The translations under genes and the position numbers were made by a program. A stretch of 52,469 nt of DNA from Isosphaera sp. (GTDB taxonomy: Bacteria > Planctomycetota > Planctomycetia > Gemmatales > Gemmataceae), in NCBI GenBank assembly GCA_013822345.1, contig PNKH01000050.1:1-52469 (forward strand). Direction: 5' to 3'. Of the stretch, positions 1-52,469 are shown one piece after another. The notes under the pieces were generated by a model. It saw nothing but the letters and a program-made list of their open reading frames with translations. It did no database searches and was not told the DNA's origin. Each line of letters starts with the position of its first letter. Position 1 is the stretch's first letter.

Positions 1-2661
1 TGGGTGCGACGGAAGCCGACGGCGGCCGCCGCGTGGGGCGTCTCGGGGCTGGCGGTGCTGTTGGCGGCGGTGGTGTTCGTGGTGGTCGGGTTCTGGCGGG
101 AGGCGGAGGGGGCGAAGGTCACGGCGGAAGGGGCGAAGGTGGAGGCCGACACCGCCCGGGGGCGCGTCGAGGACCTGCTCGGGACCGAGACCCGGCTACG
201 CGGCGAACTCCAGACGACGAACGGGAAGCTGGAGGTCGCCATCGGAGGCGAGCAGGCCGCGCTGAGGAAGCTGGCGGTGTTCGAGTACGGGCGGACGATG
301 CAGGTCGCCCACCAGCTGTGGCGGGAGGGGAGCGTCGCCGGTGCCGCGGGGCTGTTGGACGGCACGCGGGAGGGCCTCCGGGGGTGGGAGTGGCGGTACG
401 TCCACCGGCTGTGCAACGGTCAGGTCCTGACCCTGAAGGGGCACACCGTGTCCGTGAGGTCGGCGGCGTGGAGCCCGGACGGGAAGAAAATTGTCACCAC
501 CTCCCCCGACGGGACGGCCCGGGTGTGGGACGCCCGGACGGGCGAGGAGTTGGTCGTTCTCCGGGTGGACCCGGACGAACTGGTCTCGGCGGCGTGGAGC
601 CCGGACGGGACCCGGGTGGCGACCACCTCGGTCGAGAAATCGGCCGCCGTGTTCGATGTCCGCACGCCCGCCGGGACGGTCCGGGTCTGGGACGCCGGGA
701 CCGGGAGGCCGGTCGCCGTGCTGAAGGGCCGGACGGCGGGGCGAATGCCGGCGGCGTGGAGCCCGGACGGGACCCGGGTGGCGACCACCTCCCCCGACGG
801 GACGGCCCGGGTGTGGGACGCCCGGACCGGGGAGCCGGTCCTCGCGCTTGGGGGCGGCCCCGCGGAGGTGGGCTCGGGGTCGTGGAGCCCGGACGGGACC
901 CGGGTGGTCACCACCTTCGCCGGACTGTTCGTCCCCATGGGCGGCCAGTGGACGGCCCGGGTCTGGGACGCCCGGACGGGCAAGATGACCGCGGACCTAA
1001 AGGGGCACACGGACGGGGTGTCGGTGGCGGCGTGGAGCCCGGACGGGGTGCGGCTGGCGACCGCCTCCCGCGACGGCACCGCCCGGGTGTGGGACGTCGG
1101 GACGGGGAAGGCGGTCGCCGTGCTGGACGGGCACGCCGGCGGGGTGTCGGCGGTCGCGTGGAGCCCGGACGGGGCGCGGCTGGCGACCGGGGGCGGCACC
1201 GCCCGGGTGTGGGATGTCGGGACGGGGAAGGCGGTCGCCCTGCTGAAGGGGCACGCGGGATCGGTGGACGTGGTGTCCTGGAGCCCGGACGGGGCGCGGG
1301 TGGTGACCGCGGGCGGGGACCAGGTGGTCCGGGTGTGGGACGCCCGGACGGGGGCGCCGGCGGCCGCCCTGACCGGCCACACGTCGTTCCCGTCCTCGGC
1401 GGCCTGGAGCCCGGACGGGACGCGGGTGGTGACCGCGGGCGACACGACGGCCCGGGTCTGGGACGTCAGCCCACGGGTCGACGTCCCAGACCTGCCGGTG
1501 GCTGAGGTCGTGGGCCTCGGGGACCGGGGGGCGTGGTGGAGCCCGGACGGGGAGAAGGTGGTGACCGCCACCCCCGCCGCCGCCCGGGTGTGGAACGCCG
1601 CGACGGGAACGGAACGGGCCGTGCTGAAGGGGCACAAGGGTGGGCTCTCAGCGGCGGGGTGGAGCCCGGACGGGGGGCGGGTGGTCACCCTGTCCGGGGA
1701 CGGCACGGCACGGGTGTGGGACGCCGGCACCGGGAATTCGGTCGCCGTCCTGAAGGGGCAGTTCCGGTGGGTCGGGGGGGTCGGCCTGGGCCTCGGAGAC
1801 CTGCCGCCCCCGGACCCGTGGAGCCCGGACGGGGGGCGGGTCGCGCTGGCGGACAAGGTGGGCGGGACGGTCCGGGTATTCGACGCCGCGACCGGGGCCG
1901 AGCTAGCCGCCCTGAAGGGGGCGGGGGCGGGGGCGGTCGGCTCGGTGGCGTGGAGCCCGGACGGGTCGCGGGTGACGACGACCTACGCCCCCGTCCAGCC
2001 GCTCGACCTCAACCTCGCCCCGGGCAAGGTGGTCCGGGCCGGCCCGGCCCGCGCCGGGCCGGTGCGGGTGTGGGACGCCCGGACCGGGAAGGAGGTAGCG
2101 ACCCTGGACGGGCACACCCGGCCGGTGTGGGCGGCGGCGTGGAGCCCGGACGGGACCCGGCTCGCGACCACCTCCGCCGACGACACGGCCCGGGTGTGGG
2201 ACGCCCGGACCGGGGCCCTGCTCCTCACCCTGAACCTGACGCCCGACCCGTTCGGGAGCGCGTTCGCCGCGGCCTGGAGCCCGGACGGGGCGCGGGTGGC
2301 GACGCGGTGGGGGCACGGCACGGTCCGGGTGTGGGACGCCCGGACCGGGGCCGAGGTCCTGACCCTTGGGGACCCGGGGGTCGGCGGCCCGGCCGGCGGC
2401 CGGATCGGGTGGAGCCCGGACGGGTCGCGGATCGTCACCACCGCCGGGGACCGCACGACCCGGGTCTGGGACGCCGCGACCGGGGCGGAGCTCCTCACCC
2501 TGAAGAACGGCCGTAACATGGCTGGGTCGGTCTGGTGGAGCCGGGACGGGTCGCGGCTGGTGACCGCGCCCCGCTCCGGGCCGCCCGAGGTGTGGGACGC
2601 GACGCCGACCGACCCGCAGTTCCTGCCGAAGCCCGTCGCCCCGCCGCCGCGGCCGCGGTGA
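1..2661 (+). CDS. Ser/Thr kinase-WD40 protein, C-terminal part (5' end outside window)
   Basis: This open frame runs in from the left edge, so the true start is missing. Its first residues match the region just after the kinase domain of the complete paralogue at 7284-10625 (W-V-R-R-K-P-T-A-A-A-A, then a hydrophobic stretch), so about 345 residues including the kinase are probably upstream. Seen here: one transmembrane segment (residues about 13-32), a short coiled coil (to about residue 95), then 16 WD40-type blades marked by W-S-P-D-G (15 copies) or W-S-R-D-G (one copy), each followed by V-W-D. The C-terminus is Pro/Arg-rich. The predicted role is a transmembrane Ser/Thr kinase with a beta-propeller region after the membrane anchor; the ligand is unknown. 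Several blades are nearly identical at DNA level, suggesting recent internal duplication. GTG at 4 is only an internal codon. Confidence 0.85.
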   Translation, partial: WVRRKPTAAAAWGVSGLAVLLAAVVFVVVGFWREAEGAKVTAEGAKVEADTARGRVEDLLGTETRLRGELQTTNGKLEVAIGGEQAALRKLAVFEYGRTMQVAHQLWREGSVAGAAGLLDGTREGLRGWEWRYVHRLCNGQVLTLKGHTVSVRSAAWSPDGKKIVTTSPDGTARVWDARTGEELVVLRVDPDELVSAAWSPDGTRVATTSVEKSAAVFDVRTPAGTVRVWDAGTGRPVAVLKGRTAGRMPAAWSPDGTRVATTSPDGTARVWDARTGEPVLALGGGPAEVGSGSWSPDGTRVVTTFAGLFVPMGGQWTARVWDARTGKMTADLKGHTDGVSVAAWSPDGVRLATASRDGTARVWDVGTGKAVAVLDGHAGGVSAVAWSPDGARLATGGGTARVWDVGTGKAVALLKGHAGSVDVVSWSPDGARVVTAGGDQVVRVWDARTGAPAAALTGHTSFPSSAAWSPDGTRVVTAGDTTARVWDVSPRVDVPDLPVAEVVGLGDRGAWWSPDGEKVVTATPAAARVWNAATGTERAVLKGHKGGLSAAGWSPDGGRVVTLSGDGTARVWDAGTGNSVAVLKGQFRWVGGVGLGLGDLPPPDPWSPDGGRVALADKVGGTVRVFDAATGAELAALKGAGAGAVGSVAWSPDGSRVTTTYAPVQPLDLNLAPGKVVRAGPARAGPVRVWDARTGKEVATLDGHTRPVWAAAWSPDGTRLATTSADDTARVWDARTGALLLTLNLTPDPFGSAFAAAWSPDGARVATRWGHGTVRVWDARTGAEVLTLGDPGVGGPAGGRIGWSPDGSRIVTTAGDRTTRVWDAATGAELLTLKNGRNMAGSVWWSRDGSRLVTAPRSGPPEVWDATPTDPQFLPKPVAPPPRPR

Positions 2662-2671
2662 CACCCCGCCG

Positions 2672-3157
2672 TCACAGCCGGCGGTGCATCACCAGCACGT
2701 CCACGAACCCCAGCCCCGCGTGCCGGAACGCCCCCGGCACCCGACCCACCACCGCGAACCCACACCCCGCCCACGCCCGCACCGCCGCCGCGTTCGTCGC
2801 CACCACGTAGTTGAACTGCACCGCCGCAAACCCCAGCCGCCGCGCCGTCCCGAGCGAGTGCTCGCACAGCTCCCTCGCCAACCCCCGGCCGCGGAACCCG
2901 TCCGCCACCAGGTACCCGGCGTTCGCCACGTGACCCCCGCGCCCCGGCTGGTTCGGCCGCACGTAGTACGTCCCGGCGAACGCCCCGCCCACCTCCGCCA
3001 CCCAGCACGCCGCCGGCGGCTCGAACCACAGCTTCCGGGCCGTCTCCTCCGGCGTCGCCTCGTCGTACGCGAACACGTCCCCGCCGGCCGCCGCGAGCCG
3101 GAACAGCTCCCACACCAACGGCCAGTCGGCCGCCGTCGCCTCGCGGATGTCGGCCAC
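2672..3157 (-). CDS. GNAT family N-acetyltransferase
   Basis: The protein is about 160 residues and spans the whole GNAT fold. It begins V-A-D-I-R-E-A-T, a typical GNAT beta-1 start. It has the acetyl-CoA binding loop V-A-D-G-F-R-G-R-G-L-A-R-E-L (Q/R-x-x-G-x-G/A type) and the late N-x-A-A-V-R-A-W segment followed by G-F-A-V-V-G. GNAT enzymes transfer an acetyl group from acetyl-CoA to an amine; the substrate here cannot be told from sequence. I chose the GTG at 3157 because it gives the canonical fold start and follows a purine-rich stretch; an in-frame GTG at 3190 would add 11 residues. It is convergent with the WD40 gene, with only about 10 bp between stops. Confidence 0.85.
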   Translation of the reverse strand: MADIREATAADWPLVWELFRLAAAGGDVFAYDEATPEETARKLWFEPPAACWVAEVGGAFAGTYYVRPNQPGRGGHVANAGYLVADGFRGRGLARELCEHSLGTARRLGFAAVQFNYVVATNAAAVRAWAGCGFAVVGRVPGAFRHAGLGFVDVLVMHRRL

Positions 3158-3367
3158 CGGTCTCGCCCCCCGATCTCCCCTGTTCCCCACGGGTGTCCGA
3201 ACAACCCGCGGCGAGCCATCGGTCTGTGAAACACAACCGAAGAATCTTCACCACAACCGCCCGCCACCGGGTAGGATGATCCCAATCCCGCGTCTCGGTT
3301 TGATAGTCAGATAGAAGATTTCAGGCCCGGTCAAGGTCGACCCGCGCCACGGAACCGGTACTGCCCC

Positions 3368-5169
3368 ATGTCCGACTCCGCCACCCGCCTCGCCGCGCCG
3401 CCCCGGGTGCCCGGCCTCGAGCTGCTCGACAAGATCGGCGAGGGCGGCACCGGGGTCGTCTACCGGGCCGTCCACCGCAACCTCCAGCGCGAGGTCGCGG
3501 TCAAGGTCCTCCGGGCCGACGGCGCCCCCGGGTGGCTCCGCGAGTCCCGCCTCACCGCCGCCCTCGCCCACCCCAACGTCGTCGGCATCCACGACGCCGG
3601 CGCCACCGACGGGAACCACTACCTCGTCCTCGAGTACCTGACCGGCGGGTCCCTCCGCACCCGCATGGCCCCCGGCCGGGCGTGGGCCCCGGCCGACGCC
3701 ATCGGCCTGGTCGAGACCGTCGCCGGGGCCCTCGAGCACATCCACGGCCGCGGCGTCCTCCACCTCGACCTGAAGCCCGAGAACATCCTGTTCGCGGCCG
3801 ACGGCGGGGTCAAGGTGTCGGACTTCGGGCTGGCGGTGGCCGAGGAGGACGCCGGCGACCTGCTCGGCGGGCGGGAGTACCCCGGGACGGTCGACTACGC
3901 CGCCCCGGAGCGCCGCGCCGGGCTCACCCCCGACGCCCGGTACGACGTGTTCTCGCTCGCCACCCTCGCCTACGAGCTGCTCACCGGCCGGCTCCCCGGC
4001 CGGGTGTTCGTCCCGGCCACGGCCCGCAACCCGCAGCTCCCGCCGGCCGTCGACCCGGTCCTGCGGCGCGGCCTGGCCCGCGAGCCGGACGACCGGTACG
4101 GGTCGGTCGCCGAGTTCCGCGACGCCCTCGCCGCCGCCTGCGGCCCGGCGCGGCCCCGGCCCCGCCGCCGGTGGCTCGCCGCCGCGGCGGTCGGGGCGGT
4201 CGGGGCCGCCGCCGCGGCGGTCGCGGCGTACCACTGGCCCCCGGCCGACCCCGGGCCGCTCCCCCCCGCCGCCCCGGCGGTCGCCGCCCCGGACCGGGCG
4301 TGGGTCTTCTACGACCGGCCGGAAGAACTGGCCCTGTTCGCCGGCGACCTCGGCGGGCTCCCGGTCGAGCGGGTCTTCGGCGGGCCGAAGCCCGGCAAGC
4401 CCCCGGCCGAGCTCCAGATCCCGTCCTGGCCGGCCCCCGGGTCGGTTCTGGCCGTCCGCTCCCCGGACGCCTGGGTGTTCGTCAACCCGCTGACCGACCC
4501 CGGGCTGGCCGACCGGGTGGTGAGGAACTGGCCGGCCGTGGTCGGGGCGGCGGTGCCGCCCGGGAAGAACCTGGTGAAGGCCGGCGGGTTCGACGGGGAT
4601 TGTCTGAGGCCGGGCACCGCCACCGACCTGTGGCGGCTCGCGGACACCGGCTGGTGGACCCCGGACCGGCGGATCGACGCGGCCGACCCGCCCGACCGGC
4701 CCGGCAACCCGGCCCTCCGGCTGACGTTCCGCGACCCGCCCAAGGACAAGGGGCGGAGGCAGATCAACTGCTACCAGCCGATCGCCGCCGAACCGCCGGC
4801 CGGGGCGGTCCTGGTCCTCCGGTTCCGGGCCCGGGCCGGGGCCGGGGCCGGGGCCGCCAACCTGACGGTGTCCGCCAGCCTGCCGGTGACCGTCCGGCCG
4901 GACGACATCGGCCCGGCGGCGGCCCGGGTCCGGGCGACCGCCACCCAGCCCAAGACGCCCGCGGGCGAGCCGGTCGACCCGTCGCTGTGGGTCGTCCAGG
5001 GCCAGCGGTGGTTCACCCCGGGGCCGGAGTGGCGGACGTACGCGGTGGTCACCGAGACCCCGCCGTTCCCGACCCGGGGCCCCGACCGGAAGGTGTCGGT
5101 CGGGGCGGCCGCGGGGGAGGTGTGGGTGGACGACGTCGAATTGTTCGCCTGGCAGCCGGGGGGTGCCCC

Positions 5170-5173
<4 letters not shown>
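3368..5173 (+). CDS. Receptor-like Ser/Thr protein kinase with extracytoplasmic C-terminal domain
   Basis: 601 residues. The N-terminal kinase domain (about 15-265) has the glycine loop I-G-E-G-G-T-G-V (23-30), Lys46 in V-A-V-K, the catalytic loop H-L-D-L-K-P-E-N around Asp134 and D-F-G at 152-154. The usual HRD arginine is Leu, so this is a non-RD kinase, less likely to depend on activation-loop phosphorylation. An Ala-rich transmembrane helix follows (about 277-297). The remaining 300 residues are presumably outside the cytoplasm; the part from about 400 on resembles a jelly-roll or carbohydrate-binding-like fold (N-L-V-K-A-G-G-F, later V-W-V-D-D-V-E-L-F), but I cannot assign a family. Its stop codon overlaps the GTG of the next gene (GTGA), so it is probably co-transcribed and translationally coupled with the hybrid histidine kinase. 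Confidence 0.9.
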
Positions 5174-7155
<1,982 letters not shown>

Positions 7156-7163
7156 CCCCCGGC

Positions 7164-7228
7164 CCGACAAGCCCGCGGCGCGAGCAAGGGCTTTGCTGAA
7201 GCCCTTGCTCGCGCCGCGGGCTTGTCGG
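7164..7228. repeat. Perfect inverted repeat, 30-bp arms
   Basis: Arms 7164-7193 and 7199-7228 are exact reverse complements around a 5-nt loop. The element lies 8 bp after the stop of the hybrid kinase, where a terminator would sit, but no T-run follows and the stem is much longer than a usual intrinsic terminator. It may end or stabilise the upstream mRNA. Confidence 0.9.
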
Positions 7229-7283
7229 TTGGCAGGCGGGCCGGCGGCGCGGTAGCATCGACGGCACCCCCGGAGGAACGCCC

Positions 7284-10200
7284 GTGCCGCCGCCCGACGA
7301 GACCCACGACCTCGCCGCCCCGCCGCCCGGCGACCCCGCCGCCCACGACCCCACCCGCCCCCGACCCTCCCCCGACCGCACCGCCGCCGACGGCCGCGAC
7401 CCGGCCGGCACGTTCGTCCAGACGCCGGTGCAGGCGGCCGCGTCGGCGGCGGGCTCCGGCCCCCCCGACGCGATCCCCGGGTACGAGCTGCTGGCGAAGC
7501 TCGGGGAGGGCGGGATGGGGGTGGTGTACCGGGCCCGCCAGCGCGGGCTGAACCGGGAGGTGGCGGTCAAGTGCATCCTGCGGGCGGACGCCGGCCGGGC
7601 GGCGGTGGCCCGGTTCTGGGCGGAGGCGGAGGTGATGGCGGCGGTGAAGCACCCGCACGTCGTCCAGGTGTTCGAGCTCGGGGAGCACGCCGGCCGGCCG
7701 TTCATGGCGATGGAACTGGTCCCCGGCGGGAGCCTGGCCGACCGGCTGAAGGACGCCGCCCCGGTGCCGCCGCGGGAGGCGGCGGAGCTGGTCGGGAAGA
7801 TCGCCCGGGGGGTGGCGGCGGCGCACGACCTGGACGTCGTCCACCGGGACCTGAAGCCGGGGAACGTGCTGCTGGACGCGGCCGGGGAGCCGAAGGTGAC
7901 GGACTTCGGGCTGGCGAAGCGGAAGGCGCACGACCTGACCCAGACCAACGTCCTGATGGGGACCCCGGCGTACATGGCCCCGGAGCAGGCGGCGCAGCGG
8001 GCGAAGTTCGTCGGCCCGCCGGCCGACGTGTGGGCCCTGGGGGTGATCCTGTACGAGTGCGTGGCGGGGAAGCGGCCGTTCGCCGGCGACTCCGTGGCGC
8101 AGCTGCTGAGCCGGATCCAGTCGGCCGAGCCGGCGGCGGCGCGGACGGTGGAGCGGTCCATCCCCCGGGACCTGGACACGATCGTCGGGAAGTGCCTGGC
8201 GAAGGAGCCGGAGCACCGGTACCCGACCGCCGGGGAGCTGGCCGACGACCTCGGCCGGTTCGTCCGCGGGGAGCCGATCGCGGCCCGCCCGGTGGGGCGG
8301 GCGGAGCGGCTGGCCCGGTGGGTGCGGCGGAAGCCGACGGCGGCCGCCGCGTACGGCCTGTCCGGTCTGGCGGTGCTGCTGGCGGCGGTGGTGTTCGTGG
8401 TGGTCGGGTTCTGGCGGGAGGCCGAGGGGGCGAAGACCCGCCTGGAGGGGGCGAACGCGCAGCTCGGGGACGAGAAGCGGCTGACGGAGGAGGCCCGCGG
8501 GGAGGCCGAGCGGCTGCGGGCGGCGGCCGAGGCCGGGCGGGGCGAGGAGGCCCGGCTGCGGGCCGTGGCCGACCGCAACCGGGACGACGCGGTCGCCCAG
8601 AAGGGGGCCGCGGAGGAGGCCCGGGACGCCGCCGCGGACGCCCGCCGGGCGGTCGAGCGGGAGCGGGAGAAGCTGGCGGCGCTGGAGTACGGCGGGGCGA
8701 TGCGGGTCGCGCACCAGGAGTGGCGGGACAGCGACGTGGTCGCGATGCGGGCCATCCTGGCCGCCGCCCGCCCCGAGCTCCACGGGTGGGAGTGGGGGTA
8801 CCTGAGCCGCCTCAGCGACGCCTCACTGGTCACCCTCCGGGGGCACGCGGAGCCGGTGATGACGGCGGCGTTCAGCCAGGACGGGGCGCGGGTGGCGACC
8901 GGCGGGCACGACAAGGTGGCGCGGGTGTGGGACGCCGACACCGGGGCCGAGTTGCTCGCCATCAAGGGGCACAACGGCCCGGTCCGGACCGCGGCGTTCA
9001 GCCCGGACGGGGCCCGCCTCCTGACCGCCGGCGACGACCGGGTGGCGCGGGTGTGGGACGCGAAGACCGGGGCCGAACTGTTCGCGCTGAAGGGCCCGGC
9101 GCTTCGGGGCGCGTGGAGCCCCGACGGGGCGCGGATCGTCACCGGGAACGGGTCCAGCGACGACCGCGCCGCCCGGGTGTGGGACGCCAGGACCGGGGCC
9201 GAACTGCTCGCCCTCAAGGGGCACGACGCCCCGGTGGTGGACGCCGCCTGGAGCGCCGACGGGGCGCGGGTCGTGACCGCCGGGGAGGACAAGACGGCCC
9301 GGGTCTGGGACGCCAAGACCGGCGCGGAGTTGGTCGCCCTGAAAGGGCACCTGAACCAGGTGTCGGGGGCGGCGTTCAGCCCGGACGGCGGGCGGGTGCT
9401 GACCGTGAGCCACCGGGAGGTGCACGTGTGGGACTCCGCCACCGGGGTGGAGGTGCTCGTCCTGCGCGGCCACGCCCGCGAGGTGTCGGCGGCCGCGTTC
9501 TCCCCGAACGGCGGGCTGGTCCTGACCGCCGCCTACGACGGCTCGGTGCGGCTGTGGAGCCTGCGGACGGGCACCGAGGTGCTGGCCCTGCGCGGCCACG
9601 CCGGGGCGGTGTACTCCGCGGCGTTCAGCCCGGACGGGGCCCGCGTCGTCTCCTCCGGGTACGACAAGACGGCCCGGGTGTGGGACGCCCGGCGGAACGT
9701 CGAGCAGGACAGCATCTGGGCTCGGCAGGGCGGCGTCCACTCCGCGGCGTGGAGCCCGGACGGGACCCGGGTGGTGCTCGGCACCACCGACGGGGCGGCG
9801 CGGGTGTGCGACGCCCGGACCGGGGCCGAGGTGGGCGTCCTCGGGCAGCTGCTGGGGTGGGTCACGGCGGTGGCGTGGAGCCCGGACGGCGGCCGGGTCG
9901 TCACCGCCAGCCGCAGCGGGGTGCAGGTGTTCGACGCCGCGGCCGGGCGGCGGCTGCGCCCCCTCCGCGGGCAGCGGAGCGAGCCGCGCGGCGTGGCGTG
10001 GAGCCCGGACGGCGGCCGGATCGCCGCCGCCGGGGTCGACGGGGTGGTGCTGGTGTGGGCCGCCGACGCCGACGCCGACCCGCTCCCGCTGAGGGGGCAC
10101 GCCCGCCCGGCGCTGGCGGTGGCGTTCAGCCCGGACGGCGCCCGGCTCGTCACCACCGGGCTCGACGGGGCCCGGGTGTGGGACGCCGCCACCGGCGCCC

Positions 10201-10625
10201 CGCTGCTCGTCCCGAAGGGGAACACGGGGCTGACGGTCGCCGCGGCGTGGAGCCCGGACGGGGCGCGGGTGGTGACCGCCGGCGGCGGGGTGCGGGTGTG
10301 GGACGCCAAGACCGGCGCGGAGCTGGCCGTCCTGAGGGGGCACACCAGCGCGGTGCAGGCCGTCGCGTTCAGCCCGGACGGGGCCCGGATCGTGACCGGC
10401 GGGGACGACCGGACGGCCCGGGTGTGGGACGCCAAGACCGGGGTCGAGGTTCTCACCCTCAAGGGGCACCTCAGCTCGGTGCTGGCGGCGGGGTGGAGCC
10501 CGGACGGCACCCGCCTGCTCACCGCCAGCGGCCCGGCGGCCCGGGTGTGGGACGCCCGCCCGTTCCGCGACACCCGCCCGCCCGCCCCGCGGCCGACGGC
10601 CCCGCCGCCCCGCCCCAAGCCCTGA
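7284..10625 (+). CDS. Ser/Thr protein kinase with WD40 beta-propeller sensor region
   Basis: 1113 residues, complete. After a Pro-rich leader (1-60), the kinase domain (about 65-340) has the glycine loop L-G-E-G-G-M-G-V (73-80), Lys96, H-R-D-L-K-P-G-N with Asp189, D-F-G at 207-209 and Y-M-A-P-E-Q. A transmembrane helix at about 355-375 is followed by a charged coiled coil (to about 470) and 14 WD40-type blades (about 515-1095) with F/W-S-P-D-G and V-W-D-A signatures. It is the full-length paralogue of the truncated gene at the left edge; the transmembrane stretch is about 90% identical at DNA level between the two. Likely a membrane kinase whose propellers bind a protein or cell-wall signal. 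The ATG at 7284 follows G-G-A-G-G (about 7271-7275). Confidence 0.92.
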   Translation: MPPPDETHDLAAPPPGDPAAHDPTRPRPSPDRTAADGRDPAGTFVQTPVQAAASAAGSGPPDAIPGYELLAKLGEGGMGVVYRARQRGLNREVAVKCILRADAGRAAVARFWAEAEVMAAVKHPHVVQVFELGEHAGRPFMAMELVPGGSLADRLKDAAPVPPREAAELVGKIARGVAAAHDLDVVHRDLKPGNVLLDAAGEPKVTDFGLAKRKAHDLTQTNVLMGTPAYMAPEQAAQRAKFVGPPADVWALGVILYECVAGKRPFAGDSVAQLLSRIQSAEPAAARTVERSIPRDLDTIVGKCLAKEPEHRYPTAGELADDLGRFVRGEPIAARPVGRAERLARWVRRKPTAAAAYGLSGLAVLLAAVVFVVVGFWREAEGAKTRLEGANAQLGDEKRLTEEARGEAERLRAAAEAGRGEEARLRAVADRNRDDAVAQKGAAEEARDAAADARRAVEREREKLAALEYGGAMRVAHQEWRDSDVVAMRAILAAARPELHGWEWGYLSRLSDASLVTLRGHAEPVMTAAFSQDGARVATGGHDKVARVWDADTGAELLAIKGHNGPVRTAAFSPDGARLLTAGDDRVARVWDAKTGAELFALKGPALRGAWSPDGARIVTGNGSSDDRAARVWDARTGAELLALKGHDAPVVDAAWSADGARVVTAGEDKTARVWDAKTGAELVALKGHLNQVSGAAFSPDGGRVLTVSHREVHVWDSATGVEVLVLRGHAREVSAAAFSPNGGLVLTAAYDGSVRLWSLRTGTEVLALRGHAGAVYSAAFSPDGARVVSSGYDKTARVWDARRNVEQDSIWARQGGVHSAAWSPDGTRVVLGTTDGAARVCDARTGAEVGVLGQLLGWVTAVAWSPDGGRVVTASRSGVQVFDAAAGRRLRPLRGQRSEPRGVAWSPDGGRIAAAGVDGVVLVWAADADADPLPLRGHARPALAVAFSPDGARLVTTGLDGARVWDAATGAPLLVPKGNTGLTVAAAWSPDGARVVTAGGGVRVWDAKTGAELAVLRGHTSAVQAVAFSPDGARIVTGGDDRTARVWDAKTGVEVLTLKGHLSSVLAAGWSPDGTRLLTASGPAARVWDARPFRDTRPPAPRPTAPPPRPKP

Positions 10626-10715
10626 CCCGCCCGCCGGGCCGGCGCCGGTTGTTGCCCCCCGCCCGCCCGCCTAAGATGGGTGTTTGGCCGTCGCCCCACC
10701 CCGAGCCGCACCCGC

Positions 10716-12125
10716 ATGCCCGTCAAGAGCCTCCCGCTCGCCGCCCCGCCCACCCCGGGGGCCGACGCCCCCGGCTCGCCCAAGGGCCGCTACGCCTTCG
10801 TCTCCCTCGGGTGCCCCAAGAACCTCGTCGACTCCGAGCGGATGCTCGGCAAGCTCGCCCAGGACGGGTACGCCCTCCAGCCCGACGCCGACGGGGCCGA
10901 CGTGGTCGTCGTCAACACCTGCGGGTTCATCGAGCCGGCCCGCCAGGAGTCCCTCGCCGTCGTCCGCGAGATGCTCGCCCTCAAGGCCAGAGGCCGGGTC
11001 GGGGCCGTCGTCGTCGCCGGGTGCATGGCCGAGCGGCAGCGCGACCTCCTCCTCGAACACGTCCCCGAGGTCGACCAGATCGTCGGCGTGTTCGGCCGCG
11101 AAGACATCGCCGCCGTCGTCGACCGGGCCGTGTCCCAACGCGACGAGCAGCGGTCGCTGTTCCGCCCCGCCCCGGTGCGGGCACTCGAGGACACCGCCCG
11201 CCTCCGCATCACCCCGCGGCACTACGCCTACCTCAAGATCTCCGAGGGCTGCGACCGCCTCTGCACCTACTGCGCCATCCCCAAGATGCGCGGCAAGCAC
11301 GTCACCAAGCCGATCGAGGAGGTCGTCCGCGAGGCGAACGAGCTGGCCGCCGACGGCGCCCGCGAACTCATCCTCGTCGCCCAGGACACCACCTACTACG
11401 GGATGGACCTGTACGGCCGGACCCGCCTCGCCGACCTGATCCGCGAACTCGACCGCGTCGACGGGATCGAGTGGGTCCGCACCCTGTACGCCTACCCCGA
11501 GTACCTCTCCGACGAGGTGATCGACGCCCTCGCCGGGTCGCCGAAAATCATCCCGTACCTCGACATGCCGCTGCAGCACATCAGCGACCGCGTCCTCCGG
11601 CGGATGATCCGCCGCGTCGACCGGGCGGCCACCGAGAAGCTGTTGCACCGGCTCCGCGAGCGGTGGCCGGACCTCGCCATTCGCACTACCTTCATCGCCG
11701 GGTTCCCCGGCGAGACGGACGCCGAGTTCGAGGAGTTGCGGCGGTTCGTCACCGACTTCAAGTTCGAGCGGCTCGGCGTCTTCCCGTACTCGCCGGAGCC
11801 CGGCACCCCCGCCGAGAAGCTCGACGGCCACCTCCCCGAGGACGTGAAGGCGGCCCGGGTCGCGGCGCTGATGGAGGCGCAGCAGGCGGTCGCGTTCGGG
11901 TACGCCGCCGGGCAGGTCGGGAAGGAACTCCCGGTCGTCGTCGACGGGCCGGACCCGGAGTTCGCCGGCCACCTCCGCGGCCGGACCACCGCCGACAGCC
12001 CGGACATCGACTGCGCCGTCCGGGTGAAGGGGAAGAACCTCCGCCCGGGCGACTTCGTGGCGGCGAAGGTGACCGCGGCCGACGGGTACGACCTCGTCGC
12101 CCGGGCGGTCGGCAAGCCGTGGTGA
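10716..12125 (+). CDS. rimO: Ribosomal protein S12 methylthiotransferase RimO
   Basis: 469 residues, the usual RimO size. The radical-SAM enzyme adds a methylthio group to the conserved Asp of ribosomal protein S12. The N-terminal UPF0004 domain has the RimO-type S-L-G-C-P-K-N-L-V-D-S-E with Cys33, N-T-C-G-F-I (Cys69) and V-A-G-C-M-A-E-R (Cys103), three ligands for the first Fe-S cluster. The radical-SAM motif C-D-R-L-C-T-Y-C (Cys179, 183, 186) binds the second. A TRAM-like C-terminus ends the protein. The P-K-N-x-V-D-S-E signature separates RimO from MiaB. The ATG at 10716 was chosen; the frame is open to 10680, but the extra residues are unlike RimO. The stop lies 2 bp from the stop of the convergent HEPN-like gene. 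Confidence 0.95.
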   Translation: MPVKSLPLAAPPTPGADAPGSPKGRYAFVSLGCPKNLVDSERMLGKLAQDGYALQPDADGADVVVVNTCGFIEPARQESLAVVREMLALKARGRVGAVVVAGCMAERQRDLLLEHVPEVDQIVGVFGREDIAAVVDRAVSQRDEQRSLFRPAPVRALEDTARLRITPRHYAYLKISEGCDRLCTYCAIPKMRGKHVTKPIEEVVREANELAADGARELILVAQDTTYYGMDLYGRTRLADLIRELDRVDGIEWVRTLYAYPEYLSDEVIDALAGSPKIIPYLDMPLQHISDRVLRRMIRRVDRAATEKLLHRLRERWPDLAIRTTFIAGFPGETDAEFEELRRFVTDFKFERLGVFPYSPEPGTPAEKLDGHLPEDVKAARVAALMEAQQAVAFGYAAGQVGKELPVVVDGPDPEFAGHLRGRTTADSPDIDCAVRVKGKNLRPGDFVAAKVTAADGYDLVARAVGKPW

Positions 12126-12127
12126 CG

Positions 12128-12829
12128 TCACGGGAACTTCGCCGTGACCGCGTCCGACAGGTCGGCCACCATCTTCCGGAGCAGGTCCCACGTCTCCCGG
12201 TGGTACGGCTCCGGGACGTCGACCCGCTCGCCGAGCGCGAACCGGGCGGCGTTCTTGCCGACCTTTGCAAGGTACGCCTCGTTGACCACCCCGCGGTTGT
12301 GAATCAGGATGTCGCGCGTCGCCTTCGCTTCGGCGAAGCGGGCGACCTCGCCCGCCGACGGGCACCCGAGCTTCAGTCGCTTCTCGAGGTACGCGAACCA
12401 GTCCACCGGCTTCTCGTACAGCAACCCGACGACGGCCCGGTCGATCAGGTACTCGACGACGGCGGACTTGTCCGCCGCATCCAAGATCCTCCCCACCGGC
12501 ACGTCCGCGGCGTTGCGAAGACTTTCCGGGTAAGACCGGAGCCACGCCCGGACGAAGTCCGCGAAGAACGCCTCGAACACGGTGAGGAAGGTTTGGAACG
12601 TGGCCTCCGGGAGGCGCTCGACGGTGTACCCGCGGATCTTGCCGACCAGGTCGGCGTCCGTGGTCACGGTGCCGGTCAGGGTGTTGGTGACCGCGATCGT
12701 CTCGCCCCTCGCGATCACCCGCCCGACCGTGCCCCAGGCGATGAGGGTGTCGGAGTGGTAGTCGTGGGCGTCCGTCAACTCTGCCAGGGCGCGGGTGCGG
12801 AGGTCCCGGACTTCGGCGGCGAACGACAT
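12128..12829 (-). CDS. HEPN-like protein, possible ribonuclease toxin of a two-gene unit
   Basis: 233 residues, mostly alpha-helical by composition, no signal peptide. Near the C-terminus is R-D-I-L-I-H-N with Arg172 and His177, matching the R-x4-6-H motif of HEPN ribonucleases, within A-T-R-D-I-L-I-H-N-R-G-V-V-N. The preceding helices (F-Q-T-F-L-T-V-F-E-A-F-F, and V-D-W-F-A-Y-L-E-K) fit a HEPN bundle like those in RiboL-PSP or MAE-type HEPN proteins; that placement is inference. The gene starts 12 bp after the stop of the 80-aa gene at 12842-13084, so they are probably one operon. HEPN proteins in such small units are often RNA-cleaving toxins or abortive-infection effectors. The function here is not proven, and a structural HEPN role is possible. 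Confidence 0.7.
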   Translation of the reverse strand: MSFAAEVRDLRTRALAELTDAHDYHSDTLIAWGTVGRVIARGETIAVTNTLTGTVTTDADLVGKIRGYTVERLPEATFQTFLTVFEAFFADFVRAWLRSYPESLRNAADVPVGRILDAADKSAVVEYLIDRAVVGLLYEKPVDWFAYLEKRLKLGCPSAGEVARFAEAKATRDILIHNRGVVNEAYLAKVGKNAARFALGERVDVPEPYHRETWDLLRKMVADLSDAVTAKFP

Positions 12830-12841
12830 CGGGCACCGGCC

Positions 12842-13084
12842 TCACGGGTGCGCGTCGAGAAGGGATTGCACCGCCACCGCGTTCCCCCGCCGCCCGAGGT
12901 TGATGACCCCGACGGCGGGGGCGTCGTTCAACGAGATCGCGTTCCCGTCCGTCCAGCACCGGACGCCGTGGGACCGGAGGAGCCGTTCGACCTCGGCCAG
13001 CTGCTCACCCGGCACCAGGATGTACGGCCCGGCCGTCCCGTCCACCGAGACCCGTAACGGCTTCTTCGTCGTGGCGTCGGTCAT
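12842..13084 (-). CDS. Small conserved-looking protein upstream of the HEPN-like gene
   Basis: 80 residues starting M-T-D-A-T-T-K-K. No named domain recognised. Seen: a beta-rich start (R-V-S-V-D-G-T-A-G-P-Y-I-L-V-P), one helix (Q-L-A-E-V-E-R-L-L-R-S-H-G-V), then W-T-D-G-N-A-I-S-L-N-D and a hydrophobic strand (V-G-V-I-N-L-G-R). The compact, ordered sequence suggests a real folded protein rather than a shadow. It is first in a two-gene unit with the HEPN-like gene, the position of an antitoxin or specificity partner. I chose the ATG at 13084; the frame is open to 13138. The divergent pgsA starts 73 bp upstream, so the promoters of both units must lie in that gap. Confidence 0.6.
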   Translation of the reverse strand: MTDATTKKPLRVSVDGTAGPYILVPGEQLAEVERLLRSHGVRCWTDGNAISLNDAPAVGVINLGRRGNAVAVQSLLDAHP

Positions 13085-13157
13085 GTGACCCCCCGGCTCG
13101 CTGTTCGGTATCCTACCTTCCCCCGGGTGCCCGCACAACTAACCCCGAGCGCCGGCG

Positions 13158-13736
13158 ATGGCCGACACCCCCCCGTCCCCGGTCTGGAACGTCCCCAACC
13201 TCCTGTCGCTGTCCCGCCTGCCGCTGGCGGTCGTGCTGTTCGCCCTCATCGCCCGTGCCGCCTGGCCGGCCGCCCTCGCGGTGTTCGCCGCCGCCTGCGC
13301 CACCGACTGGCTCGACGGGTGGTGGGCCCGCCGGTACGGCCCGCTGACCGCCGTCGGCCGGGCCCTCGACCCGCTCACCGACAAGGTCCTGGTGTGCGGG
13401 GCGTTCGTCTTCCTGATCCCGGTCCCGGCCGCCGGGATCGACCCGTGGGTGGTGGCGGTGGTGGTCGGTCGGGAGTTGCTGGTGACCGGGCTGCGCGGGA
13501 TGGTCGAGGCGGCCGGGAAGGCGTTCGGGGCGGACCGGTTCGGGAAGCTGAAGATGGGGCTGCAGTGCGCGGTGGTGGTCGCCGTGCTGGTCGTCGAGTG
13601 GGTGCGGGACGCGGGCCCGGCCGACGCCCTGGCGGTGCTGGAGCCGGTGCGGACCGGGCTGCTGTGGGCGATGCTGGCGGCGACCGTCGGGAGCGGGGCG
13701 CAGTACGCGGTGAAGGCGGTGCGGCTGCTGCGCTGA
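13158..13736 (+). CDS. pgsA: CDP-diacylglycerol--glycerol-3-phosphate 3-phosphatidyltransferase
   Basis: 192 residues. PgsA condenses CDP-diacylglycerol with glycerol-3-phosphate in the inner membrane, the committed step to phosphatidylglycerol. The CDP-alcohol phosphatidyltransferase motif is complete: Asp50, Asp53, Gly54, Ala57, Arg58, Gly67, Asp71 and Asp75 (D-W-L-D-G-W-W-A-R, then G-R-A-L-D-P-L-T-D). The start N-V-P-N-L-L-S-L-S-R-L is typical of PgsA, and four to five hydrophobic helices follow. Length matches the family. A related CDP-alcohol transferase (cardiolipin-type) cannot be fully excluded, but the N-terminal motif favours PgsA. Confidence 0.9.
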   Translation: MADTPPSPVWNVPNLLSLSRLPLAVVLFALIARAAWPAALAVFAAACATDWLDGWWARRYGPLTAVGRALDPLTDKVLVCGAFVFLIPVPAAGIDPWVVAVVVGRELLVTGLRGMVEAAGKAFGADRFGKLKMGLQCAVVVAVLVVEWVRDAGPADALAVLEPVRTGLLWAMLAATVGSGAQYAVKAVRLLR

Positions 13737-13780
13737 GGGGGCGACGCCCCGGGGCGGGGGTCGGTCCCCGGGTTTCTCGG

Positions 13781-13972
13781 TCGGTGGCGCCCCTCACCCG
13801 CCGGCGAGGCGCCGGCGACCTCTCCCCAGCGGGGAGAGGTGGGGGCCACCGGGCCCCTCAACAGCTCCCTGGGTCGGTGACGTTCGGAGGGGCCGCACCA
13901 GCCCCACCTCTCCCCGCTGGGGAGAGGTCGGCCCGGCGCTTCGCCGGGCCGGGTGAGGGGCGCCACCCACCG
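13781..13972. repeat. Composite palindromic element, copy 1 (inverted orientation)
   Basis: About 190 bp, filling the gap between the convergent pgsA and a kinase gene. The outer arms (G-G-T-G-G-C-G, then CCCCTCACCC on the left; GGGTGAGGGG, then CGCCACC on the right) pair, and each half contains an inner hairpin of the type CCTCTCCCC-NN-GGGGAGAGG. The roughly 55-bp centre, read in reverse, matches the centres of the copies at 27194-27385 and 47434-47632. No ORF of substance lies in it. A degenerate further end-like stretch follows at about 13990-14020. Confidence 0.88.
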
Positions 13973-14052
13973 AGACCAGCCGGAGGCGTCACCCCGCCCG
14001 GTGAAGGGCGGCACCTCCCGAGATCACCCGGCCGCGCCACCTCTCCACCGGC

Positions 14053-15540
14053 TCACTTCGCCAACACCAGGTACCCGATCGCCGCCGACAGGACCGCCAC
14101 CACCACCAGCAGCACCGGCGTCCAGTCGAACGGCTTCTTCCGCGCCCGGGCCGGCTTCCGCCGGAGCGGCCGGGTCGGCCGGTCCGCCTCCTCCGCCGGC
14201 ACGTACGGGTCCGTCTCGGCGTGCGGGTCGGCGACCGGCAGCGGGGTCGGCAGCGGGGTCGTGGTCCGGCCCGGGACCGCCGCCCGCGCCCCCGACGCCC
14301 GGCCGGACGGAGGGGCCGACCGGCTCCCGGACGCCCCGGCCGGCGGCGGGTCCGCCCCGTACTCGACCGTCTCGTCCTGGTCCGCCCGGCGGTCCCGGCC
14401 GGCGGCCGGCCCCGGCAGCGGGGTCGGCCCGCCCGCCCGCCGCACCGGCCCGCTCCCCGGGCCGGCCAGCGGGGCCGGGTCGACCACCAGGTCGCGGAAC
14501 TCGGGGGCCGCGGCCAGCGACACGAACGGCCCGGCCTTCGCCCGGCTCACCAGCACCCCGCCGGCGTCCCCCAGCAGGCGGTCCCGCAGGGCGTTGCGGA
14601 TCCCCCCGGTCGTCCCCTTCACCGTGCACGTCGCCCCGGTCTCGTCCTTGTACACCAGGTACCAGATGTCCGACCCGCCGGCGGCCGCCGGGTCCTTCGG
14701 CGGGGCCGCCCGGCCCTGCCCGGTCAGGTCCTCCAGGAACTCCCGGCAGCTCGCCGGGCGGCGGTCCGGCTCGGCGCTCATCGCCCGCCGGATCGCCCAG
14801 TCGACCCGGTCGGACAGCCGCGGGGCCAGCTCCTTCGGCGGCGGGAACTCGTTCCGGATCTTCTTCATCCAGCAGTCCAGCGGGGACGCGTTCTCGAACG
14901 GCACCTGCCCGGTGACCATCGCGTACAGCGTCGCCCCGAGGGAGTACACGTCGCCCCGCACGTCCACGTTCTTCGCGTTCCGGAACTGCTCCGGGGCCAT
15001 GTAGTGCGGGGTCCCCAGCCCGCGCCCGGTCTTGGTCAGGTTCAGGTCCCCGTCCACGTCCCGGACCAGGCCCAGGTCGGTCAGCTTGGCCACCCCGTCC
15101 CGGGTGATCAGGATGTTGTCCGGCTTCACGTCCCGGTGCACCAGGCCCTGCTTGTGGGCCCGCTGCAGCCCCTCGCACACCTGGGCGATCAACCGCACCG
15201 CCTCCGCCTCCGGGAACGCCCCGGCCCGCTCCACCCGCTGCCCGACCGACTCCCCGTCCACGTACTCCATCACCAGGAACGGCTGCGGCCCCGACCCGCA
15301 GTACTCGATCGCCCGGACGACGTTCGGGTGGTCGAGCACCCGGGCCGCCTGGAACTCCCGCTCGAACCGCTGCAGCAGGACCGGGTTCTTGGCCGTCGCC
15401 GCCGCGATCACCTTGACCGCCACCACCGCCCCGGTGGTCCGGTGCCGGGCCTTGTACACCGTCCCCATCCCGCCCTCGGCGATCCGGGACACGATGTCGT
15501 AGCTCCCCAGCTGCGTCGGGGCGGTCGCGTCGGGGGGCAT
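14053..15540 (-). CDS. Ser/Thr protein kinase with C-terminal membrane anchor
   Basis: 495 residues. The kinase domain is N-terminal (about 12-275): loop I-A-E-G-G-M-G-T-V, Lys43, H-R-D-V-K-P-D-N with Asp137, then D-L-G (155-157) in place of D-F-G, and Y-M-A-P-E-Q. The first Gly of the G-x-G-x-x-G loop is Ala. Both changes occur in active kinases, so activity is likely. A small domain at about 290-360 (W-Y-L-V-Y-K-D-E-T-G, then K-G-T-T-G-G-I-R) is unassigned. A Pro/Arg-rich linker leads to one transmembrane helix at the extreme C-terminus, so the catalytic part is cytoplasmic and tail-anchored with almost nothing outside. The ATG at 15540 gives a standard kinase start; the longer frame to 15705 enters a repeat and was rejected. 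Confidence 0.9.
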   Translation of the reverse strand: MPPDATAPTQLGSYDIVSRIAEGGMGTVYKARHRTTGAVVAVKVIAAATAKNPVLLQRFEREFQAARVLDHPNVVRAIEYCGSGPQPFLVMEYVDGESVGQRVERAGAFPEAEAVRLIAQVCEGLQRAHKQGLVHRDVKPDNILITRDGVAKLTDLGLVRDVDGDLNLTKTGRGLGTPHYMAPEQFRNAKNVDVRGDVYSLGATLYAMVTGQVPFENASPLDCWMKKIRNEFPPPKELAPRLSDRVDWAIRRAMSAEPDRRPASCREFLEDLTGQGRAAPPKDPAAAGGSDIWYLVYKDETGATCTVKGTTGGIRNALRDRLLGDAGGVLVSRAKAGPFVSLAAAPEFRDLVVDPAPLAGPGSGPVRRAGGPTPLPGPAAGRDRRADQDETVEYGADPPPAGASGSRSAPPSGRASGARAAVPGRTTTPLPTPLPVADPHAETDPYVPAEEADRPTRPLRRKPARARKKPFDWTPVLLVVVAVLSAAIGYLVLAK

Positions 15541-15674
15541 GGGCGGGCTCTCCGGCCGGGGGACGGCCGAGACGAGGACGCCTGTACAAACCCGGGCCGG
15601 GTCCGGCGCCGGACAGGCGGGAACACCCCTCTTATAGTGCAAATTCACCCCGGGTGCGAACCCCTCCGGGGGAA

Positions 15675-15755
15675 GAGAAGGGGTGAGGGGGTGAAGGGGT
15701 GACAAGACGGGGCGGGTTTGTCACCCCTTCACCCCCTCACCCCTCACCCCTTCTC
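15675..15755. repeat. Inverted repeat of GGGGTGA-type units in a divergent intergenic region
   Basis: Arms 15675-15705 and 15718-15755 pair almost perfectly; the right arm has a 7-nt extra unit. Each arm is built of short G4-5-TGA units. It lies in the 349-bp gap 15541-15889 between a minus-strand kinase and the plus-strand coiled-coil operon. Most repeats here sit at gene 3' ends, but this one is between two 5' ends. The rest of the gap shows no gene; it contains a short AT-richer stretch near 15632-15645 (CTTATAGTGCAAATT) that could belong to the kinase promoter. Confidence 0.8.
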
Positions 15756-15889
15756 CTCAACACAACCGGCCCCGCCCCCCCACCCGCCCCGCGCCCCGCG
15801 GTTTGTGGCCGTTCCGTCCTTGTCAAGGTTCGCGTCGTCGGTCAGAATCACTTATCCCGTCCGCCGAACCGGGGCCCCGAGCACCCGCC

Positions 15890-17218
15890 ATGACCATCCT
15901 CGGAAAGCTCCTGACGTTCTTCTGCCTGGCCGCGGTCGGGGCGTTCGCGTACTTCGCCGTCCAGGACCGGGCCGGCCGGCAGACCATCACCGCCGCCGCC
16001 CTCCGCCACCGCCTCGTCGTCGACGGCCTCCCGCTCGGGGACTTCAAGGGCGCCCCGGCCGAGATGCCCAACGACCCCGACCCGGACGCCGAGGTCCTCT
16101 TCCCGATCGACCTGGGCACCGGCCGCCCGACCCCCACCGTCAGCCGCCAACTGCTGGAGACGTACTTCGGGCTCACCCCCGGCGGCACCCCGGTCAACGG
16201 CGGGGCCGGCAACCTCGGCGGCGGCGGGGCCGTCCCGAACCAGTTGGCCGAGGTCCGGCGGGTCCGGGCGAAGATCGACGAGGCGCTGAAGGCGGCCGAC
16301 GACAAGAAGGTGAGCCGGGTGCCGCTCCTGGAGGGGTGGCTGCTGTACCAGCCGACGACCTACGAGGAGCGGGAGGCGGTGCTCCGGCTGGTCAAGGCCG
16401 ACGACGCGAAGGGGCTGGAGGACAAGCTGAACGCCCGGTTCGCCGCCGTCCTCGACCCGCCCGCGGCGGCCGACCCGAAGACCCTCGCCGAGGCCGCCCC
16501 GGACCTCGAGCCGCTGTACGCCGACCTCGCCGCCGCCCGGAAGGACCTGGTCGACACGATGAGGGCCCCGAAGCGGACCCCGGCGGACGTCGAGGCGAAG
16601 CAGGCCGCGGTCGACGAGCGGCAGAAGGCGCTGGACGAGGCGGTGGCCCGGGTCCGCGGCCGGGCCGACCAGGTGGTCGCCTCCCGGGCCGCCCCGCTCG
16701 GGCCGGGGGAGCGGCAGGCCCGGCTCGCCCACCTGCTGGTCCACCTCGACCGGTCCGCCGACTGGCAGAAGCGGGTGCTCGCGGTCGTCGGGGTGCGGGA
16801 CTACGCCAGGGCGGTCGTCGGCCAGGCGAACCGGGTGAGGGAGATGGTCAAGCGGCCCGAGGAGGCGATCCCGGCCGACGAGGCCGGGTACTGGGCGTCC
16901 AAGGTCCGGCTCCAGGAGATCGCCTACGCCCGCACCACCCTGGCCAACAACCAGGCCGAGCTGCGGCGGAAGTGGGTCGAGCAGCTGCGGCGGGAGACCG
17001 ACCTCGTCGGCCAGCGGGAGACGCAGCTGAAGGCGATCCTGGCCCAGTACGACAAGGTCAAGGCCGAGGTCGACGACCTGCTGGCCAGGCAGGCGGTGGT
17101 CGAGGCGGCCCTGTTCGAGGTCCAGCGGGAGGTGGCCATCACCCTGGACGAGGTGTACCGGCTGTACGACGTGCTGGCCGCCCGGGAGCGGGACCTGCTC
17201 GCGGCCCCCCGGCCCTGA
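15890..17218 (+). CDS. Membrane-anchored coiled-coil protein, first gene of a four-gene operon
   Basis: 442 residues. The N-terminus M-T-I-L-G-K-L-L-T-F-F is followed by one transmembrane helix (about 7-24). The rest is charged and largely helical, with strong coiled-coil character at about 220-260 and about 350-435. A Gly-rich linker sits near 100-113. I recognise no enzymatic motif. The two genes after it begin with the same M-T-x-x-G-K-L/I-L-T/S anchor, so all three probably have the same topology. A structural or scaffold role at the membrane is inference. The ATG at 15890 was chosen because it starts the shared anchor motif; the open frame extends to 15803. Confidence 0.82.
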   Translation: MTILGKLLTFFCLAAVGAFAYFAVQDRAGRQTITAAALRHRLVVDGLPLGDFKGAPAEMPNDPDPDAEVLFPIDLGTGRPTPTVSRQLLETYFGLTPGGTPVNGGAGNLGGGGAVPNQLAEVRRVRAKIDEALKAADDKKVSRVPLLEGWLLYQPTTYEEREAVLRLVKADDAKGLEDKLNARFAAVLDPPAAADPKTLAEAAPDLEPLYADLAAARKDLVDTMRAPKRTPADVEAKQAAVDERQKALDEAVARVRGRADQVVASRAAPLGPGERQARLAHLLVHLDRSADWQKRVLAVVGVRDYARAVVGQANRVREMVKRPEEAIPADEAGYWASKVRLQEIAYARTTLANNQAELRRKWVEQLRRETDLVGQRETQLKAILAQYDKVKAEVDDLLARQAVVEAALFEVQREVAITLDEVYRLYDVLAARERDLLAAPRP

Positions 17219-17266
17219 CCGGGCCGGCCGCGGGCCCCCGGCGTCCTTCCCAACCGAGACACGGCG

Positions 17267-17971
17267 ATGACCCTGATCGGCAAGCTGCTGTCGCTCCTGA
17301 ACCTGCTCGTCGGCCTCGGGCTGCTGACCTGGGCGGTGACCACGTTCACCATCCGCCCCGGGTTCTTCGACCCGGTCCCGGAGGGCGTGACCCCGGGGCC
17401 GCGGCCGGCCGACAAGCTCGAGCCGGTCACCTTCGCCGGGGAGAAGCGGGAGGCGGAGCTGTTGTTCCGCCAGGCGAACCTCGCCAGCGGGGCGTGGGGC
17501 GACCGGTTCAAGCTCCTGACCGACCTGGAGAAGACGCGGGACGCCCGCCGGGCGAACTACCAGACCCGGCTGGAGTGGGCCCGGAAGGGGAAGGACAAGG
17601 GCGGGGTCGGGTTCTTCAACGAGAAGGACCCCGGGGTCATCCCGGCCGGCCCGGAGGAGCCGATCCTGGGGCCGGACAAGCAGCCGCTGAAGGGGGCCGA
17701 CGTGCTGGAGGACCAGCGGGCCGCCGACGTGGAGGCGCTGGCCAAGCTGGCCGCCCAGGTGCAGGCGGCCCGCCAGAAGTACGCCGAGCTGGGCCGGGAG
17801 ATCGTCCGGAACGACGACCGGCTGGTGCGGATGACGGCGATCCGGGACCAGGTCCAGGCGGAGGCGTTCTACCTCGCGGCGGTCGAGGTGACGGTGTACG
17901 AGACGCGGGAGACGGTGTTCCGGCGGAAGCGGCAGCTCGACCGCCGGCTGGCGGAGCTGGGCGGGCGGTAG
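17267..17971 (+). CDS. Membrane-anchored coiled-coil protein, second gene
   Basis: 234 residues. It begins M-T-L-I-G-K-L-L-S-L-L with one transmembrane helix (about 7-27), then a Pro-rich patch and two helical blocks (about 55-105 and 145-232). The last block is a long coiled coil ending R-R-K-R-Q-L-D-R-R-L-A-E-L. No known domain recognised. It lies 48 bp after the first gene on the same strand. The anchor motif is shared with the genes at 15890 and 18043, which argues for a common origin or a shared targeting rule. Confidence 0.82.
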   Translation: MTLIGKLLSLLNLLVGLGLLTWAVTTFTIRPGFFDPVPEGVTPGPRPADKLEPVTFAGEKREAELLFRQANLASGAWGDRFKLLTDLEKTRDARRANYQTRLEWARKGKDKGGVGFFNEKDPGVIPAGPEEPILGPDKQPLKGADVLEDQRAADVEALAKLAAQVQAARQKYAELGREIVRNDDRLVRMTAIRDQVQAEAFYLAAVEVTVYETRETVFRRKRQLDRRLAELGGR

Positions 17972-17982
17972 CGGGGGTCGGC

Positions 17983-18008
17983 GGGCCGGGAGCGTGAGCG
18001 ACCGGAGG
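17983..18008. repeat. Single half-copy of the GAGCCGG/GTGAGCGAC repeat
   Basis: This stretch reads GCCGGGAGCGTGAGCGACC and matches one arm of the palindromes at 24626-24690 and 43276-43344, without a second arm. It sits in the 71-bp gap between two genes of the coiled-coil operon. Confidence 0.8.
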
Positions 18009-18042
18009 GTCAGGGGGCGGCACACCACGCGGGGGGTCGGCG

Positions 18043-18933
18043 ATGACCTGGTTCGGCAAGATCCTCACCTTCGTGGTGATGGTGGCGGCGGTGGTGGCCA
18101 TGTACTTCATGGCCCAGGGGTTCGTCACCCGGACCGCCTGGCAGACCCGGGCCGACGACGCCACCGCGAGGCTGAAGCAGTCGGAGGACCTGCGGCGGCA
18201 GGACGAGCGGCGGCACCAGGCCGAGGTGGACGCCCTCCGCCGCGAGTTGACCATCGCCAACAAGGGGAAGACGGAACTGACCGAGACGGCCAAGGCCCTG
18301 GCGACCGCGTTCGACACCGTCCGGTTCAACTTCGAGAAGCTCCAGTCGGACTACGCCCGGAGTGACGTGACGGCGACCCAGCAGGCGACGAACCTGGCGG
18401 CGACGGTGGCCGAGCTGCAGACCCTGCAGAAGCGGGCGACCGACCTGGAGAACGCGTCGGTGGCGTCCGCCCAGGCGGTCGAGTTCGCCAAGCGGGAGGA
18501 GACGAAGGCGAAGAACGCGGCCAAGATCGCCCAGGCCCTGGCCGACGACAACGCCCGGAAGGTGGAGGAGCTGACCGACCGGGTGAACCAGCTGCGGGCC
18601 CAGGGCGGGGGCGGCCCGCCGTCCGCCCTGTCGGTGCTGAACCGCCCGCCGCCGCCGCTGCTGGCGAACACCCGCGGGGAGGTGACGCACGTGGACGGCG
18701 ACCTGCTGGTGGTGTCGATCGGGATCGACTCCGGGCTGGCGGTGAACACCGTCCTGGAGGTGTCCCGGGCGGACGGGACGTACCTCGGGACGGCCCGGGT
18801 GACCGACTCCCTGGGGCTGGAGCCGAAGCGGGCGGTCGTCACCTTCACCCCGGCCCGGAACGTCCCGCTCGACCGGCTCCCGGCCGCCGCCCTGCCGCGG
18901 AAGGGCGACCTGGTCCGCCCGGCCGCCCGGTAG
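18043..18933 (+). CDS. Membrane-anchored coiled-coil protein with C-terminal beta domain, third gene
   Basis: 296 residues. It begins M-T-W-F-G-K-I-L-T-F with a transmembrane helix (about 7-26). A long coiled coil at about 35-185 follows, then a Pro-rich hinge (about 190-208). The C-terminal 85 residues look beta-rich: G-E-V-T-H-V-D-G-D-L-L-V-V-S-I-G, then G-L-A-V-N-T-V-L-E-V-S-R and G-T-Y-L-G-T-A-R-V. That pattern resembles small beta-barrels in envelope proteins such as MreC; the comparison is inference. It is the only member of the operon with an obvious globular end and may be the interaction module. Confidence 0.83.
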   Translation: MTWFGKILTFVVMVAAVVAMYFMAQGFVTRTAWQTRADDATARLKQSEDLRRQDERRHQAEVDALRRELTIANKGKTELTETAKALATAFDTVRFNFEKLQSDYARSDVTATQQATNLAATVAELQTLQKRATDLENASVASAQAVEFAKREETKAKNAAKIAQALADDNARKVEELTDRVNQLRAQGGGGPPSALSVLNRPPPPLLANTRGEVTHVDGDLLVVSIGIDSGLAVNTVLEVSRADGTYLGTARVTDSLGLEPKRAVVTFTPARNVPLDRLPAAALPRKGDLVRPAAR

Positions 18934-18970
18934 TACTCGCACCCCCGGAACGCAGAGGGAGACTCCGCCG

Positions 18971-19261
18971 ATGGCGAAGACGAAAGAGAAGGCCCGGGGC
19001 GAGCGGGCGGCCGGCCCGCGGGCCCGGAACGACGCCTACGTGATGATGCTGTTCATCACCTTCGTCGCCCTGGTCGCGGCGACCGTGTTCGTCGTCCTCG
19101 ACCTCGAGGAGTACGGGTCGAAGACCCCGCCGAAGGAGGCGCTGCCGACCCCGGCCAGGCTCGGGGAGTCGCTCAAGGGCCTGCCGGACGACCCGAAGGT
19201 CGACCCGAAGGCGGACCCCAAGGCCGACCCGAAGGCCGACCCGAAGGACCCGCCGATGTGA
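18971..19261 (+). CDS. Small membrane protein with Asp-Pro-Lys repeats, fourth gene
   Basis: 96 residues. A basic N-terminus (K-T-K-E-K-A-R-G-E-R) precedes one transmembrane helix (about 28-45, V-M-M-L-F-I-T-F-V-A-L-V-A-A-T-V). The tail has tandem D-P-K-A-type repeats (about 75-92). By the positive-inside rule the N-terminus should be cytoplasmic and the acidic/Pro repeat tail outside. AGAGGGAGA lies upstream of the ATG, a good ribosome site. It is 37 bp from the third gene, so probably part of the same operon. No family recognised. Confidence 0.75.
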   Translation: MAKTKEKARGERAAGPRARNDAYVMMLFITFVALVAATVFVVLDLEEYGSKTPPKEALPTPARLGESLKGLPDDPKVDPKADPKADPKADPKDPPM

Positions 19262-19266
19262 CGTGA

Positions 19267-19313
19267 CGCCGCTCGCGGCGTTGCGGGTCCCGCCCGCAAC
19301 GCCGCGAGCGGCG
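19267..19313. repeat. Perfect inverted repeat, 21-bp arms
   Basis: Arms 19267-19287 and 19293-19313 pair exactly around a 5-nt loop, starting 5 bp after the stop at the end of the coiled-coil operon. The arm is nearly the same sequence as that at 39832-39855, so these are two copies of one family. Confidence 0.9.
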
Positions 19314-19475
19314 GTCGCGCCTCACCACCCCACCTCACCGCCCCGCCACCCCACTCCCCAGACCGCCCCGCCGCCGCTCCCCTCACATTCGCCTTTTTTC
19401 CTTCAAGCCCGGTCGCTATTTTCCCGACGGTTCAGCCAACCGACCGGACTCGTGGACCAGGAAGAAGGGTGCGTT

Positions 19476-20249
19476 ATGCGTCGGCCACCGGCGTGGGTCG
19501 TCGTTGTCGGCGTGGTCGCGGCGGGGGCGGCGAGCCCGGCCCCGGCCCGGGCGGCCGACGGGTTCTGGGTGACGGTGGCGGCGGGGGCGGCGGGGGCCGC
19601 CGACCCGGCCGACTACTCCGAGTTCTGGTTCGACTCCCCGCACGCCCCGCCGGTCGCCGTCACCCGGTTCACCGGGGGGACGACCGCCCAGGCGGTGACC
19701 GCCGGCGGGAGCACGTTCTTCACCTCCGGCGGCGTCCCGGTCCTCCTCCCGACGGCCGACGGGTACGCCACCATCTCGAACCCGGACGTGCCGGCCGGGG
19801 CCGGCGGGCTGCCGCGGTTCGCCGGCGGGACGCAGGCGTCGGGGGCCCCGCAGTCGGCCCCGGCCCCGGACGACTCGGCCCGGCTGGCGGTCGACCTCGC
19901 GGAGAAGGCGGCGGACGGGTCGCAGGCCCTGACGGTCGGGGCGGCCGACCCGACCGGGGCGGCCCTCGGGGAGGGGATGGTGACGGTCCCGGACGGCGGG
20001 TGGTGGGTGATCGGGCTGGGGCCGGCGAAGGGCGACGGGATGCCGCGGCCGGACCCGGGCCCGCTCCCGGTCGACATCGGCGGCGGGAACGGGTCGACCG
20101 ACGGCGGGGGGGTGATCGTGACCCCGGTCCCGGTCCCGGTCGCGTCCCCCGGCGGCGGGGCGGTGACCACCCCGGAGCCGGGGACGGCGGTCCTGCTCGG
20201 GCTGGGCGGGCTGGCGGCGGCCGGGTGGCGGCGGCTCCGCCGGCGGTGA
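19476..20249 (+). CDS. Secreted PEP-CTERM-type protein
   Basis: 257 residues. The start M-R-R-P-P-A-W and a hydrophobic run ending A-R-A-A-D give a Sec signal peptide (about 1-27). The body is Gly/Ala/Pro-rich with no enzymatic motif. The C-terminus is a full PEP-CTERM sorting signal: P-E-P-G, a hydrophobic helix (A-V-L-L-G-L-G-G-L-A-A-A-G) and the basic tail W-R-R-L-R-R-R. Such proteins are exported and processed by an exosortase, which is not in this window. A ribosome site AGGAAGAAGGG ends 6 bp before the ATG at 19476; the longer frame from 19263 begins in a palindrome and is unlikely. Function unknown; a surface or matrix protein is likely. Confidence 0.82.
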   Translation: MRRPPAWVVVVGVVAAGAASPAPARAADGFWVTVAAGAAGAADPADYSEFWFDSPHAPPVAVTRFTGGTTAQAVTAGGSTFFTSGGVPVLLPTADGYATISNPDVPAGAGGLPRFAGGTQASGAPQSAPAPDDSARLAVDLAEKAADGSQALTVGAADPTGAALGEGMVTVPDGGWWVIGLGPAKGDGMPRPDPGPLPVDIGGGNGSTDGGGVIVTPVPVPVASPGGGAVTTPEPGTAVLLGLGGLAAAGWRRLRRR

Positions 20250-20365
20250 ATCGGCCGGGCCGATCGGTCCGCGTGCCGGGGGCGGCTACCAACCCCCGGC
20301 CGGGTCCGTAACCATGTGGGTGTGGGCCGGCGGGGTGCCGGCCCGACCACACGGAGACGACCCCG

Positions 20366-20953
20366 ATGCCGGCCCAGGTCCAGAAGGAAGCCCCGGACTT
20401 CACCGCCACCGCCGTCGTGGACGAGGCGTTCGACGACAAGTTCAAGCTGTCCGCCTACCGCGGCAAGTACGTCGTCCTGTTCTTCTACCCCCTCGACTTC
20501 ACCTTCGTCTGCCCGACCGAGATCGTCGCGTTCAGCGACCGGATCGAGGAGTTCCGCTCCCGCGGGGCGGAGGTGATCGGGTGCTCGACCGACAGCCACT
20601 TCTCGCACCTGGCGTGGATCCAGCAGCCGCGGGACAAGGGCGGGCTCGGGGGCCTGAAGTACCCGCTGGTCGCCGACCTGACGAAGAAGATCAGCGCCGA
20701 CTACGGGGTGCTGCTGGACGGCGGGATCGCGCTGCGCGGCACCTTCATCATCGACCAGAAGGGGGTCGTCCAGGCGATCACCATCCACAACCTGCCGCTC
20801 GGCCGGAGCACGGACGAGGCGCTGCGGGTGCTCGACGCCCTGCAGCACTTCGAGAAGTACGGGGAGGTGTGCCCGATGGACTGGAAGAAGGGGGCGGCGT
20901 CGATCGACACCAAGAACGCCGCCGCGTACTTCGCCAAGGCCGGCAAGAAGTGA
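20366..20953 (+). CDS. Typical 2-Cys peroxiredoxin (AhpC/Prx1 type)
   Basis: 195 residues. It reduces hydrogen peroxide and organic peroxides using Cys49 in D-F-T-F-V-C-P-T-E as the peroxidatic residue and Cys169 in G-E-V-C-P as the resolving residue, through an inter-subunit disulfide. The fold is complete, with the helper residues P-x-x-x-T/S-x-x-C intact, and the length fits the Prx1/AhpC class. No signal peptide, so cytoplasmic. No AhpF or thioredoxin reductase is adjacent. The downstream minus-strand genes are also redox proteins but on the other strand, so joint regulation is not shown. Confidence 0.95.
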
Positions 20954-20974
20954 CGTGAGGTGGCCGAAGAGTTC

Positions 20975-21029
20975 GGACCGGATCAAGCGGCCGGAAGACC
21001 CGGCGCCTTCCAACCTCTTGATCCGGTCC
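20975..21029. repeat. Inverted repeat with 13-bp core arms after the peroxiredoxin gene
   Basis: GGACCGGATCAAG (20975-20987) pairs with CTTGATCCGGTCC (21017-21029), and flanking bases extend the pairing with mismatches. It lies between convergent genes and could act as a bidirectional terminator, although no T-run follows. Confidence 0.7.
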
Positions 21030-21068
21030 AACAGTCTGCTTCGGACCGCCGCTCACCGCCGTCTACCG

Positions 21069-22139
21069 TCACTTGGTGTCGCCGGCGGCGTTCCGGCCGT
21101 TCACCCCGGGGAGGCCGCCGGGCAGCCCGGGGAGGACCGGCAGCGGCACGACCGGGCGGACGGCCGGCCGCCGCGGGGCGGCCGGGGCGTCGGGCAGCTC
21201 GATCCCCTTCAGCTCGACCTTCTTCCCCTTCCGCAGCACCACCGCGTCGACCTTCCCGCCCTTGGCCGCGTTCACCTGGGCGGTGAAGTCCGCGGGCACG
21301 TCGGTCACCGGCTTGCCGGCGAACTCGATCACGATGTCGTTCGCCCTCAGCCCGGCCTTGTCGGCCGGCGACCCCTCGATCACCTCGGCCAGGACGACCC
21401 CGCGGCCGGCCTCCAGCCCGAGCTGCTCGACCAGCACCGGGGTCAGCGGCTCCAGCCGGACCCCGAGGCGGAACTTGCCGGGGCCGCGGCCGGCCGCGTC
21501 CGGCAGGTTCAGCTCCGGGAAGGCGGGGAAGTTCGGGATGCCGCCCTGGCCGGCGATGGCCTTGAGCATCATCTCCCGGGCCTCCTCGAGCAGCTTCCGG
21601 GCGTCGGCGTCGTTCCCGTTCTGCACCAGCAGCTCCAGCGCCTTCCGCATCAGGTCCTGGGCCTTCTGCATCTCCTCCGCGTTCGGGCCGGCGTTCGGCA
21701 GGACCGGGAACGGGAGCGGGCGGGGGAACACGTCCGGGCGGAACGGGTCGCGCGGGCGGACCGGCGGGTCGGCCGGGGGCGGCGGCTTCGGCCGGTCGAG
21801 CACCCGCCCGGTGACGGCCTTCTCGACCGCCTCCAGTTCCGTGCGGATGCCGTCGACGTTCTCGCCCTTGCGGGCGGCCGCCTCGACCGCGTCGCGGACG
21901 GCGGTCAGTTCGGGCGGGATCGGGGTGCCGGGCTTCGGGGCGACGAACCCGCCGGCCAGGGCCTTCTCCAGGGCGTCGACGGCCTTGGCGATCTCGCCGA
22001 CGTTGTTCCCCTTCTTGGCCGCGGCCCTGACCGCGTCGCGGAGGTCGGCCAGGTCCGGGGGCGCGTCGGCCGCCCGCAGGGTGGCGGGGGCGCCGAGGGC
22101 GACGGCGACGGCGAGGAGGCGGGTTCCGAGGGTGTGCAC
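21069..22139 (-). CDS. Secreted PDZ-domain protein
   Basis: 356 residues. A Sec signal peptide (1-24, ending L-R-A-A-D-A) is followed by two helical repeats (D-A-V-R-A-A-A-K-K-G-N-N-V-G-E-I, echoed by D-A-V-E-A-A-A-R-K-G-E-N-V-D-G-I), a Pro/Arg/Phe-rich linker (about 122-150), another helical block, and a PDZ domain (about 235-325: G-V-V-L-A-E-V-I-E-G-S-P-A-D-K-A-G-L-R-A, then I-V-I-E-F-A-G-K-P-V). No protease catalytic triad is present, so it is not a DegP-type protease; it probably acts as a periplasmic binding or scaffold protein. Confidence 0.85.
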   Translation of the reverse strand: MHTLGTRLLAVAVALGAPATLRAADAPPDLADLRDAVRAAAKKGNNVGEIAKAVDALEKALAGGFVAPKPGTPIPPELTAVRDAVEAAARKGENVDGIRTELEAVEKAVTGRVLDRPKPPPPADPPVRPRDPFRPDVFPRPLPFPVLPNAGPNAEEMQKAQDLMRKALELLVQNGNDADARKLLEEAREMMLKAIAGQGGIPNFPAFPELNLPDAAGRGPGKFRLGVRLEPLTPVLVEQLGLEAGRGVVLAEVIEGSPADKAGLRANDIVIEFAGKPVTDVPADFTAQVNAAKGGKVDAVVLRKGKKVELKGIELPDAPAAPRRPAVRPVVPLPVLPGLPGGLPGVNGRNAAGDTK

Positions 22140-22247
22140 GGGGTGAACCTCCCGGGAGGGTTCGTGAGGGGGGTATGTGTGTGATTGAATCAGCGCCGCG
22201 GCGGGAACGCCAGTGCAAACCCGGCGCCGCGTTACACGGCGGCCCCG

Positions 22248-22330
22248 CGTAGCCGCGACGCGGAGTCCTCGGAGCGGAGCGGGCCGCAGACGGGCCCGCT
22301 CCGCTCCGAGGACTCCGCGTCGCGGCTACG
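22248..22330. repeat. Perfect inverted repeat, 38-bp arms
   Basis: Arms 22248-22285 and 22293-22330 are exact reverse complements with a 7-nt loop. The element lies between the PDZ gene start and the dsbD stop and ends 5 bp before the latter. It is long enough to form a very stable cruciform or RNA hairpin. Confidence 0.92.
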
Positions 22331-22335
22331 CCCCG

Positions 22336-24492
22336 TCACTTCTTCGCCCTCGCCAGCGCCCCCTGGAGCCACTTGGCGAACGCCCCGGGGTCGTTGATCT
22401 TCCCCTCGAACGGGACGTTGTCCTTCCCCTTGAACGGCCCGCCGACCAGCTTCACCTTCCCGTCCGGCTGCGGCACCAGGACCGCGTACAGCGGCAGGGC
22501 GATGTCCTGGAACACGGCGTTCTGGAACCGCCGGTTCGCCTGCGCCTCGTCGACCCGGGCGTCCTCCCCCGGGTCGGAGGCGTACGCGTCCGGCGGCACC
22601 ACGTCGGTGTACAGTTGCACCCGCTCGAACTTCTCGAACTCGGCCCGCACCGCCGGCAGCGGGAACACCGACTCCTCGTTGTACTTGCAGTTCGTACACG
22701 TCACCCCGGTGAAGTCGATCAGCACCGGCTTCCCGGACCGCCGGGCCCGGTCGACCGCGTCCTTCAGATCGGTCGGCCACGGCTCCGTCTCCGGCAGGAG
22801 GAACGCCTGCACCCAGGCGTACACCGCACCGGCCGGCCGCTGCGCCTTCCCGTCCGCCCCCTTCCATAGCGCCGGCAGCAGGTAGAACCCGAGGCCGACG
22901 AAGAAGAGGGCGAACAGGAGCCGCGGGACGCCGACGTGCGCCTTCTCCTCGTCGTGCGGCAGGCGGTACGCGTTCAACAGGTACAGGCCGCAGGCGAACG
23001 CGATCCCGACCCACCCGGCGACGACCGCGTCGTAGGTGAAGAACTCGGTCGGGGAGAACACCCGCAGCTCGGCGGTGCGGAAGAACTTCAGGGCCGCGGC
23101 CAGCTCCAGGAACCCCATCACCACCTTCACGCTGTCCAGCCACCCGCCGGACTTCGGCAGCGCCTTCAACAGCCCCGGGACGAGCGCGAGCACGAAGAAC
23201 GGGGCGGCAAACGCGGTCGCGAACGCCAGCCCGCCGACCAGCTCGCGGGTGGTCGGGAGCGAGACCAGGCTGCCGCCGCCCGAGTCGGCCGCGGAGATGC
23301 CGGCGAACCCGCCGAGGAACGGGGCGACGCAGGTGAAGCTGATGACGGTGAACGCCAGCGCCCCGAACACCGTCCCGAGCGCCCCGCCCTTCGCCTGCTT
23401 CGCCTGCAGCCGGCGGGCCATGAAGTTCGGCAGGGTCAGCTCGAACATCCCGAACAGGCTCAGGGCCAGCACCAGGAACAGGAGCCCGAGCAGGGCGTTG
23501 GTGACCGGGTGGGCGGACAGCCAGGCCATGAACTTGAGCAGGGCGAACGCCGACACCCCGAGGACGACGATGATGGTCAGGGAGTACACCCCGGCCAGCT
23601 TCATCCGCTCCCGGAACGACCCGTGGGCGTGCTTCAGGAATATGCTCACGGTGATCGGGATCATCGGGAAGACGCACGGGGTGACCAGCGAGATCAGCCC
23701 CCAGGCGGCGGCCGTCAGCGCGAACGCCCACAGCCCGGCGTCCGCGTCCTTCCCGCCGCCGGGGCCGGCGGCGGCGTCCGCCACGACCCCCTCGCGGACG
23801 GCGTCCAGGTCCTTCTCGTACACGCCGTCGAGCTTGGCGATCTTCGGGCCGACGGTCGGGGCCGGGACGGCGAGCGCTACCGGCCCGCCCGGGGTCGGCG
23901 GGGGGTTGACCCGGGGGACGGGGGGGCCGAGGGCCTTCTCGACGGCGGCGGCGTATTTCGGGTCGACCGGGACCGGGTCGCCGTCGAGCACCTCCAGGGC
24001 GGCGGTCGGGAGGCGGCGGGCGGGGAAGCAGTTCTCGTCGTTGCAGACCTGGAGGTTGGTCCCGTCCGCGACCCCGACCGTCTTCGTCCCGGGGGTCGCC
24101 TTCGGGGAGACGACGGCGGCGAACTCCCACGTCGCCGGCTTGGCGTAGACCTGGTCCGTCCCCCCGAACTTCACCTCCGCCCCGGGCGGGTCGACGACCG
24201 GGGTGACGTAGATCACGTCCCCGGGCCCCTGCGGCAGGCGAATCGAGTTCTTGGACGTCTGGTTCGGGTCGTCCGGTTTGGTCGGGTACGTCCACGCCCC
24301 GGCCTTCGGGGTGACGGTCAGCCGGACCGTCACCGTCTCCCCGCGCCTCGCCTTCGCCGGGACGACCTCCAGCGCGACCGCCCCGACCTGGTCGAACTTG
24401 TCGCCCTTCCGCGGCGGGTCGTCGAACTGGGCGGGCGCGGGGGCGGCCGGGAGGAGCAGGGCGGCCGCCGCGGCCAGGGCGAGGCGGGACAT
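22336..24492 (-). CDS. dsbD: Thiol:disulfide interchange protein DsbD family
   Basis: 718 residues, three-part DsbD. DsbD carries electrons from cytoplasmic thioredoxin across the inner membrane to envelope thiols. After a signal peptide (1-21), an N-terminal immunoglobulin-like domain has Cys150 and Cys155 (V-C-N-D-E-N-C-F-P). The membrane domain (about 255-555) has the two buried cysteines in T-P-C-V-F-P-M-I-P (Cys273) and F-T-C-V-A-P-F (Cys388). The C-terminal thioredoxin-like domain has C-T-N-C (about 598-601). All six catalytic cysteines are present. A Pro-rich linker separates the first two domains. Upstream on the same strand is a stand-alone copy of the N-terminal domain, so the two are probably functionally linked, although a palindrome separates them. 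Confidence 0.92.
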   Translation of the reverse strand: MSRLALAAAAALLLPAAPAPAQFDDPPRKGDKFDQVGAVALEVVPAKARRGETVTVRLTVTPKAGAWTYPTKPDDPNQTSKNSIRLPQGPGDVIYVTPVVDPPGAEVKFGGTDQVYAKPATWEFAAVVSPKATPGTKTVGVADGTNLQVCNDENCFPARRLPTAALEVLDGDPVPVDPKYAAAVEKALGPPVPRVNPPPTPGGPVALAVPAPTVGPKIAKLDGVYEKDLDAVREGVVADAAAGPGGGKDADAGLWAFALTAAAWGLISLVTPCVFPMIPITVSIFLKHAHGSFRERMKLAGVYSLTIIVVLGVSAFALLKFMAWLSAHPVTNALLGLLFLVLALSLFGMFELTLPNFMARRLQAKQAKGGALGTVFGALAFTVISFTCVAPFLGGFAGISAADSGGGSLVSLPTTRELVGGLAFATAFAAPFFVLALVPGLLKALPKSGGWLDSVKVVMGFLELAAALKFFRTAELRVFSPTEFFTYDAVVAGWVGIAFACGLYLLNAYRLPHDEEKAHVGVPRLLFALFFVGLGFYLLPALWKGADGKAQRPAGAVYAWVQAFLLPETEPWPTDLKDAVDRARRSGKPVLIDFTGVTCTNCKYNEESVFPLPAVRAEFEKFERVQLYTDVVPPDAYASDPGEDARVDEAQANRRFQNAVFQDIALPLYAVLVPQPDGKVKLVGGPFKGKDNVPFEGKINDPGAFAKWLQGALARAKK

Positions 24493-24625
24493 GGGTCACC
24501 ACCGGGGGGACGGGAAAAAGCCCACGGGTGCGACCCGCGGGCTTTCGGTCGGGAACCTGGGGGCGACGTACCGGTCTGCCCCGCTCGCCAGGGGATACGC
24601 CGCCGAGGGCGGGGGCTTACAGCGG

Positions 24626-24690
24626 GGCGAGCCGGGAGCGTGAGCGACCGGAGGCGCCACCCCTCCGGTCGCTCACGCTCCCGGCTCGCC
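24626..24690. repeat. Perfect inverted repeat, 29-bp arms (GAGCCGG family)
   Basis: Arms 24626-24654 and 24662-24690 pair exactly around 7 nt. The right arm reaches the stop codon of the 193-aa gene. The same arm sequence appears at 43276-43344, at 17983-18008 and, with changes, at 31332-31360, 44113-44175 and 47375-47400. Confidence 0.92.
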
Positions 24691-25271
24691 TATTTGCCCG
24701 AGAGCGCCTTCGCCACCTCGTCGGCGAACGCCTTCTCGACCTCGACCGGCGGGCCGGCGAGCACCTTCAGCGCCGCCTCGACCGGCACGTCCTTCGGTGG
24801 GAAGCAGTTGGTCGCGTCGCACACGCTCAGCTTGAACCCGGCCAGCTTCACCGCCGCCGGCCCGGCCGCCGCCTTCGGCGACACCACCGCCTTCCGGGTG
24901 AAGGTGACCGACCCGCCGTAGTACCGCAGCTCGGCGATCCCGGCCTCCGGCTCCGCCTTCGTCTTCGCCCCCTTCGGGTCCTCCACCGCCCCGACGAAGA
25001 TCACCTGGTCCGGGGCCGGGAACTTGAACACGTTCACCATCCCGGCGGCCGCCTTGTCCGGCTGGGCCGTCGGGTAGGTGTGGTACCCGTCGTTCAGCTC
25101 GACGGTGACCGAGAAGGTGACCGTCTCGCCCGGCTTCGCCTCCGCCGGGGTGAACTTCGCCTCGACCTTCTTCACCGCCTTCTCGTACCACTTCTGCCGG
25201 GCCGGGGCGGACGGGGCGGCGAGCCCGACGGCCGCCGCGAGGAGGGCGAGGACGGCGGCGGTGCGGGCCAT
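24690..25271 (-). CDS. Exported stand-alone DsbD N-terminal-like domain protein
   Basis: 193 residues. It starts M-A-R-T-A-A-V-L-A-L with a Sec signal peptide ending at about A-P-A-R. The mature part is an immunoglobulin-like DsbD N-domain: G-E-T-V-T-F-S-V-T-V, H-T-Y-P, then Cys151 and Cys156 in S-V-C-D-A-T-N-C-F-P-P. This mirrors the V-C-N-D-E-N-C-F-P of the adjacent DsbD. It lacks the membrane and thioredoxin parts, so it is either a soluble substrate-side partner of DsbD or a duplicated domain with a specific client. The ATG at 25271 was chosen because the longer frame to 25328 is made of the palindrome at 25288-25356. Confidence 0.83.
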   Translation of the reverse strand: MARTAAVLALLAAAVGLAAPSAPARQKWYEKAVKKVEAKFTPAEAKPGETVTFSVTVELNDGYHTYPTAQPDKAAAGMVNVFKFPAPDQVIFVGAVEDPKGAKTKAEPEAGIAELRYYGGSVTFTRKAVVSPKAAAGPAAVKLAGFKLSVCDATNCFPPKDVPVEAALKVLAGPPVEVEKAFADEVAKALSGK

Positions 25272-25287
25272 GCTCCGGCTCCGGTTC

Positions 25288-25356
25288 GGCGAGCGTCGGG
25301 GCGTAAGCCCGACGTGGGTTCTCCGCACACGTCGGGCTTACGCCCCGACGCTCGCC
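25288..25356. repeat. Perfect inverted repeat, 29-bp arms
   Basis: Arms 25288-25316 and 25328-25356 are exact reverse complements with an 11-nt loop. The element occupies nearly the whole gap between two minus-strand genes, ending 8 bp before the stop of the upstream one. Confidence 0.92.
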
Positions 25357-25363
25357 CGGCGGG

Positions 25364-27088
25364 TCACTTCTTCGGCTCGGGGTCCTTCGGGGCCGGCGGC
25401 GGGGTGACGCCGGTCAGCTCCAGGGTGCTCACCTTCTTGGTCGCCACGTCCACCACCCGGATCCGGTGGGCGTTGGTGTCGGCGACGTACAGCTTCCCGC
25501 CGGCGTAGCTGATCCCGGCCGGCTCGCTGAACACCCCCGGCACCGCCCACCCCCACCCGCCGCCGCCGACCAGCGTCGACAGCTCCCCGGACTTCAGGTC
25601 GAACACCTTCACCTTGTTGTTGTAGGTGTCCGCCAGGTACAGCTTGCCGTCGTGGTGGGCCACCCCCAGGGCGTGCTGGATCCGGGCCTCCTTGTCCCGG
25701 TCCCCGCCGTCCCCCACCTGACCCGGACCGTCCTTGTCCCCGAACACGAACAGCCCCCGCCCGACCAGCGTCTGCACCCGCCCGCCGGCCGCCAGCGGCA
25801 CCTTCCGGAGGGCACTGATCTCCGAGTCGGCGACGTACAGGTTCTTCCCGTCGGACGCCAGCCCGCTCGGCTGGGCGAACATGGCGAACGGGGCCGGCCC
25901 GTCCCCGATGTTCTCCCGCCCGCTCCCGGCGAACGGCCCGACGTCCTTGTTCTTCAGGTCGAGCGCCCAGATCTGGTGGTGCCCGGCCATCGCGATGTAC
26001 AGGGTGTCGCCGTCCAGCAACAGGTCCCACGGGCTGTTCAGCCCGATGCTCCGGGCCGGCACCGGCTTCTCCAGCTGCCGGTTGGTGACATCGCCCTCCT
26101 GCTCCCCGGTCCCGGCGACCGTCTTGACCCGCTTCAGCTTCAGGTCGAGCTCGCGGACCGTGTGGTTCTTCCGGTCCGCGACGTACAGGGTGTCGCCGGA
26201 CACCGCCATCCCCTGCGGGTCGTGGAACTCGGCCTCGTGGAACGCCCCGTCGGCCTTCCCCGGGGCGCCGGTCCCGGCCGCGGCGAGGAACTTGCCGTTC
26301 AGGTCGGTGACCACGATCCGGTGGTGGGTGCTGTCGGCGATGAACAGCCGGCCGCCCTTCTCGTCGGCCACCACCTTGCCGGGGAAGAACAGCGGGGTGT
26401 CGCCGGCCTCGCGGAACTTCGCGAGGTCGAACCGGACCGGCTTCTCGTCCAGCGTCTTCTTCTTCCGGTGCTCCTCGACCAGCCCGCCGATGATCTTGTC
26501 CAGGAGGTCGTAGTTCCCCTCCCCGGACGTGTACCCGACGAAGTTCCCCTCCGGGTCGATCAGGACCAGGGTGGGCCACGCGTCGACCTCGTACCGGTCC
26601 CAGATCTTGTGGTCCGCGTCGTTGACGACCGGGTGCTCGACCTGGTACCGCAGCACCGCCTTGCGGATGCTGTTCGTCTCCTTCTCGCTGTCGAACTTCG
26701 GCGAGTGGACGCCGATCACGACGAGCTGGTTCGGGTACTTCTTCTCGAGCTTCGCGAGGTCCGGCTGGATGTGGATGCAGTTGATGCAGCAGAGGGTCCA
26801 GAAGTCGAGGAGGACGACCTTCCCCTTCAGGTCCTTCTTGAGCGACAGCGGGCCGCCGGTGTTCAGCCACGCCACCCCGCCGTCCAGCTCCGGGGCCGGC
26901 ACCTTCTTCTTCTCCTCCAGCGCCGGCGGGTCGACCTTCGGGTCCTTCTTGTCGTCCGGGCGGGACCGGCCGCCGGCGAGGAGGACGGCGGCCGGCAGGC
27001 CGACGCCGAGGAGGAGGCCGGCGACCAGGCCCCACGGGAAGCGGGCGGCCGGCGGGGTCGGGGCGGCGGGCGGCGCGGGCTCGCTCAT
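25364..27088 (-). CDS. Thioredoxin-like/NHL-repeat protein (NHLRC2-like)
   Basis: 574 residues. An N-terminal membrane anchor (about 17-39) is followed by a thioredoxin-like domain (about 65-215) with W-T-L-C-C-I-N-C-I-H (Cys100, 101, 104), the C-C-I-N-C signature of the NHLRC2 family. Then come NHL propeller repeats (about 225-560), recognisable by G-x-L-F-I-A-D-S/T and L-Y-V-A-D-T-N-A-H-R-I-R-V-V-D. The protein is therefore anchored with its redox and propeller domains outside the cytoplasm, in an envelope redox neighbourhood with DsbD, which could keep its cysteines reduced. The substrate of bacterial members is not established. Confidence 0.88.
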   Translation of the reverse strand: MSEPAPPAAPTPPAARFPWGLVAGLLLGVGLPAAVLLAGGRSRPDDKKDPKVDPPALEEKKKVPAPELDGGVAWLNTGGPLSLKKDLKGKVVLLDFWTLCCINCIHIQPDLAKLEKKYPNQLVVIGVHSPKFDSEKETNSIRKAVLRYQVEHPVVNDADHKIWDRYEVDAWPTLVLIDPEGNFVGYTSGEGNYDLLDKIIGGLVEEHRKKKTLDEKPVRFDLAKFREAGDTPLFFPGKVVADEKGGRLFIADSTHHRIVVTDLNGKFLAAAGTGAPGKADGAFHEAEFHDPQGMAVSGDTLYVADRKNHTVRELDLKLKRVKTVAGTGEQEGDVTNRQLEKPVPARSIGLNSPWDLLLDGDTLYIAMAGHHQIWALDLKNKDVGPFAGSGRENIGDGPAPFAMFAQPSGLASDGKNLYVADSEISALRKVPLAAGGRVQTLVGRGLFVFGDKDGPGQVGDGGDRDKEARIQHALGVAHHDGKLYLADTYNNKVKVFDLKSGELSTLVGGGGWGWAVPGVFSEPAGISYAGGKLYVADTNAHRIRVVDVATKKVSTLELTGVTPPPAPKDPEPKK

Positions 27089-27193
27089 CGGGGTGGTCCC
27101 TCGGTGGGTCGCGGCACCACTATCGTAGACGCCCCGGGCGGCCGGGTGAAGCGCGGACCCCGGGCGGGGGTGACGCGGCCGGCGTGTCTCGGC

Positions 27194-27385
27194 AGGTGGC
27201 TTCCCCTCACCCGGCTCCGGCGAAGCGCCGGAGCCGACCTCTCCCCGGCGGGGAGAGGTGGGGGTGGTGCGGCCCCTCCACAGCTCACCGACCCGGGTCG
27301 CTGGCGAGGAGGCCGGCGGCCCCCACCTCTCCCCGCCGGGGAGAGGTCGCCGGCGCTTCGCCGGCGGGTGAGGGGCACCACCTCC
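27194..27385. repeat. Composite palindromic element, copy 2
   Basis: About 190 bp in the 336-bp gap between the NHL protein start and the accC stop. The left side carries CCCCTCACCCGGC and ACCTCTCCCC-GGCG-GGGAGAGGT; the right side mirrors it and ends GGGTGAGGGGCACCACC. The centre (GTGGTGCGGCCCCTCCACAG) matches the copies at 13781-13972 (reversed) and 47434-47632. The rest of the gap shows no gene. Confidence 0.88.
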
Positions 27386-27424
27386 GGAGTCGCCCGGTCA
27401 CCTTTGGGCACAGGGGATCGCCGC

Positions 27425-28777
27425 TCACCCCTTCGGCGGCATCAGCTCCCGCTCGATGAACGTCGTGTCCACCTTCCCGTCGACGAACGCCGGGGTGTCG
27501 AAGATCCGCCGGTGGATCGGGATGGTGGTGTGGATCCCCTCCACCTTGAACTCCCGCAGCGCCCGCCGCATCACCGCTAGCGCCTCCGCCCGGGTCGGCT
27601 GGTGGACGATCAGCTTCGCCACCATGCTGTCGTAGTTCGGCGGCACCCGGTACCCGGCGCAGACGTGCGAGTCGAGCCGCACCCCGGGGCCGCCCGGCGG
27701 CCGCCACACCGTCACCGTCCCGGGGCTCGGGCGGAAGTCGTGGGCCGGGTCCTCGGCGTTGATCCGCACCTCGATCGCGCAGCCCCGGTGCACGATGTCC
27801 CGCTGCGAGAACCGCAGCTTCTCCCCGGCCGCGACCCGGATCTGCTCGCGGATCAGGTCGACCCCGGTCACCAGCTCCGTGACCGGGTGCTCGACCTGGA
27901 TCCGGGCGTTCACCTCGATGAAGTAGAAGTTGTCGTCCCGGTCCACCAGGAACTCGCACGTCCCGGCCGAGTAGTACCCGGCCTGCTTCGCCAGGCGGAC
28001 GGCGGCGTCGCACATCCGGTCCCGGACCTTCGCCGGCAGGTGCGGGGACGGGGACTCCTCGACCAGCTTCTGGTGCCGCCGCTGCAACGAGCAGTCGCGC
28101 TCGAACAGGTGGACCACGTTCCCGTGCCGGTCCCCGAGCAGTTGCACCTCGACGTGCCGCGGGCGGTCCAGGTACTTCTCGATGAACACCCCGCCGTCCT
28201 TGAACGCCGCCTCCGCCTCGGCCCGGGCCTGGGTCAGGGCCGGGACCAGCGCCGCCTCGTCCCGGGCGACCCGCATCCCGCGGCCGCCGCCGCCGGCCGC
28301 CGCCTTGACCAGCACCGGGTACCCGGCCGCCTTGGCGAACCGCTTCGCGTCGTCGTCGGACGTCACCAGCCCGTCGCTCCCGGGGACGGTCGGGACCTTC
28401 GCCGCCTTCGCCACCGCCTTCGCCTTGTCCTTGTTCCCGAGCTTGTCCATCGCCGCGACCGGCGGGCCGATGAACTCGATCCCGGACTCCCGGCACTGCT
28501 CGGCGAACCGGCTGTTCTCGGACAGGAACCCGTACCCGGGGTGGATCGCCTGGGCCCCGACCTTCTCGGCCGCGGCGATCAGCCGGGGGATCTTCAGGTA
28601 GCTCTCGGCGGCGACCGGGGGGCCGACGCACACCGCCTGGTCGGCCAGCTCCAGGTACGGGGCCCCGCGGTCGGCCTCGGAGTAGACGACCGCGACCTCG
28701 ACCCCGAGGTCCCGGCACGCCCGGATCACCCGCAGGGCGATCTCCCCGCGGTTGGCGACGAGGATCTTCTGGAACAT
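27425..28777 (-). CDS. accC: Acetyl-CoA carboxylase biotin carboxylase subunit
   Basis: 450 residues, normal length. AccC uses ATP and bicarbonate to carboxylate biotin on AccB, the first half-reaction of fatty acid synthesis. It starts [14 protein letters not shown] and has the ATP-grasp glycine loop G-G-G-G-R-G-M-R, the [12 protein letters not shown] motif and [15 protein letters not shown] chose the ATG at 28777, which matches the family start exactly; the open frame to 28900 is made of heptamer repeats. AccB lies just upstream on the same strand, 127 bp away, with the repeat at 28786-28904 between them. The accA/accD subunits are not in the window. Confidence 0.95.
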
Positions 28778-28785
28778 CGTCCTTG

Positions 28786-28904
28786 GTCCTTGGTCATTCG
28801 TCCTTCGTCCTGAGTCGTTGTCCCGAGGGGGAGGGCCGGGCGGGCCCCGAACGACCGAGGACGAATGACGAATGACGAATGACGAATGACTAATGACCAA
28901 GGAC
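28786..28904. repeat. Heptanucleotide tandem repeats forming an imperfect palindrome between accB and accC
   Basis: From 28860 there are four exact GACGAAT units, then GACTAAT and GACCAAG. On the other side GTCCTTGGTCATT (28786-28798) pairs exactly with AATGACCAAGGAC (28892-28904), and further GTCCTTC-type units follow. The element spans the accB-accC gap and touches the accB stop. It is lower in GC than its surroundings. Confidence 0.88.
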
Positions 28905-29383
28905 TAAACCGGTTCGACCCGGAACAGCACCTGGTTGTACTCGACGAAGTCGCCGTTGTTGGCGCACACCTCGGCCACCCGCCCGGCCACCTCGGCCTTG
29001 ATGTCGTTGTACAGCTTCATCGCCTCGATCAGGCAGACGACGGTGTCCGGCTTGACCGCCGACCCGACGGACACGTAGTCCGGCTTGTCCGGCTTCGGCT
29101 TGGAGTAGAAGGTGCCGACCATCGGGGACTTGATCTCGACCAGCGGGCGGGCCGGGGCCGGCGGCGGGGTGGCGGGCGGGGCGGGGGCGGGCGGGGCGGC
29201 GGGCGGGGCCGCCGCGGCCGCGGGGGCGGTGGCGAGGACGCGGCCGCCCTTGCGGAGGCGGATCCGCTGGTCGCCCTCGGCCAGGTCGACCTCGGACAGG
29301 TCGTGCTCGGTCATCAGCCGGAGCAGGTGCTCGACCGTCCGCACGTCGAACGGCCGGGGCGCGTCCCGGTTGTCGTCGGCCAC
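28904..29383 (-). CDS. accB: Acetyl-CoA carboxylase biotin carboxyl carrier protein
   Basis: 159 residues from the GTG at 29383. The N-terminal segment F-D-V-R-T-V-E-H-L-L-R-L-M is typical of BCCP, followed by an Ala/Pro linker (about 52-79) and the biotinyl domain (about 80-159). The biotin-accepting lysine is Lys123 in E-A-M-K-L. The protein carries carboxyl-biotin from AccC to the carboxyltransferase. An ATG-initiated reading to 29533 exists, but the extra 50 residues are Pro/Arg-rich and come from repeat-like DNA, so the GTG is preferred. First gene of an accB-accC unit. Confidence 0.93.
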   Translation of the reverse strand: MADDNRDAPRPFDVRTVEHLLRLMTEHDLSEVDLAEGDQRIRLRKGGRVLATAPAAAAAPPAAPPAPAPPATPPPAPARPLVEIKSPMVGTFYSKPKPDKPDYVSVGSAVKPDTVVCLIEAMKLYNDIKAEVAGRVAEVCANNGDFVEYNQVLFRVEPV

Positions 29384-29484
29384 CTCGGAACCCCCGCGTA
29401 TGAATGCCCGGCGGTCCGCCGGAGGAGAGGGGGTAGCATACGAGGCGGGGCGGCGGGAGGCGAAGTGTGGGGGGGGTAAAACCG

Positions 29485-29552
29485 CCCCGGGCGAACCGCG
29501 ACCGTGAGGGCGCGGAAGCACCCGCCCCGTCACGGTCGCGGTTCGCCCGGGG
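29485..29552. repeat. Perfect inverted repeat, 23-bp arms
   Basis: Arms 29485-29507 and 29530-29552 pair exactly around 22 nt. It ends directly at the stop codon of the M24 peptidase gene, in the gap upstream of accB. Confidence 0.9.
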
Positions 29553-30707
29553 TCAGCCGCCGAGCGTCCCGAGCTCGCGCGGGAGGGTGGTGAGCAGGGT
29601 GCAGCCGCTGTGGGTGACGAGCACGTCGTCCTCGATCCGCACCCCGCCCCAGCCGGGGATGTACACCCCCGGCTCGACGGTGATCACCATCCCGGCCTCG
29701 AGCGTGTCCTCGGAGTTGGCCCGGACCCGCGGGGCCTCGTGCACCTCCAGCCCGATCCCGTGCCCGAGCCCGTGGGTGAAGTAGTCCCCGAGCTTGTCCT
29801 TCTCCCCCGACGGGTGGGTCTTCAGCTTGGTGGTGGCCAGCACCTTGCGGGCGGCGGCGTCCACGTCCTTCGCCTTCACCCCGGCCCGGATCGTCGCCAG
29901 GGCCGCGGTCTGGGCGGCCAGGACGACCTCGTACACCTCCTCGAAGTCGAACCCGACCCGCTCGTACTTGTTCCGCCGGGTCGGGGCGGTGCCGAACGGG
30001 CTGCGGAGGGTGCGGGTCATGTCCGACTTGTACCCGAGGTCCGCCCCCCAGTCGACCAGCACCTTGCTCCCGTCCCCGAGCGGGCGGGCGGTCGGCGGGG
30101 CGTGCGGCAGGGCCCCCCGCTCCCCGACCGCGACGACCGGCGGGAACGCCGACCCGCGGCCCCCGGCCCGGCGGACGTACCCCTCGATCGCGTCCACCAT
30201 GTCCTTCTCGGTGTCACTCTCGCGGATGGTGGCGACGAACATCCGGAACGCCCGCTCGGCCACCCGGACGGCCTCCCGGATCCGCTCGATCTCGCCCGGG
30301 TCCTTGACCGCCCGCTGGGCCTCCACCGCCCCCCCGACCGGGACGAACGTGACCTTCGGGCAGAGGGCCCGGAACCGCTCCAGCTCCCCGACCGTGATCC
30401 CGCTGTCCTCCACCGCCACCGCCTTCGCCCCGGACCTGGTCAGCACCTCGGCCGCCGCCTCGGGGGTGGTCTTGGTGTGCCCCCGGACGTGGGCGTCCAG
30501 CCCCGGGCACTCCTCCTTGATCTGCTCCTCGAACCGGGTGTCGGAGATGAGGACGCTGTTCTTCCCGGTCCCGTAGTAGTAACTGTCCTCGCCGGTGAAC
30601 CCGGTCAGGTAGGTGACGTTCGCCGGGCGGGTGACGAGGAACCCGTCGACCTCGCGGGCCTTGAGGGTCTGGGCCAAGATCTGGCGGCGCTGGAGGAGGT
30701 AGTTCAT
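29553..30707 (-). CDS. pepP: M24 family Xaa-Pro aminopeptidase
   Basis: 384 residues, two domains: an N-terminal creatinase-like domain (about 1-135) and the pita-bread metallopeptidase domain (about 140-375). The five metal ligands are visible: Asp219 (V-D-W-G-A-D), Asp229 (S-D-M-T-R-T), His316 (G-L-G-H-G-I-G), Glu345 (V-E-P-G-V-Y-I-P) and Glu359 (R-I-E-D-D). It should release N-terminal residues preceding proline. No signal peptide, so cytoplasmic. Located just upstream of accB-accC on the same strand, 169 bp away. Assignment to PepP rather than PepQ or another Xaa-Pro peptidase rests on the N-terminal domain and is less certain than the M24 family call. Confidence 0.9.
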   Translation of the reverse strand: MNYLLQRRQILAQTLKAREVDGFLVTRPANVTYLTGFTGEDSYYYGTGKNSVLISDTRFEEQIKEECPGLDAHVRGHTKTTPEAAAEVLTRSGAKAVAVEDSGITVGELERFRALCPKVTFVPVGGAVEAQRAVKDPGEIERIREAVRVAERAFRMFVATIRESDTEKDMVDAIEGYVRRAGGRGSAFPPVVAVGERGALPHAPPTARPLGDGSKVLVDWGADLGYKSDMTRTLRSPFGTAPTRRNKYERVGFDFEEVYEVVLAAQTAALATIRAGVKAKDVDAAARKVLATTKLKTHPSGEKDKLGDYFTHGLGHGIGLEVHEAPRVRANSEDTLEAGMVITVEPGVYIPGWGGVRIEDDVLVTHSGCTLLTTLPRELGTLGG

Positions 30708-30821
30708 ACGGGTGGCAGCAGTTCCGACCGCGGTCCGGATTTGGGCGATCTTGCACTAGACCGACACTGTACACTACGGGGGCAGCGGGGCAAGAAGTTA
30801 CGGCGATATTTTTCGACGACC

Positions 30822-31349
30822 GTGCGCACGCCCGATGACATAGCGCCCGACCGCGCCCGACCCGCGGACCCGGCCCAGGCCGACCGGGCGTGGGCCGGGT
30901 ACCACCCGCGCGCCGCCGTCCCGGCCGCCTCCGCCGCGGCCGCCGCCTCCCTGCTGGTCTGGACCGGGGACCTGTTCCTGGACCACCTGTCCGGGCTCGC
31001 CGACCGGGTCGGCGGGTGGGCCCTGTTCGCCCTGGCCTGGGGCGTCTGGCCCGGCCTGGCCGCCGTCTTCCTGTACCGCACCGTCACCCTCACCTACCGG
31101 CTGACCGACCGGGCGGTGCTGGTCGACTTCGGCCCGCTGTACCGACCGGTCCCGCCGGTCCCGCTGGCCGCCGTCACCGGGGTGGCGGTCGGCGGCGGGT
31201 GGGCCGGGCGGCGGCTCGGGGTCGGGTGGGTGGAGGTGCGGGCCGGGGACCGGGCGGTGCGGCTGACCGGGGTGCGCGACCCGGGCGGGTTCGCGGGGCG
31301 GATCCGGGCGGCCGCCCGGGCGGCGGGTGCCGGCGAGCCGGGGGCATGA
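30822..31349 (+). CDS. Membrane protein with bacterial PH-like domain
   Basis: 175 residues from the GTG at 30822. Two hydrophobic helices (about 33-55 and 66-88) are followed by a bPH2-like domain: Y-R-L-T-D-R-A-V-L-V-D-F-G, then the strands P-L-A-A-V-T-G-V-A-V, and R-L-G-V-G-W-V-E-V-R. This two-helix-plus-PH layout is that of YdbT/YdbS-type membrane proteins of unknown function. The final residues E-P-G-A and the stop come from a copy of the GAGCCGG/GAGCGAC repeat, so the original C-terminus may have been different. Confidence 0.72.
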   Translation: MRTPDDIAPDRARPADPAQADRAWAGYHPRAAVPAASAAAAASLLVWTGDLFLDHLSGLADRVGGWALFALAWGVWPGLAAVFLYRTVTLTYRLTDRAVLVDFGPLYRPVPPVPLAAVTGVAVGGGWAGRRLGVGWVEVRAGDRAVRLTGVRDPGGFAGRIRAAARAAGAGEPGA

Positions 31350-31360
31350 GCGACCGGAGG
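31332..31360. repeat. Half-copy of the GAGCCGG/GAGCGACC repeat overlapping a stop codon
   Basis: GGCGAGCCGGGGGCATGAGC and the following GACCGGAGG correspond to one arm of the palindrome at 24626-24690 with two base changes. The TGA inside it is the stop of the PH-domain gene. Confidence 0.75.
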
Positions 31361-31384
31361 CGGTGGCCGGGCTCGGGGTGGGCC

Positions 31385-31494
31385 GCCCGGGGTTCACACC
31401 CCGGGCTATTCCCTGATCGCCCCTTCGGGGCTGAAGACGAGGCCCGAACCCCGAAGGGGTGGGGAGGTAATAGCCCGGGGTGCCAACCCCGGGC
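31385..31494. repeat. 110-bp palindromic element
   Basis: GCCCGGGGTT-CACA-CCCCGGGC at the left end pairs with GCCCGGGGTGCCAACCCCGG at the right, and the inner CCCCTTCGGGG pairs with CCCCGAAGGGG. It lies between two convergent genes. Each end is itself a small hairpin. The short GCTCACGCTA just after it may be the displaced second arm of the half-copy at 31332. Confidence 0.85.
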
Positions 31495-31504
31495 GCCGCT
31501 CACG

Positions 31505-33340
31505 CTACTTCTGGGACGGGAGGTTCGGCACGTTCGGGGCGTTGTTGGGCGGGGGCGGGGCGTCGAAGTCGCTCAGGACGGTGGCGCCCGGGTTCTTCGC
31601 CCGGTACGCCTTGACCCCGTCGGCCGTCACCTTGGTGCCGCGGACGTTCAGGGAGAACCCCGGGGGCCGGCCGTGCAGGTGGGCGAGGCCGGCGTCGGTC
31701 ACCCCGGGGTTCCCGTGCAGGTCCAGGAGCATCAGCCGGGGGAGGGCGGACAGCGCCCGCAGCCCGTCGTCGGTCACCCGGGCGTTGGTCACGGACAGGG
31801 CGCGGAGGTCACGGAACCGGACGACGTGGGCGAACCCGGCGTCGGTCAGGTTCCACGGGGCGATCTTGAACTCGACCAGCCCGGCCGCCCACGGCAGCCG
31901 GGTGAGCTGGTCGAACCCGCCGTCGTCGATCGGGGTGGCGTCGACGAGCAGCCCGACCGGGCCGCGGGACTTCACCAGCAGGTCGAGCTGGCCCGGGGTG
32001 AGCGGGGCGTTGGACATCAGCCGGCCCATCGCCTCCTGGAACTCCCGGGTCGGGGTCCACGGCTCACCCGCCGGCGGCGGGGGCGGGTCCGGGACCGACG
32101 CCTTCGGGTCCGGGGCCGGCGGCTTCGGCTTCGGGGCCGGCGGCTTCGGCTCGGGGGCGTGCGGGCCGGCGTCGCGCGGCGGGTCGGACTTCCTCAGGAG
32201 CAGGACGGTCCCGGCGACCAGGCCGGCGGCCAGCAGGACCGCCCCGGCGACGGCCGCCCAGACCCCCCGCCCGGGGCCGGGCCGGGTCCGCCCGGTCGGC
32301 GGGTCGGCCGGGGCCGGCGGGGGGGCGTCCGCCAGCCCGGCGAACGCGCTCGGCCCGTCGGCCGGCGGCGGGGCGACGTACACGACGTGCGGCAGCTTCC
32401 CGCTGGCGCCGGCGTTCCTCCCCTCGACCGCCCGCAGCCCGGCGGCCAGCTCGGCGGCCGACCCCGGGCGGGCCGCCGGGTCCTTCGCCAGCAGCCGGTG
32501 GACGACCGCCGCGAACTCCTCCGGCACGTCCGGGTTCAGGTCCCGGACCGGGACCGGGTCGTCGACCGCCAGGGCGGTGAGGACGGCGGCGGTGGTGTCC
32601 CCGTCGAACGGCAGCCGGCCGGTGGTGAGCTGGTACAGGACGACGCCGAGGCTGAACAGGTCGGTCCGCGGGTCGAGCGGCCGGCCGCGGGCCTGCTCCG
32701 GAGACATGTACCCCGGGGTGCCGACCACCTGGCCGGTCCCGGTCAGCCCGGACCGGGGGTCCTCGGCCGCCCGCCGGGCGATCCCGAAGTCGAGGATCTT
32801 GACCCGCCCGCGCGGGGCCTCGAGCCACAGGTTGGCCGGCTTGATGTCCCGGTGGATCAGGCCCAGCGCGTGGGCGGCGGCCAGCCCGGTGGCCGCCTCC
32901 CGCCCGACCCGCAGGGCCTGGGCCGGGGTGAGCCGGCCGCGGCGGGCGAAGTACTCGTTCAGCGGGGCCCCGGCGAGGAACTCCATCGCGATGAACGGGA
33001 CCCCGCGGTCCTCCCCGACCTGGTAGATGGTGACGACGTGGTCGCTGCGGACGGCGGCGGCCGCCCGGGCCTCGCGGAGGAACCGCTCCCGGGACGCCGG
33101 GTCGGCGGCCGCGGCGGCGAGCATGGTCTTCAGGGCGACGTGCCGGCCGAGGGCGTCGTCGACCCCGAGGTGGACGGCCCCCATGCCGCCGCTGCCGAGG
33201 CGGCGGAGGATGCGGTACGGGCCGATCCGGTCGGCCGCCACCACCGAGGTGCCGCCGACCGGCTCGGCCAGGGTGTGCGGGTCGGGCGGGGGCGGGGTGC
33301 GGCCGAGTGCGGCGGTGGCCCGGAGTTCGGAGTCGGACAT
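31505..33340 (-). CDS. Ser/Thr protein kinase with extracytoplasmic leucine-rich-repeat-like C-terminus
   Basis: 611 residues. The kinase domain (about 38-300) has L-G-S-G-G-M-G-A-V (48-56), Lys71, H-R-D-I-K-P-A-N with Asp165, D-F-G from Asp184 and Y-M-S-P-E-Q: a complete, RD-type kinase. After a Pro-rich linker there is one transmembrane helix (about 372-395), another Pro/Lys-rich linker and about 160 residues of leucine-rich-repeat-like units (F-R-D-L-R-A-L-S-V-T-N-A-R-V-T-D-D-G-L, P-R-L-M-L-L-D-L-H-G-N-P-G-V-T-D-A-G-L). It is probably a receptor kinase sensing a protein partner. The ATG at 33340 is used; an upstream in-frame ATG at 33388 is possible but adds an atypical leader. Confidence 0.92.
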   Translation of the reverse strand: MSDSELRATAALGRTPPPPDPHTLAEPVGGTSVVAADRIGPYRILRRLGSGGMGAVHLGVDDALGRHVALKTMLAAAAADPASRERFLREARAAAAVRSDHVVTIYQVGEDRGVPFIAMEFLAGAPLNEYFARRGRLTPAQALRVGREAATGLAAAHALGLIHRDIKPANLWLEAPRGRVKILDFGIARRAAEDPRSGLTGTGQVVGTPGYMSPEQARGRPLDPRTDLFSLGVVLYQLTTGRLPFDGDTTAAVLTALAVDDPVPVRDLNPDVPEEFAAVVHRLLAKDPAARPGSAAELAAGLRAVEGRNAGASGKLPHVVYVAPPPADGPSAFAGLADAPPPAPADPPTGRTRPGPGRGVWAAVAGAVLLAAGLVAGTVLLLRKSDPPRDAGPHAPEPKPPAPKPKPPAPDPKASVPDPPPPPAGEPWTPTREFQEAMGRLMSNAPLTPGQLDLLVKSRGPVGLLVDATPIDDGGFDQLTRLPWAAGLVEFKIAPWNLTDAGFAHVVRFRDLRALSVTNARVTDDGLRALSALPRLMLLDLHGNPGVTDAGLAHLHGRPPGFSLNVRGTKVTADGVKAYRAKNPGATVLSDFDAPPPPNNAPNVPNLPSQK

Positions 33341-33394
33341 CCCGCGTCCCGCCAATGGGGTGGTCGGTGCGAGGGAAGCATAGAACACGGGCCC

Positions 33395-33558
33395 GGACCG
33401 CGGCCGTCCCGGCCGCTGCCTTCCTGGACCGCGGCCGTCCCGGCCGCCGATACCCCGGTCGGGCCCACTCGGGAGTCCCCGCGGAGCCTCCCGAACCGGG
33501 TAGCAGCGGCCGGGACGGCCGCGGTCCAGGAAGGCAGCGGCCGGGACGGCCGCGGTCC
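33395..33558. repeat. Perfect inverted repeat, 53-bp arms, each arm internally duplicated
   Basis: Arms 33395-33447 and 33506-33558 are exact reverse complements. Each arm contains the core GGACCGCGGCCGTCCCGGCC twice, separated by TGCCTTCCT. The 58-nt centre is unique. It sits between the 5' end of the kinase gene and the smc stop. The same core forms the 25-bp arms at 41282-41394. Confidence 0.93.
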
Positions 33559-33562
33559 AGGT

Positions 33563-36500
33563 TTACGCCGCCGCCTTGGCGGCGGCCGGCTCGTCCTCCG
33601 GCCAGTCCTCAAATCTCATCGGCAGGACCCGACTCACCCCGCCCTCCTGCATCGTCACCCCCCACAGCCGGTCGGCCGCCGCCATCGTCCGCTTCTTGTG
33701 GGTGACGACGATGAATTGCGACCGGTCGAGGAAGTCGCGCAGGGCGGCGGCCAGCCGCTCGGTGTTCGCCTCGTCCAGGGCCGCGTCCACCTCGTCGAGG
33801 ATGCAGAACGGCGACGGCTTGTTCCGGAAGATGGCGAGCAGCAGGGCGACGGCGGTCAGCGTCTTCTCGCCGCCGGACAACAGCGACAGCGACCGCAGCT
33901 CCTTCCCCGGCGGGCGGGCGGTGATCTCCACCCCGGACTCGAGCACGTCCGCCTCGTCCTCCAGGGTGATGTCCGCCTGGCCGCCGGCGAACAGCTTGCG
34001 GAACAGCTCCTGGAAGTGCCCGCGGACGGCGGAGAGCGTCGCGGTGAACAGCAGGCGGCTGTCGGCGTCGATCGCGTCGATCACGTCCTGAAGTGACTTC
34101 CGGGCGGCCGCGAGGTCGGCGTGCCGGGCGCGGAGGGCGTCCGCCTCGGCCTCGACCCGGGTGAGGTCGTCGAGCGCCTCCAGGTTCACGCTCCCGAGCC
34201 GGGCGAGTTTCCGCTTCAGGTCGTCGATCTCCTCGTGCGCGTTCGGGGAGTCGGGGACCGGCCCTTCCTCCACCGACCACTGACCACTGACCACTGACCA
34301 CTCCAGCCCGTAGTCCTCCCGGACCCGGTCGGCGACCGCGTCGCGGCGGGCGCGGAGGTCGCGGGCGGCCAGCTCCTTCTGGTGGGCCTGGTCCTGCTGC
34401 TCCTGCCAGCTGGCGCGGAGGGCGGCCAGCTCGTCCCGGGCGGCGTCCCGGGCGGCCCGGCCGGCGGCCGCCTTCTCCGACAGGTCGGCGGCCAGCCGCT
34501 CCCGGTACTCCTTCTCCCGGTGGGCGTCGGCCGACCCGGCGGTCGCCCGGAGCAGGGCCAGGGTGTGGTCCAGGTGCCGGCCGCGGGCGGTCGTCTCGGC
34601 CGACGCGAGGTCGATGGCCTCGATCTGCCGGCGGCGGAGGTCGGTGTCGAGCCGGGCGGCGCGCTCCCGGGCGCGGTCGCGGTCGGCGGCGGCCCGGCCG
34701 AGCGCCACCTGGGCGGCGGTGTCCGCCTGTTGGGCGGCGTCGCGGTCGGCGGCCGCGGCGCGGGCCGCCGCCTCGAGGCCGGCGAGGGTGGCGGTCAGCT
34801 CCTCGGCGGCGGCCTCCGCGTCCTCGGCCCGGAGCTTCGCCGCGACCCACCCGGCCTCGCCGCGCCGCACCTCGTCCTCAAGCGCGTCGGCCTCGGCCCG
34901 GAGCAGCCCGACCAGCTCGTCGAGTTGTTCGACCTGCTGGGCCTGGGCGGCGATCCGCTGCTGCAGGTCGCCGGCCTCGCCCGAGAGGAGCCCGACCTCG
35001 GCCTCCCCGCCCTCGATCGCCCCGTCGGCCTCGTCCGCCTGGCGGAGGAGGTCGGCGAGTTCGACCTCGGCCGCCGCCACCCGGTCGGCGAGCGCCCGCG
35101 ACTGCTCGCGGAGGTCGCGCAGCTCGCTCTTGCGGGAGACGAGGCCGGCCTCGGCGCGCGGCGGGCCGACGGTGAGGGTGCCGTCCGGTTCGAGGAGTTC
35201 GCCCGCCCGGGTGACGACGCGACACCCCGGGTAGAGGGCCGCGAGCTGTCGGGCGTCCGCGAGGGTGTCGGCGAGGAAGACGTTGCCGAGGAGTTGGTCG
35301 GCGAGCCCGGGAAGCTCACCGGAGACTCGCGAAGCCAAGGAGTCGGGAGTCGGGAGTCGGGGGTCCGAAAGACCGGTCCGGTCCGACTCCTGAATCCCGA
35401 CTCCCGACCCCCGGTAAGGCACGAACCCGACCCGACCGGGCACCTCCCCGACGGCGGCCGCGATCGCGTCCACGGCGCCGGCCGACCGCACCACGAACCG
35501 CTGCGCGGCGTCGCCGAGCGCCAGCTCGACCGCCGGGGCCAGGTCGCGCGGGACGGTCAGCAGGTCGGCGACGAGGCCGGCGAGCTGGGTACGGAGTACC
35601 GAGCGGGAGGGCGAGGCACCCGCCGAGCCGTGGGGCTCCGGCTCGGCGGGTGCCTCGCCCTCCCCGGGAACCCCCGGCTCGTCGCGATCGGCCTTCCACC
35701 GTTCCAGCACCGCCCGGACGCCCGCCCCCAGCCCGTCGAGGGATCGCTCCAGTTCCTCCAGCACCCCGACCCGGCCGCGGAGGTCGCCCTGCCGCACCCG
35801 CAGCGCCCCGAGCGCCGCCGCGGCCCGGTCGGCGCGGTCGGCCAGGTCGTCGCGGCCGGCGCGCAGCGCGGCGAGGCGGTCGCGGGCGTCGGCCAGCCGC
35901 TGCCGCACGTCCGCCCCGGCCCGCGACAGCCCGGCTAGCGCCTCTGACAGCGCGCCCCGCCGCGCCGCCCCGTGGCCGATCTCCCCGAGCTTCCGCGTGT
36001 ACTCCTTCTGCAGCCGCTCGACCTGCGCCAGCGTCGCGGTCGCGGTCGACCGGGCGGCCGCCGCCTCGCGCACCAGCTCGAACTGCCGCTCGCGGCCGCC
36101 GGCCGCCTCGCGGTCGAGGTCGGCCACCCGCCCGGCCGCCGCCGCCAGCTCCTCCGCCGCGGTCGCCGCCGCCACCTGCTCGGCCGCCAGCCGGGTCTCC
36201 GCGTCGGCCGCGTCGGCGGCCGCCCGGGCCGCGTCCGCCGCCACCGCCCGGGTGCGGAACCCCAGGTCGGCCCGGTTCCGCGCCGCCCGCAGCACCTCCG
36301 CGTCGTGCTCCGGGGCCGCCGCCCGCTCGTGACGGATGGTGGAATCGAACCCGGCGATCTCCTGCCGGGCGTCGGCGACGCGGGCCTCGTGGTGCCGCAG
36401 CCCGTCCTCGGCGCGGGCCACCTCGCGGTCCCACTCGCGGACGGCGGCGTCGAGGTCGGCCGCCCGGCGGGCGCCGTCCGTCGCCCCGGCCCGCAGCCCC

Positions 36501-37243
36501 GCCAGCACCGCCTCTTCCGCCTCCAGCGCGGCGGTCAGGGTGCGGTACTCGCGGGCCGCCAGGCCCACCCGCAGTTCGCGCAGCCGGTCGGTGTACTCCC
36601 GGTATTTCTGGGCCTTGGCCGCCTGCATCCGGAGGGCGCGGAGCTGGGTGTCGAGGGCGTCGAGCCGGTCGGCGGACCGGACCACGTTCGCCTCGGCGTG
36701 GGCGAGCTTGGCCAGCGCCTCCCGCTTCTTCGCCTTGAACCGGCTGACCCCGGCCGCCTCGTCGAAGATCTCGCGGCGGTCCTTCGGCGACGCCTGGAGC
36801 AACTCGTCGACCCGCCCCTGGGCGATGATGGTGTACCCGCCGGCCCCCGCCCCGCTGCCGAGGAAGATGTCGCGGAAGTCCTTGAGCCGGGCCGGCTGGC
36901 CGTTCACCAGGTACTCGCCGGTCCCGTCCCGGTACACCCGGCGGGTCAGCTCGACCTCGTCCGCGTCGACCGCCAGCAGCCGCCGGGAGTTGTCGAACCC
37001 GACCGTCGCCTCGGCCATCCCGAGGCTCCTCCGGCCGCTCGACCCGTTGAAGATGACGTCGGCCATCCCGCCGCCGCGGAGGGACCGGGCGGACTGCTCG
37101 CCGAGCAGCCAGCGGACGGCGTCGACGACGTTCGACTTCCCCGACCCGTTCGGCCCGACGACCGCGGTCACCCCCGGGGCGAAGTCGAGCCGGGTCTTGT
37201 CGGCGAACGACTTGAACCCGACCAGCTCGAGGCGCGTGAGCAT
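33563..37243 (-). CDS. smc: Chromosome segregation protein SMC, with in-frame repeat insertions
   Basis: 1226 residues. SMC dimers with ScpA/ScpB compact and segregate the chromosome. The N-terminal head has K-S-F-A-D-K and the Walker A motif G-P-N-G-S-G-K-S (30-37); the C-terminal head has the signature L-L-S-G-G-E-K-T-L-T-A and Walker B C-I-L-D-E-V-D-A-A-L-D. Long coiled coils flank a hinge (about 550-680). Three segments look like coding repeats: residues about 527-547 (G-E-A-P-A-E-P to G-S-A-G-A-S-P-S, from the perfect palindrome at 35605-35664), about 611-635 in the hinge, and about 981-990 (W-S-V-V-S-G-Q-W-S-V, from a heptamer repeat). All keep the frame. The ATG at 37243 begins M-L-T-R-L-E-L-V-G-F-K-S-F, the family start; the longer frame is a palindrome artefact. 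Confidence 0.94.
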   Translation of the reverse strand: MLTRLELVGFKSFADKTRLDFAPGVTAVVGPNGSGKSNVVDAVRWLLGEQSARSLRGGGMADVIFNGSSGRRSLGMAEATVGFDNSRRLLAVDADEVELTRRVYRDGTGEYLVNGQPARLKDFRDIFLGSGAGAGGYTIIAQGRVDELLQASPKDRREIFDEAAGVSRFKAKKREALAKLAHAEANVVRSADRLDALDTQLRALRMQAAKAQKYREYTDRLRELRVGLAAREYRTLTAALEAEEAVLAGLRAGATDGARRAADLDAAVREWDREVARAEDGLRHHEARVADARQEIAGFDSTIRHERAAAPEHDAEVLRAARNRADLGFRTRAVAADAARAAADAADAETRLAAEQVAAATAAEELAAAAGRVADLDREAAGGRERQFELVREAAAARSTATATLAQVERLQKEYTRKLGEIGHGAARRGALSEALAGLSRAGADVRQRLADARDRLAALRAGRDDLADRADRAAAALGALRVRQGDLRGRVGVLEELERSLDGLGAGVRAVLERWKADRDEPGVPGEGEAPAEPEPHGSAGASPSRSVLRTQLAGLVADLLTVPRDLAPAVELALGDAAQRFVVRSAGAVDAIAAAVGEVPGRVGFVPYRGSGVGIQESDRTGLSDPRLPTPDSLASRVSGELPGLADQLLGNVFLADTLADARQLAALYPGCRVVTRAGELLEPDGTLTVGPPRAEAGLVSRKSELRDLREQSRALADRVAAAEVELADLLRQADEADGAIEGGEAEVGLLSGEAGDLQQRIAAQAQQVEQLDELVGLLRAEADALEDEVRRGEAGWVAAKLRAEDAEAAAEELTATLAGLEAAARAAAADRDAAQQADTAAQVALGRAAADRDRARERAARLDTDLRRRQIEAIDLASAETTARGRHLDHTLALLRATAGSADAHREKEYRERLAADLSEKAAAGRAARDAARDELAALRASWQEQQDQAHQKELAARDLRARRDAVADRVREDYGLEWSVVSGQWSVEEGPVPDSPNAHEEIDDLKRKLARLGSVNLEALDDLTRVEAEADALRARHADLAAARKSLQDVIDAIDADSRLLFTATLSAVRGHFQELFRKLFAGGQADITLEDEADVLESGVEITARPPGKELRSLSLLSGGEKTLTAVALLLAIFRNKPSPFCILDEVDAALDEANTERLAAALRDFLDRSQFIVVTHKKRTMAAADRLWGVTMQEGGVSRVLPMRFEDWPEDEPAAAKAAA
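34275..34302. repeat. Heptamer tandem repeat inside smc
   Basis: Four exact GACCACT units in tandem (plus-strand reading). On the coding strand they encode W-S-V-V-S-G-Q-W-S-V in the coiled coil close to the C-terminal head. The 7-nt period equals that of the GACGAAT repeat between accB and accC. Confidence 0.92.
35340..35413. repeat. Imperfect inverted repeat of GGGAGTCGGG units inside smc hinge
   Basis: The left side has direct GGAGTCGGGAGTCGGGAGTC units; the right side has the complementary CCCGACTCCCGACCC. The segment encodes G-V-G-I-Q-E-S-D-R-T-G-L-S-D-P-R-L-P-T-P in the hinge region, where bacterial SMCs normally have a short loop. Confidence 0.8.
35605..35664. repeat. Perfect inverted repeat, 25-bp arms, inside smc
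   Basis: Arms 35605-35629 and 35640-35664 pair exactly with a 10-nt loop. The 60-bp element is in frame and encodes E-G-E-A-P-A-E-P and G-S-A-G-A-S-P-S just before the hinge. Confidence 0.94.
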
Positions 37244-37261
37244 GAGGGGGGTCTTGAAACG

Positions 37262-37350
37262 GTAGGGTGCGTCGAGGTCCGCTTCGGACCGACGACGCAC
37301 CGGGGCGCATGGTGCGTCGTCGGTCCGAAGCGGACCTCGACGCACCCTAC
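37262..37350. repeat. Perfect inverted repeat, 40-bp arms
   Basis: Arms 37262-37301 and 37311-37350 are exact reverse complements with a 9-nt loop. It fills the gap between the smc start and the stop of the FlgI-like gene, 6 bp from the latter. Confidence 0.93.
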
Positions 37351-37356
37351 GAATCC

Positions 37357-39339
37357 CTACTGCCCGGCGGGCCGCACCGGGTCGGCCGGCGGCGGGGCGT
37401 CGTACCGCTTCGGCCCGAAGATCCGGCCGGGCTCGCGGTTCAGCGGCGGCCGCGGCGGCGGGGCCGGCACCTGGGCGGCCGGGTCCGGCGGGTCCGGCGG
37501 CAGGTCGAACCCGTTCGCGTCGAGGTCCGGGCGGACCACCCCGGCCCGGGCCACCGCGGCGTCCGCCTTGGCCAGGGCCGGGTCGGTCCGGGCGAACTCG
37601 GTCAGCTGGGTGACGCTCAGCTCGCCCGGGACGGCGTCGATGTGGACCGGGGCGGACAGCACCTGGGCCCGGTCCGCCCGGCGGACCAGCTCGACCGCCT
37701 CCGCGTACCCGCCGCCGAGCCGCCCGACCGCCGCCAGCACCTCCGCCACCTCCGCCGACTTGCACGGGAGCTTCTTCTCCTCCAGCTCGCCCCGCACCTT
37801 CACGATCCGGGTGACCGTCGCCCCGGCCCCGCCGCCCGGGACGTGGACGGTGAAGTCGGTCCCGACCGGCAGGGTGAACGGGCCGCGGAACTTCGGGGCG
37901 TCGCCGAACAGCACCACCTCGCACCGGCGGTCGGCGGTCAGGTGGATCATCCCGGTGCTCCCCGGGGCCACCTGGTGGAGCCAGAACGACCCGTTCACCA
38001 GCCGCCCCTTGGCCGCCGGGTTACTCTCGTCGGCCAGCCGCAGGGCCAGGAACGCCCCGTACCGCAGGGCCGGGTCCGGGGCCCCCGCCAGCTCGACCAG
38101 CCGGTCGGTGCAGGCCGCGTCGTCCATCGCCGACAGGGCCTTCAGGCACGGGGCCCGGAGGGCGACGTGGGCTTCGGCCAGACGGGCCAGCTCGGCCGCC
38201 CCGTCCGCCTGCCCGAGGTGCGTCAGGGCCTCGGCCGACGCGAACCGGACCCACGGGGACGGGTTGTTCAGCCCGACCCGCAGGGCCTTCAAGCTGCCGG
38301 CCCCGAGCGCCTCCAGCTTGATCGCCGCGGCGACCGCGGTCGCCGGCTCCTGCAGCTCCTCCTCCAGCTTCCGCCGGTACAGCCCGTCCGCCGCCGGGGC
38401 GTCGATCGGCACCTGCCGGGCGACCAGGAGGAACCGGTAGTGGTTGTTCCGGTACGCGACCGGGACGTTCACCAGGATGAGCTCGCGGGACTTGGCGTCG
38501 GCCACCTTCAGGTTCGGCTCGGCGGTGGTGTGGAAGGTGGTGTTCAGCCGCTCGGCCAGGGCGGCGGCCATCTGCGGGCTCTGGCTGCCGGGGTTGATCA
38601 GGACGAAGTACGGGCGGGACCGGGTCACCTTCCCGCCGCCCCAGACGCGGCCGACCTTGTACACCGGGTTGCCGTCCGCGTCGGCCTCCGGGGCGGCCTG
38701 GCCCCCGCCGGCCGGGACGAACTGCCCGGCCAGGACGGCCCCCTCGGCTTCGGCCCACACGTCGCCCTTGCGGATCTCCCCGCTCGGGCCGGCCGGCCGG
38801 CCGTCCCGGACCAGGGACCGGATGTTCCCGGTGGTGTCGGTGTTGAACAGCTTGCACGGGAACAGCTTCCCGCCCTTCAGGCTGGTCGTCTTGCTGTCGT
38901 CCGGGAGGGTGACCTGGATGTCGACCGGGTCGCCCTTGCGGGCCCCGGGCGGGATCAGGGCGGTGACCAGGACGAGCGAGGTGGTGCGGCCCGGGTCGTC
39001 GAGCAGCGCCTTGATCGGCAGCCCGGGCGTCTTCTTCAGGCTGTCCTCGAGCATCGCCCGCCACCCGCCCGGCGGCGGGCTGCTCCCGGTCCCCGGCAGG
39101 TCGACCACCAGCCCGACCCCGCTGACCTGGATCGGCTCGGTGTTCCCGATCGTCGTCTTCCCGCCGAGGACGGCGGTGCCGTCGTCGCCCGGGTCCTCCG
39201 CGACCTGCCCGCGGACCCCGACCTTGGCCTTCTCGGCCTCCGTGCCCTTGCACCCGGCCAGGGCGCCGAGGCCGGCGGCCGACAGGGCCAGGAACGTCCG
39301 CCGGTCGCACCGGCCCGCCGGCACCCATGCCCGGTTCAT
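37357..39339 (-). CDS. Lipoprotein with FlgI-like N-terminal region and HEAT-like repeats
   Basis: 660 residues. The N-terminus has a twin-arginine-like R-R-T-F-L-A-L followed by a lipobox L-A-G-C, so it is probably exported and lipidated at that Cys. Residues about 65-300 follow the order of motifs of the flagellar P-ring protein FlgI: G-V-G-L-V-V-D-L-P-G-T-G, a M-L-E-D-S-L helix, L-V-T-A-L-I-P-P-G-A-R-K-G-D-P-V-D-I and T-S-L-K-G-G-K-L-F-P-C. The second half has HEAT-like helices (L-K-A-L-R-V-G-L-N-N-P-S-P-W-V-R-F-A-S-A-E-A-L) and a Pro-rich tail. No other flagellar gene is nearby, and FlgI is not normally a lipoprotein or fused to HEAT repeats, so this is a diverged FlgI-like envelope protein. 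Confidence 0.75.
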   Translation of the reverse strand: MNRAWVPAGRCDRRTFLALSAAGLGALAGCKGTEAEKAKVGVRGQVAEDPGDDGTAVLGGKTTIGNTEPIQVSGVGLVVDLPGTGSSPPPGGWRAMLEDSLKKTPGLPIKALLDDPGRTTSLVLVTALIPPGARKGDPVDIQVTLPDDSKTTSLKGGKLFPCKLFNTDTTGNIRSLVRDGRPAGPSGEIRKGDVWAEAEGAVLAGQFVPAGGGQAAPEADADGNPVYKVGRVWGGGKVTRSRPYFVLINPGSQSPQMAAALAERLNTTFHTTAEPNLKVADAKSRELILVNVPVAYRNNHYRFLLVARQVPIDAPAADGLYRRKLEEELQEPATAVAAAIKLEALGAGSLKALRVGLNNPSPWVRFASAEALTHLGQADGAAELARLAEAHVALRAPCLKALSAMDDAACTDRLVELAGAPDPALRYGAFLALRLADESNPAAKGRLVNGSFWLHQVAPGSTGMIHLTADRRCEVVLFGDAPKFRGPFTLPVGTDFTVHVPGGGAGATVTRIVKVRGELEEKKLPCKSAEVAEVLAAVGRLGGGYAEAVELVRRADRAQVLSAPVHIDAVPGELSVTQLTEFARTDPALAKADAAVARAGVVRPDLDANGFDLPPDPPDPAAQVPAPPPRPPLNREPGRIFGPKRYDAPPPADPVRPAGQ

Positions 39340-39566
39340 CGCGCTCCCCCCGGCCCGCGCCGCCGGCCCCGGTTCCCCCGAACCGGGCGACCCCGACCGC
39401 GACGGCAGTGTTTCGCTTCGAGCCGCGACACATACCCGGGCCGGCCGGCCGGTCAAGTGAAGTTTCGCGCCGCGGGCGGGGGTTTTTTGCTTGCGTCCCC
39501 CGCCGGTCGGCGGTATGGGCCGCCGCTTTCGCGGCCGCGGGGAGGGCCGCGCACGGAGGGTCGCCC

Positions 39567-39824
39567 ATGTCGGTGCGAGTCGGACTGTTCGGGCTGGTGG
39601 CGGCGGCGGGGGTCGCGGGGGCCGCGCCGATCGACCCGCCGCCCGAGGGGCGGGAGCCGAACCCGGTGGTCCGCGAGTTCTACGGGGCCGAGCCGGCGAC
39701 GTTCGCCTACGTGGCGCCGGCGGCCGCCCCGGCGGGCGGGTGGTGGTTCGGGGCGCTGTGGGACGGACTGGTCGAGCGGCTGACGGTCCCGCTCGGGACC
39801 GTGCCGATGGAGGTGTGGGACTGA
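39567..39824 (+). CDS. Small secreted protein of unknown function
   Basis: 85 residues from the ATG at 39567, preceded by GGAGGG. A Sec signal peptide (about 1-19, ending G-A-A-P) is followed by a Pro/Glu-rich segment, an Ala/Pro stretch and a short amphipathic end (G-G-W-W-F-G-A-L-W-D-G-L-V-E-R-L). No family recognised. It is the only plus-strand gene in a long minus-strand stretch and is followed by the palindrome at 39832. Possible shadow, but signal peptide and ribosome site favour a real gene. Confidence 0.6.
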   Translation: MSVRVGLFGLVAAAGVAGAAPIDPPPEGREPNPVVREFYGAEPATFAYVAPAAAPAGGWWFGALWDGLVERLTVPLGTVPMEVWD

Positions 39825-39831
39825 TGGGTCT

Positions 39832-39884
39832 CGCCGCTTGCGGCGTTGCGGGCGGCGGCTCCGCCCGCAACGCCGCAAGCGGCG
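39832..39884. repeat. Perfect inverted repeat, 24-bp arms
   Basis: Arms 39832-39855 and 39861-39884 pair exactly with a 5-nt loop. The arm shares its CGCCGCT-GCGGCGTTGCGGG sequence with the element at 19267-19313. It lies between two convergent stops, touching both (stop at 39824 and at 39887). Confidence 0.93.
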
Positions 39885-39886
39885 GC

Positions 39887-41257
39887 TCACTTCACGATCG
39901 GGTCCGGGGCCGCCGGCCGCGGGCCGAACGGCACCGGCTGCGGGCCGAGCGGGCCCGGGTTCGCCGGGCCCTTCTTCGTCGCGTCGATCAGCGGCAGCTT
40001 CTCGAACCGGTCGCCGAGCACGCCCCGGCTCTCCACCCCGAGCCAGTCGTCCAGCAGCGTCGCGTACACCCGGCGGAAGTCGGTGTGGTGCCGCAGGTCG
40101 CCGTCGGTCAGGTCGGCCAGGCTCGGGTGCTTCCCGACCAGCCCGCCGGCCACCTTGTTCCCGGCCACGAACAGGCACGACCCGGCCCCGTGGTCCGTCC
40201 CCCGGCTGCCGTTCTCCTTCACCCGCCGGCCGAACTCCGAGTACGTCATCAGCACCACCCGGTCGGCGTGCTCCCCGAGCATCCCGAGGAAGTTGCCGAC
40301 CGCGTTCGACAACTGCCCGAGCAGGTCGCCGTGCGTCTTCGCCTGGCCGGAGTGGGTGTCGAACCCGTCGTGCTGGACGTAGTACAGCCGGGTGCCCAGG
40401 CCCTTCCCGATCAGCCGGGCGATCAGCCCGAGCCGGCCGCCGAGGGAGTTCAGCCCGTCGCCCCGCACGTCGTCCGGGCGGAAGCCCCGCGTCACGTTCA
40501 GCTCCGGCGGCACCCGGCCGTCCCCGCCGCCGGCCTCGGCCAGCGCCTCCTCGATCTTCTGCAGGCTGGTGTACGTCTCGAGCTGGCGGCGGCGGACGAA
40601 CGCGGCCAGGTCGGCGGCCGGGCCGCCGGCGTCCGCGTTCAGGTCCTCGACCAGCTTCTTCCGGGCCACCCCGTTGCCGGAGAGCTGGAGCTTGAAGCTG
40701 GACCGGTCGGCGAGCGAGATGACCCCGCCGTCGGCCCCCTGCATCGCCACCGGCAGCCGGTCGGTCCCGAGGTACATGCCCGGCACCCCGGCCCCCTTGA
40801 CGGTCATCCCGGGGACGGTGCGGGCCAGCCACCCGCTCGCCTGGCCCCGCCTCGGGTCGGCCTGCTGCCAGATGTCCATGCTCTCGAAGTGCGACCGGTC
40901 CGGGTTCGGGTACCCGACCCCCTGCACCACCGCCAGCCGCTTCTCGTCGAACAGCCGCTTCAGGTCGCCCATCCGCGGGTGGAGGCCGCAGTAGTCGTCG
41001 AGCCTCAGCGCCTCCTTCTTGGTCAGCCCGAGCGTCGGCCGGGCCTTGTGGTACAGGTCGTCGGCGTACGGGGCGACGGTGTTCAGCCCGTCGTTCCCGC
41101 CGGTCAGTTCGACCACCACGAGCACGGTGTCCTTGGGCTTGTCGGCCTGGTCGGCGGCCCGGGCGGCGGACGCCAGGAAGTCGGGGACGGCCGGGCCGAC
41201 GGCCAGCAGGCTCGACGCCCCGAGGGTCCTCGTCAGGAAGTCGCGGCGGGTGGTCAT
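39887..41257 (-). CDS. DUF1501 domain protein, Tat-exported
   Basis: 456 residues. A twin-arginine signal (T-T-R-R-D-F-L-T-R-T, then L-L-A-V-G-P-A-V) starts the protein. The body has the DUF1501 features V-L-V-V-V-E-L-T-G-G-N-D-G-L-N, V-Q-G-V-G-Y-P-N-P-D-R-S-H-F-E-S-M and D-G-F-D-T-H-S-G-Q, placing it in the alkaline-phosphatase-like superfamily. Members are abundant in planctomycetes, commonly paired with DUF1800 proteins, and their substrate is not established. Here the DUF1800 gene is directly upstream on the same strand, separated by a palindrome. Confidence 0.93.
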   Translation of the reverse strand: MTTRRDFLTRTLGASSLLAVGPAVPDFLASAARAADQADKPKDTVLVVVELTGGNDGLNTVAPYADDLYHKARPTLGLTKKEALRLDDYCGLHPRMGDLKRLFDEKRLAVVQGVGYPNPDRSHFESMDIWQQADPRRGQASGWLARTVPGMTVKGAGVPGMYLGTDRLPVAMQGADGGVISLADRSSFKLQLSGNGVARKKLVEDLNADAGGPAADLAAFVRRRQLETYTSLQKIEEALAEAGGGDGRVPPELNVTRGFRPDDVRGDGLNSLGGRLGLIARLIGKGLGTRLYYVQHDGFDTHSGQAKTHGDLLGQLSNAVGNFLGMLGEHADRVVLMTYSEFGRRVKENGSRGTDHGAGSCLFVAGNKVAGGLVGKHPSLADLTDGDLRHHTDFRRVYATLLDDWLGVESRGVLGDRFEKLPLIDATKKGPANPGPLGPQPVPFGPRPAAPDPIVK

Positions 41258-41281
41258 GGCGGCCTCGGGTTAGGGTTTTTC

Positions 41282-41394
41282 CTGGACCGCGGCCGTCCCG
41301 GCCGCTGCTTCGCGGGTCGGAAGGGTGCCTTCCCTGCCGAGCGGCGACGCGCCCGCGCTCCGGAGCGGGAGCGGCCGGGACGGCCGCGGTCCAG
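41282..41394. repeat. Inverted repeat, 25-bp perfect arms, 63-nt centre
   Basis: Arms 41282-41306 and 41370-41394 pair exactly. The arm core CTGGACCGCGGCCGTCCCGG is shared with the 53-bp arms at 33395-33558. The element fills the gap between the DUF1800 and DUF1501 genes. Confidence 0.93.
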
Positions 41395-41396
41395 TC

Positions 41397-43172
41397 TCAG
41401 TTCAGCTGGTACTCCGGCAGGCACATGGCGGCGTGTAGCGCCTCCCGGACGCGGGCCTTGAACTCGGCCGAGTTCACGTCCGGCGGCGGCCGCACCCCGC
41501 GCGGCGGCGGGGCGTCGGCCGGCGGCTGCACCGCGGCGACCCGCGGCCGCGGGGCCACCGCGACCGGCTCGCCGCCGAGCAACTCCGCGGTCGAGGACTT
41601 CCGGCCGCCGAGCACGACGGTGCCGTCCTCGTTGAGCCGGTACGTGTTGCTCGCCCCGTCGGTGAACCTGGCCACCCCCTCGAGCCCCACGTGGTCGGGC
41701 GGGTCGAGCCGGTACGCCCCGCCGGGCGCCCGCGGCGGCAGGTCCGGGCCGGGCGGCTCCTTCAGGAACGCCTCCAGCCGGGCCGCCGCCTTCGCCGGCA
41801 GCGGCTCCCCGTACAAGAGCTCGCCGATCCGCCGCACCACCGCCGGGACGTCCTTCGGCTTCGTGGCGTACACCACCGACACCGGGTCGTGGTCGTCGAG
41901 CGGGACCGGCGGGGCCGGCGCCTGGGGCGCGGCCCCGTTCGGGGTGAGGAACGCGGGCGGGGGGACCGGCCGGGCGAACTCCACACCCCGGACCGGCCCG
42001 CGGCGGACCGGGTCGCGGCTGAGCTGGCCGAGGGCGACGGTCTCGGCGAAGTTGTTCCGGGCCAGCAGGGTGGCGCTGTTCAGCCAGTCGGTCCCGGTCC
42101 GCCACCCCTTCACGTTCGGCGGGGCGAACAGCACTTGCCCCATCCGGGCCAGCGGGTCGGGCAGGTCCGACAGCGCCACCCGCCCGGGGGTCACCGCCCG
42201 GACCGCCCCGACCGCGTACTCGACCGGCCACTTCACCCGCTTCCGGTACGCCTGGCCGGAGAAGAACAGCCGGGACCCGAGGAGCGTCCGGACGAACCCG
42301 GCCAGGTCGTAGTCGGTCTTCCGCAGCTGCGCGGCGAGCGCGGCCAGGAGCCGCTCCGGCGGCGGGGTCTCGCTCACCAGGAAGGCGTACAGCTTGCCGG
42401 CCAGGAACCGCGGGCAGGCGTCGTGGTCACAGCAGATCCGGACCACGTCGGCGCCGGCCCACCGGCCGGTCTGCTTCAGGATCGTCTTCTCCCCGGGGTC
42501 GTGCAGGGCCGGGTTGTTCTCGAACGTCTTGGCCTCGGCGTCGTGGTGCCACCCGGTGAACGCCCGGGCCGCCTCCCGCACGTCCTGCTCGGTGTAGTTG
42601 CCGACCCCGAGGGAGAAGAGTTCCATCACCTCCCGGGCGTAGTTCTCGTTCGGCGCCCCCTTCACGTTCCGGTTCGAGTCGAGCCACACCAGCATCGCCG
42701 TGTCCTTGCTCATGTCGAGCAGGAACGGCCGGAACCTGCCGAGGGCGTGCTTCCGCAGGGTGACGTTCTGCTCGAACATCCGGGCGGTGCTGCGGACCTT
42801 GGCGTGGCTGGTGGCGAAGTGGTTGTGCCAGAACAGGGTCAGCTTCTCGCGGAGCGGGTGCCCGCCCTCGACCATCGCGTACAGCCACCACGCCCGCAGG
42901 TTGGCCGGGTCGGTGTAGAACTTGCCGGCCTCGGTCAGCACCTCCGTCCGGTCGGCCGCGTCCGGCTCGCCGGCGAGGAGCCGGTCGAGGGTCTTGGGGA
43001 AGCCGTCGGCGAGGGCCCGGTCGATCTCGGCCGGGGTGGCGCCGAACGCCGCCCGGCGGAACAGGTGGGTGGCCCGGACCCGGTCCCACGGCTCGGCCGC
43101 GGTCGGGGCCCACGGCTTGAGGGCGTCGAGCGGGTCGGTCTTCTGGAGGTCCAGGGCGGGCAGGGCGGCCAT
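41397..43172 (-). CDS. DUF1800 domain protein
   Basis: 591 residues. Typical DUF1800 motifs: H-L-F-R-R-A-A-F-G-A-T-P, F-W-H-N-H-F-A-T-S, Y-A-R-E-V-M-E-L-F-S-L-G-V-G-N-Y-T and A-R-A-F-T-G-W. The central part (about 420-560) contains a variable Pro-rich insert before the final helices. These proteins are widespread in planctomycetes next to DUF1501 proteins, and the two are thought to work together outside the cytoplasm, though no clear signal peptide is visible here. Molecular function unknown. The ATG at 43172 matches the family start region. Confidence 0.92.
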   Translation of the reverse strand: MAALPALDLQKTDPLDALKPWAPTAAEPWDRVRATHLFRRAAFGATPAEIDRALADGFPKTLDRLLAGEPDAADRTEVLTEAGKFYTDPANLRAWWLYAMVEGGHPLREKLTLFWHNHFATSHAKVRSTARMFEQNVTLRKHALGRFRPFLLDMSKDTAMLVWLDSNRNVKGAPNENYAREVMELFSLGVGNYTEQDVREAARAFTGWHHDAEAKTFENNPALHDPGEKTILKQTGRWAGADVVRICCDHDACPRFLAGKLYAFLVSETPPPERLLAALAAQLRKTDYDLAGFVRTLLGSRLFFSGQAYRKRVKWPVEYAVGAVRAVTPGRVALSDLPDPLARMGQVLFAPPNVKGWRTGTDWLNSATLLARNNFAETVALGQLSRDPVRRGPVRGVEFARPVPPPAFLTPNGAAPQAPAPPVPLDDHDPVSVVYATKPKDVPAVVRRIGELLYGEPLPAKAAARLEAFLKEPPGPDLPPRAPGGAYRLDPPDHVGLEGVARFTDGASNTYRLNEDGTVVLGGRKSSTAELLGGEPVAVAPRPRVAAVQPPADAPPPRGVRPPPDVNSAEFKARVREALHAAMCLPEYQLN

Positions 43173-43275
43173 GACCGTGCTCCCGTGACAGGCGGACCGG
43201 AACCGGCGGCAGACGACGTGTGGAGGGGATTATGAGGGGGCGGGCGTCGGGTTCCAAGGGCGAAGTTCCGAGAAA

Positions 43276-43344
43276 GCGCGGCGAGCCGGAGCGTGAGCGA
43301 CCGGAGTGCGTTCCTCCGGTCGCTCACGCTCCGGCTCGCCGCGC
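43276..43344. repeat. Perfect inverted repeat, 31-bp arms (GAGCCGG family)
   Basis: Arms 43276-43306 and 43314-43344 pair exactly with a 7-nt loop. The arm contains GCGAGCCGGAGCGTGAGCGA, matching the element at 24626-24690 apart from one deleted base. It ends 3 bp before the stop of the YHS-like gene. Confidence 0.93.
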
Positions 43345-43347
43345 CGC

Positions 43348-44031
43348 TCACTTCTTCGCCGCCGCCTCCTTGATGAACTTCTCCGGGTCCTCCTTGAACG
43401 CGTCGCGGCAGCCGGAGCAGCAGACGTAGTAGTCCACGCCCTTGTACGTCACCTTGGTGGTGCCGAGCCCGCCGCTGACGATGCACTCCGGCCCCTTCGG
43501 CACGTCCGCGAACGGCACGCCCTCCTTCGTCGCCCCCACCTGCCACTGCTTCGCGAACGGCACCCCCGACCCGGCCGGCCGGGTCTCGAACCGGTACAGG
43601 TGGCGGTTGTGGTGGAGCAGGCTGAAGACGAGCCGCTGGTCCTCGCCGGCCGGGCCGCCGACTCGGTCGAGGGCGAGCACCTTGTCCTTCTCGGTGAGGG
43701 CGCCGACGAAGGTGGCGGCGGACTTGTCGGCGGCGGTCAGGGTGAGGGTGAACCGCGGCTCGCCCTTGTCCGGGGTGTACCGCAGCTCACCGGCGGTGAA
43801 GTGCTTCCCCTTGTCGAAGGTGACGGCCAGCCAGGCGTCGGCCCCCTTGAACTGCCAGCCCCAGGCCGCGGTCTCGGTCCAGGCGCCGGCGGCCCGCTCG
43901 TCGCGGGTCCCGTCCGGCGCCCCCGACCCCTTCCAGGAGCCGACGAGCACGTTGAACGGGCGGAGGGCGTCCCGCGCGGGGGTCGGGTCGGCCCCGGCGG
44001 TCAGCAACAGGGCGAGTGCGGCGGCGGACAT
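43348..44031 (-). CDS. DUF1579-like protein with C-terminal YHS/TRASH-like metal-binding domain
   Basis: 227 residues. The first part (about 22-165) has L-V-G-S-W-K-G-S-G and alternating beta-strand pattern of a lipocalin/nitrobindin-like or DUF1579-like barrel. The last 50 residues are a YHS/TRASH-like module: G-P-E-C-I-V-S-G-G then Y-Y-V-C-C-S-G-C-R-D-A-F-K-E-D-P-E-K-F, with Cys183, Cys204, Cys205 and Cys208 as likely metal ligands. A weak hydrophobic leader suggests export. The combination suggests metal handling or sensing with a ligand-binding barrel. First domain call is tentative; the Cys module is clear. Confidence 0.72.
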   Translation of the reverse strand: MSAAALALLLTAGADPTPARDALRPFNVLVGSWKGSGAPDGTRDERAAGAWTETAAWGWQFKGADAWLAVTFDKGKHFTAGELRYTPDKGEPRFTLTLTAADKSAATFVGALTEKDKVLALDRVGGPAGEDQRLVFSLLHHNRHLYRFETRPAGSGVPFAKQWQVGATKEGVPFADVPKGPECIVSGGLGTTKVTYKGVDYYVCCSGCRDAFKEDPEKFIKEAAAKK

Positions 44032-44112
44032 TCCGGTGCCTCCTCGGGGGTGGAGTCCCGGGATGGTTCTCCGGAAAGACGACGCGGACGGCCACCGGTT
44101 TCAAACACCGAT

Positions 44113-44175
44113 GTCCGAGCCGGACGCGTGAGCGACGGGTCTTGCTCGACCGTCGCTCACGCGTCCGGCTCGGAC
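44113..44175. repeat. Perfect inverted repeat, 26-bp arms (GAGCCGGACGCGTGAGCGAC)
   Basis: Arms 44113-44138 and 44150-44175 pair exactly with an 11-nt loop. The left arm is identical over 26 bp to the half-copy at 47375-47400. It ends just before the csrA stop. Confidence 0.94.
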
Positions 44176-44181
44176 GGAGAC

Positions 44182-44523
44182 TCAGCGCGGCTTGCGGGCC
44201 GCGCCGCGGTACTTGCGGATCGAAGAGGCGGGGGTGGGGTCGGCGGCGTCGCGCTCCGACTCGCGGAGCCGGCCGGTGTCCGGGTCGGCGGACACCAGGG
44301 TCGGCTGGTCGGCCGCGCCGATCGCCCCGGACGAGACCGCCGCGAGTACGTCGGCGTTCTGCTCCTGCACGATGCGGGCGTGAACCTCTTCGCGGTCGAT
44401 CCGCACGCTCGGCGGGGCCTCGATCCCGATCTTGACGCGGCCCGGGCCGACGTTCACGACCGTGATCCGGATGCCGTTGCCGATGACGATCGATTCGCCG
44501 GGCTTGCGGGTGAGAACCAACAT
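44182..44523 (-). CDS. csrA: Carbon storage regulator CsrA with long C-terminal tail
   Basis: 113 residues; the first 60 are canonical CsrA: M-L-V-L-T-R-K-P-G-E-S-I-V-I-G, I-R-I-T-V-V, V-K-I-G-I-E-A-P, V-R-I-D-R-E-E-V. CsrA is a dimer that binds GGA motifs in mRNA leaders and alters translation. The tail (about 62-113) is hydrophilic and probably disordered, unlike the short end of E. coli CsrA. A strong ribosome site lies 7 bp upstream. The 373-bp leader region has several GGA triplets, including one in the ribosome site, so self-repression is plausible but not shown. Confidence 0.93.
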   Translation of the reverse strand: MLVLTRKPGESIVIGNGIRITVVNVGPGRVKIGIEAPPSVRIDREEVHARIVQEQNADVLAAVSSGAIGAADQPTLVSADPDTGRLRESERDAADPTPASSIRKYRGAARKPR

Positions 44524-44530
44524 GAGATGT

Positions 44531-44537
44531 CCCTCCT
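44531..44537 (-). promoter_or_regulatory. Strong csrA ribosome binding site
   Basis: AGGAGGG on the minus strand, 7 bp before the csrA ATG. It is one of the few near-perfect Shine-Dalgarno sequences in the window and contains a GGA triplet, so CsrA could bind it. Confidence 0.75.
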
Positions 44538-44896
44538 GGATGAGGCCGGCGGGGCGGAGAACAGACTCTCCGAACCACGCCGGCTGTCCTTGTGATTGAT
44601 CTTACGCGTTTTCCGGACCGATCCTGCGGGAGAACTCATTTTTCTCTCAAGTTTCCCCGCCATGTCGCCTCAAGCACCTGTAACTCGTTGGGGTAAAAGC
44701 TGGTTGTGTGAGTTCGACCCGGTCCGCCTCGCGGACACTTGAGAGAATCTCTGCGAACATGGTGCCGCGGCGAACATTCCGCCCGCGGGTGCGGAATGAG
44801 ACATAGCGGCGCACCGAAACGCAGCAGAACGGTCGCCGACTGGGAGCGGTCAATCCCAACCCCGGGAACGCCGCTTCCCGCACCCGGTCGGGTCTG
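44538..44896. other. Intergenic region between csrA and the DUF1559 gene
   Basis: No gene I can support. It is clearly lower in GC than the surroundings. On the csrA strand it carries scattered GGA triplets (in GCAGGATCGG, CCGGAAAACG and AAGGACAGCC) and probably holds the csrA promoter and leader. Two short open frames (44454-44663 and 44647-44883, minus) have no coding support. Confidence 0.6.
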
Positions 44897-45919
44897 TCAC
44901 CCGTCGGGTCCGACGAAGTCGCCGCCGGCGCGGGTGGACAGGGCCCGCAGGGTGCCGATCGACACCGTCTCGGTCACCAGCCGGACGCTCCCGTCGGCGA
45001 GGGCCATGTTCACCCCCGCGGGGTGGTAGCTGCCCATCACCCCGAGCCGGGCCCACCACAGCGGGCCGATCATCGCCCACTTCTCGTCCGGCGGCGGGGG
45101 TGTCGGGAGGGGGAACGGCAGGGGCGGCGGCGGCGACCAGCTCGGCCCGGTCCGGTAGTTCAGCGCCGCGGTCGCCCCGACCAGTCCGCCGGGGGCGTTC
45201 GGCCCGGGCGGCGGGGCCCACACGCTGTAGCTGACCGACGGCTGGATCGGCGGGGTCGGGGGCGTGTCGTACGGGGCGGCCAGGAACGTGTCCAGGTTCC
45301 CGTCCCCGAGCACCCGCTCCCCGATCAGCAGGGTGTTCGTGGTCCCGTCCGTCACCTCCGTCAGCCGCACCCCGGCCTGGCCGGGCCGCGGCCGGGACGC
45401 CGGCCCGGTGGTGGAGAACATCCCGTCGCACCGGGACAGGTCGGCCGGGAACGGGAGGGTGCCGCCGTTGCCGCCGTAGGTGGTCAGGGCGTACTCCCCG
45501 CCGGGCGGGCCGACCCGCGGGTCCGGCAGCGGGTGGGCCGGGCACAGGTACGCCCGGACCACCGTCCCGGCCCGCCCGCCGGCGTTGGCCGCCGGGTTGC
45601 CGAAGTTCCACTCCCGGTGCAGGGTCTCCTGCTCGACGTACGGGAGGAGGTCGACGAACAGGGTCGAGTACCGGGCCCCGCCCTGCTCGACGCCCCCGGG
45701 GAACCGCCCGACCGCGTCGTGGTGGTGGTGGGCGGCCAGGGCCAGCTGCTTCAGGTTGTTCTGGCACTGGCTCCGGACCGCCGCCGCCCGCACCTTCTGC
45801 ACCGCCGGCAGCAGCAGGGCGACCAGGACGGCGACGATGGCCAGGGCGACCAGCACCTCGATCAGGGTGAAGGCGCGGTTGGCGGACGGCTCGCTCGGCC
45901 CGAGCGTGCGGCGGGGCAT
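44897..45919 (-). CDS. DUF1559 protein with type II pseudopilin N-terminus
   Basis: 340 residues. The N-terminus has the prepilin cleavage/methylation motif [15 protein letters not shown], then the long hydrophobic helix and the DUF1559 continuation [26 protein letters not shown]. The C-terminal [16 protein letters not shown] is the usual DUF1559 H-x-G-G-x-N-x-x-x-x-D-G-S-V end. These proteins are very numerous in planctomycetes and are processed like pseudopilins; individual roles are unknown. The ATG at 45919 gives a 17-residue leader before the cleavage site region. Confidence 0.93.
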
Positions 45920-46088
45920 GGGTGAGACCCGGGACGCGGGTAGGCGTATGCCATCATCATGCCGACCGACCCCGGCCGCGTCCACCCGGACTGTTCTGTT
46001 CCGGGCGGAATCGGACCCGGCCGGGTCGCCCCGACGCTCGCCCGGACGCGCTCTATGGTGTGGGTGCGCGACCCGAGGCCACCCGCCC

Positions 46089-47393
46089 GTGACCATCCCC
46101 GTCCCCGAGTTCGGCCTGGTCCTGCTGATCGGCCCGAGCGGGGGCGGGAAGTCGACCTTCGCCCGCCGCCACTTCCGCCCGACCGAGGTCCTGTCGTCCG
46201 ACGCCTTCCGCGCCGTCGTCCGGGACGACGAGCGGGACCAGGCGGCGTCCGCCGACGCGTTCGAGGTGCTGCACCTGGCGTGCGCCAAGCGGCTGGCCGC
46301 CGGCCGGCTCACCGTGATCGACGCGACCAACGTCCGGCCGGCCGCCCGCCGCCCGCTGTTGGACCTCGCCCGCCGGTACCACGCCCAGGCCGTCGGGGTG
46401 GTGTTCGACCTCCCGCCGGAGGAGTGCCACGCCCGGAACGCCCGGCGGTACGCGGACCGGCCGTTCGGCCCGGAGGTCACCCGCCGGCAGGCGGACGACC
46501 TCGCCCGGTCGCTCCCCCACCTCCGGGAAGAAGGCTTGCGCCGCGTCACCGTCTTCCGCACCGCGGAGGAGGCGGACGCCGCCGCCGTGGTCCGCCACCG
46601 GCTCCCCCCGGACCGGCGGCGGGACCCCGGCCCGTTCGACATCGTCGGGGACGTGCACGGCTGCCTGGCGGAGCTGCTCGCCCTGCTGGAGAAGCTCGGG
46701 TACACCGTCCGCCGGACGGCCGGAGGGTGGGATGTCGGGCACCTGGCGGGGCGCCGGCCGGTGTTCGTCGGCGACCTGTGCGACCGCGGGCCGGACACCC
46801 CGGGGGTGTTCCGGGTGGTCATGGACCTGTGGGACCGCGGGGCGGCGCTGTGCGTCCCGGGGAACCACGACGACAAGCTGCTGCGGTGGCTCCGCGGCCG
46901 GCCGGTGAAACTGACCCACGGGCTGGACCGGTCGGCCGCCCAGTTCGAGGCCGCCGGGGAGGCGCTGGCGGCCCGGGTGCGGGACTTCCTGGGTCGGCTG
47001 CCGACGCACCTGGTGCTGGACGGCGGGCGGCTGGTGGTGGCGCACGCCGGGCTGCCGGCGGAGATGCACGGGCGGGTGTCGGGGCGGGTGCGGGCGTTCG
47101 CCCTGTACGGGGACACGGCCGGCGGGGCGGCCGCGGCCGGTCCGCCGGCCCGGCGGGACTGGGCGGCGGGCTACCGGGGGCGGGCGGCGGTGGTGTACGG
47201 GCACACCCCGGCGGCCGACCCGGGGTGGGTGAACCGGTGCCTGTGCCTGGACACCGGGTGCGTGTTCGGCGGGCGGCTGACGGCCCTGCGGTGGCCGGAG
47301 GGGGAGCTGGTGTCGGTGCCGGCGGGCGGGGCGTACGCGGAGACGAGCCGGCCGGTGCGGCGGGAGGCGGTGCCGTCCGAGCCGGACGCGTGA
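46089..47393 (+). CDS. Pnkp-like polynucleotide kinase-phosphatase lacking the ligase domain
   Basis: 434 residues from the GTG at 46089. The N-terminal kinase (about 1-175) has the P-loop G-P-S-G-G-G-K-S-T (15-23), L-S-S-D-A-F-R and D-A-T-N-V. The phosphatase (about 180-430) is a calcineurin-type metallophosphoesterase: G-D-V-H-G (Asp188, His190), G-D-L-C-D-R-G (Asp229, Asp232), G-N-H-D (Asn259, His260), H-A-G-L-P and Y-G-H-T-P. This is the kinase-phosphatase part of bacterial Pnkp, an RNA-repair enzyme that heals broken ends. Full Pnkp is about 850 residues and has a C-terminal adenylyltransferase; here a stop follows the phosphatase. No Hen1 methyltransferase is adjacent. The last residues P-S-E-P-D-A and the TGA come from a repeat half-copy. 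Confidence 0.85.
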
Positions 47394-47400
47394 GCGACGG
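47375..47400. repeat. Half-copy of the GAGCCGGACGCGTGAGCGAC repeat forming a gene end
   Basis: These 26 bp are identical to the left arm of the palindrome at 44113-44138. The TGA in it is the stop of the Pnkp-like gene. Confidence 0.93.
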
Positions 47401-47433
47401 GCCCGGCGGGGCTCGGCGGCGTGACCGGCGGAC

Positions 47434-47632
47434 TCGGGAGGCGGTTTCCCCTCACCCGGCCCCGACCGAGTCGGGGCCGACCTCTCCCCGGCGGGGAGAG
47501 GTGGGGGTGGTGCGGACCCTCGCAAGCCCACCGCCCCGGGGAGCTGACGAGGAGCACCGGAGCCCCCACCTCTCCCCGCCGGGGAGAGGTCGCCGCCGCG
47601 CCCCGCGGCGGCGGGTGAGGGGCGGCCACCGA
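47434..47632. repeat. Composite palindromic element, copy 3
   Basis: About 200 bp, same orientation as the copy at 27194-27385: CCCCTCACCC, ACCTCTCCCC-GGCG-GGGAGAGGT, a centre beginning GTGGTGCGGACCCTCGCAAG, the mirrored CTCTCCCC hairpin and GGGTGAGGGG. It lies between two convergent genes. Confidence 0.88.
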
Positions 47633-47669
47633 CGCGGTCGGCCGGCGGGCCTCGCGCCCCCGGCCCGCC

Positions 47670-48407
47670 TCACCGCGACTTCTTCGGCTTCGGGTCGGCC
47701 TTCTTGGACGTGTTCTCGATCCCGACCGGGCAGTCGGTCCGCAGCGGGCAGGCCGGGCAGTTCGGCTCCTTCTCGACGCACAGCTCCTTGGCGTGGACGC
47801 TCATCAGGTCGGTGAACTCCGGGCCGCGGGCCTTCGGGACGACGTGCTCGACGCTCGCCCGGGTCGCCTCCAGGGCGTCCGGGTCGGCGTCCGCGTCGTC
47901 CTCGACCACCCCGAGCCGGCGGAGCACCCGCAGGGTCGGCCCGTCGAGCGGGACGGCGTGCCCGCCGAGGGTCCGCTGCACCACCCACGCCACCGCGTAG
48001 TCGTCCACCCCCTCCTTGTAGAACCGCAGCTTCCGGGCCGCGTCCTTCAGCCCCTTCTTCGCCAACTCCCCGAGGTCGAAGTTGTACGTCGCCTCGAACA
48101 CCTCCTGCAGCAGCCCGATCACCCGCTTCGCCCGCCCGCCCGGCCCGGGCAGCGGGCGGAGCACGTCGGCCACCTCCTGCACGGTGCTCACCCGCACCTC
48201 GTTCCAGTCGACGAACGCCCGCCGCAGCCGGGCGTACGCGTCGTCCGCCTCGGCCGGCGTCGCCCCCTCCCGGCAGGCGGCGTAGACGAGCTCCTCCAAC
48301 AGCGGTCGCGGCTCGCCGGCCGGGCCGGCGTCCGGGAGCGGGAACCGCTTCCGCAGCGCGTTCTGGGCGGTGGTCAGCAGTTGCTGCTTGTTGGTGATGG
48401 CCGGCAT
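47670..48407 (-). CDS. Endonuclease III family DNA glycosylase-like protein with Fe-S cluster
   Basis: 245 residues. The C-terminal cluster motif C-x6-C-x2-C-x5-C (Cys210, 217, 220, 226) is that of endonuclease III/MutY-type HhH-GPD proteins. By alignment with the hairpin L-P-G-V-G-R-K-T-A of E. coli Nth, the catalytic Lys is replaced by Tyr137 (E-G-V-D-D-Y-A-V), while the Asp is retained as Asp155, 18 residues later, the same spacing as Lys120-Asp138. Tyr at this place is known in the archaeal mismatch glycosylase Mig.Mth, so base removal without beta-lyase activity is possible. The hairpin itself is diverged. The tail is Lys-rich. It starts 29 bp after the rbfA stop on the same strand. Confidence 0.8.
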   Translation of the reverse strand: MPAITNKQQLLTTAQNALRKRFPLPDAGPAGEPRPLLEELVYAACREGATPAEADDAYARLRRAFVDWNEVRVSTVQEVADVLRPLPGPGGRAKRVIGLLQEVFEATYNFDLGELAKKGLKDAARKLRFYKEGVDDYAVAWVVQRTLGGHAVPLDGPTLRVLRRLGVVEDDADADPDALEATRASVEHVVPKARGPEFTDLMSVHAKELCVEKEPNCPACPLRTDCPVGIENTSKKADPKPKKSR

Positions 48408-48436
48408 GGCGCGGGTCCACTCCGTTTCCGGCGGGG

Positions 48437-48847
48437 TCAGTCCGGGCGGCCCGCCGGTCCGTCGGCGGGCTCGGGGTCGGCGGGCGGCGGGGCGGCCGCG
48501 GCCGACTGCTCGTTGGCCTCCCGGATCAGGCGGGCGATCTCGATGCTCTTCTTCACGCCCTCGTCCAGGACGAAGGTGACGTGCGGGACGTACCGGGTGG
48601 TGAGCCGGTCGGCCACCTTCGTCTGGACGAACCCGGCGGCGCTCCGGAGCCCGTGCATGGTCAGCTTCTGGTCCTTCTCGGACCCCATGACGGACACGAA
48701 CACCTTGGCGTGCTGGAGGTCGGCCGACACCTCCGCCCGGGTCACGGTGACGTTCTTGACGCGCGGGTCCTTGATCTCGAACAGGATGGCGTTGGCCGCC
48801 ACCTCCCGGACCACCTCGGACACCCGCGCCAGCCGGTGCGACTTCAT
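48437..48847 (-). CDS. rbfA: Ribosome-binding factor A
   Basis: 136 residues. RbfA is a KH-fold protein that helps 30S maturation, binding near 16S helix 1. It starts M-K-S-H-R-L-A-R-V-S-E-V-V-R-E-V and has I-K-D-P-R-V-K-N-V-T-V-T, L-Q-H-A-K-V-F-V-S-V-M and V-P-H-V-T-F-V-L-D-E-G-V-K-K-S, the family core. A Pro/Ala tail (last 25 residues) is extra. Its ATG overlaps the stop of the phosphatase gene by 4 bp (ATGA), so translation is coupled. It belongs to the infB operon, as in most bacteria. Confidence 0.94.
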   Translation of the reverse strand: MKSHRLARVSEVVREVAANAILFEIKDPRVKNVTVTRAEVSADLQHAKVFVSVMGSEKDQKLTMHGLRSAAGFVQTKVADRLTTRYVPHVTFVLDEGVKKSIEIARLIREANEQSAAAAPPPADPEPADGPAGRPD

Positions 48848-49347
48848 CGGGCCGTTACCCCCTCCCCGGCGAACTCGTCCAGCCAGTGCCGCTGGGCGTC
48901 GGTTTCGGGGACCGGCCGGCCCCGGGCGGCGCCCACCCGGGCGGCCGCCGCGGCGGGGTCGAGCCCGGCCGCGATCAGCACCCCGGCCGCCACCAGCCCG
49001 GCCCGACCGACCCCCTGCCGGCAGTGGACGGCGACCCGCCGTCCGGCGGCCAACTCGGCGGTCACTTCGGCCACCAGCTCGCGGAACCCCGTCCGCGCCG
49101 CCGGTACGCCCCGGTCCGGGACCGGAAACGCTCGGAACCGGACGCCGTGGGCCCGGGCCGCGGCTTCCTCGCCGGCCAAGTCCAACCCCGCAGCCTCGTC
49201 CGCCTCCAGGAGCGACACCACGGTCTCGACCCCGGCGGCGCGCCACCCGCCCATCTCGTCGGCGAGCCAGTCCCCGCCGCGCGGCCGCGGGGCCACCGCC
49301 AGCCGGCCGGGGAACGGCACCGGGACCCAGAACAACTCCGTCCGCAT
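48844..49347 (-). CDS. Dual-specificity/tyrosine-type protein phosphatase
   Basis: 167 residues. The active-site loop H-C-R-Q-G-V-G-R (His108, Cys109, Arg115) is the C-x5-R motif of cysteine phosphatases, and Asp78 in P-V-P-D-R-G is a good general acid candidate. Size and layout fit a small DSP-like phosphatase such as those acting on phospho-Tyr or phospho-Ser/Thr. Placement between ylxP and rbfA is unusual. The Ser/Thr kinases of this window are possible partners, but no direct link is shown. Confidence 0.85.
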   Translation of the reverse strand: MRTELFWVPVPFPGRLAVAPRPRGGDWLADEMGGWRAAGVETVVSLLEADEAAGLDLAGEEAAARAHGVRFRAFPVPDRGVPAARTGFRELVAEVTAELAAGRRVAVHCRQGVGRAGLVAAGVLIAAGLDPAAAAARVGAARGRPVPETDAQRHWLDEFAGEGVTAR

Positions 49348-49362
49348 CGGGGCCTCTCGCCG

Positions 49363-49614
49363 TCACGGCGGGTCGGCGGCCGGGCCCTTCGGGATCACCT
49401 CCCGCGGCAGGGCGTCCACGTCCACCCCGCGGTCCCGCAGCACCTTCACCCGATGGTGCCCGTCGAGCATCGTCCCGTCCGGGCGGGTTTTCAAGGCCCC
49501 GACCCGCCCCGGCCGGAGCGAATCGACCAGCGCCGCGGTCGTCAACTTCCCGTACGCGGCCAGTTTCGACGGGATCAGGGTGTCGTCGGGGTGCAGGGGT
49601 ATGAGCGGCGTCAT
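49363..49614 (-). CDS. Small ParB/Srx-like protein
   Basis: 83 residues. The motif D-G-H-H-R-V-K-V-L-R-D-R-G is that of the ParB N-terminal/sulfiredoxin-like superfamily (D-G-x-H-R), and G-A-L-K-T-R-P-D-G-T-M-L-D fits the preceding strands. It lacks any DNA-binding domain, so it is not a partition ParB. It sits between ylxP and the phosphatase, 15 bp from the latter. Nucleotide binding or hydrolysis is plausible; the role is unknown. Confidence 0.7.
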   Translation of the reverse strand: MTPLIPLHPDDTLIPSKLAAYGKLTTAALVDSLRPGRVGALKTRPDGTMLDGHHRVKVLRDRGVDVDALPREVIPKGPAADPP

Positions 49615-49627
49615 CCCGGCACCCGCG

Positions 49628-49921
49628 CTACACCACCTCGCCGCCGACCGACACCTCGCCCCCGAGGTACTCCGCCACCGGGTGCTTCCGCAGGGCGTCG
49701 GCGATCTGCTGGAGCACGTGCTGGACCGCCGCGTGCTCGAACCCGACCGCCGCGAACCCGAGCGTCGCCACCTTCACGTCGTCGTGGGTGTCCACCTCGG
49801 CCGCAGACACGTTGAACCCGGCCCGCACCCGGTCCAGGACCGACCGGACCACCTGCCGCTTGTCCTTCAGCGTCCGGCTCTCGCGGACCAGGAGCCGGAC
49901 TTCGAGGGTGCCGACGACCAT
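49628..49921 (-). CDS. ylxP: DUF503/YlxP family protein
   Basis: 97 residues from the ATG at 49921. It has the DUF503 start V-V-G-T-L-E-V-R-L-L-V-R-E-S-R-T-L-K-D-K-R-Q-V then V-L-D-R-V-R. YlxP family genes are usually next to infB and rbfA, as here, and members have been linked to ribosome biogenesis. The longer frame to 49993 is encoded by the AT-rich palindrome at 49932-50004 and is rejected. The palindrome separates it from the infB stop. Confidence 0.88.
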   Translation of the reverse strand: MVVGTLEVRLLVRESRTLKDKRQVVRSVLDRVRAGFNVSAAEVDTHDDVKVATLGFAAVGFEHAAVQHVLQQIADALRKHPVAEYLGGEVSVGGEVV

Positions 49922-49931
49922 GAGATTTATG

Positions 49932-50004
49932 ATTTCAGATTTGTGATTGACGATTTCAAGACCGGGCACCGTCGTCTTGAAATCGTCAATCACAAATCTG
50001 AAAT
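49932..50004. repeat. AT-rich inverted repeat, 30-bp perfect arms, inside the infB operon
   Basis: Arms 49932-49961 and 49975-50004 pair exactly (31 bp with one more pair) around about 13 nt. By base content it is strikingly AT-rich against its surroundings. It lies between the infB stop and the ylxP start. Confidence 0.93.
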
Positions 50005-50011
50005 CTGAAAT

Positions 50012-52469
50012 TCAAAGGGTCCGGGCCCGGCTCTCGATCTTGAACGCCTCGATCACGTCGTCCACCCGGACGTCGTCGAACCCGGTGATCTTCAGCCCGC
50101 ACTCGAACCCCTCGCGGACCTCCTTGGCGTCGTCCTTGAACCGCTTCAGGCTGTCCAGGCCGACGATCTTCTCGGACGGCGGGAAGACGACGACCCCCTG
50201 GCGGATGATCCGCACCCGGGCGCTCCGCTCCAGCGTCCCGCTGGTGACGAAGCACCCGGCGATCGTCCCGACCTTCGAGATCTTGAACGTCTCCCGGACC
50301 ACCGCCCGGCCGAGGTGCACCACCTCCTCGATCGGCTTCAGCTTCCCCTCCAGGGCCGCCTTCACGTCGTCGGTCAGCTTGTAGATGATGTCGTACTCGC
50401 GGAGCGAGATGTCCCGCTCGTCGGCCAGCCGCAGGGCCGCGTCGTCGGCGGTCACGTTGAACCCGATCACCAGGGTGTCGTCCGGCGAGGTCAGGGCCAG
50501 GGTGACGTCCGACTCGGTGATCGCCCCGATCCCGGCGTGCAGGATCCGGGTCCGCACCTCCTCGTGGACCAGCTTCTCCAGCTCCTTCCGGATCGCCTCC
50601 ACCGACCCCCGGGCCTCCGCCTTGAGGATGATCTTCAGCTCCGTCACCTTGGCCTTGCTCTTGGCCGCGCTCAGCTCCCCCAGGTCCTTCGGGACGGCGA
50701 ACTTGGACAGCGCCGCCTCCCGCTCCCGGGCCTGCCGGTCCTCGGCGATCTCCTGCGCCTCGGCCAGGTCGTCGACCACGTAGAACGGGTCGTCCGCGTT
50801 CGGCACCGCCCCGAGCCCGGTGATCCGCACCGGGGTGCTCGGCCCGGCCTGCTTGATCGGCCGGCCCAGGTCGCTGTACATCGCCCGGACCCGGCCGTAG
50901 GTGCTGCCGCACAGGACGATGTCGCCCTTCTTCAGCGTCCCCTGCTGGATCAGGACGGTGGCCATCACCCCCTCGCCCGCCTCCAGGTACGACTCCAGGC
51001 ACGTCCCGGCCGCCGGCCGGTCCGGGTCGGCCGTCAGCTCCTCGACCTCGGCCACCAGCACCAGGGTGTCGAGCAGCTCGGTGATCCCCTGCCCGGTGAC
51101 CGCGCTGGTCTCCACGAACTGCACGTCGCCGCCCATGTCGTCCGGGAACAGCTGCTCGGCGAACAGCTGCTGCCGGGTCCGGGCGACGTTCGCGTTCGGC
51201 ATGTCCACCTTGTTGATGGCCACCACGATCTTGACCTCGGCGGCCCGGGCGTGGGCGATCGCCTCCTGGGTCTGCGGCATCACCCCGTCGGTGGCGGCGA
51301 CGACGATCACCGCGATGTCGGTGACGTTCGCCCCGCGGGCCCGCATCTTGGTGAACGCCTCGTGCCCGGGGGTGTCGAGGAAGGTGATGAACCGGTCCTC
51401 CAGCACCTTCGACCCGTCCTCCCTCTCCAGCTCCACCTCCCGCCTGACCGACCAGGCCCGGATCACCTGGGTGATCCCGCCGGCCTCGGTCGAGACGACG
51501 TCCGACTCGAGCCCGTAGTTCTGCCGGATCTTGTCCAGCAGCGACGTCTTCCCGTGGTCGACGTGGCCCATGATGGTGACGACCGGGGGCCGCGGGCGGA
51601 GCTTCTCCGGCTCGACGTCCTCGAGCAGCTTCCGGTACCGCTCGAGCAGGACATCCTCCTTCGTCTCCTGCTTCTTGGCCACCAGCTCGATGTTCTTCTC
51701 GACGGCGATCAGGGCGGCGGCGTCGAACTCGATGGTCGAGTTGATGCCGTACAGCTGGCCGGTCTCCTTGAGGAGCCGCTTGGTCAGGTCCCCGACCTTC
51801 ATCCCGATCGTCTCGGACAGGCTGCGGATGGTGATCGGGACGGCGATCTCGATCCGGCCCTCCTTCGCCGGGGCCTGCTGGTGCTGGCCGCGGCGGGCCT
51901 TCCGGAGGAGGGCGGCGCGCGGGCCGCGGCGGGACCCGAACCGCTGGTCGAGCATCTCGACCCCGCCGGACCCGATCACGATCGACCCGCGGTCCACCCG
52001 CGGGCCGCCGCCCCCGCCCGGCCCCTGCCGCCCGCGCTGCCGGGAGTCCCGGCCGATCACCCCGCCCGGGCCGGCCTTCTTCTTCTTGTCGTCGTCGTCC
52101 CCGCCCTCCCCGCCGGCCCCGGGCTCGGGGGAGGCCGGGCGGCCGGCGATCCGGCCGGCCGACCCGGGGCCGGACCGGCTCTCGGGGCCGCGCGGCGGGC
52201 CGCCGGGGCCGCCCGGGGCCGCCCCCGGGGCGACCGGCCGGGAGATCTGGTCGAGGGTCAGCTTCTGCCCGCGGGCGCTGGCGTTGCGGAGCCGCTCGAT
52301 CATCTCCGGGGTGAGCTTCATCGGGGTGCCGGCGGCCGGCTTCCCGCCGGCCCCGGCGGGCGGCCGGGCCCCGGGCGGGCCGGGCGGGCGCGGGCCGGCC
52401 CCCGGAGCCGCGCCGGGGGGGCGCGGGCCGCCGGGCGCCCCGCCCGGCGGGCCGGGCCGCGGGGCGGCG
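50012..52469 (-). CDS. infB: Translation initiation factor IF-2, N-terminus outside window
   Basis: IF-2 brings initiator tRNA to the ribosome. The G domain motifs are complete: G-H-V-D-H-G-K-T-S (G1), G-G-I-T-Q (G2), D-T-P-G-H-E-A-F (G3), N-K-V-D (G4) and S-A-V-T-G-Q-G (G5). Between G2 and G3 there is a charged insert (V-E-L-E-R-E-D-G-S-K-V-L-E-D) compared with E. coli. An IF2-N domain (R-S-L-S-E-T-I-G-M-K-V-G-D-L) precedes it, and the C-terminal half ends E-S-R-A-R-T-L. Upstream of the ATG at 52321 the frame stays open to the window edge with a Pro/Gly/Ala/Arg-rich sequence, so the true start is further right and 52321 is internal. Confidence 0.95.
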   Translation of the reverse strand, partial: AAPRPGPPGGAPGGPRPPGAAPGAGPRPPGPPGARPPAGAGGKPAAGTPMKLTPEMIERLRNASARGQKLTLDQISRPVAPGAAPGGPGGPPRGPESRSGPGSAGRIAGRPASPEPGAGGEGGDDDDKKKKAGPGGVIGRDSRQRGRQGPGGGGGPRVDRGSIVIGSGGVEMLDQRFGSRRGPRAALLRKARRGQHQQAPAKEGRIEIAVPITIRSLSETIGMKVGDLTKRLLKETGQLYGINSTIEFDAAALIAVEKNIELVAKKQETKEDVLLERYRKLLEDVEPEKLRPRPPVVTIMGHVDHGKTSLLDKIRQNYGLESDVVSTEAGGITQVIRAWSVRREVELEREDGSKVLEDRFITFLDTPGHEAFTKMRARGANVTDIAVIVVAATDGVMPQTQEAIAHARAAEVKIVVAINKVDMPNANVARTRQQLFAEQLFPDDMGGDVQFVETSAVTGQGITELLDTLVLVAEVEELTADPDRPAAGTCLESYLEAGEGVMATVLIQQGTLKKGDIVLCGSTYGRVRAMYSDLGRPIKQAGPSTPVRITGLGAVPNADDPFYVVDDLAEAQEIAEDRQAREREAALSKFAVPKDLGELSAAKSKAKVTELKIILKAEARGSVEAIRKELEKLVHEEVRTRILHAGIGAITESDVTLALTSPDDTLVIGFNVTADDAALRLADERDISLREYDIIYKLTDDVKAALEGKLKPIEEVVHLGRAVVRETFKISKVGTIAGCFVTSGTLERSARVRIIRQGVVVFPPSEKIVGLDSLKRFKDDAKEVREGFECGLKITGFDDVRVDDVIEAFKIESRARTL

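Follow-up and report, generated by a model that had tools for sequence, protein, structure and literature searches.

A planctomycete operon of membrane-anchored proteins and its ancient core linked to the mre/rod operon

Introduction

Several described systems share features with the locus analysed here. The C-terminal domain of FlgT (FlgT_C, PF16538) and TsaP resemble the barrel of the protein that we call P3; both belong to envelope machines and are located in the periplasm. MreC (PF04085) resembles P3 in its single membrane helix at the N-terminus, its coiled coil, its terminal barrel and the place of its gene near mreB, and in E. coli it is described as carrying two six-strand barrels (PMC8804602). 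In the Streptomyces spore-wall complex, the Ser/Thr kinase PkaI is reported to act on MreC and PBP2 (PMC4416010).

The four genes P1 to P4 lie in a 52,469-nucleotide stretch of Isosphaera sp. DNA (contig PNKH01000050.1), hereafter the window. An earlier note, made from the letters of the window, had proposed that they form an operon of membrane-anchored coiled-coil proteins, and we found no description of the set in the literature searched.

Results

Gene set and shared anchor

All four open reading frames are present where the earlier note had placed them, on the forward strand with intergenic gaps of 48, 71 and 37 bp (Table 1), and they are genuine genes. The row P1-P4 is kept, with the genes consecutive, in 17 of the 19 genomes of the window's genus, and the set is conserved well outside the window's genome, a lack of which would have spoken against the original proposal. 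The inverted repeat behind P4 is absent from the list of terminator-like sites predicted for the window. Genes in the window and in the fetched loci were called by a custom script that missed some starts.

Table 1. Features of the P1-P4 locus (15890-19261) and its flanks, in window coordinates.
Feature	Position	Strand	Basis
Ser/Thr protein kinase, one C-terminal hydrophobic helix, divergent from P1	14053..15540	-	Pkinase, 9.5e-52
Promoter-like site 5' of P1	15820..15848	+	consensus match alone
P1 (442 aa), with anchor, a small central part and a long helix at the C-terminus	15890..17218	+	ORF, model
P1 anchor	15890..16009	+	anchor profile, E 1.9e-14
P2, 234 aa: anchor, then C-terminal part of conserved length	17267..17971	+	ORF, length comparison
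P2 anchor	17267..17383	+	anchor profile, E 5.2e-14
P3 (296 aa), with anchor, one long helix and a barrel; ancient core	18043..18933	+	ORF, model, profile searches
P3 anchor	18043..18159	+	anchor profile, E 2.7e-16
P3 barrel, residues 212-293	18676..18921	+	model strands; FlgT_C in 22/37 family members
P4 (96 aa), with one hydrophobic helix and a D-P-K tail	18971..19261	+	ORF, hydrophobicity
Perfect 20-bp inverted repeat 3' of P4, possible operon 3' end	19268..19312	.	repeat search

The motif M-T-x-x-G-K-[LI]-L-[TS] opens P1, P2 and P3, and its 10 occurrences among the 1365 genes called in the window and the fetched loci all fall in the P1-P3 anchor family, a count that measures specificity and not frequency since the loci had been fetched for that family. 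Mutual comparison of profiles built from the first 45 residues of P1, P2 and P3 gave 97.1, 98.3 and 98.2% over 35-38 columns, whereas against the N-termini of the MreC, MreD, PBP2 and Lnt proteins encoded at these loci the P1 and P2 anchors reached 0.2-2.5% and the P3 anchor 0.2-33.8%, the top value being that for PBP2. When a 40-residue anchor profile was searched against the window's genome, as had been proposed, exactly three matches were obtained at E<=0.01, namely the starts of P1, P2 and P3, and the count was likewise three in 17 of the 19 genus genomes. Motif and profile comparison thus agree with the common start read earlier in three consecutive genes, and by these comparisons the anchors are one homologous module, confined within the window's genome to the P1-P4 operon.

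The accompanying claim that the proteins continue as coiled coils agrees with the model of P3, one helix, and in part with that of P1, which is mixed, with helices at residues 3-45 and 302-437 and a small middle part, and matches no PDB fold at E<=0.001. Single-sequence searches found P1 in 27 and P2 in 20 of the 37 genomes of the window's family (f1) and neither in the 22 others; iterated profile searches from both were discarded, as the families merged and then drew in unrelated coiled coils and SMC. The single hydrophobic helix of P4 was confirmed, but its D-P-K repeats are absent from most of the 21 P4 relatives listed. Two different, badly chosen residue patterns for P4 matched 0 of 21 class proteins and 9 of 36 others and were discarded.

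P3 architecture and topology

The P3 protein has a hydrophobic segment near its N-terminus, and the model shows a single helix (residues 3-185), reaching about 24 nm past the membrane, followed by six strands; at a pTM of 0.33, domain placement and assembly are not readable from this model. Length varies by 3% across 90 P3 proteins; averaged over pairs of the 35 class P3, identity was 0.39 for the anchor and 0.38 for the barrel, but 0.17 for the coil. The six strands support the barrel that had been suspected at the P3 end, and so do Pfam FlgT_C matches, obtained at E<=0.1 for 22 of the 37 barrels in the P3 alignment, the strongest at 3.7e-7. Scans of the window proteins by themselves, and of the window's own P3 barrel, gave no match; the statement that no protein of the set has a recognised domain is right for the window proteins taken singly and wrong for the family. 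Because the whole P3 profile returned myosins and other coiled coils from the PDB, we used a barrel-only profile, for which TsaP was the best match (whole-sequence E 9.1e-5, best single stretch 0.18), TsaP and flagellar basal-body proteins being the best PDB sequence relatives. A structure search with P3 placed an LPHT-ring chain at rank 19. Its top Foldseek rows, F1-ATPase subunit barrels (E 4.7e-4; Z ~10), were read as a common arrangement that carries no functional hint, and the absence of MreC from the best 50 rows of the fold search carries no weight either way.

Charges flanking the P3 helix were higher on the N-terminal side in 20 of 35 proteins, lower in 4 and equal in 11, and many family members have a short N-terminus with basic residues directly after the anchor. 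Overall, flank charges lean N-in for P1, P2, P3 and class P4, whereas P4 outside the class points in the opposite direction (N<C in 20 of 36). From these weak charge counts we infer a periplasmic topology for P1-P4.

At 15 of 17 P1 loci, among them that of the window, P1 adjoins a divergent orthologue of the kinase listed in Table 1, which is absent beside P1 at the other two (G025 and G030). Neither this conserved kinase nor the FlgT_C likeness of the barrel had been noticed earlier.

Spread of P3-P4 and the mre/rod operon

The P3 profile matched 58 of 59 relatives, with no miss among the 48 good ones. Within the window's order, Gemmatales, 43 of 44 genomes have P3, and across the phylum Planctomycetota a P3 profile matched 246 of the 294 genomes searched. 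From about 150 listed places in the 246 matching genomes, 60 loci were picked by hand, mostly one per family (54 families), and at 48 of them mreB lies at most 1.5 kb downstream of P3 on the same strand (46 of 57 outside the class); four of the other 12 stop at a contig end and eight have room yet lack mreB. A frequent gene string is lnt-P3-P4-mreB-mreC-pbp2-rodA, with lnt upstream of P3 at 35 of the 60 loci and, by eye, adjoining it in L116. Operon content was confirmed by Pfam at L165 alone (LNT_N, MreB, MreC, transpeptidase, RodA); outside L165 and L147, mreC and mreD were assigned from their position or from likeness. At L165 the MreD-like protein had no Pfam match at E<=0.01, and according to PMC5147048 no PVC proteome has MreD. 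Compared with P3 of other families (55 proteins from 53 of the 60 loci, L147 and L184 giving two each), the class P3 profile aligned at 100% over 287 columns (E 3.7e-49), and by this profile comparison the two are one family. P3 and P4 are ancient, and their link to the planctomycete mre/rod operon was missed in the earlier note.

Among 17 mreB loci from genomes with no P3 match, two have P3 before mreB, 13 have none within about 1.5 kb upstream and two were left unjudged; seven of the 13 belong to one family (f49), where Lnt was recognised by eye in protein starts of L204, L207 and L208. P3-P4 is dispensable in the rod operon, and a position there is no proof that the pair acts in the rod complex. 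Since mreB and mreC are reported as non-essential in P. limnophila (PMC12283558), a rod-operon gene need not be vital in that organism.

The place beside mreB in the mre-pbp2-rodA string, found for the P3 family, is not found at the window locus. MreB-grade matches (E<=1e-49), MreC above cut-off, RodA/FtsW and transpeptidase PBPs were each found in 0 of the 44 genomes of the order, and in 6, 4, 5 and 5 of the 59 relatives overall, respectively; the MreC search matched G030 at E 3.1e-4, under the cut-off. Matches to PF06723 in the order were rejected as MreB, with E-values of 1e-10 to 1.5e-19 as compared to 6e-50 to 2e-128 for the six MreB-grade ones. The open frames that contain them are roughly 380 to 1200 aa long, and many of the matches span part of the profile; read together and not from individual scans, they are probably Hsp70-like.

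Discussion

Compared with MreC of the same loci, P3 of other families aligned at 85% over 112 columns, whereas the class P3 profile gave a weak alignment (39.8% over 20 columns). However, the MreC core PF04085 matched none of 37 P3 barrels at E<=0.1, P3 has one barrel of the FlgT_C kind where E. coli MreC has two, and MreC is separately encoded in the same operons; we therefore rejected P3 as MreC and kept the comparison as a likeness. Unlike FlgT and TsaP, P3 carries its barrel on a long membrane-anchored helix, with no flagellar or pilus genes seen alongside; nor did a flagellar-motor setting, as for whole FlgT, emerge from the listed neighbours, inspected mostly by eye, among which no flagellar genes were recognised. 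The likeness to the Streptomyces elongasome is a kinase gene kept beside the putative scaffold genes, but that complex has MreC and PBP2, whereas MreC and transpeptidase PBPs were not found in the window's order.

Our best explanation, to which we give about even chances, is that P1-P4 form a periplasmic scaffold rooted in the inner membrane, which was born in the rod operon, was kept after the rod machinery went and helps to organise envelope growth or shape. Its old core would be P4 and P3, the latter an anchor, a rod of near-fixed length and a terminal barrel. Given their rod-operon position at most other planctomycete loci sampled, the two most likely originated as accessories of the elongation machinery specific to the phylum. 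The window's order retains P3-P4 although MreB, MreC, RodA/FtsW and transpeptidase PBP genes were not found there, and in the window's family P1 and P2, with the P3-type anchor, are their neighbours, a membrane-bound Ser/Thr kinase being kept at that place too. For function and assembly we infer that the similar anchors lie against one another in the inner membrane, that the helices bundle into rods of about 24 nm in the periplasm, and that P3 uses its distal barrel to hold a partner in the wall or outer membrane. The neighbouring kinase would phosphorylate the scaffold and tune its assembly, and the whole may contribute to the organisation of envelope growth and shape in cells that no longer use MreB for it, since a lineage without the known shape machinery has kept and enlarged the P3-P4 part.

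The near-fixed length of P3, beside a coil sequence that varies freely, would also suit a passive spacer or tether, in which P3-P4, with P1 and P2, set the distance between inner membrane and outer layer and exert no control on growth. Such a spacer agrees with the retention of P3 where wall-synthesis genes were not found and with the enlarged planctomycete periplasm described in PMC11958385, but we consider it unlikely, as the mreB-mreC-pbp2-rodA linkage and the kinase neighbour conserved in the window's family better suit regulated growth. P3-P4 could instead be hitch-hikers of the lnt-mre region, acting in lipoprotein maturation or sorting or in another envelope task outside shape control; the frequent lnt neighbour and the persistence of P3 without rod genes fit this, yet P3 stands beside mreB more often than behind lnt (48 as compared to 35 of 60 loci, contig ends blurring both), and we find it improbable.

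The FlgT_C and TsaP matches and the LPHT-ring chain raise the question of whether P3 is an adaptor that serves a different envelope machine, for example a pilus or a secretion system, with the barrel docking on a ring as FlgT and TsaP do. This is quite improbable, given that the listed neighbours of P3 are repeatedly mre, lnt and mnmA and, judged mostly by eye, include no genes for pili, flagella or secretion that recur. Finally, P1-P4 might face the cytoplasm as a membrane-bound coiled-coil layer, for example a cytoskeleton-like sheet, as the basic residues right after the anchor behind a short N-terminus in many members and the equal or reversed P3 charge differences would allow; with charges otherwise leaning N-in and the known barrel kin periplasmic, we regard this as highly improbable.

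P3-P4 is a small target set, beside mreB in most sampled members of the phylum and persisting without the rest of the rod machinery, and Planctopirus limnophila, for which targeted deletions are reported (PMC10632474), offers a host in which to delete it. In that organism mreB is Plim_2620 and mreC is Plim_2621 (PMC12283558), and synteny with L160 would put P3 at Plim_2619. A bolder and more doubtful possibility is that P1-P4 and the kinase are a self-standing scaffold of envelope growth, replacing MreB, RodA and PBP2 as organiser in planctomycetes that have neither FtsZ nor the rod complex nor transpeptidase PBPs. If true, such a scaffold would be an undescribed kind of system for organising in space how bacteria grow and bud.

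An operon of four genes, three with a shared anchor

The earlier note had proposed four genes at 15890-19261 that encode proteins without recognised domains, three of them beginning alike. The positions were confirmed, all four window proteins (P1 to P4) stayed below every curated cut-off in Pfam and NCBIfam scans, and the common N-terminal segment of P1, P2 and P3, here called the anchor, proved real by motif counts, profile comparison and a genome-wide search. Gene calling by script gave 1365 genes for the window and the loci fetched. In these, the strict motif M-T-x-x-G-K-[LI]-L-[TS] occurred 10 times, always in the P1-P3 family, and a looser form, M-[TS]-x-x-G-[KR]-[LIV]-[LFV], 61 times, 53 of them in the P1, P2 and P3 alignments; one of the 8 remaining genes was, by eye, unrelated and RuvC-like. 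Profiles of the three proteins can be aligned with each other over the first 34-39 residues only. Compared pairwise, their first 45 residues scored 97.1-98.3%, whereas control N-termini (MreC, MreD, PBP2 and Lnt of the same loci) scored 0.2-2.5% against the P1 and P2 anchors and 0.2-33.8%, with PBP2 highest, against that of P3. A 40-residue anchor profile, searched six-frame against whole genomes, matched the window's genome three times at E<=0.01, at the starts of P1, P2 and P3, and likewise gave three matches in 17 of the 19 genus genomes; G015, where the operon is divided between contigs, had two and G007 none.

Features of the operon and its surroundings in the window
Feature	Position	Strand	Remark
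Ser/Thr kinase gene	14053-15540		Pkinase 9.5e-52
P1	15890-17218	+	anchor
P2	17267-17971	+	anchor
P3	18043-18933	+	anchor
P4	18971-19261	+	
Perfect 20-bp inverted repeat	19268-19312		after P4
Protein gene	19512-20249		after operon
Near-identical hairpin	39833-39883		one mismatch per arm; after ORF 39567-39824

Arms of the inverted repeat matched five times in the window against 0.14 expected, and it is perhaps a repeated 3'-end element. The protein encoded after the operon ends in what we take to be a PEP-type sorting-like tail, and similar genes come after the operon in several genus genomes.

Conservation of the gene set

The proposed gene set extends beyond this genome, P3 being present in 58 of 59 relatives and all four genes in 17 of 19 genus genomes, consecutively and on the same strand by match coordinates; in G015 the set is broken up between contigs, and in G007 (82% complete) P1 and P2 are missing and the only P3 match is of barrel type. 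Single-sequence searches of the 59 relatives found P3 in 41, P4 in 44, P1 in 27 and P2 in 20, with P1 and P2 confined to the window's family (f1). The count of 58 comes from a profile (A1) built from 35 P3 proteins, which matched all 48 good genomes, gave partial matches only in G007 and G029, and none in G020 (75% complete). Across the phylum P3 was matched at E<=1e-10 in 246 of 294 genomes (135 of 155 good ones), most of the matches listed being end-to-end; 246 is an undercount, since G069 and G086 scored empty yet carry P3 ahead of mreB.

Tandem copies of P3 occur in two families (L147 8969-10675, G070; L184 5804-7649, G121), a sign that the P3 family tends to duplicate in place. Elsewhere in the class, other orders and families carry next to P3 one or two additional genes that begin similarly and are mostly shorter than P1 (L112, L114, L117, L118, L125, L129, L131, L160), which we read as a parallel or older expansion.

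P3 and P4 in the rod operon

In other families, the fetched loci often carry lnt, P3, a small one-helix gene, mreB, mreC, an mreD-like gene, pbp2 and rodA in this order. At one of them, L165, Pfam recognised LNT_N (7e-15), MreB (2.2e-129), MreC (5e-10), transpeptidase (8.7e-34) and RodA (1.6e-71), and the mreD-like protein had no match at E<=0.01. Of 60 loci from 54 families, 48 have an mreB that by tblastn starts at most 1.5 kb downstream of P3 on the same strand; without the loci of the window's class the figure is 46 of 57. Of the 12 loci that lack it, four (L189, L191, L194, L196) end at the contig end, and eight (L146, L159, L170, L176, L182, L184, L185, L195) have room downstream of P3 where tblastn found no mreB. 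Profile comparison of class with other-family proteins gave 100% over 287 columns for P3 and 96.4% over 37 columns around the helix for P4, and judged by sequence the two groups of P3 are one family. The P3-P4 pair is common in the mre operon of the phylum but not obligatory, because 13 of 17 mreB loci from genomes scored without a P3 match, including all seven of family f49, have no P3 in the roughly 1.5 kb upstream; two of the 17 do have P3 and two were not judgeable.

Among the 59 relatives, 6 gave MreB-grade matches (E<=1e-49), 4 an MreC above cut-off, 5 RodA/FtsW and 5 transpeptidase (both at E<=1e-8), and every one of these genomes belongs to an order of the class other than the window's. 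In the window's order, represented by 44 genomes (G000-G043), there was no such match, and 43 genomes had P3. That Gemmataceae lack the MreB complex along with most genes for wall synthesis is already known (stated in PMC8567305, citing another paper); the portions consulted of the literature on planctomycete division and MreB held no earlier description of a rod-operon part retained after rod-gene loss. At L120 (G048), P4-P3 stands beside genes resembling those of MnmA (by eye) and MreB and one for a transpeptidase, and this locus looks like an intermediate state. In five genomes of the order (G033, G034, G035, G037, G038) the immediate neighbour of P4-P3 is an mnmA-like gene, an arrangement that may be a scar of lost mre genes.

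Anatomy of the proteins and possible roles

P3 was modelled as one helix spanning 3-185, followed by a linker (187-202) of poor prediction quality and then by six strands, with mean pLDDT 86.7 and a pTM of 0.33 that leaves the relative placement of these parts unfixed. Going by this model, its 160 helical residues past the membrane would correspond to a length of about 24 nm. The length of P3 varies by 3% (274-321, 90 proteins) and that of MreC by 21% (41 proteins), while mean pairwise identity among 35 class P3 proteins was higher in the anchor (0.39) and the barrel (0.38) than in the coil (0.17); a coil of fixed length and free sequence fits what a spacer requires. The whole set might, as one of the less likely readings, be a passive spacer. 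It might also be a hitch-hiker of lnt, which lies upstream of P3 at 35 of 60 loci, the same set in which mreB follows at 48. An adaptor of another machine is a further reading, which touches on the barrel: of 37 members, 22 matched FlgT_C in Pfam, each other Pfam family matching one member at most, and the best solved relative by sequence was TsaP, with an E of 9.1e-5 for the whole sequence and 0.18 for its best single stretch. Behind it came a LysM protein and further entries; flagellar basal-body proteins reached E 0.7-0.9. In the structural comparison an LPHT-ring chain ranked 19th, amid F1-ATPase barrels. Finally, the set might be a cytoplasmic layer, a reading that bears on topology: the charges flanking the helix favour N-in in P1, P2, P3 and class P4, and those of P4 from other families do not.

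In the P1 model a helix is followed by two strands, then by a helical region and, at the C-terminus, by a long helix; structure search returned no confident known fold for P1. A P3-like barrel also ends a sigma-factor-like 616-aa protein (by eye; L030 of G007, 22-1872), with a similar partial match in a 694-aa frame of G003 (C686); the barrel seems to be reused in other proteins.

The kinase beside P1 has a tail that terminates in a single hydrophobic stretch. Its orthologue stands divergent to and next to P1 at 15 of 17 P1 loci, window counted, and is absent there in G025 and G030; the other 14 are 51-74% identical over the aligned part, and three other window kinases match it at 33-36% identity and do not share the tail. 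A precedent for a kinase acting on an elongasome scaffold is reported from Streptomyces (PMC4416010).

A coiled-coil gene before mreB was not mentioned in the parts consulted of PMC10632474, PMC8567305, PMC5147048, PMC6952346, PMC8804602, PMC12283558 and PMC4416010, and may have been noticed earlier in the comparative genomics of Jogler and colleagues (2012). The safest statement is that P1-P4 are a set of rod proteins anchored in the inner membrane, probably on its periplasmic side, and that the core of this set is ancient and frequently forms part of the planctomycete mre operon. Their most likely role, to which we give an even chance, would be that of a scaffold for envelope growth.
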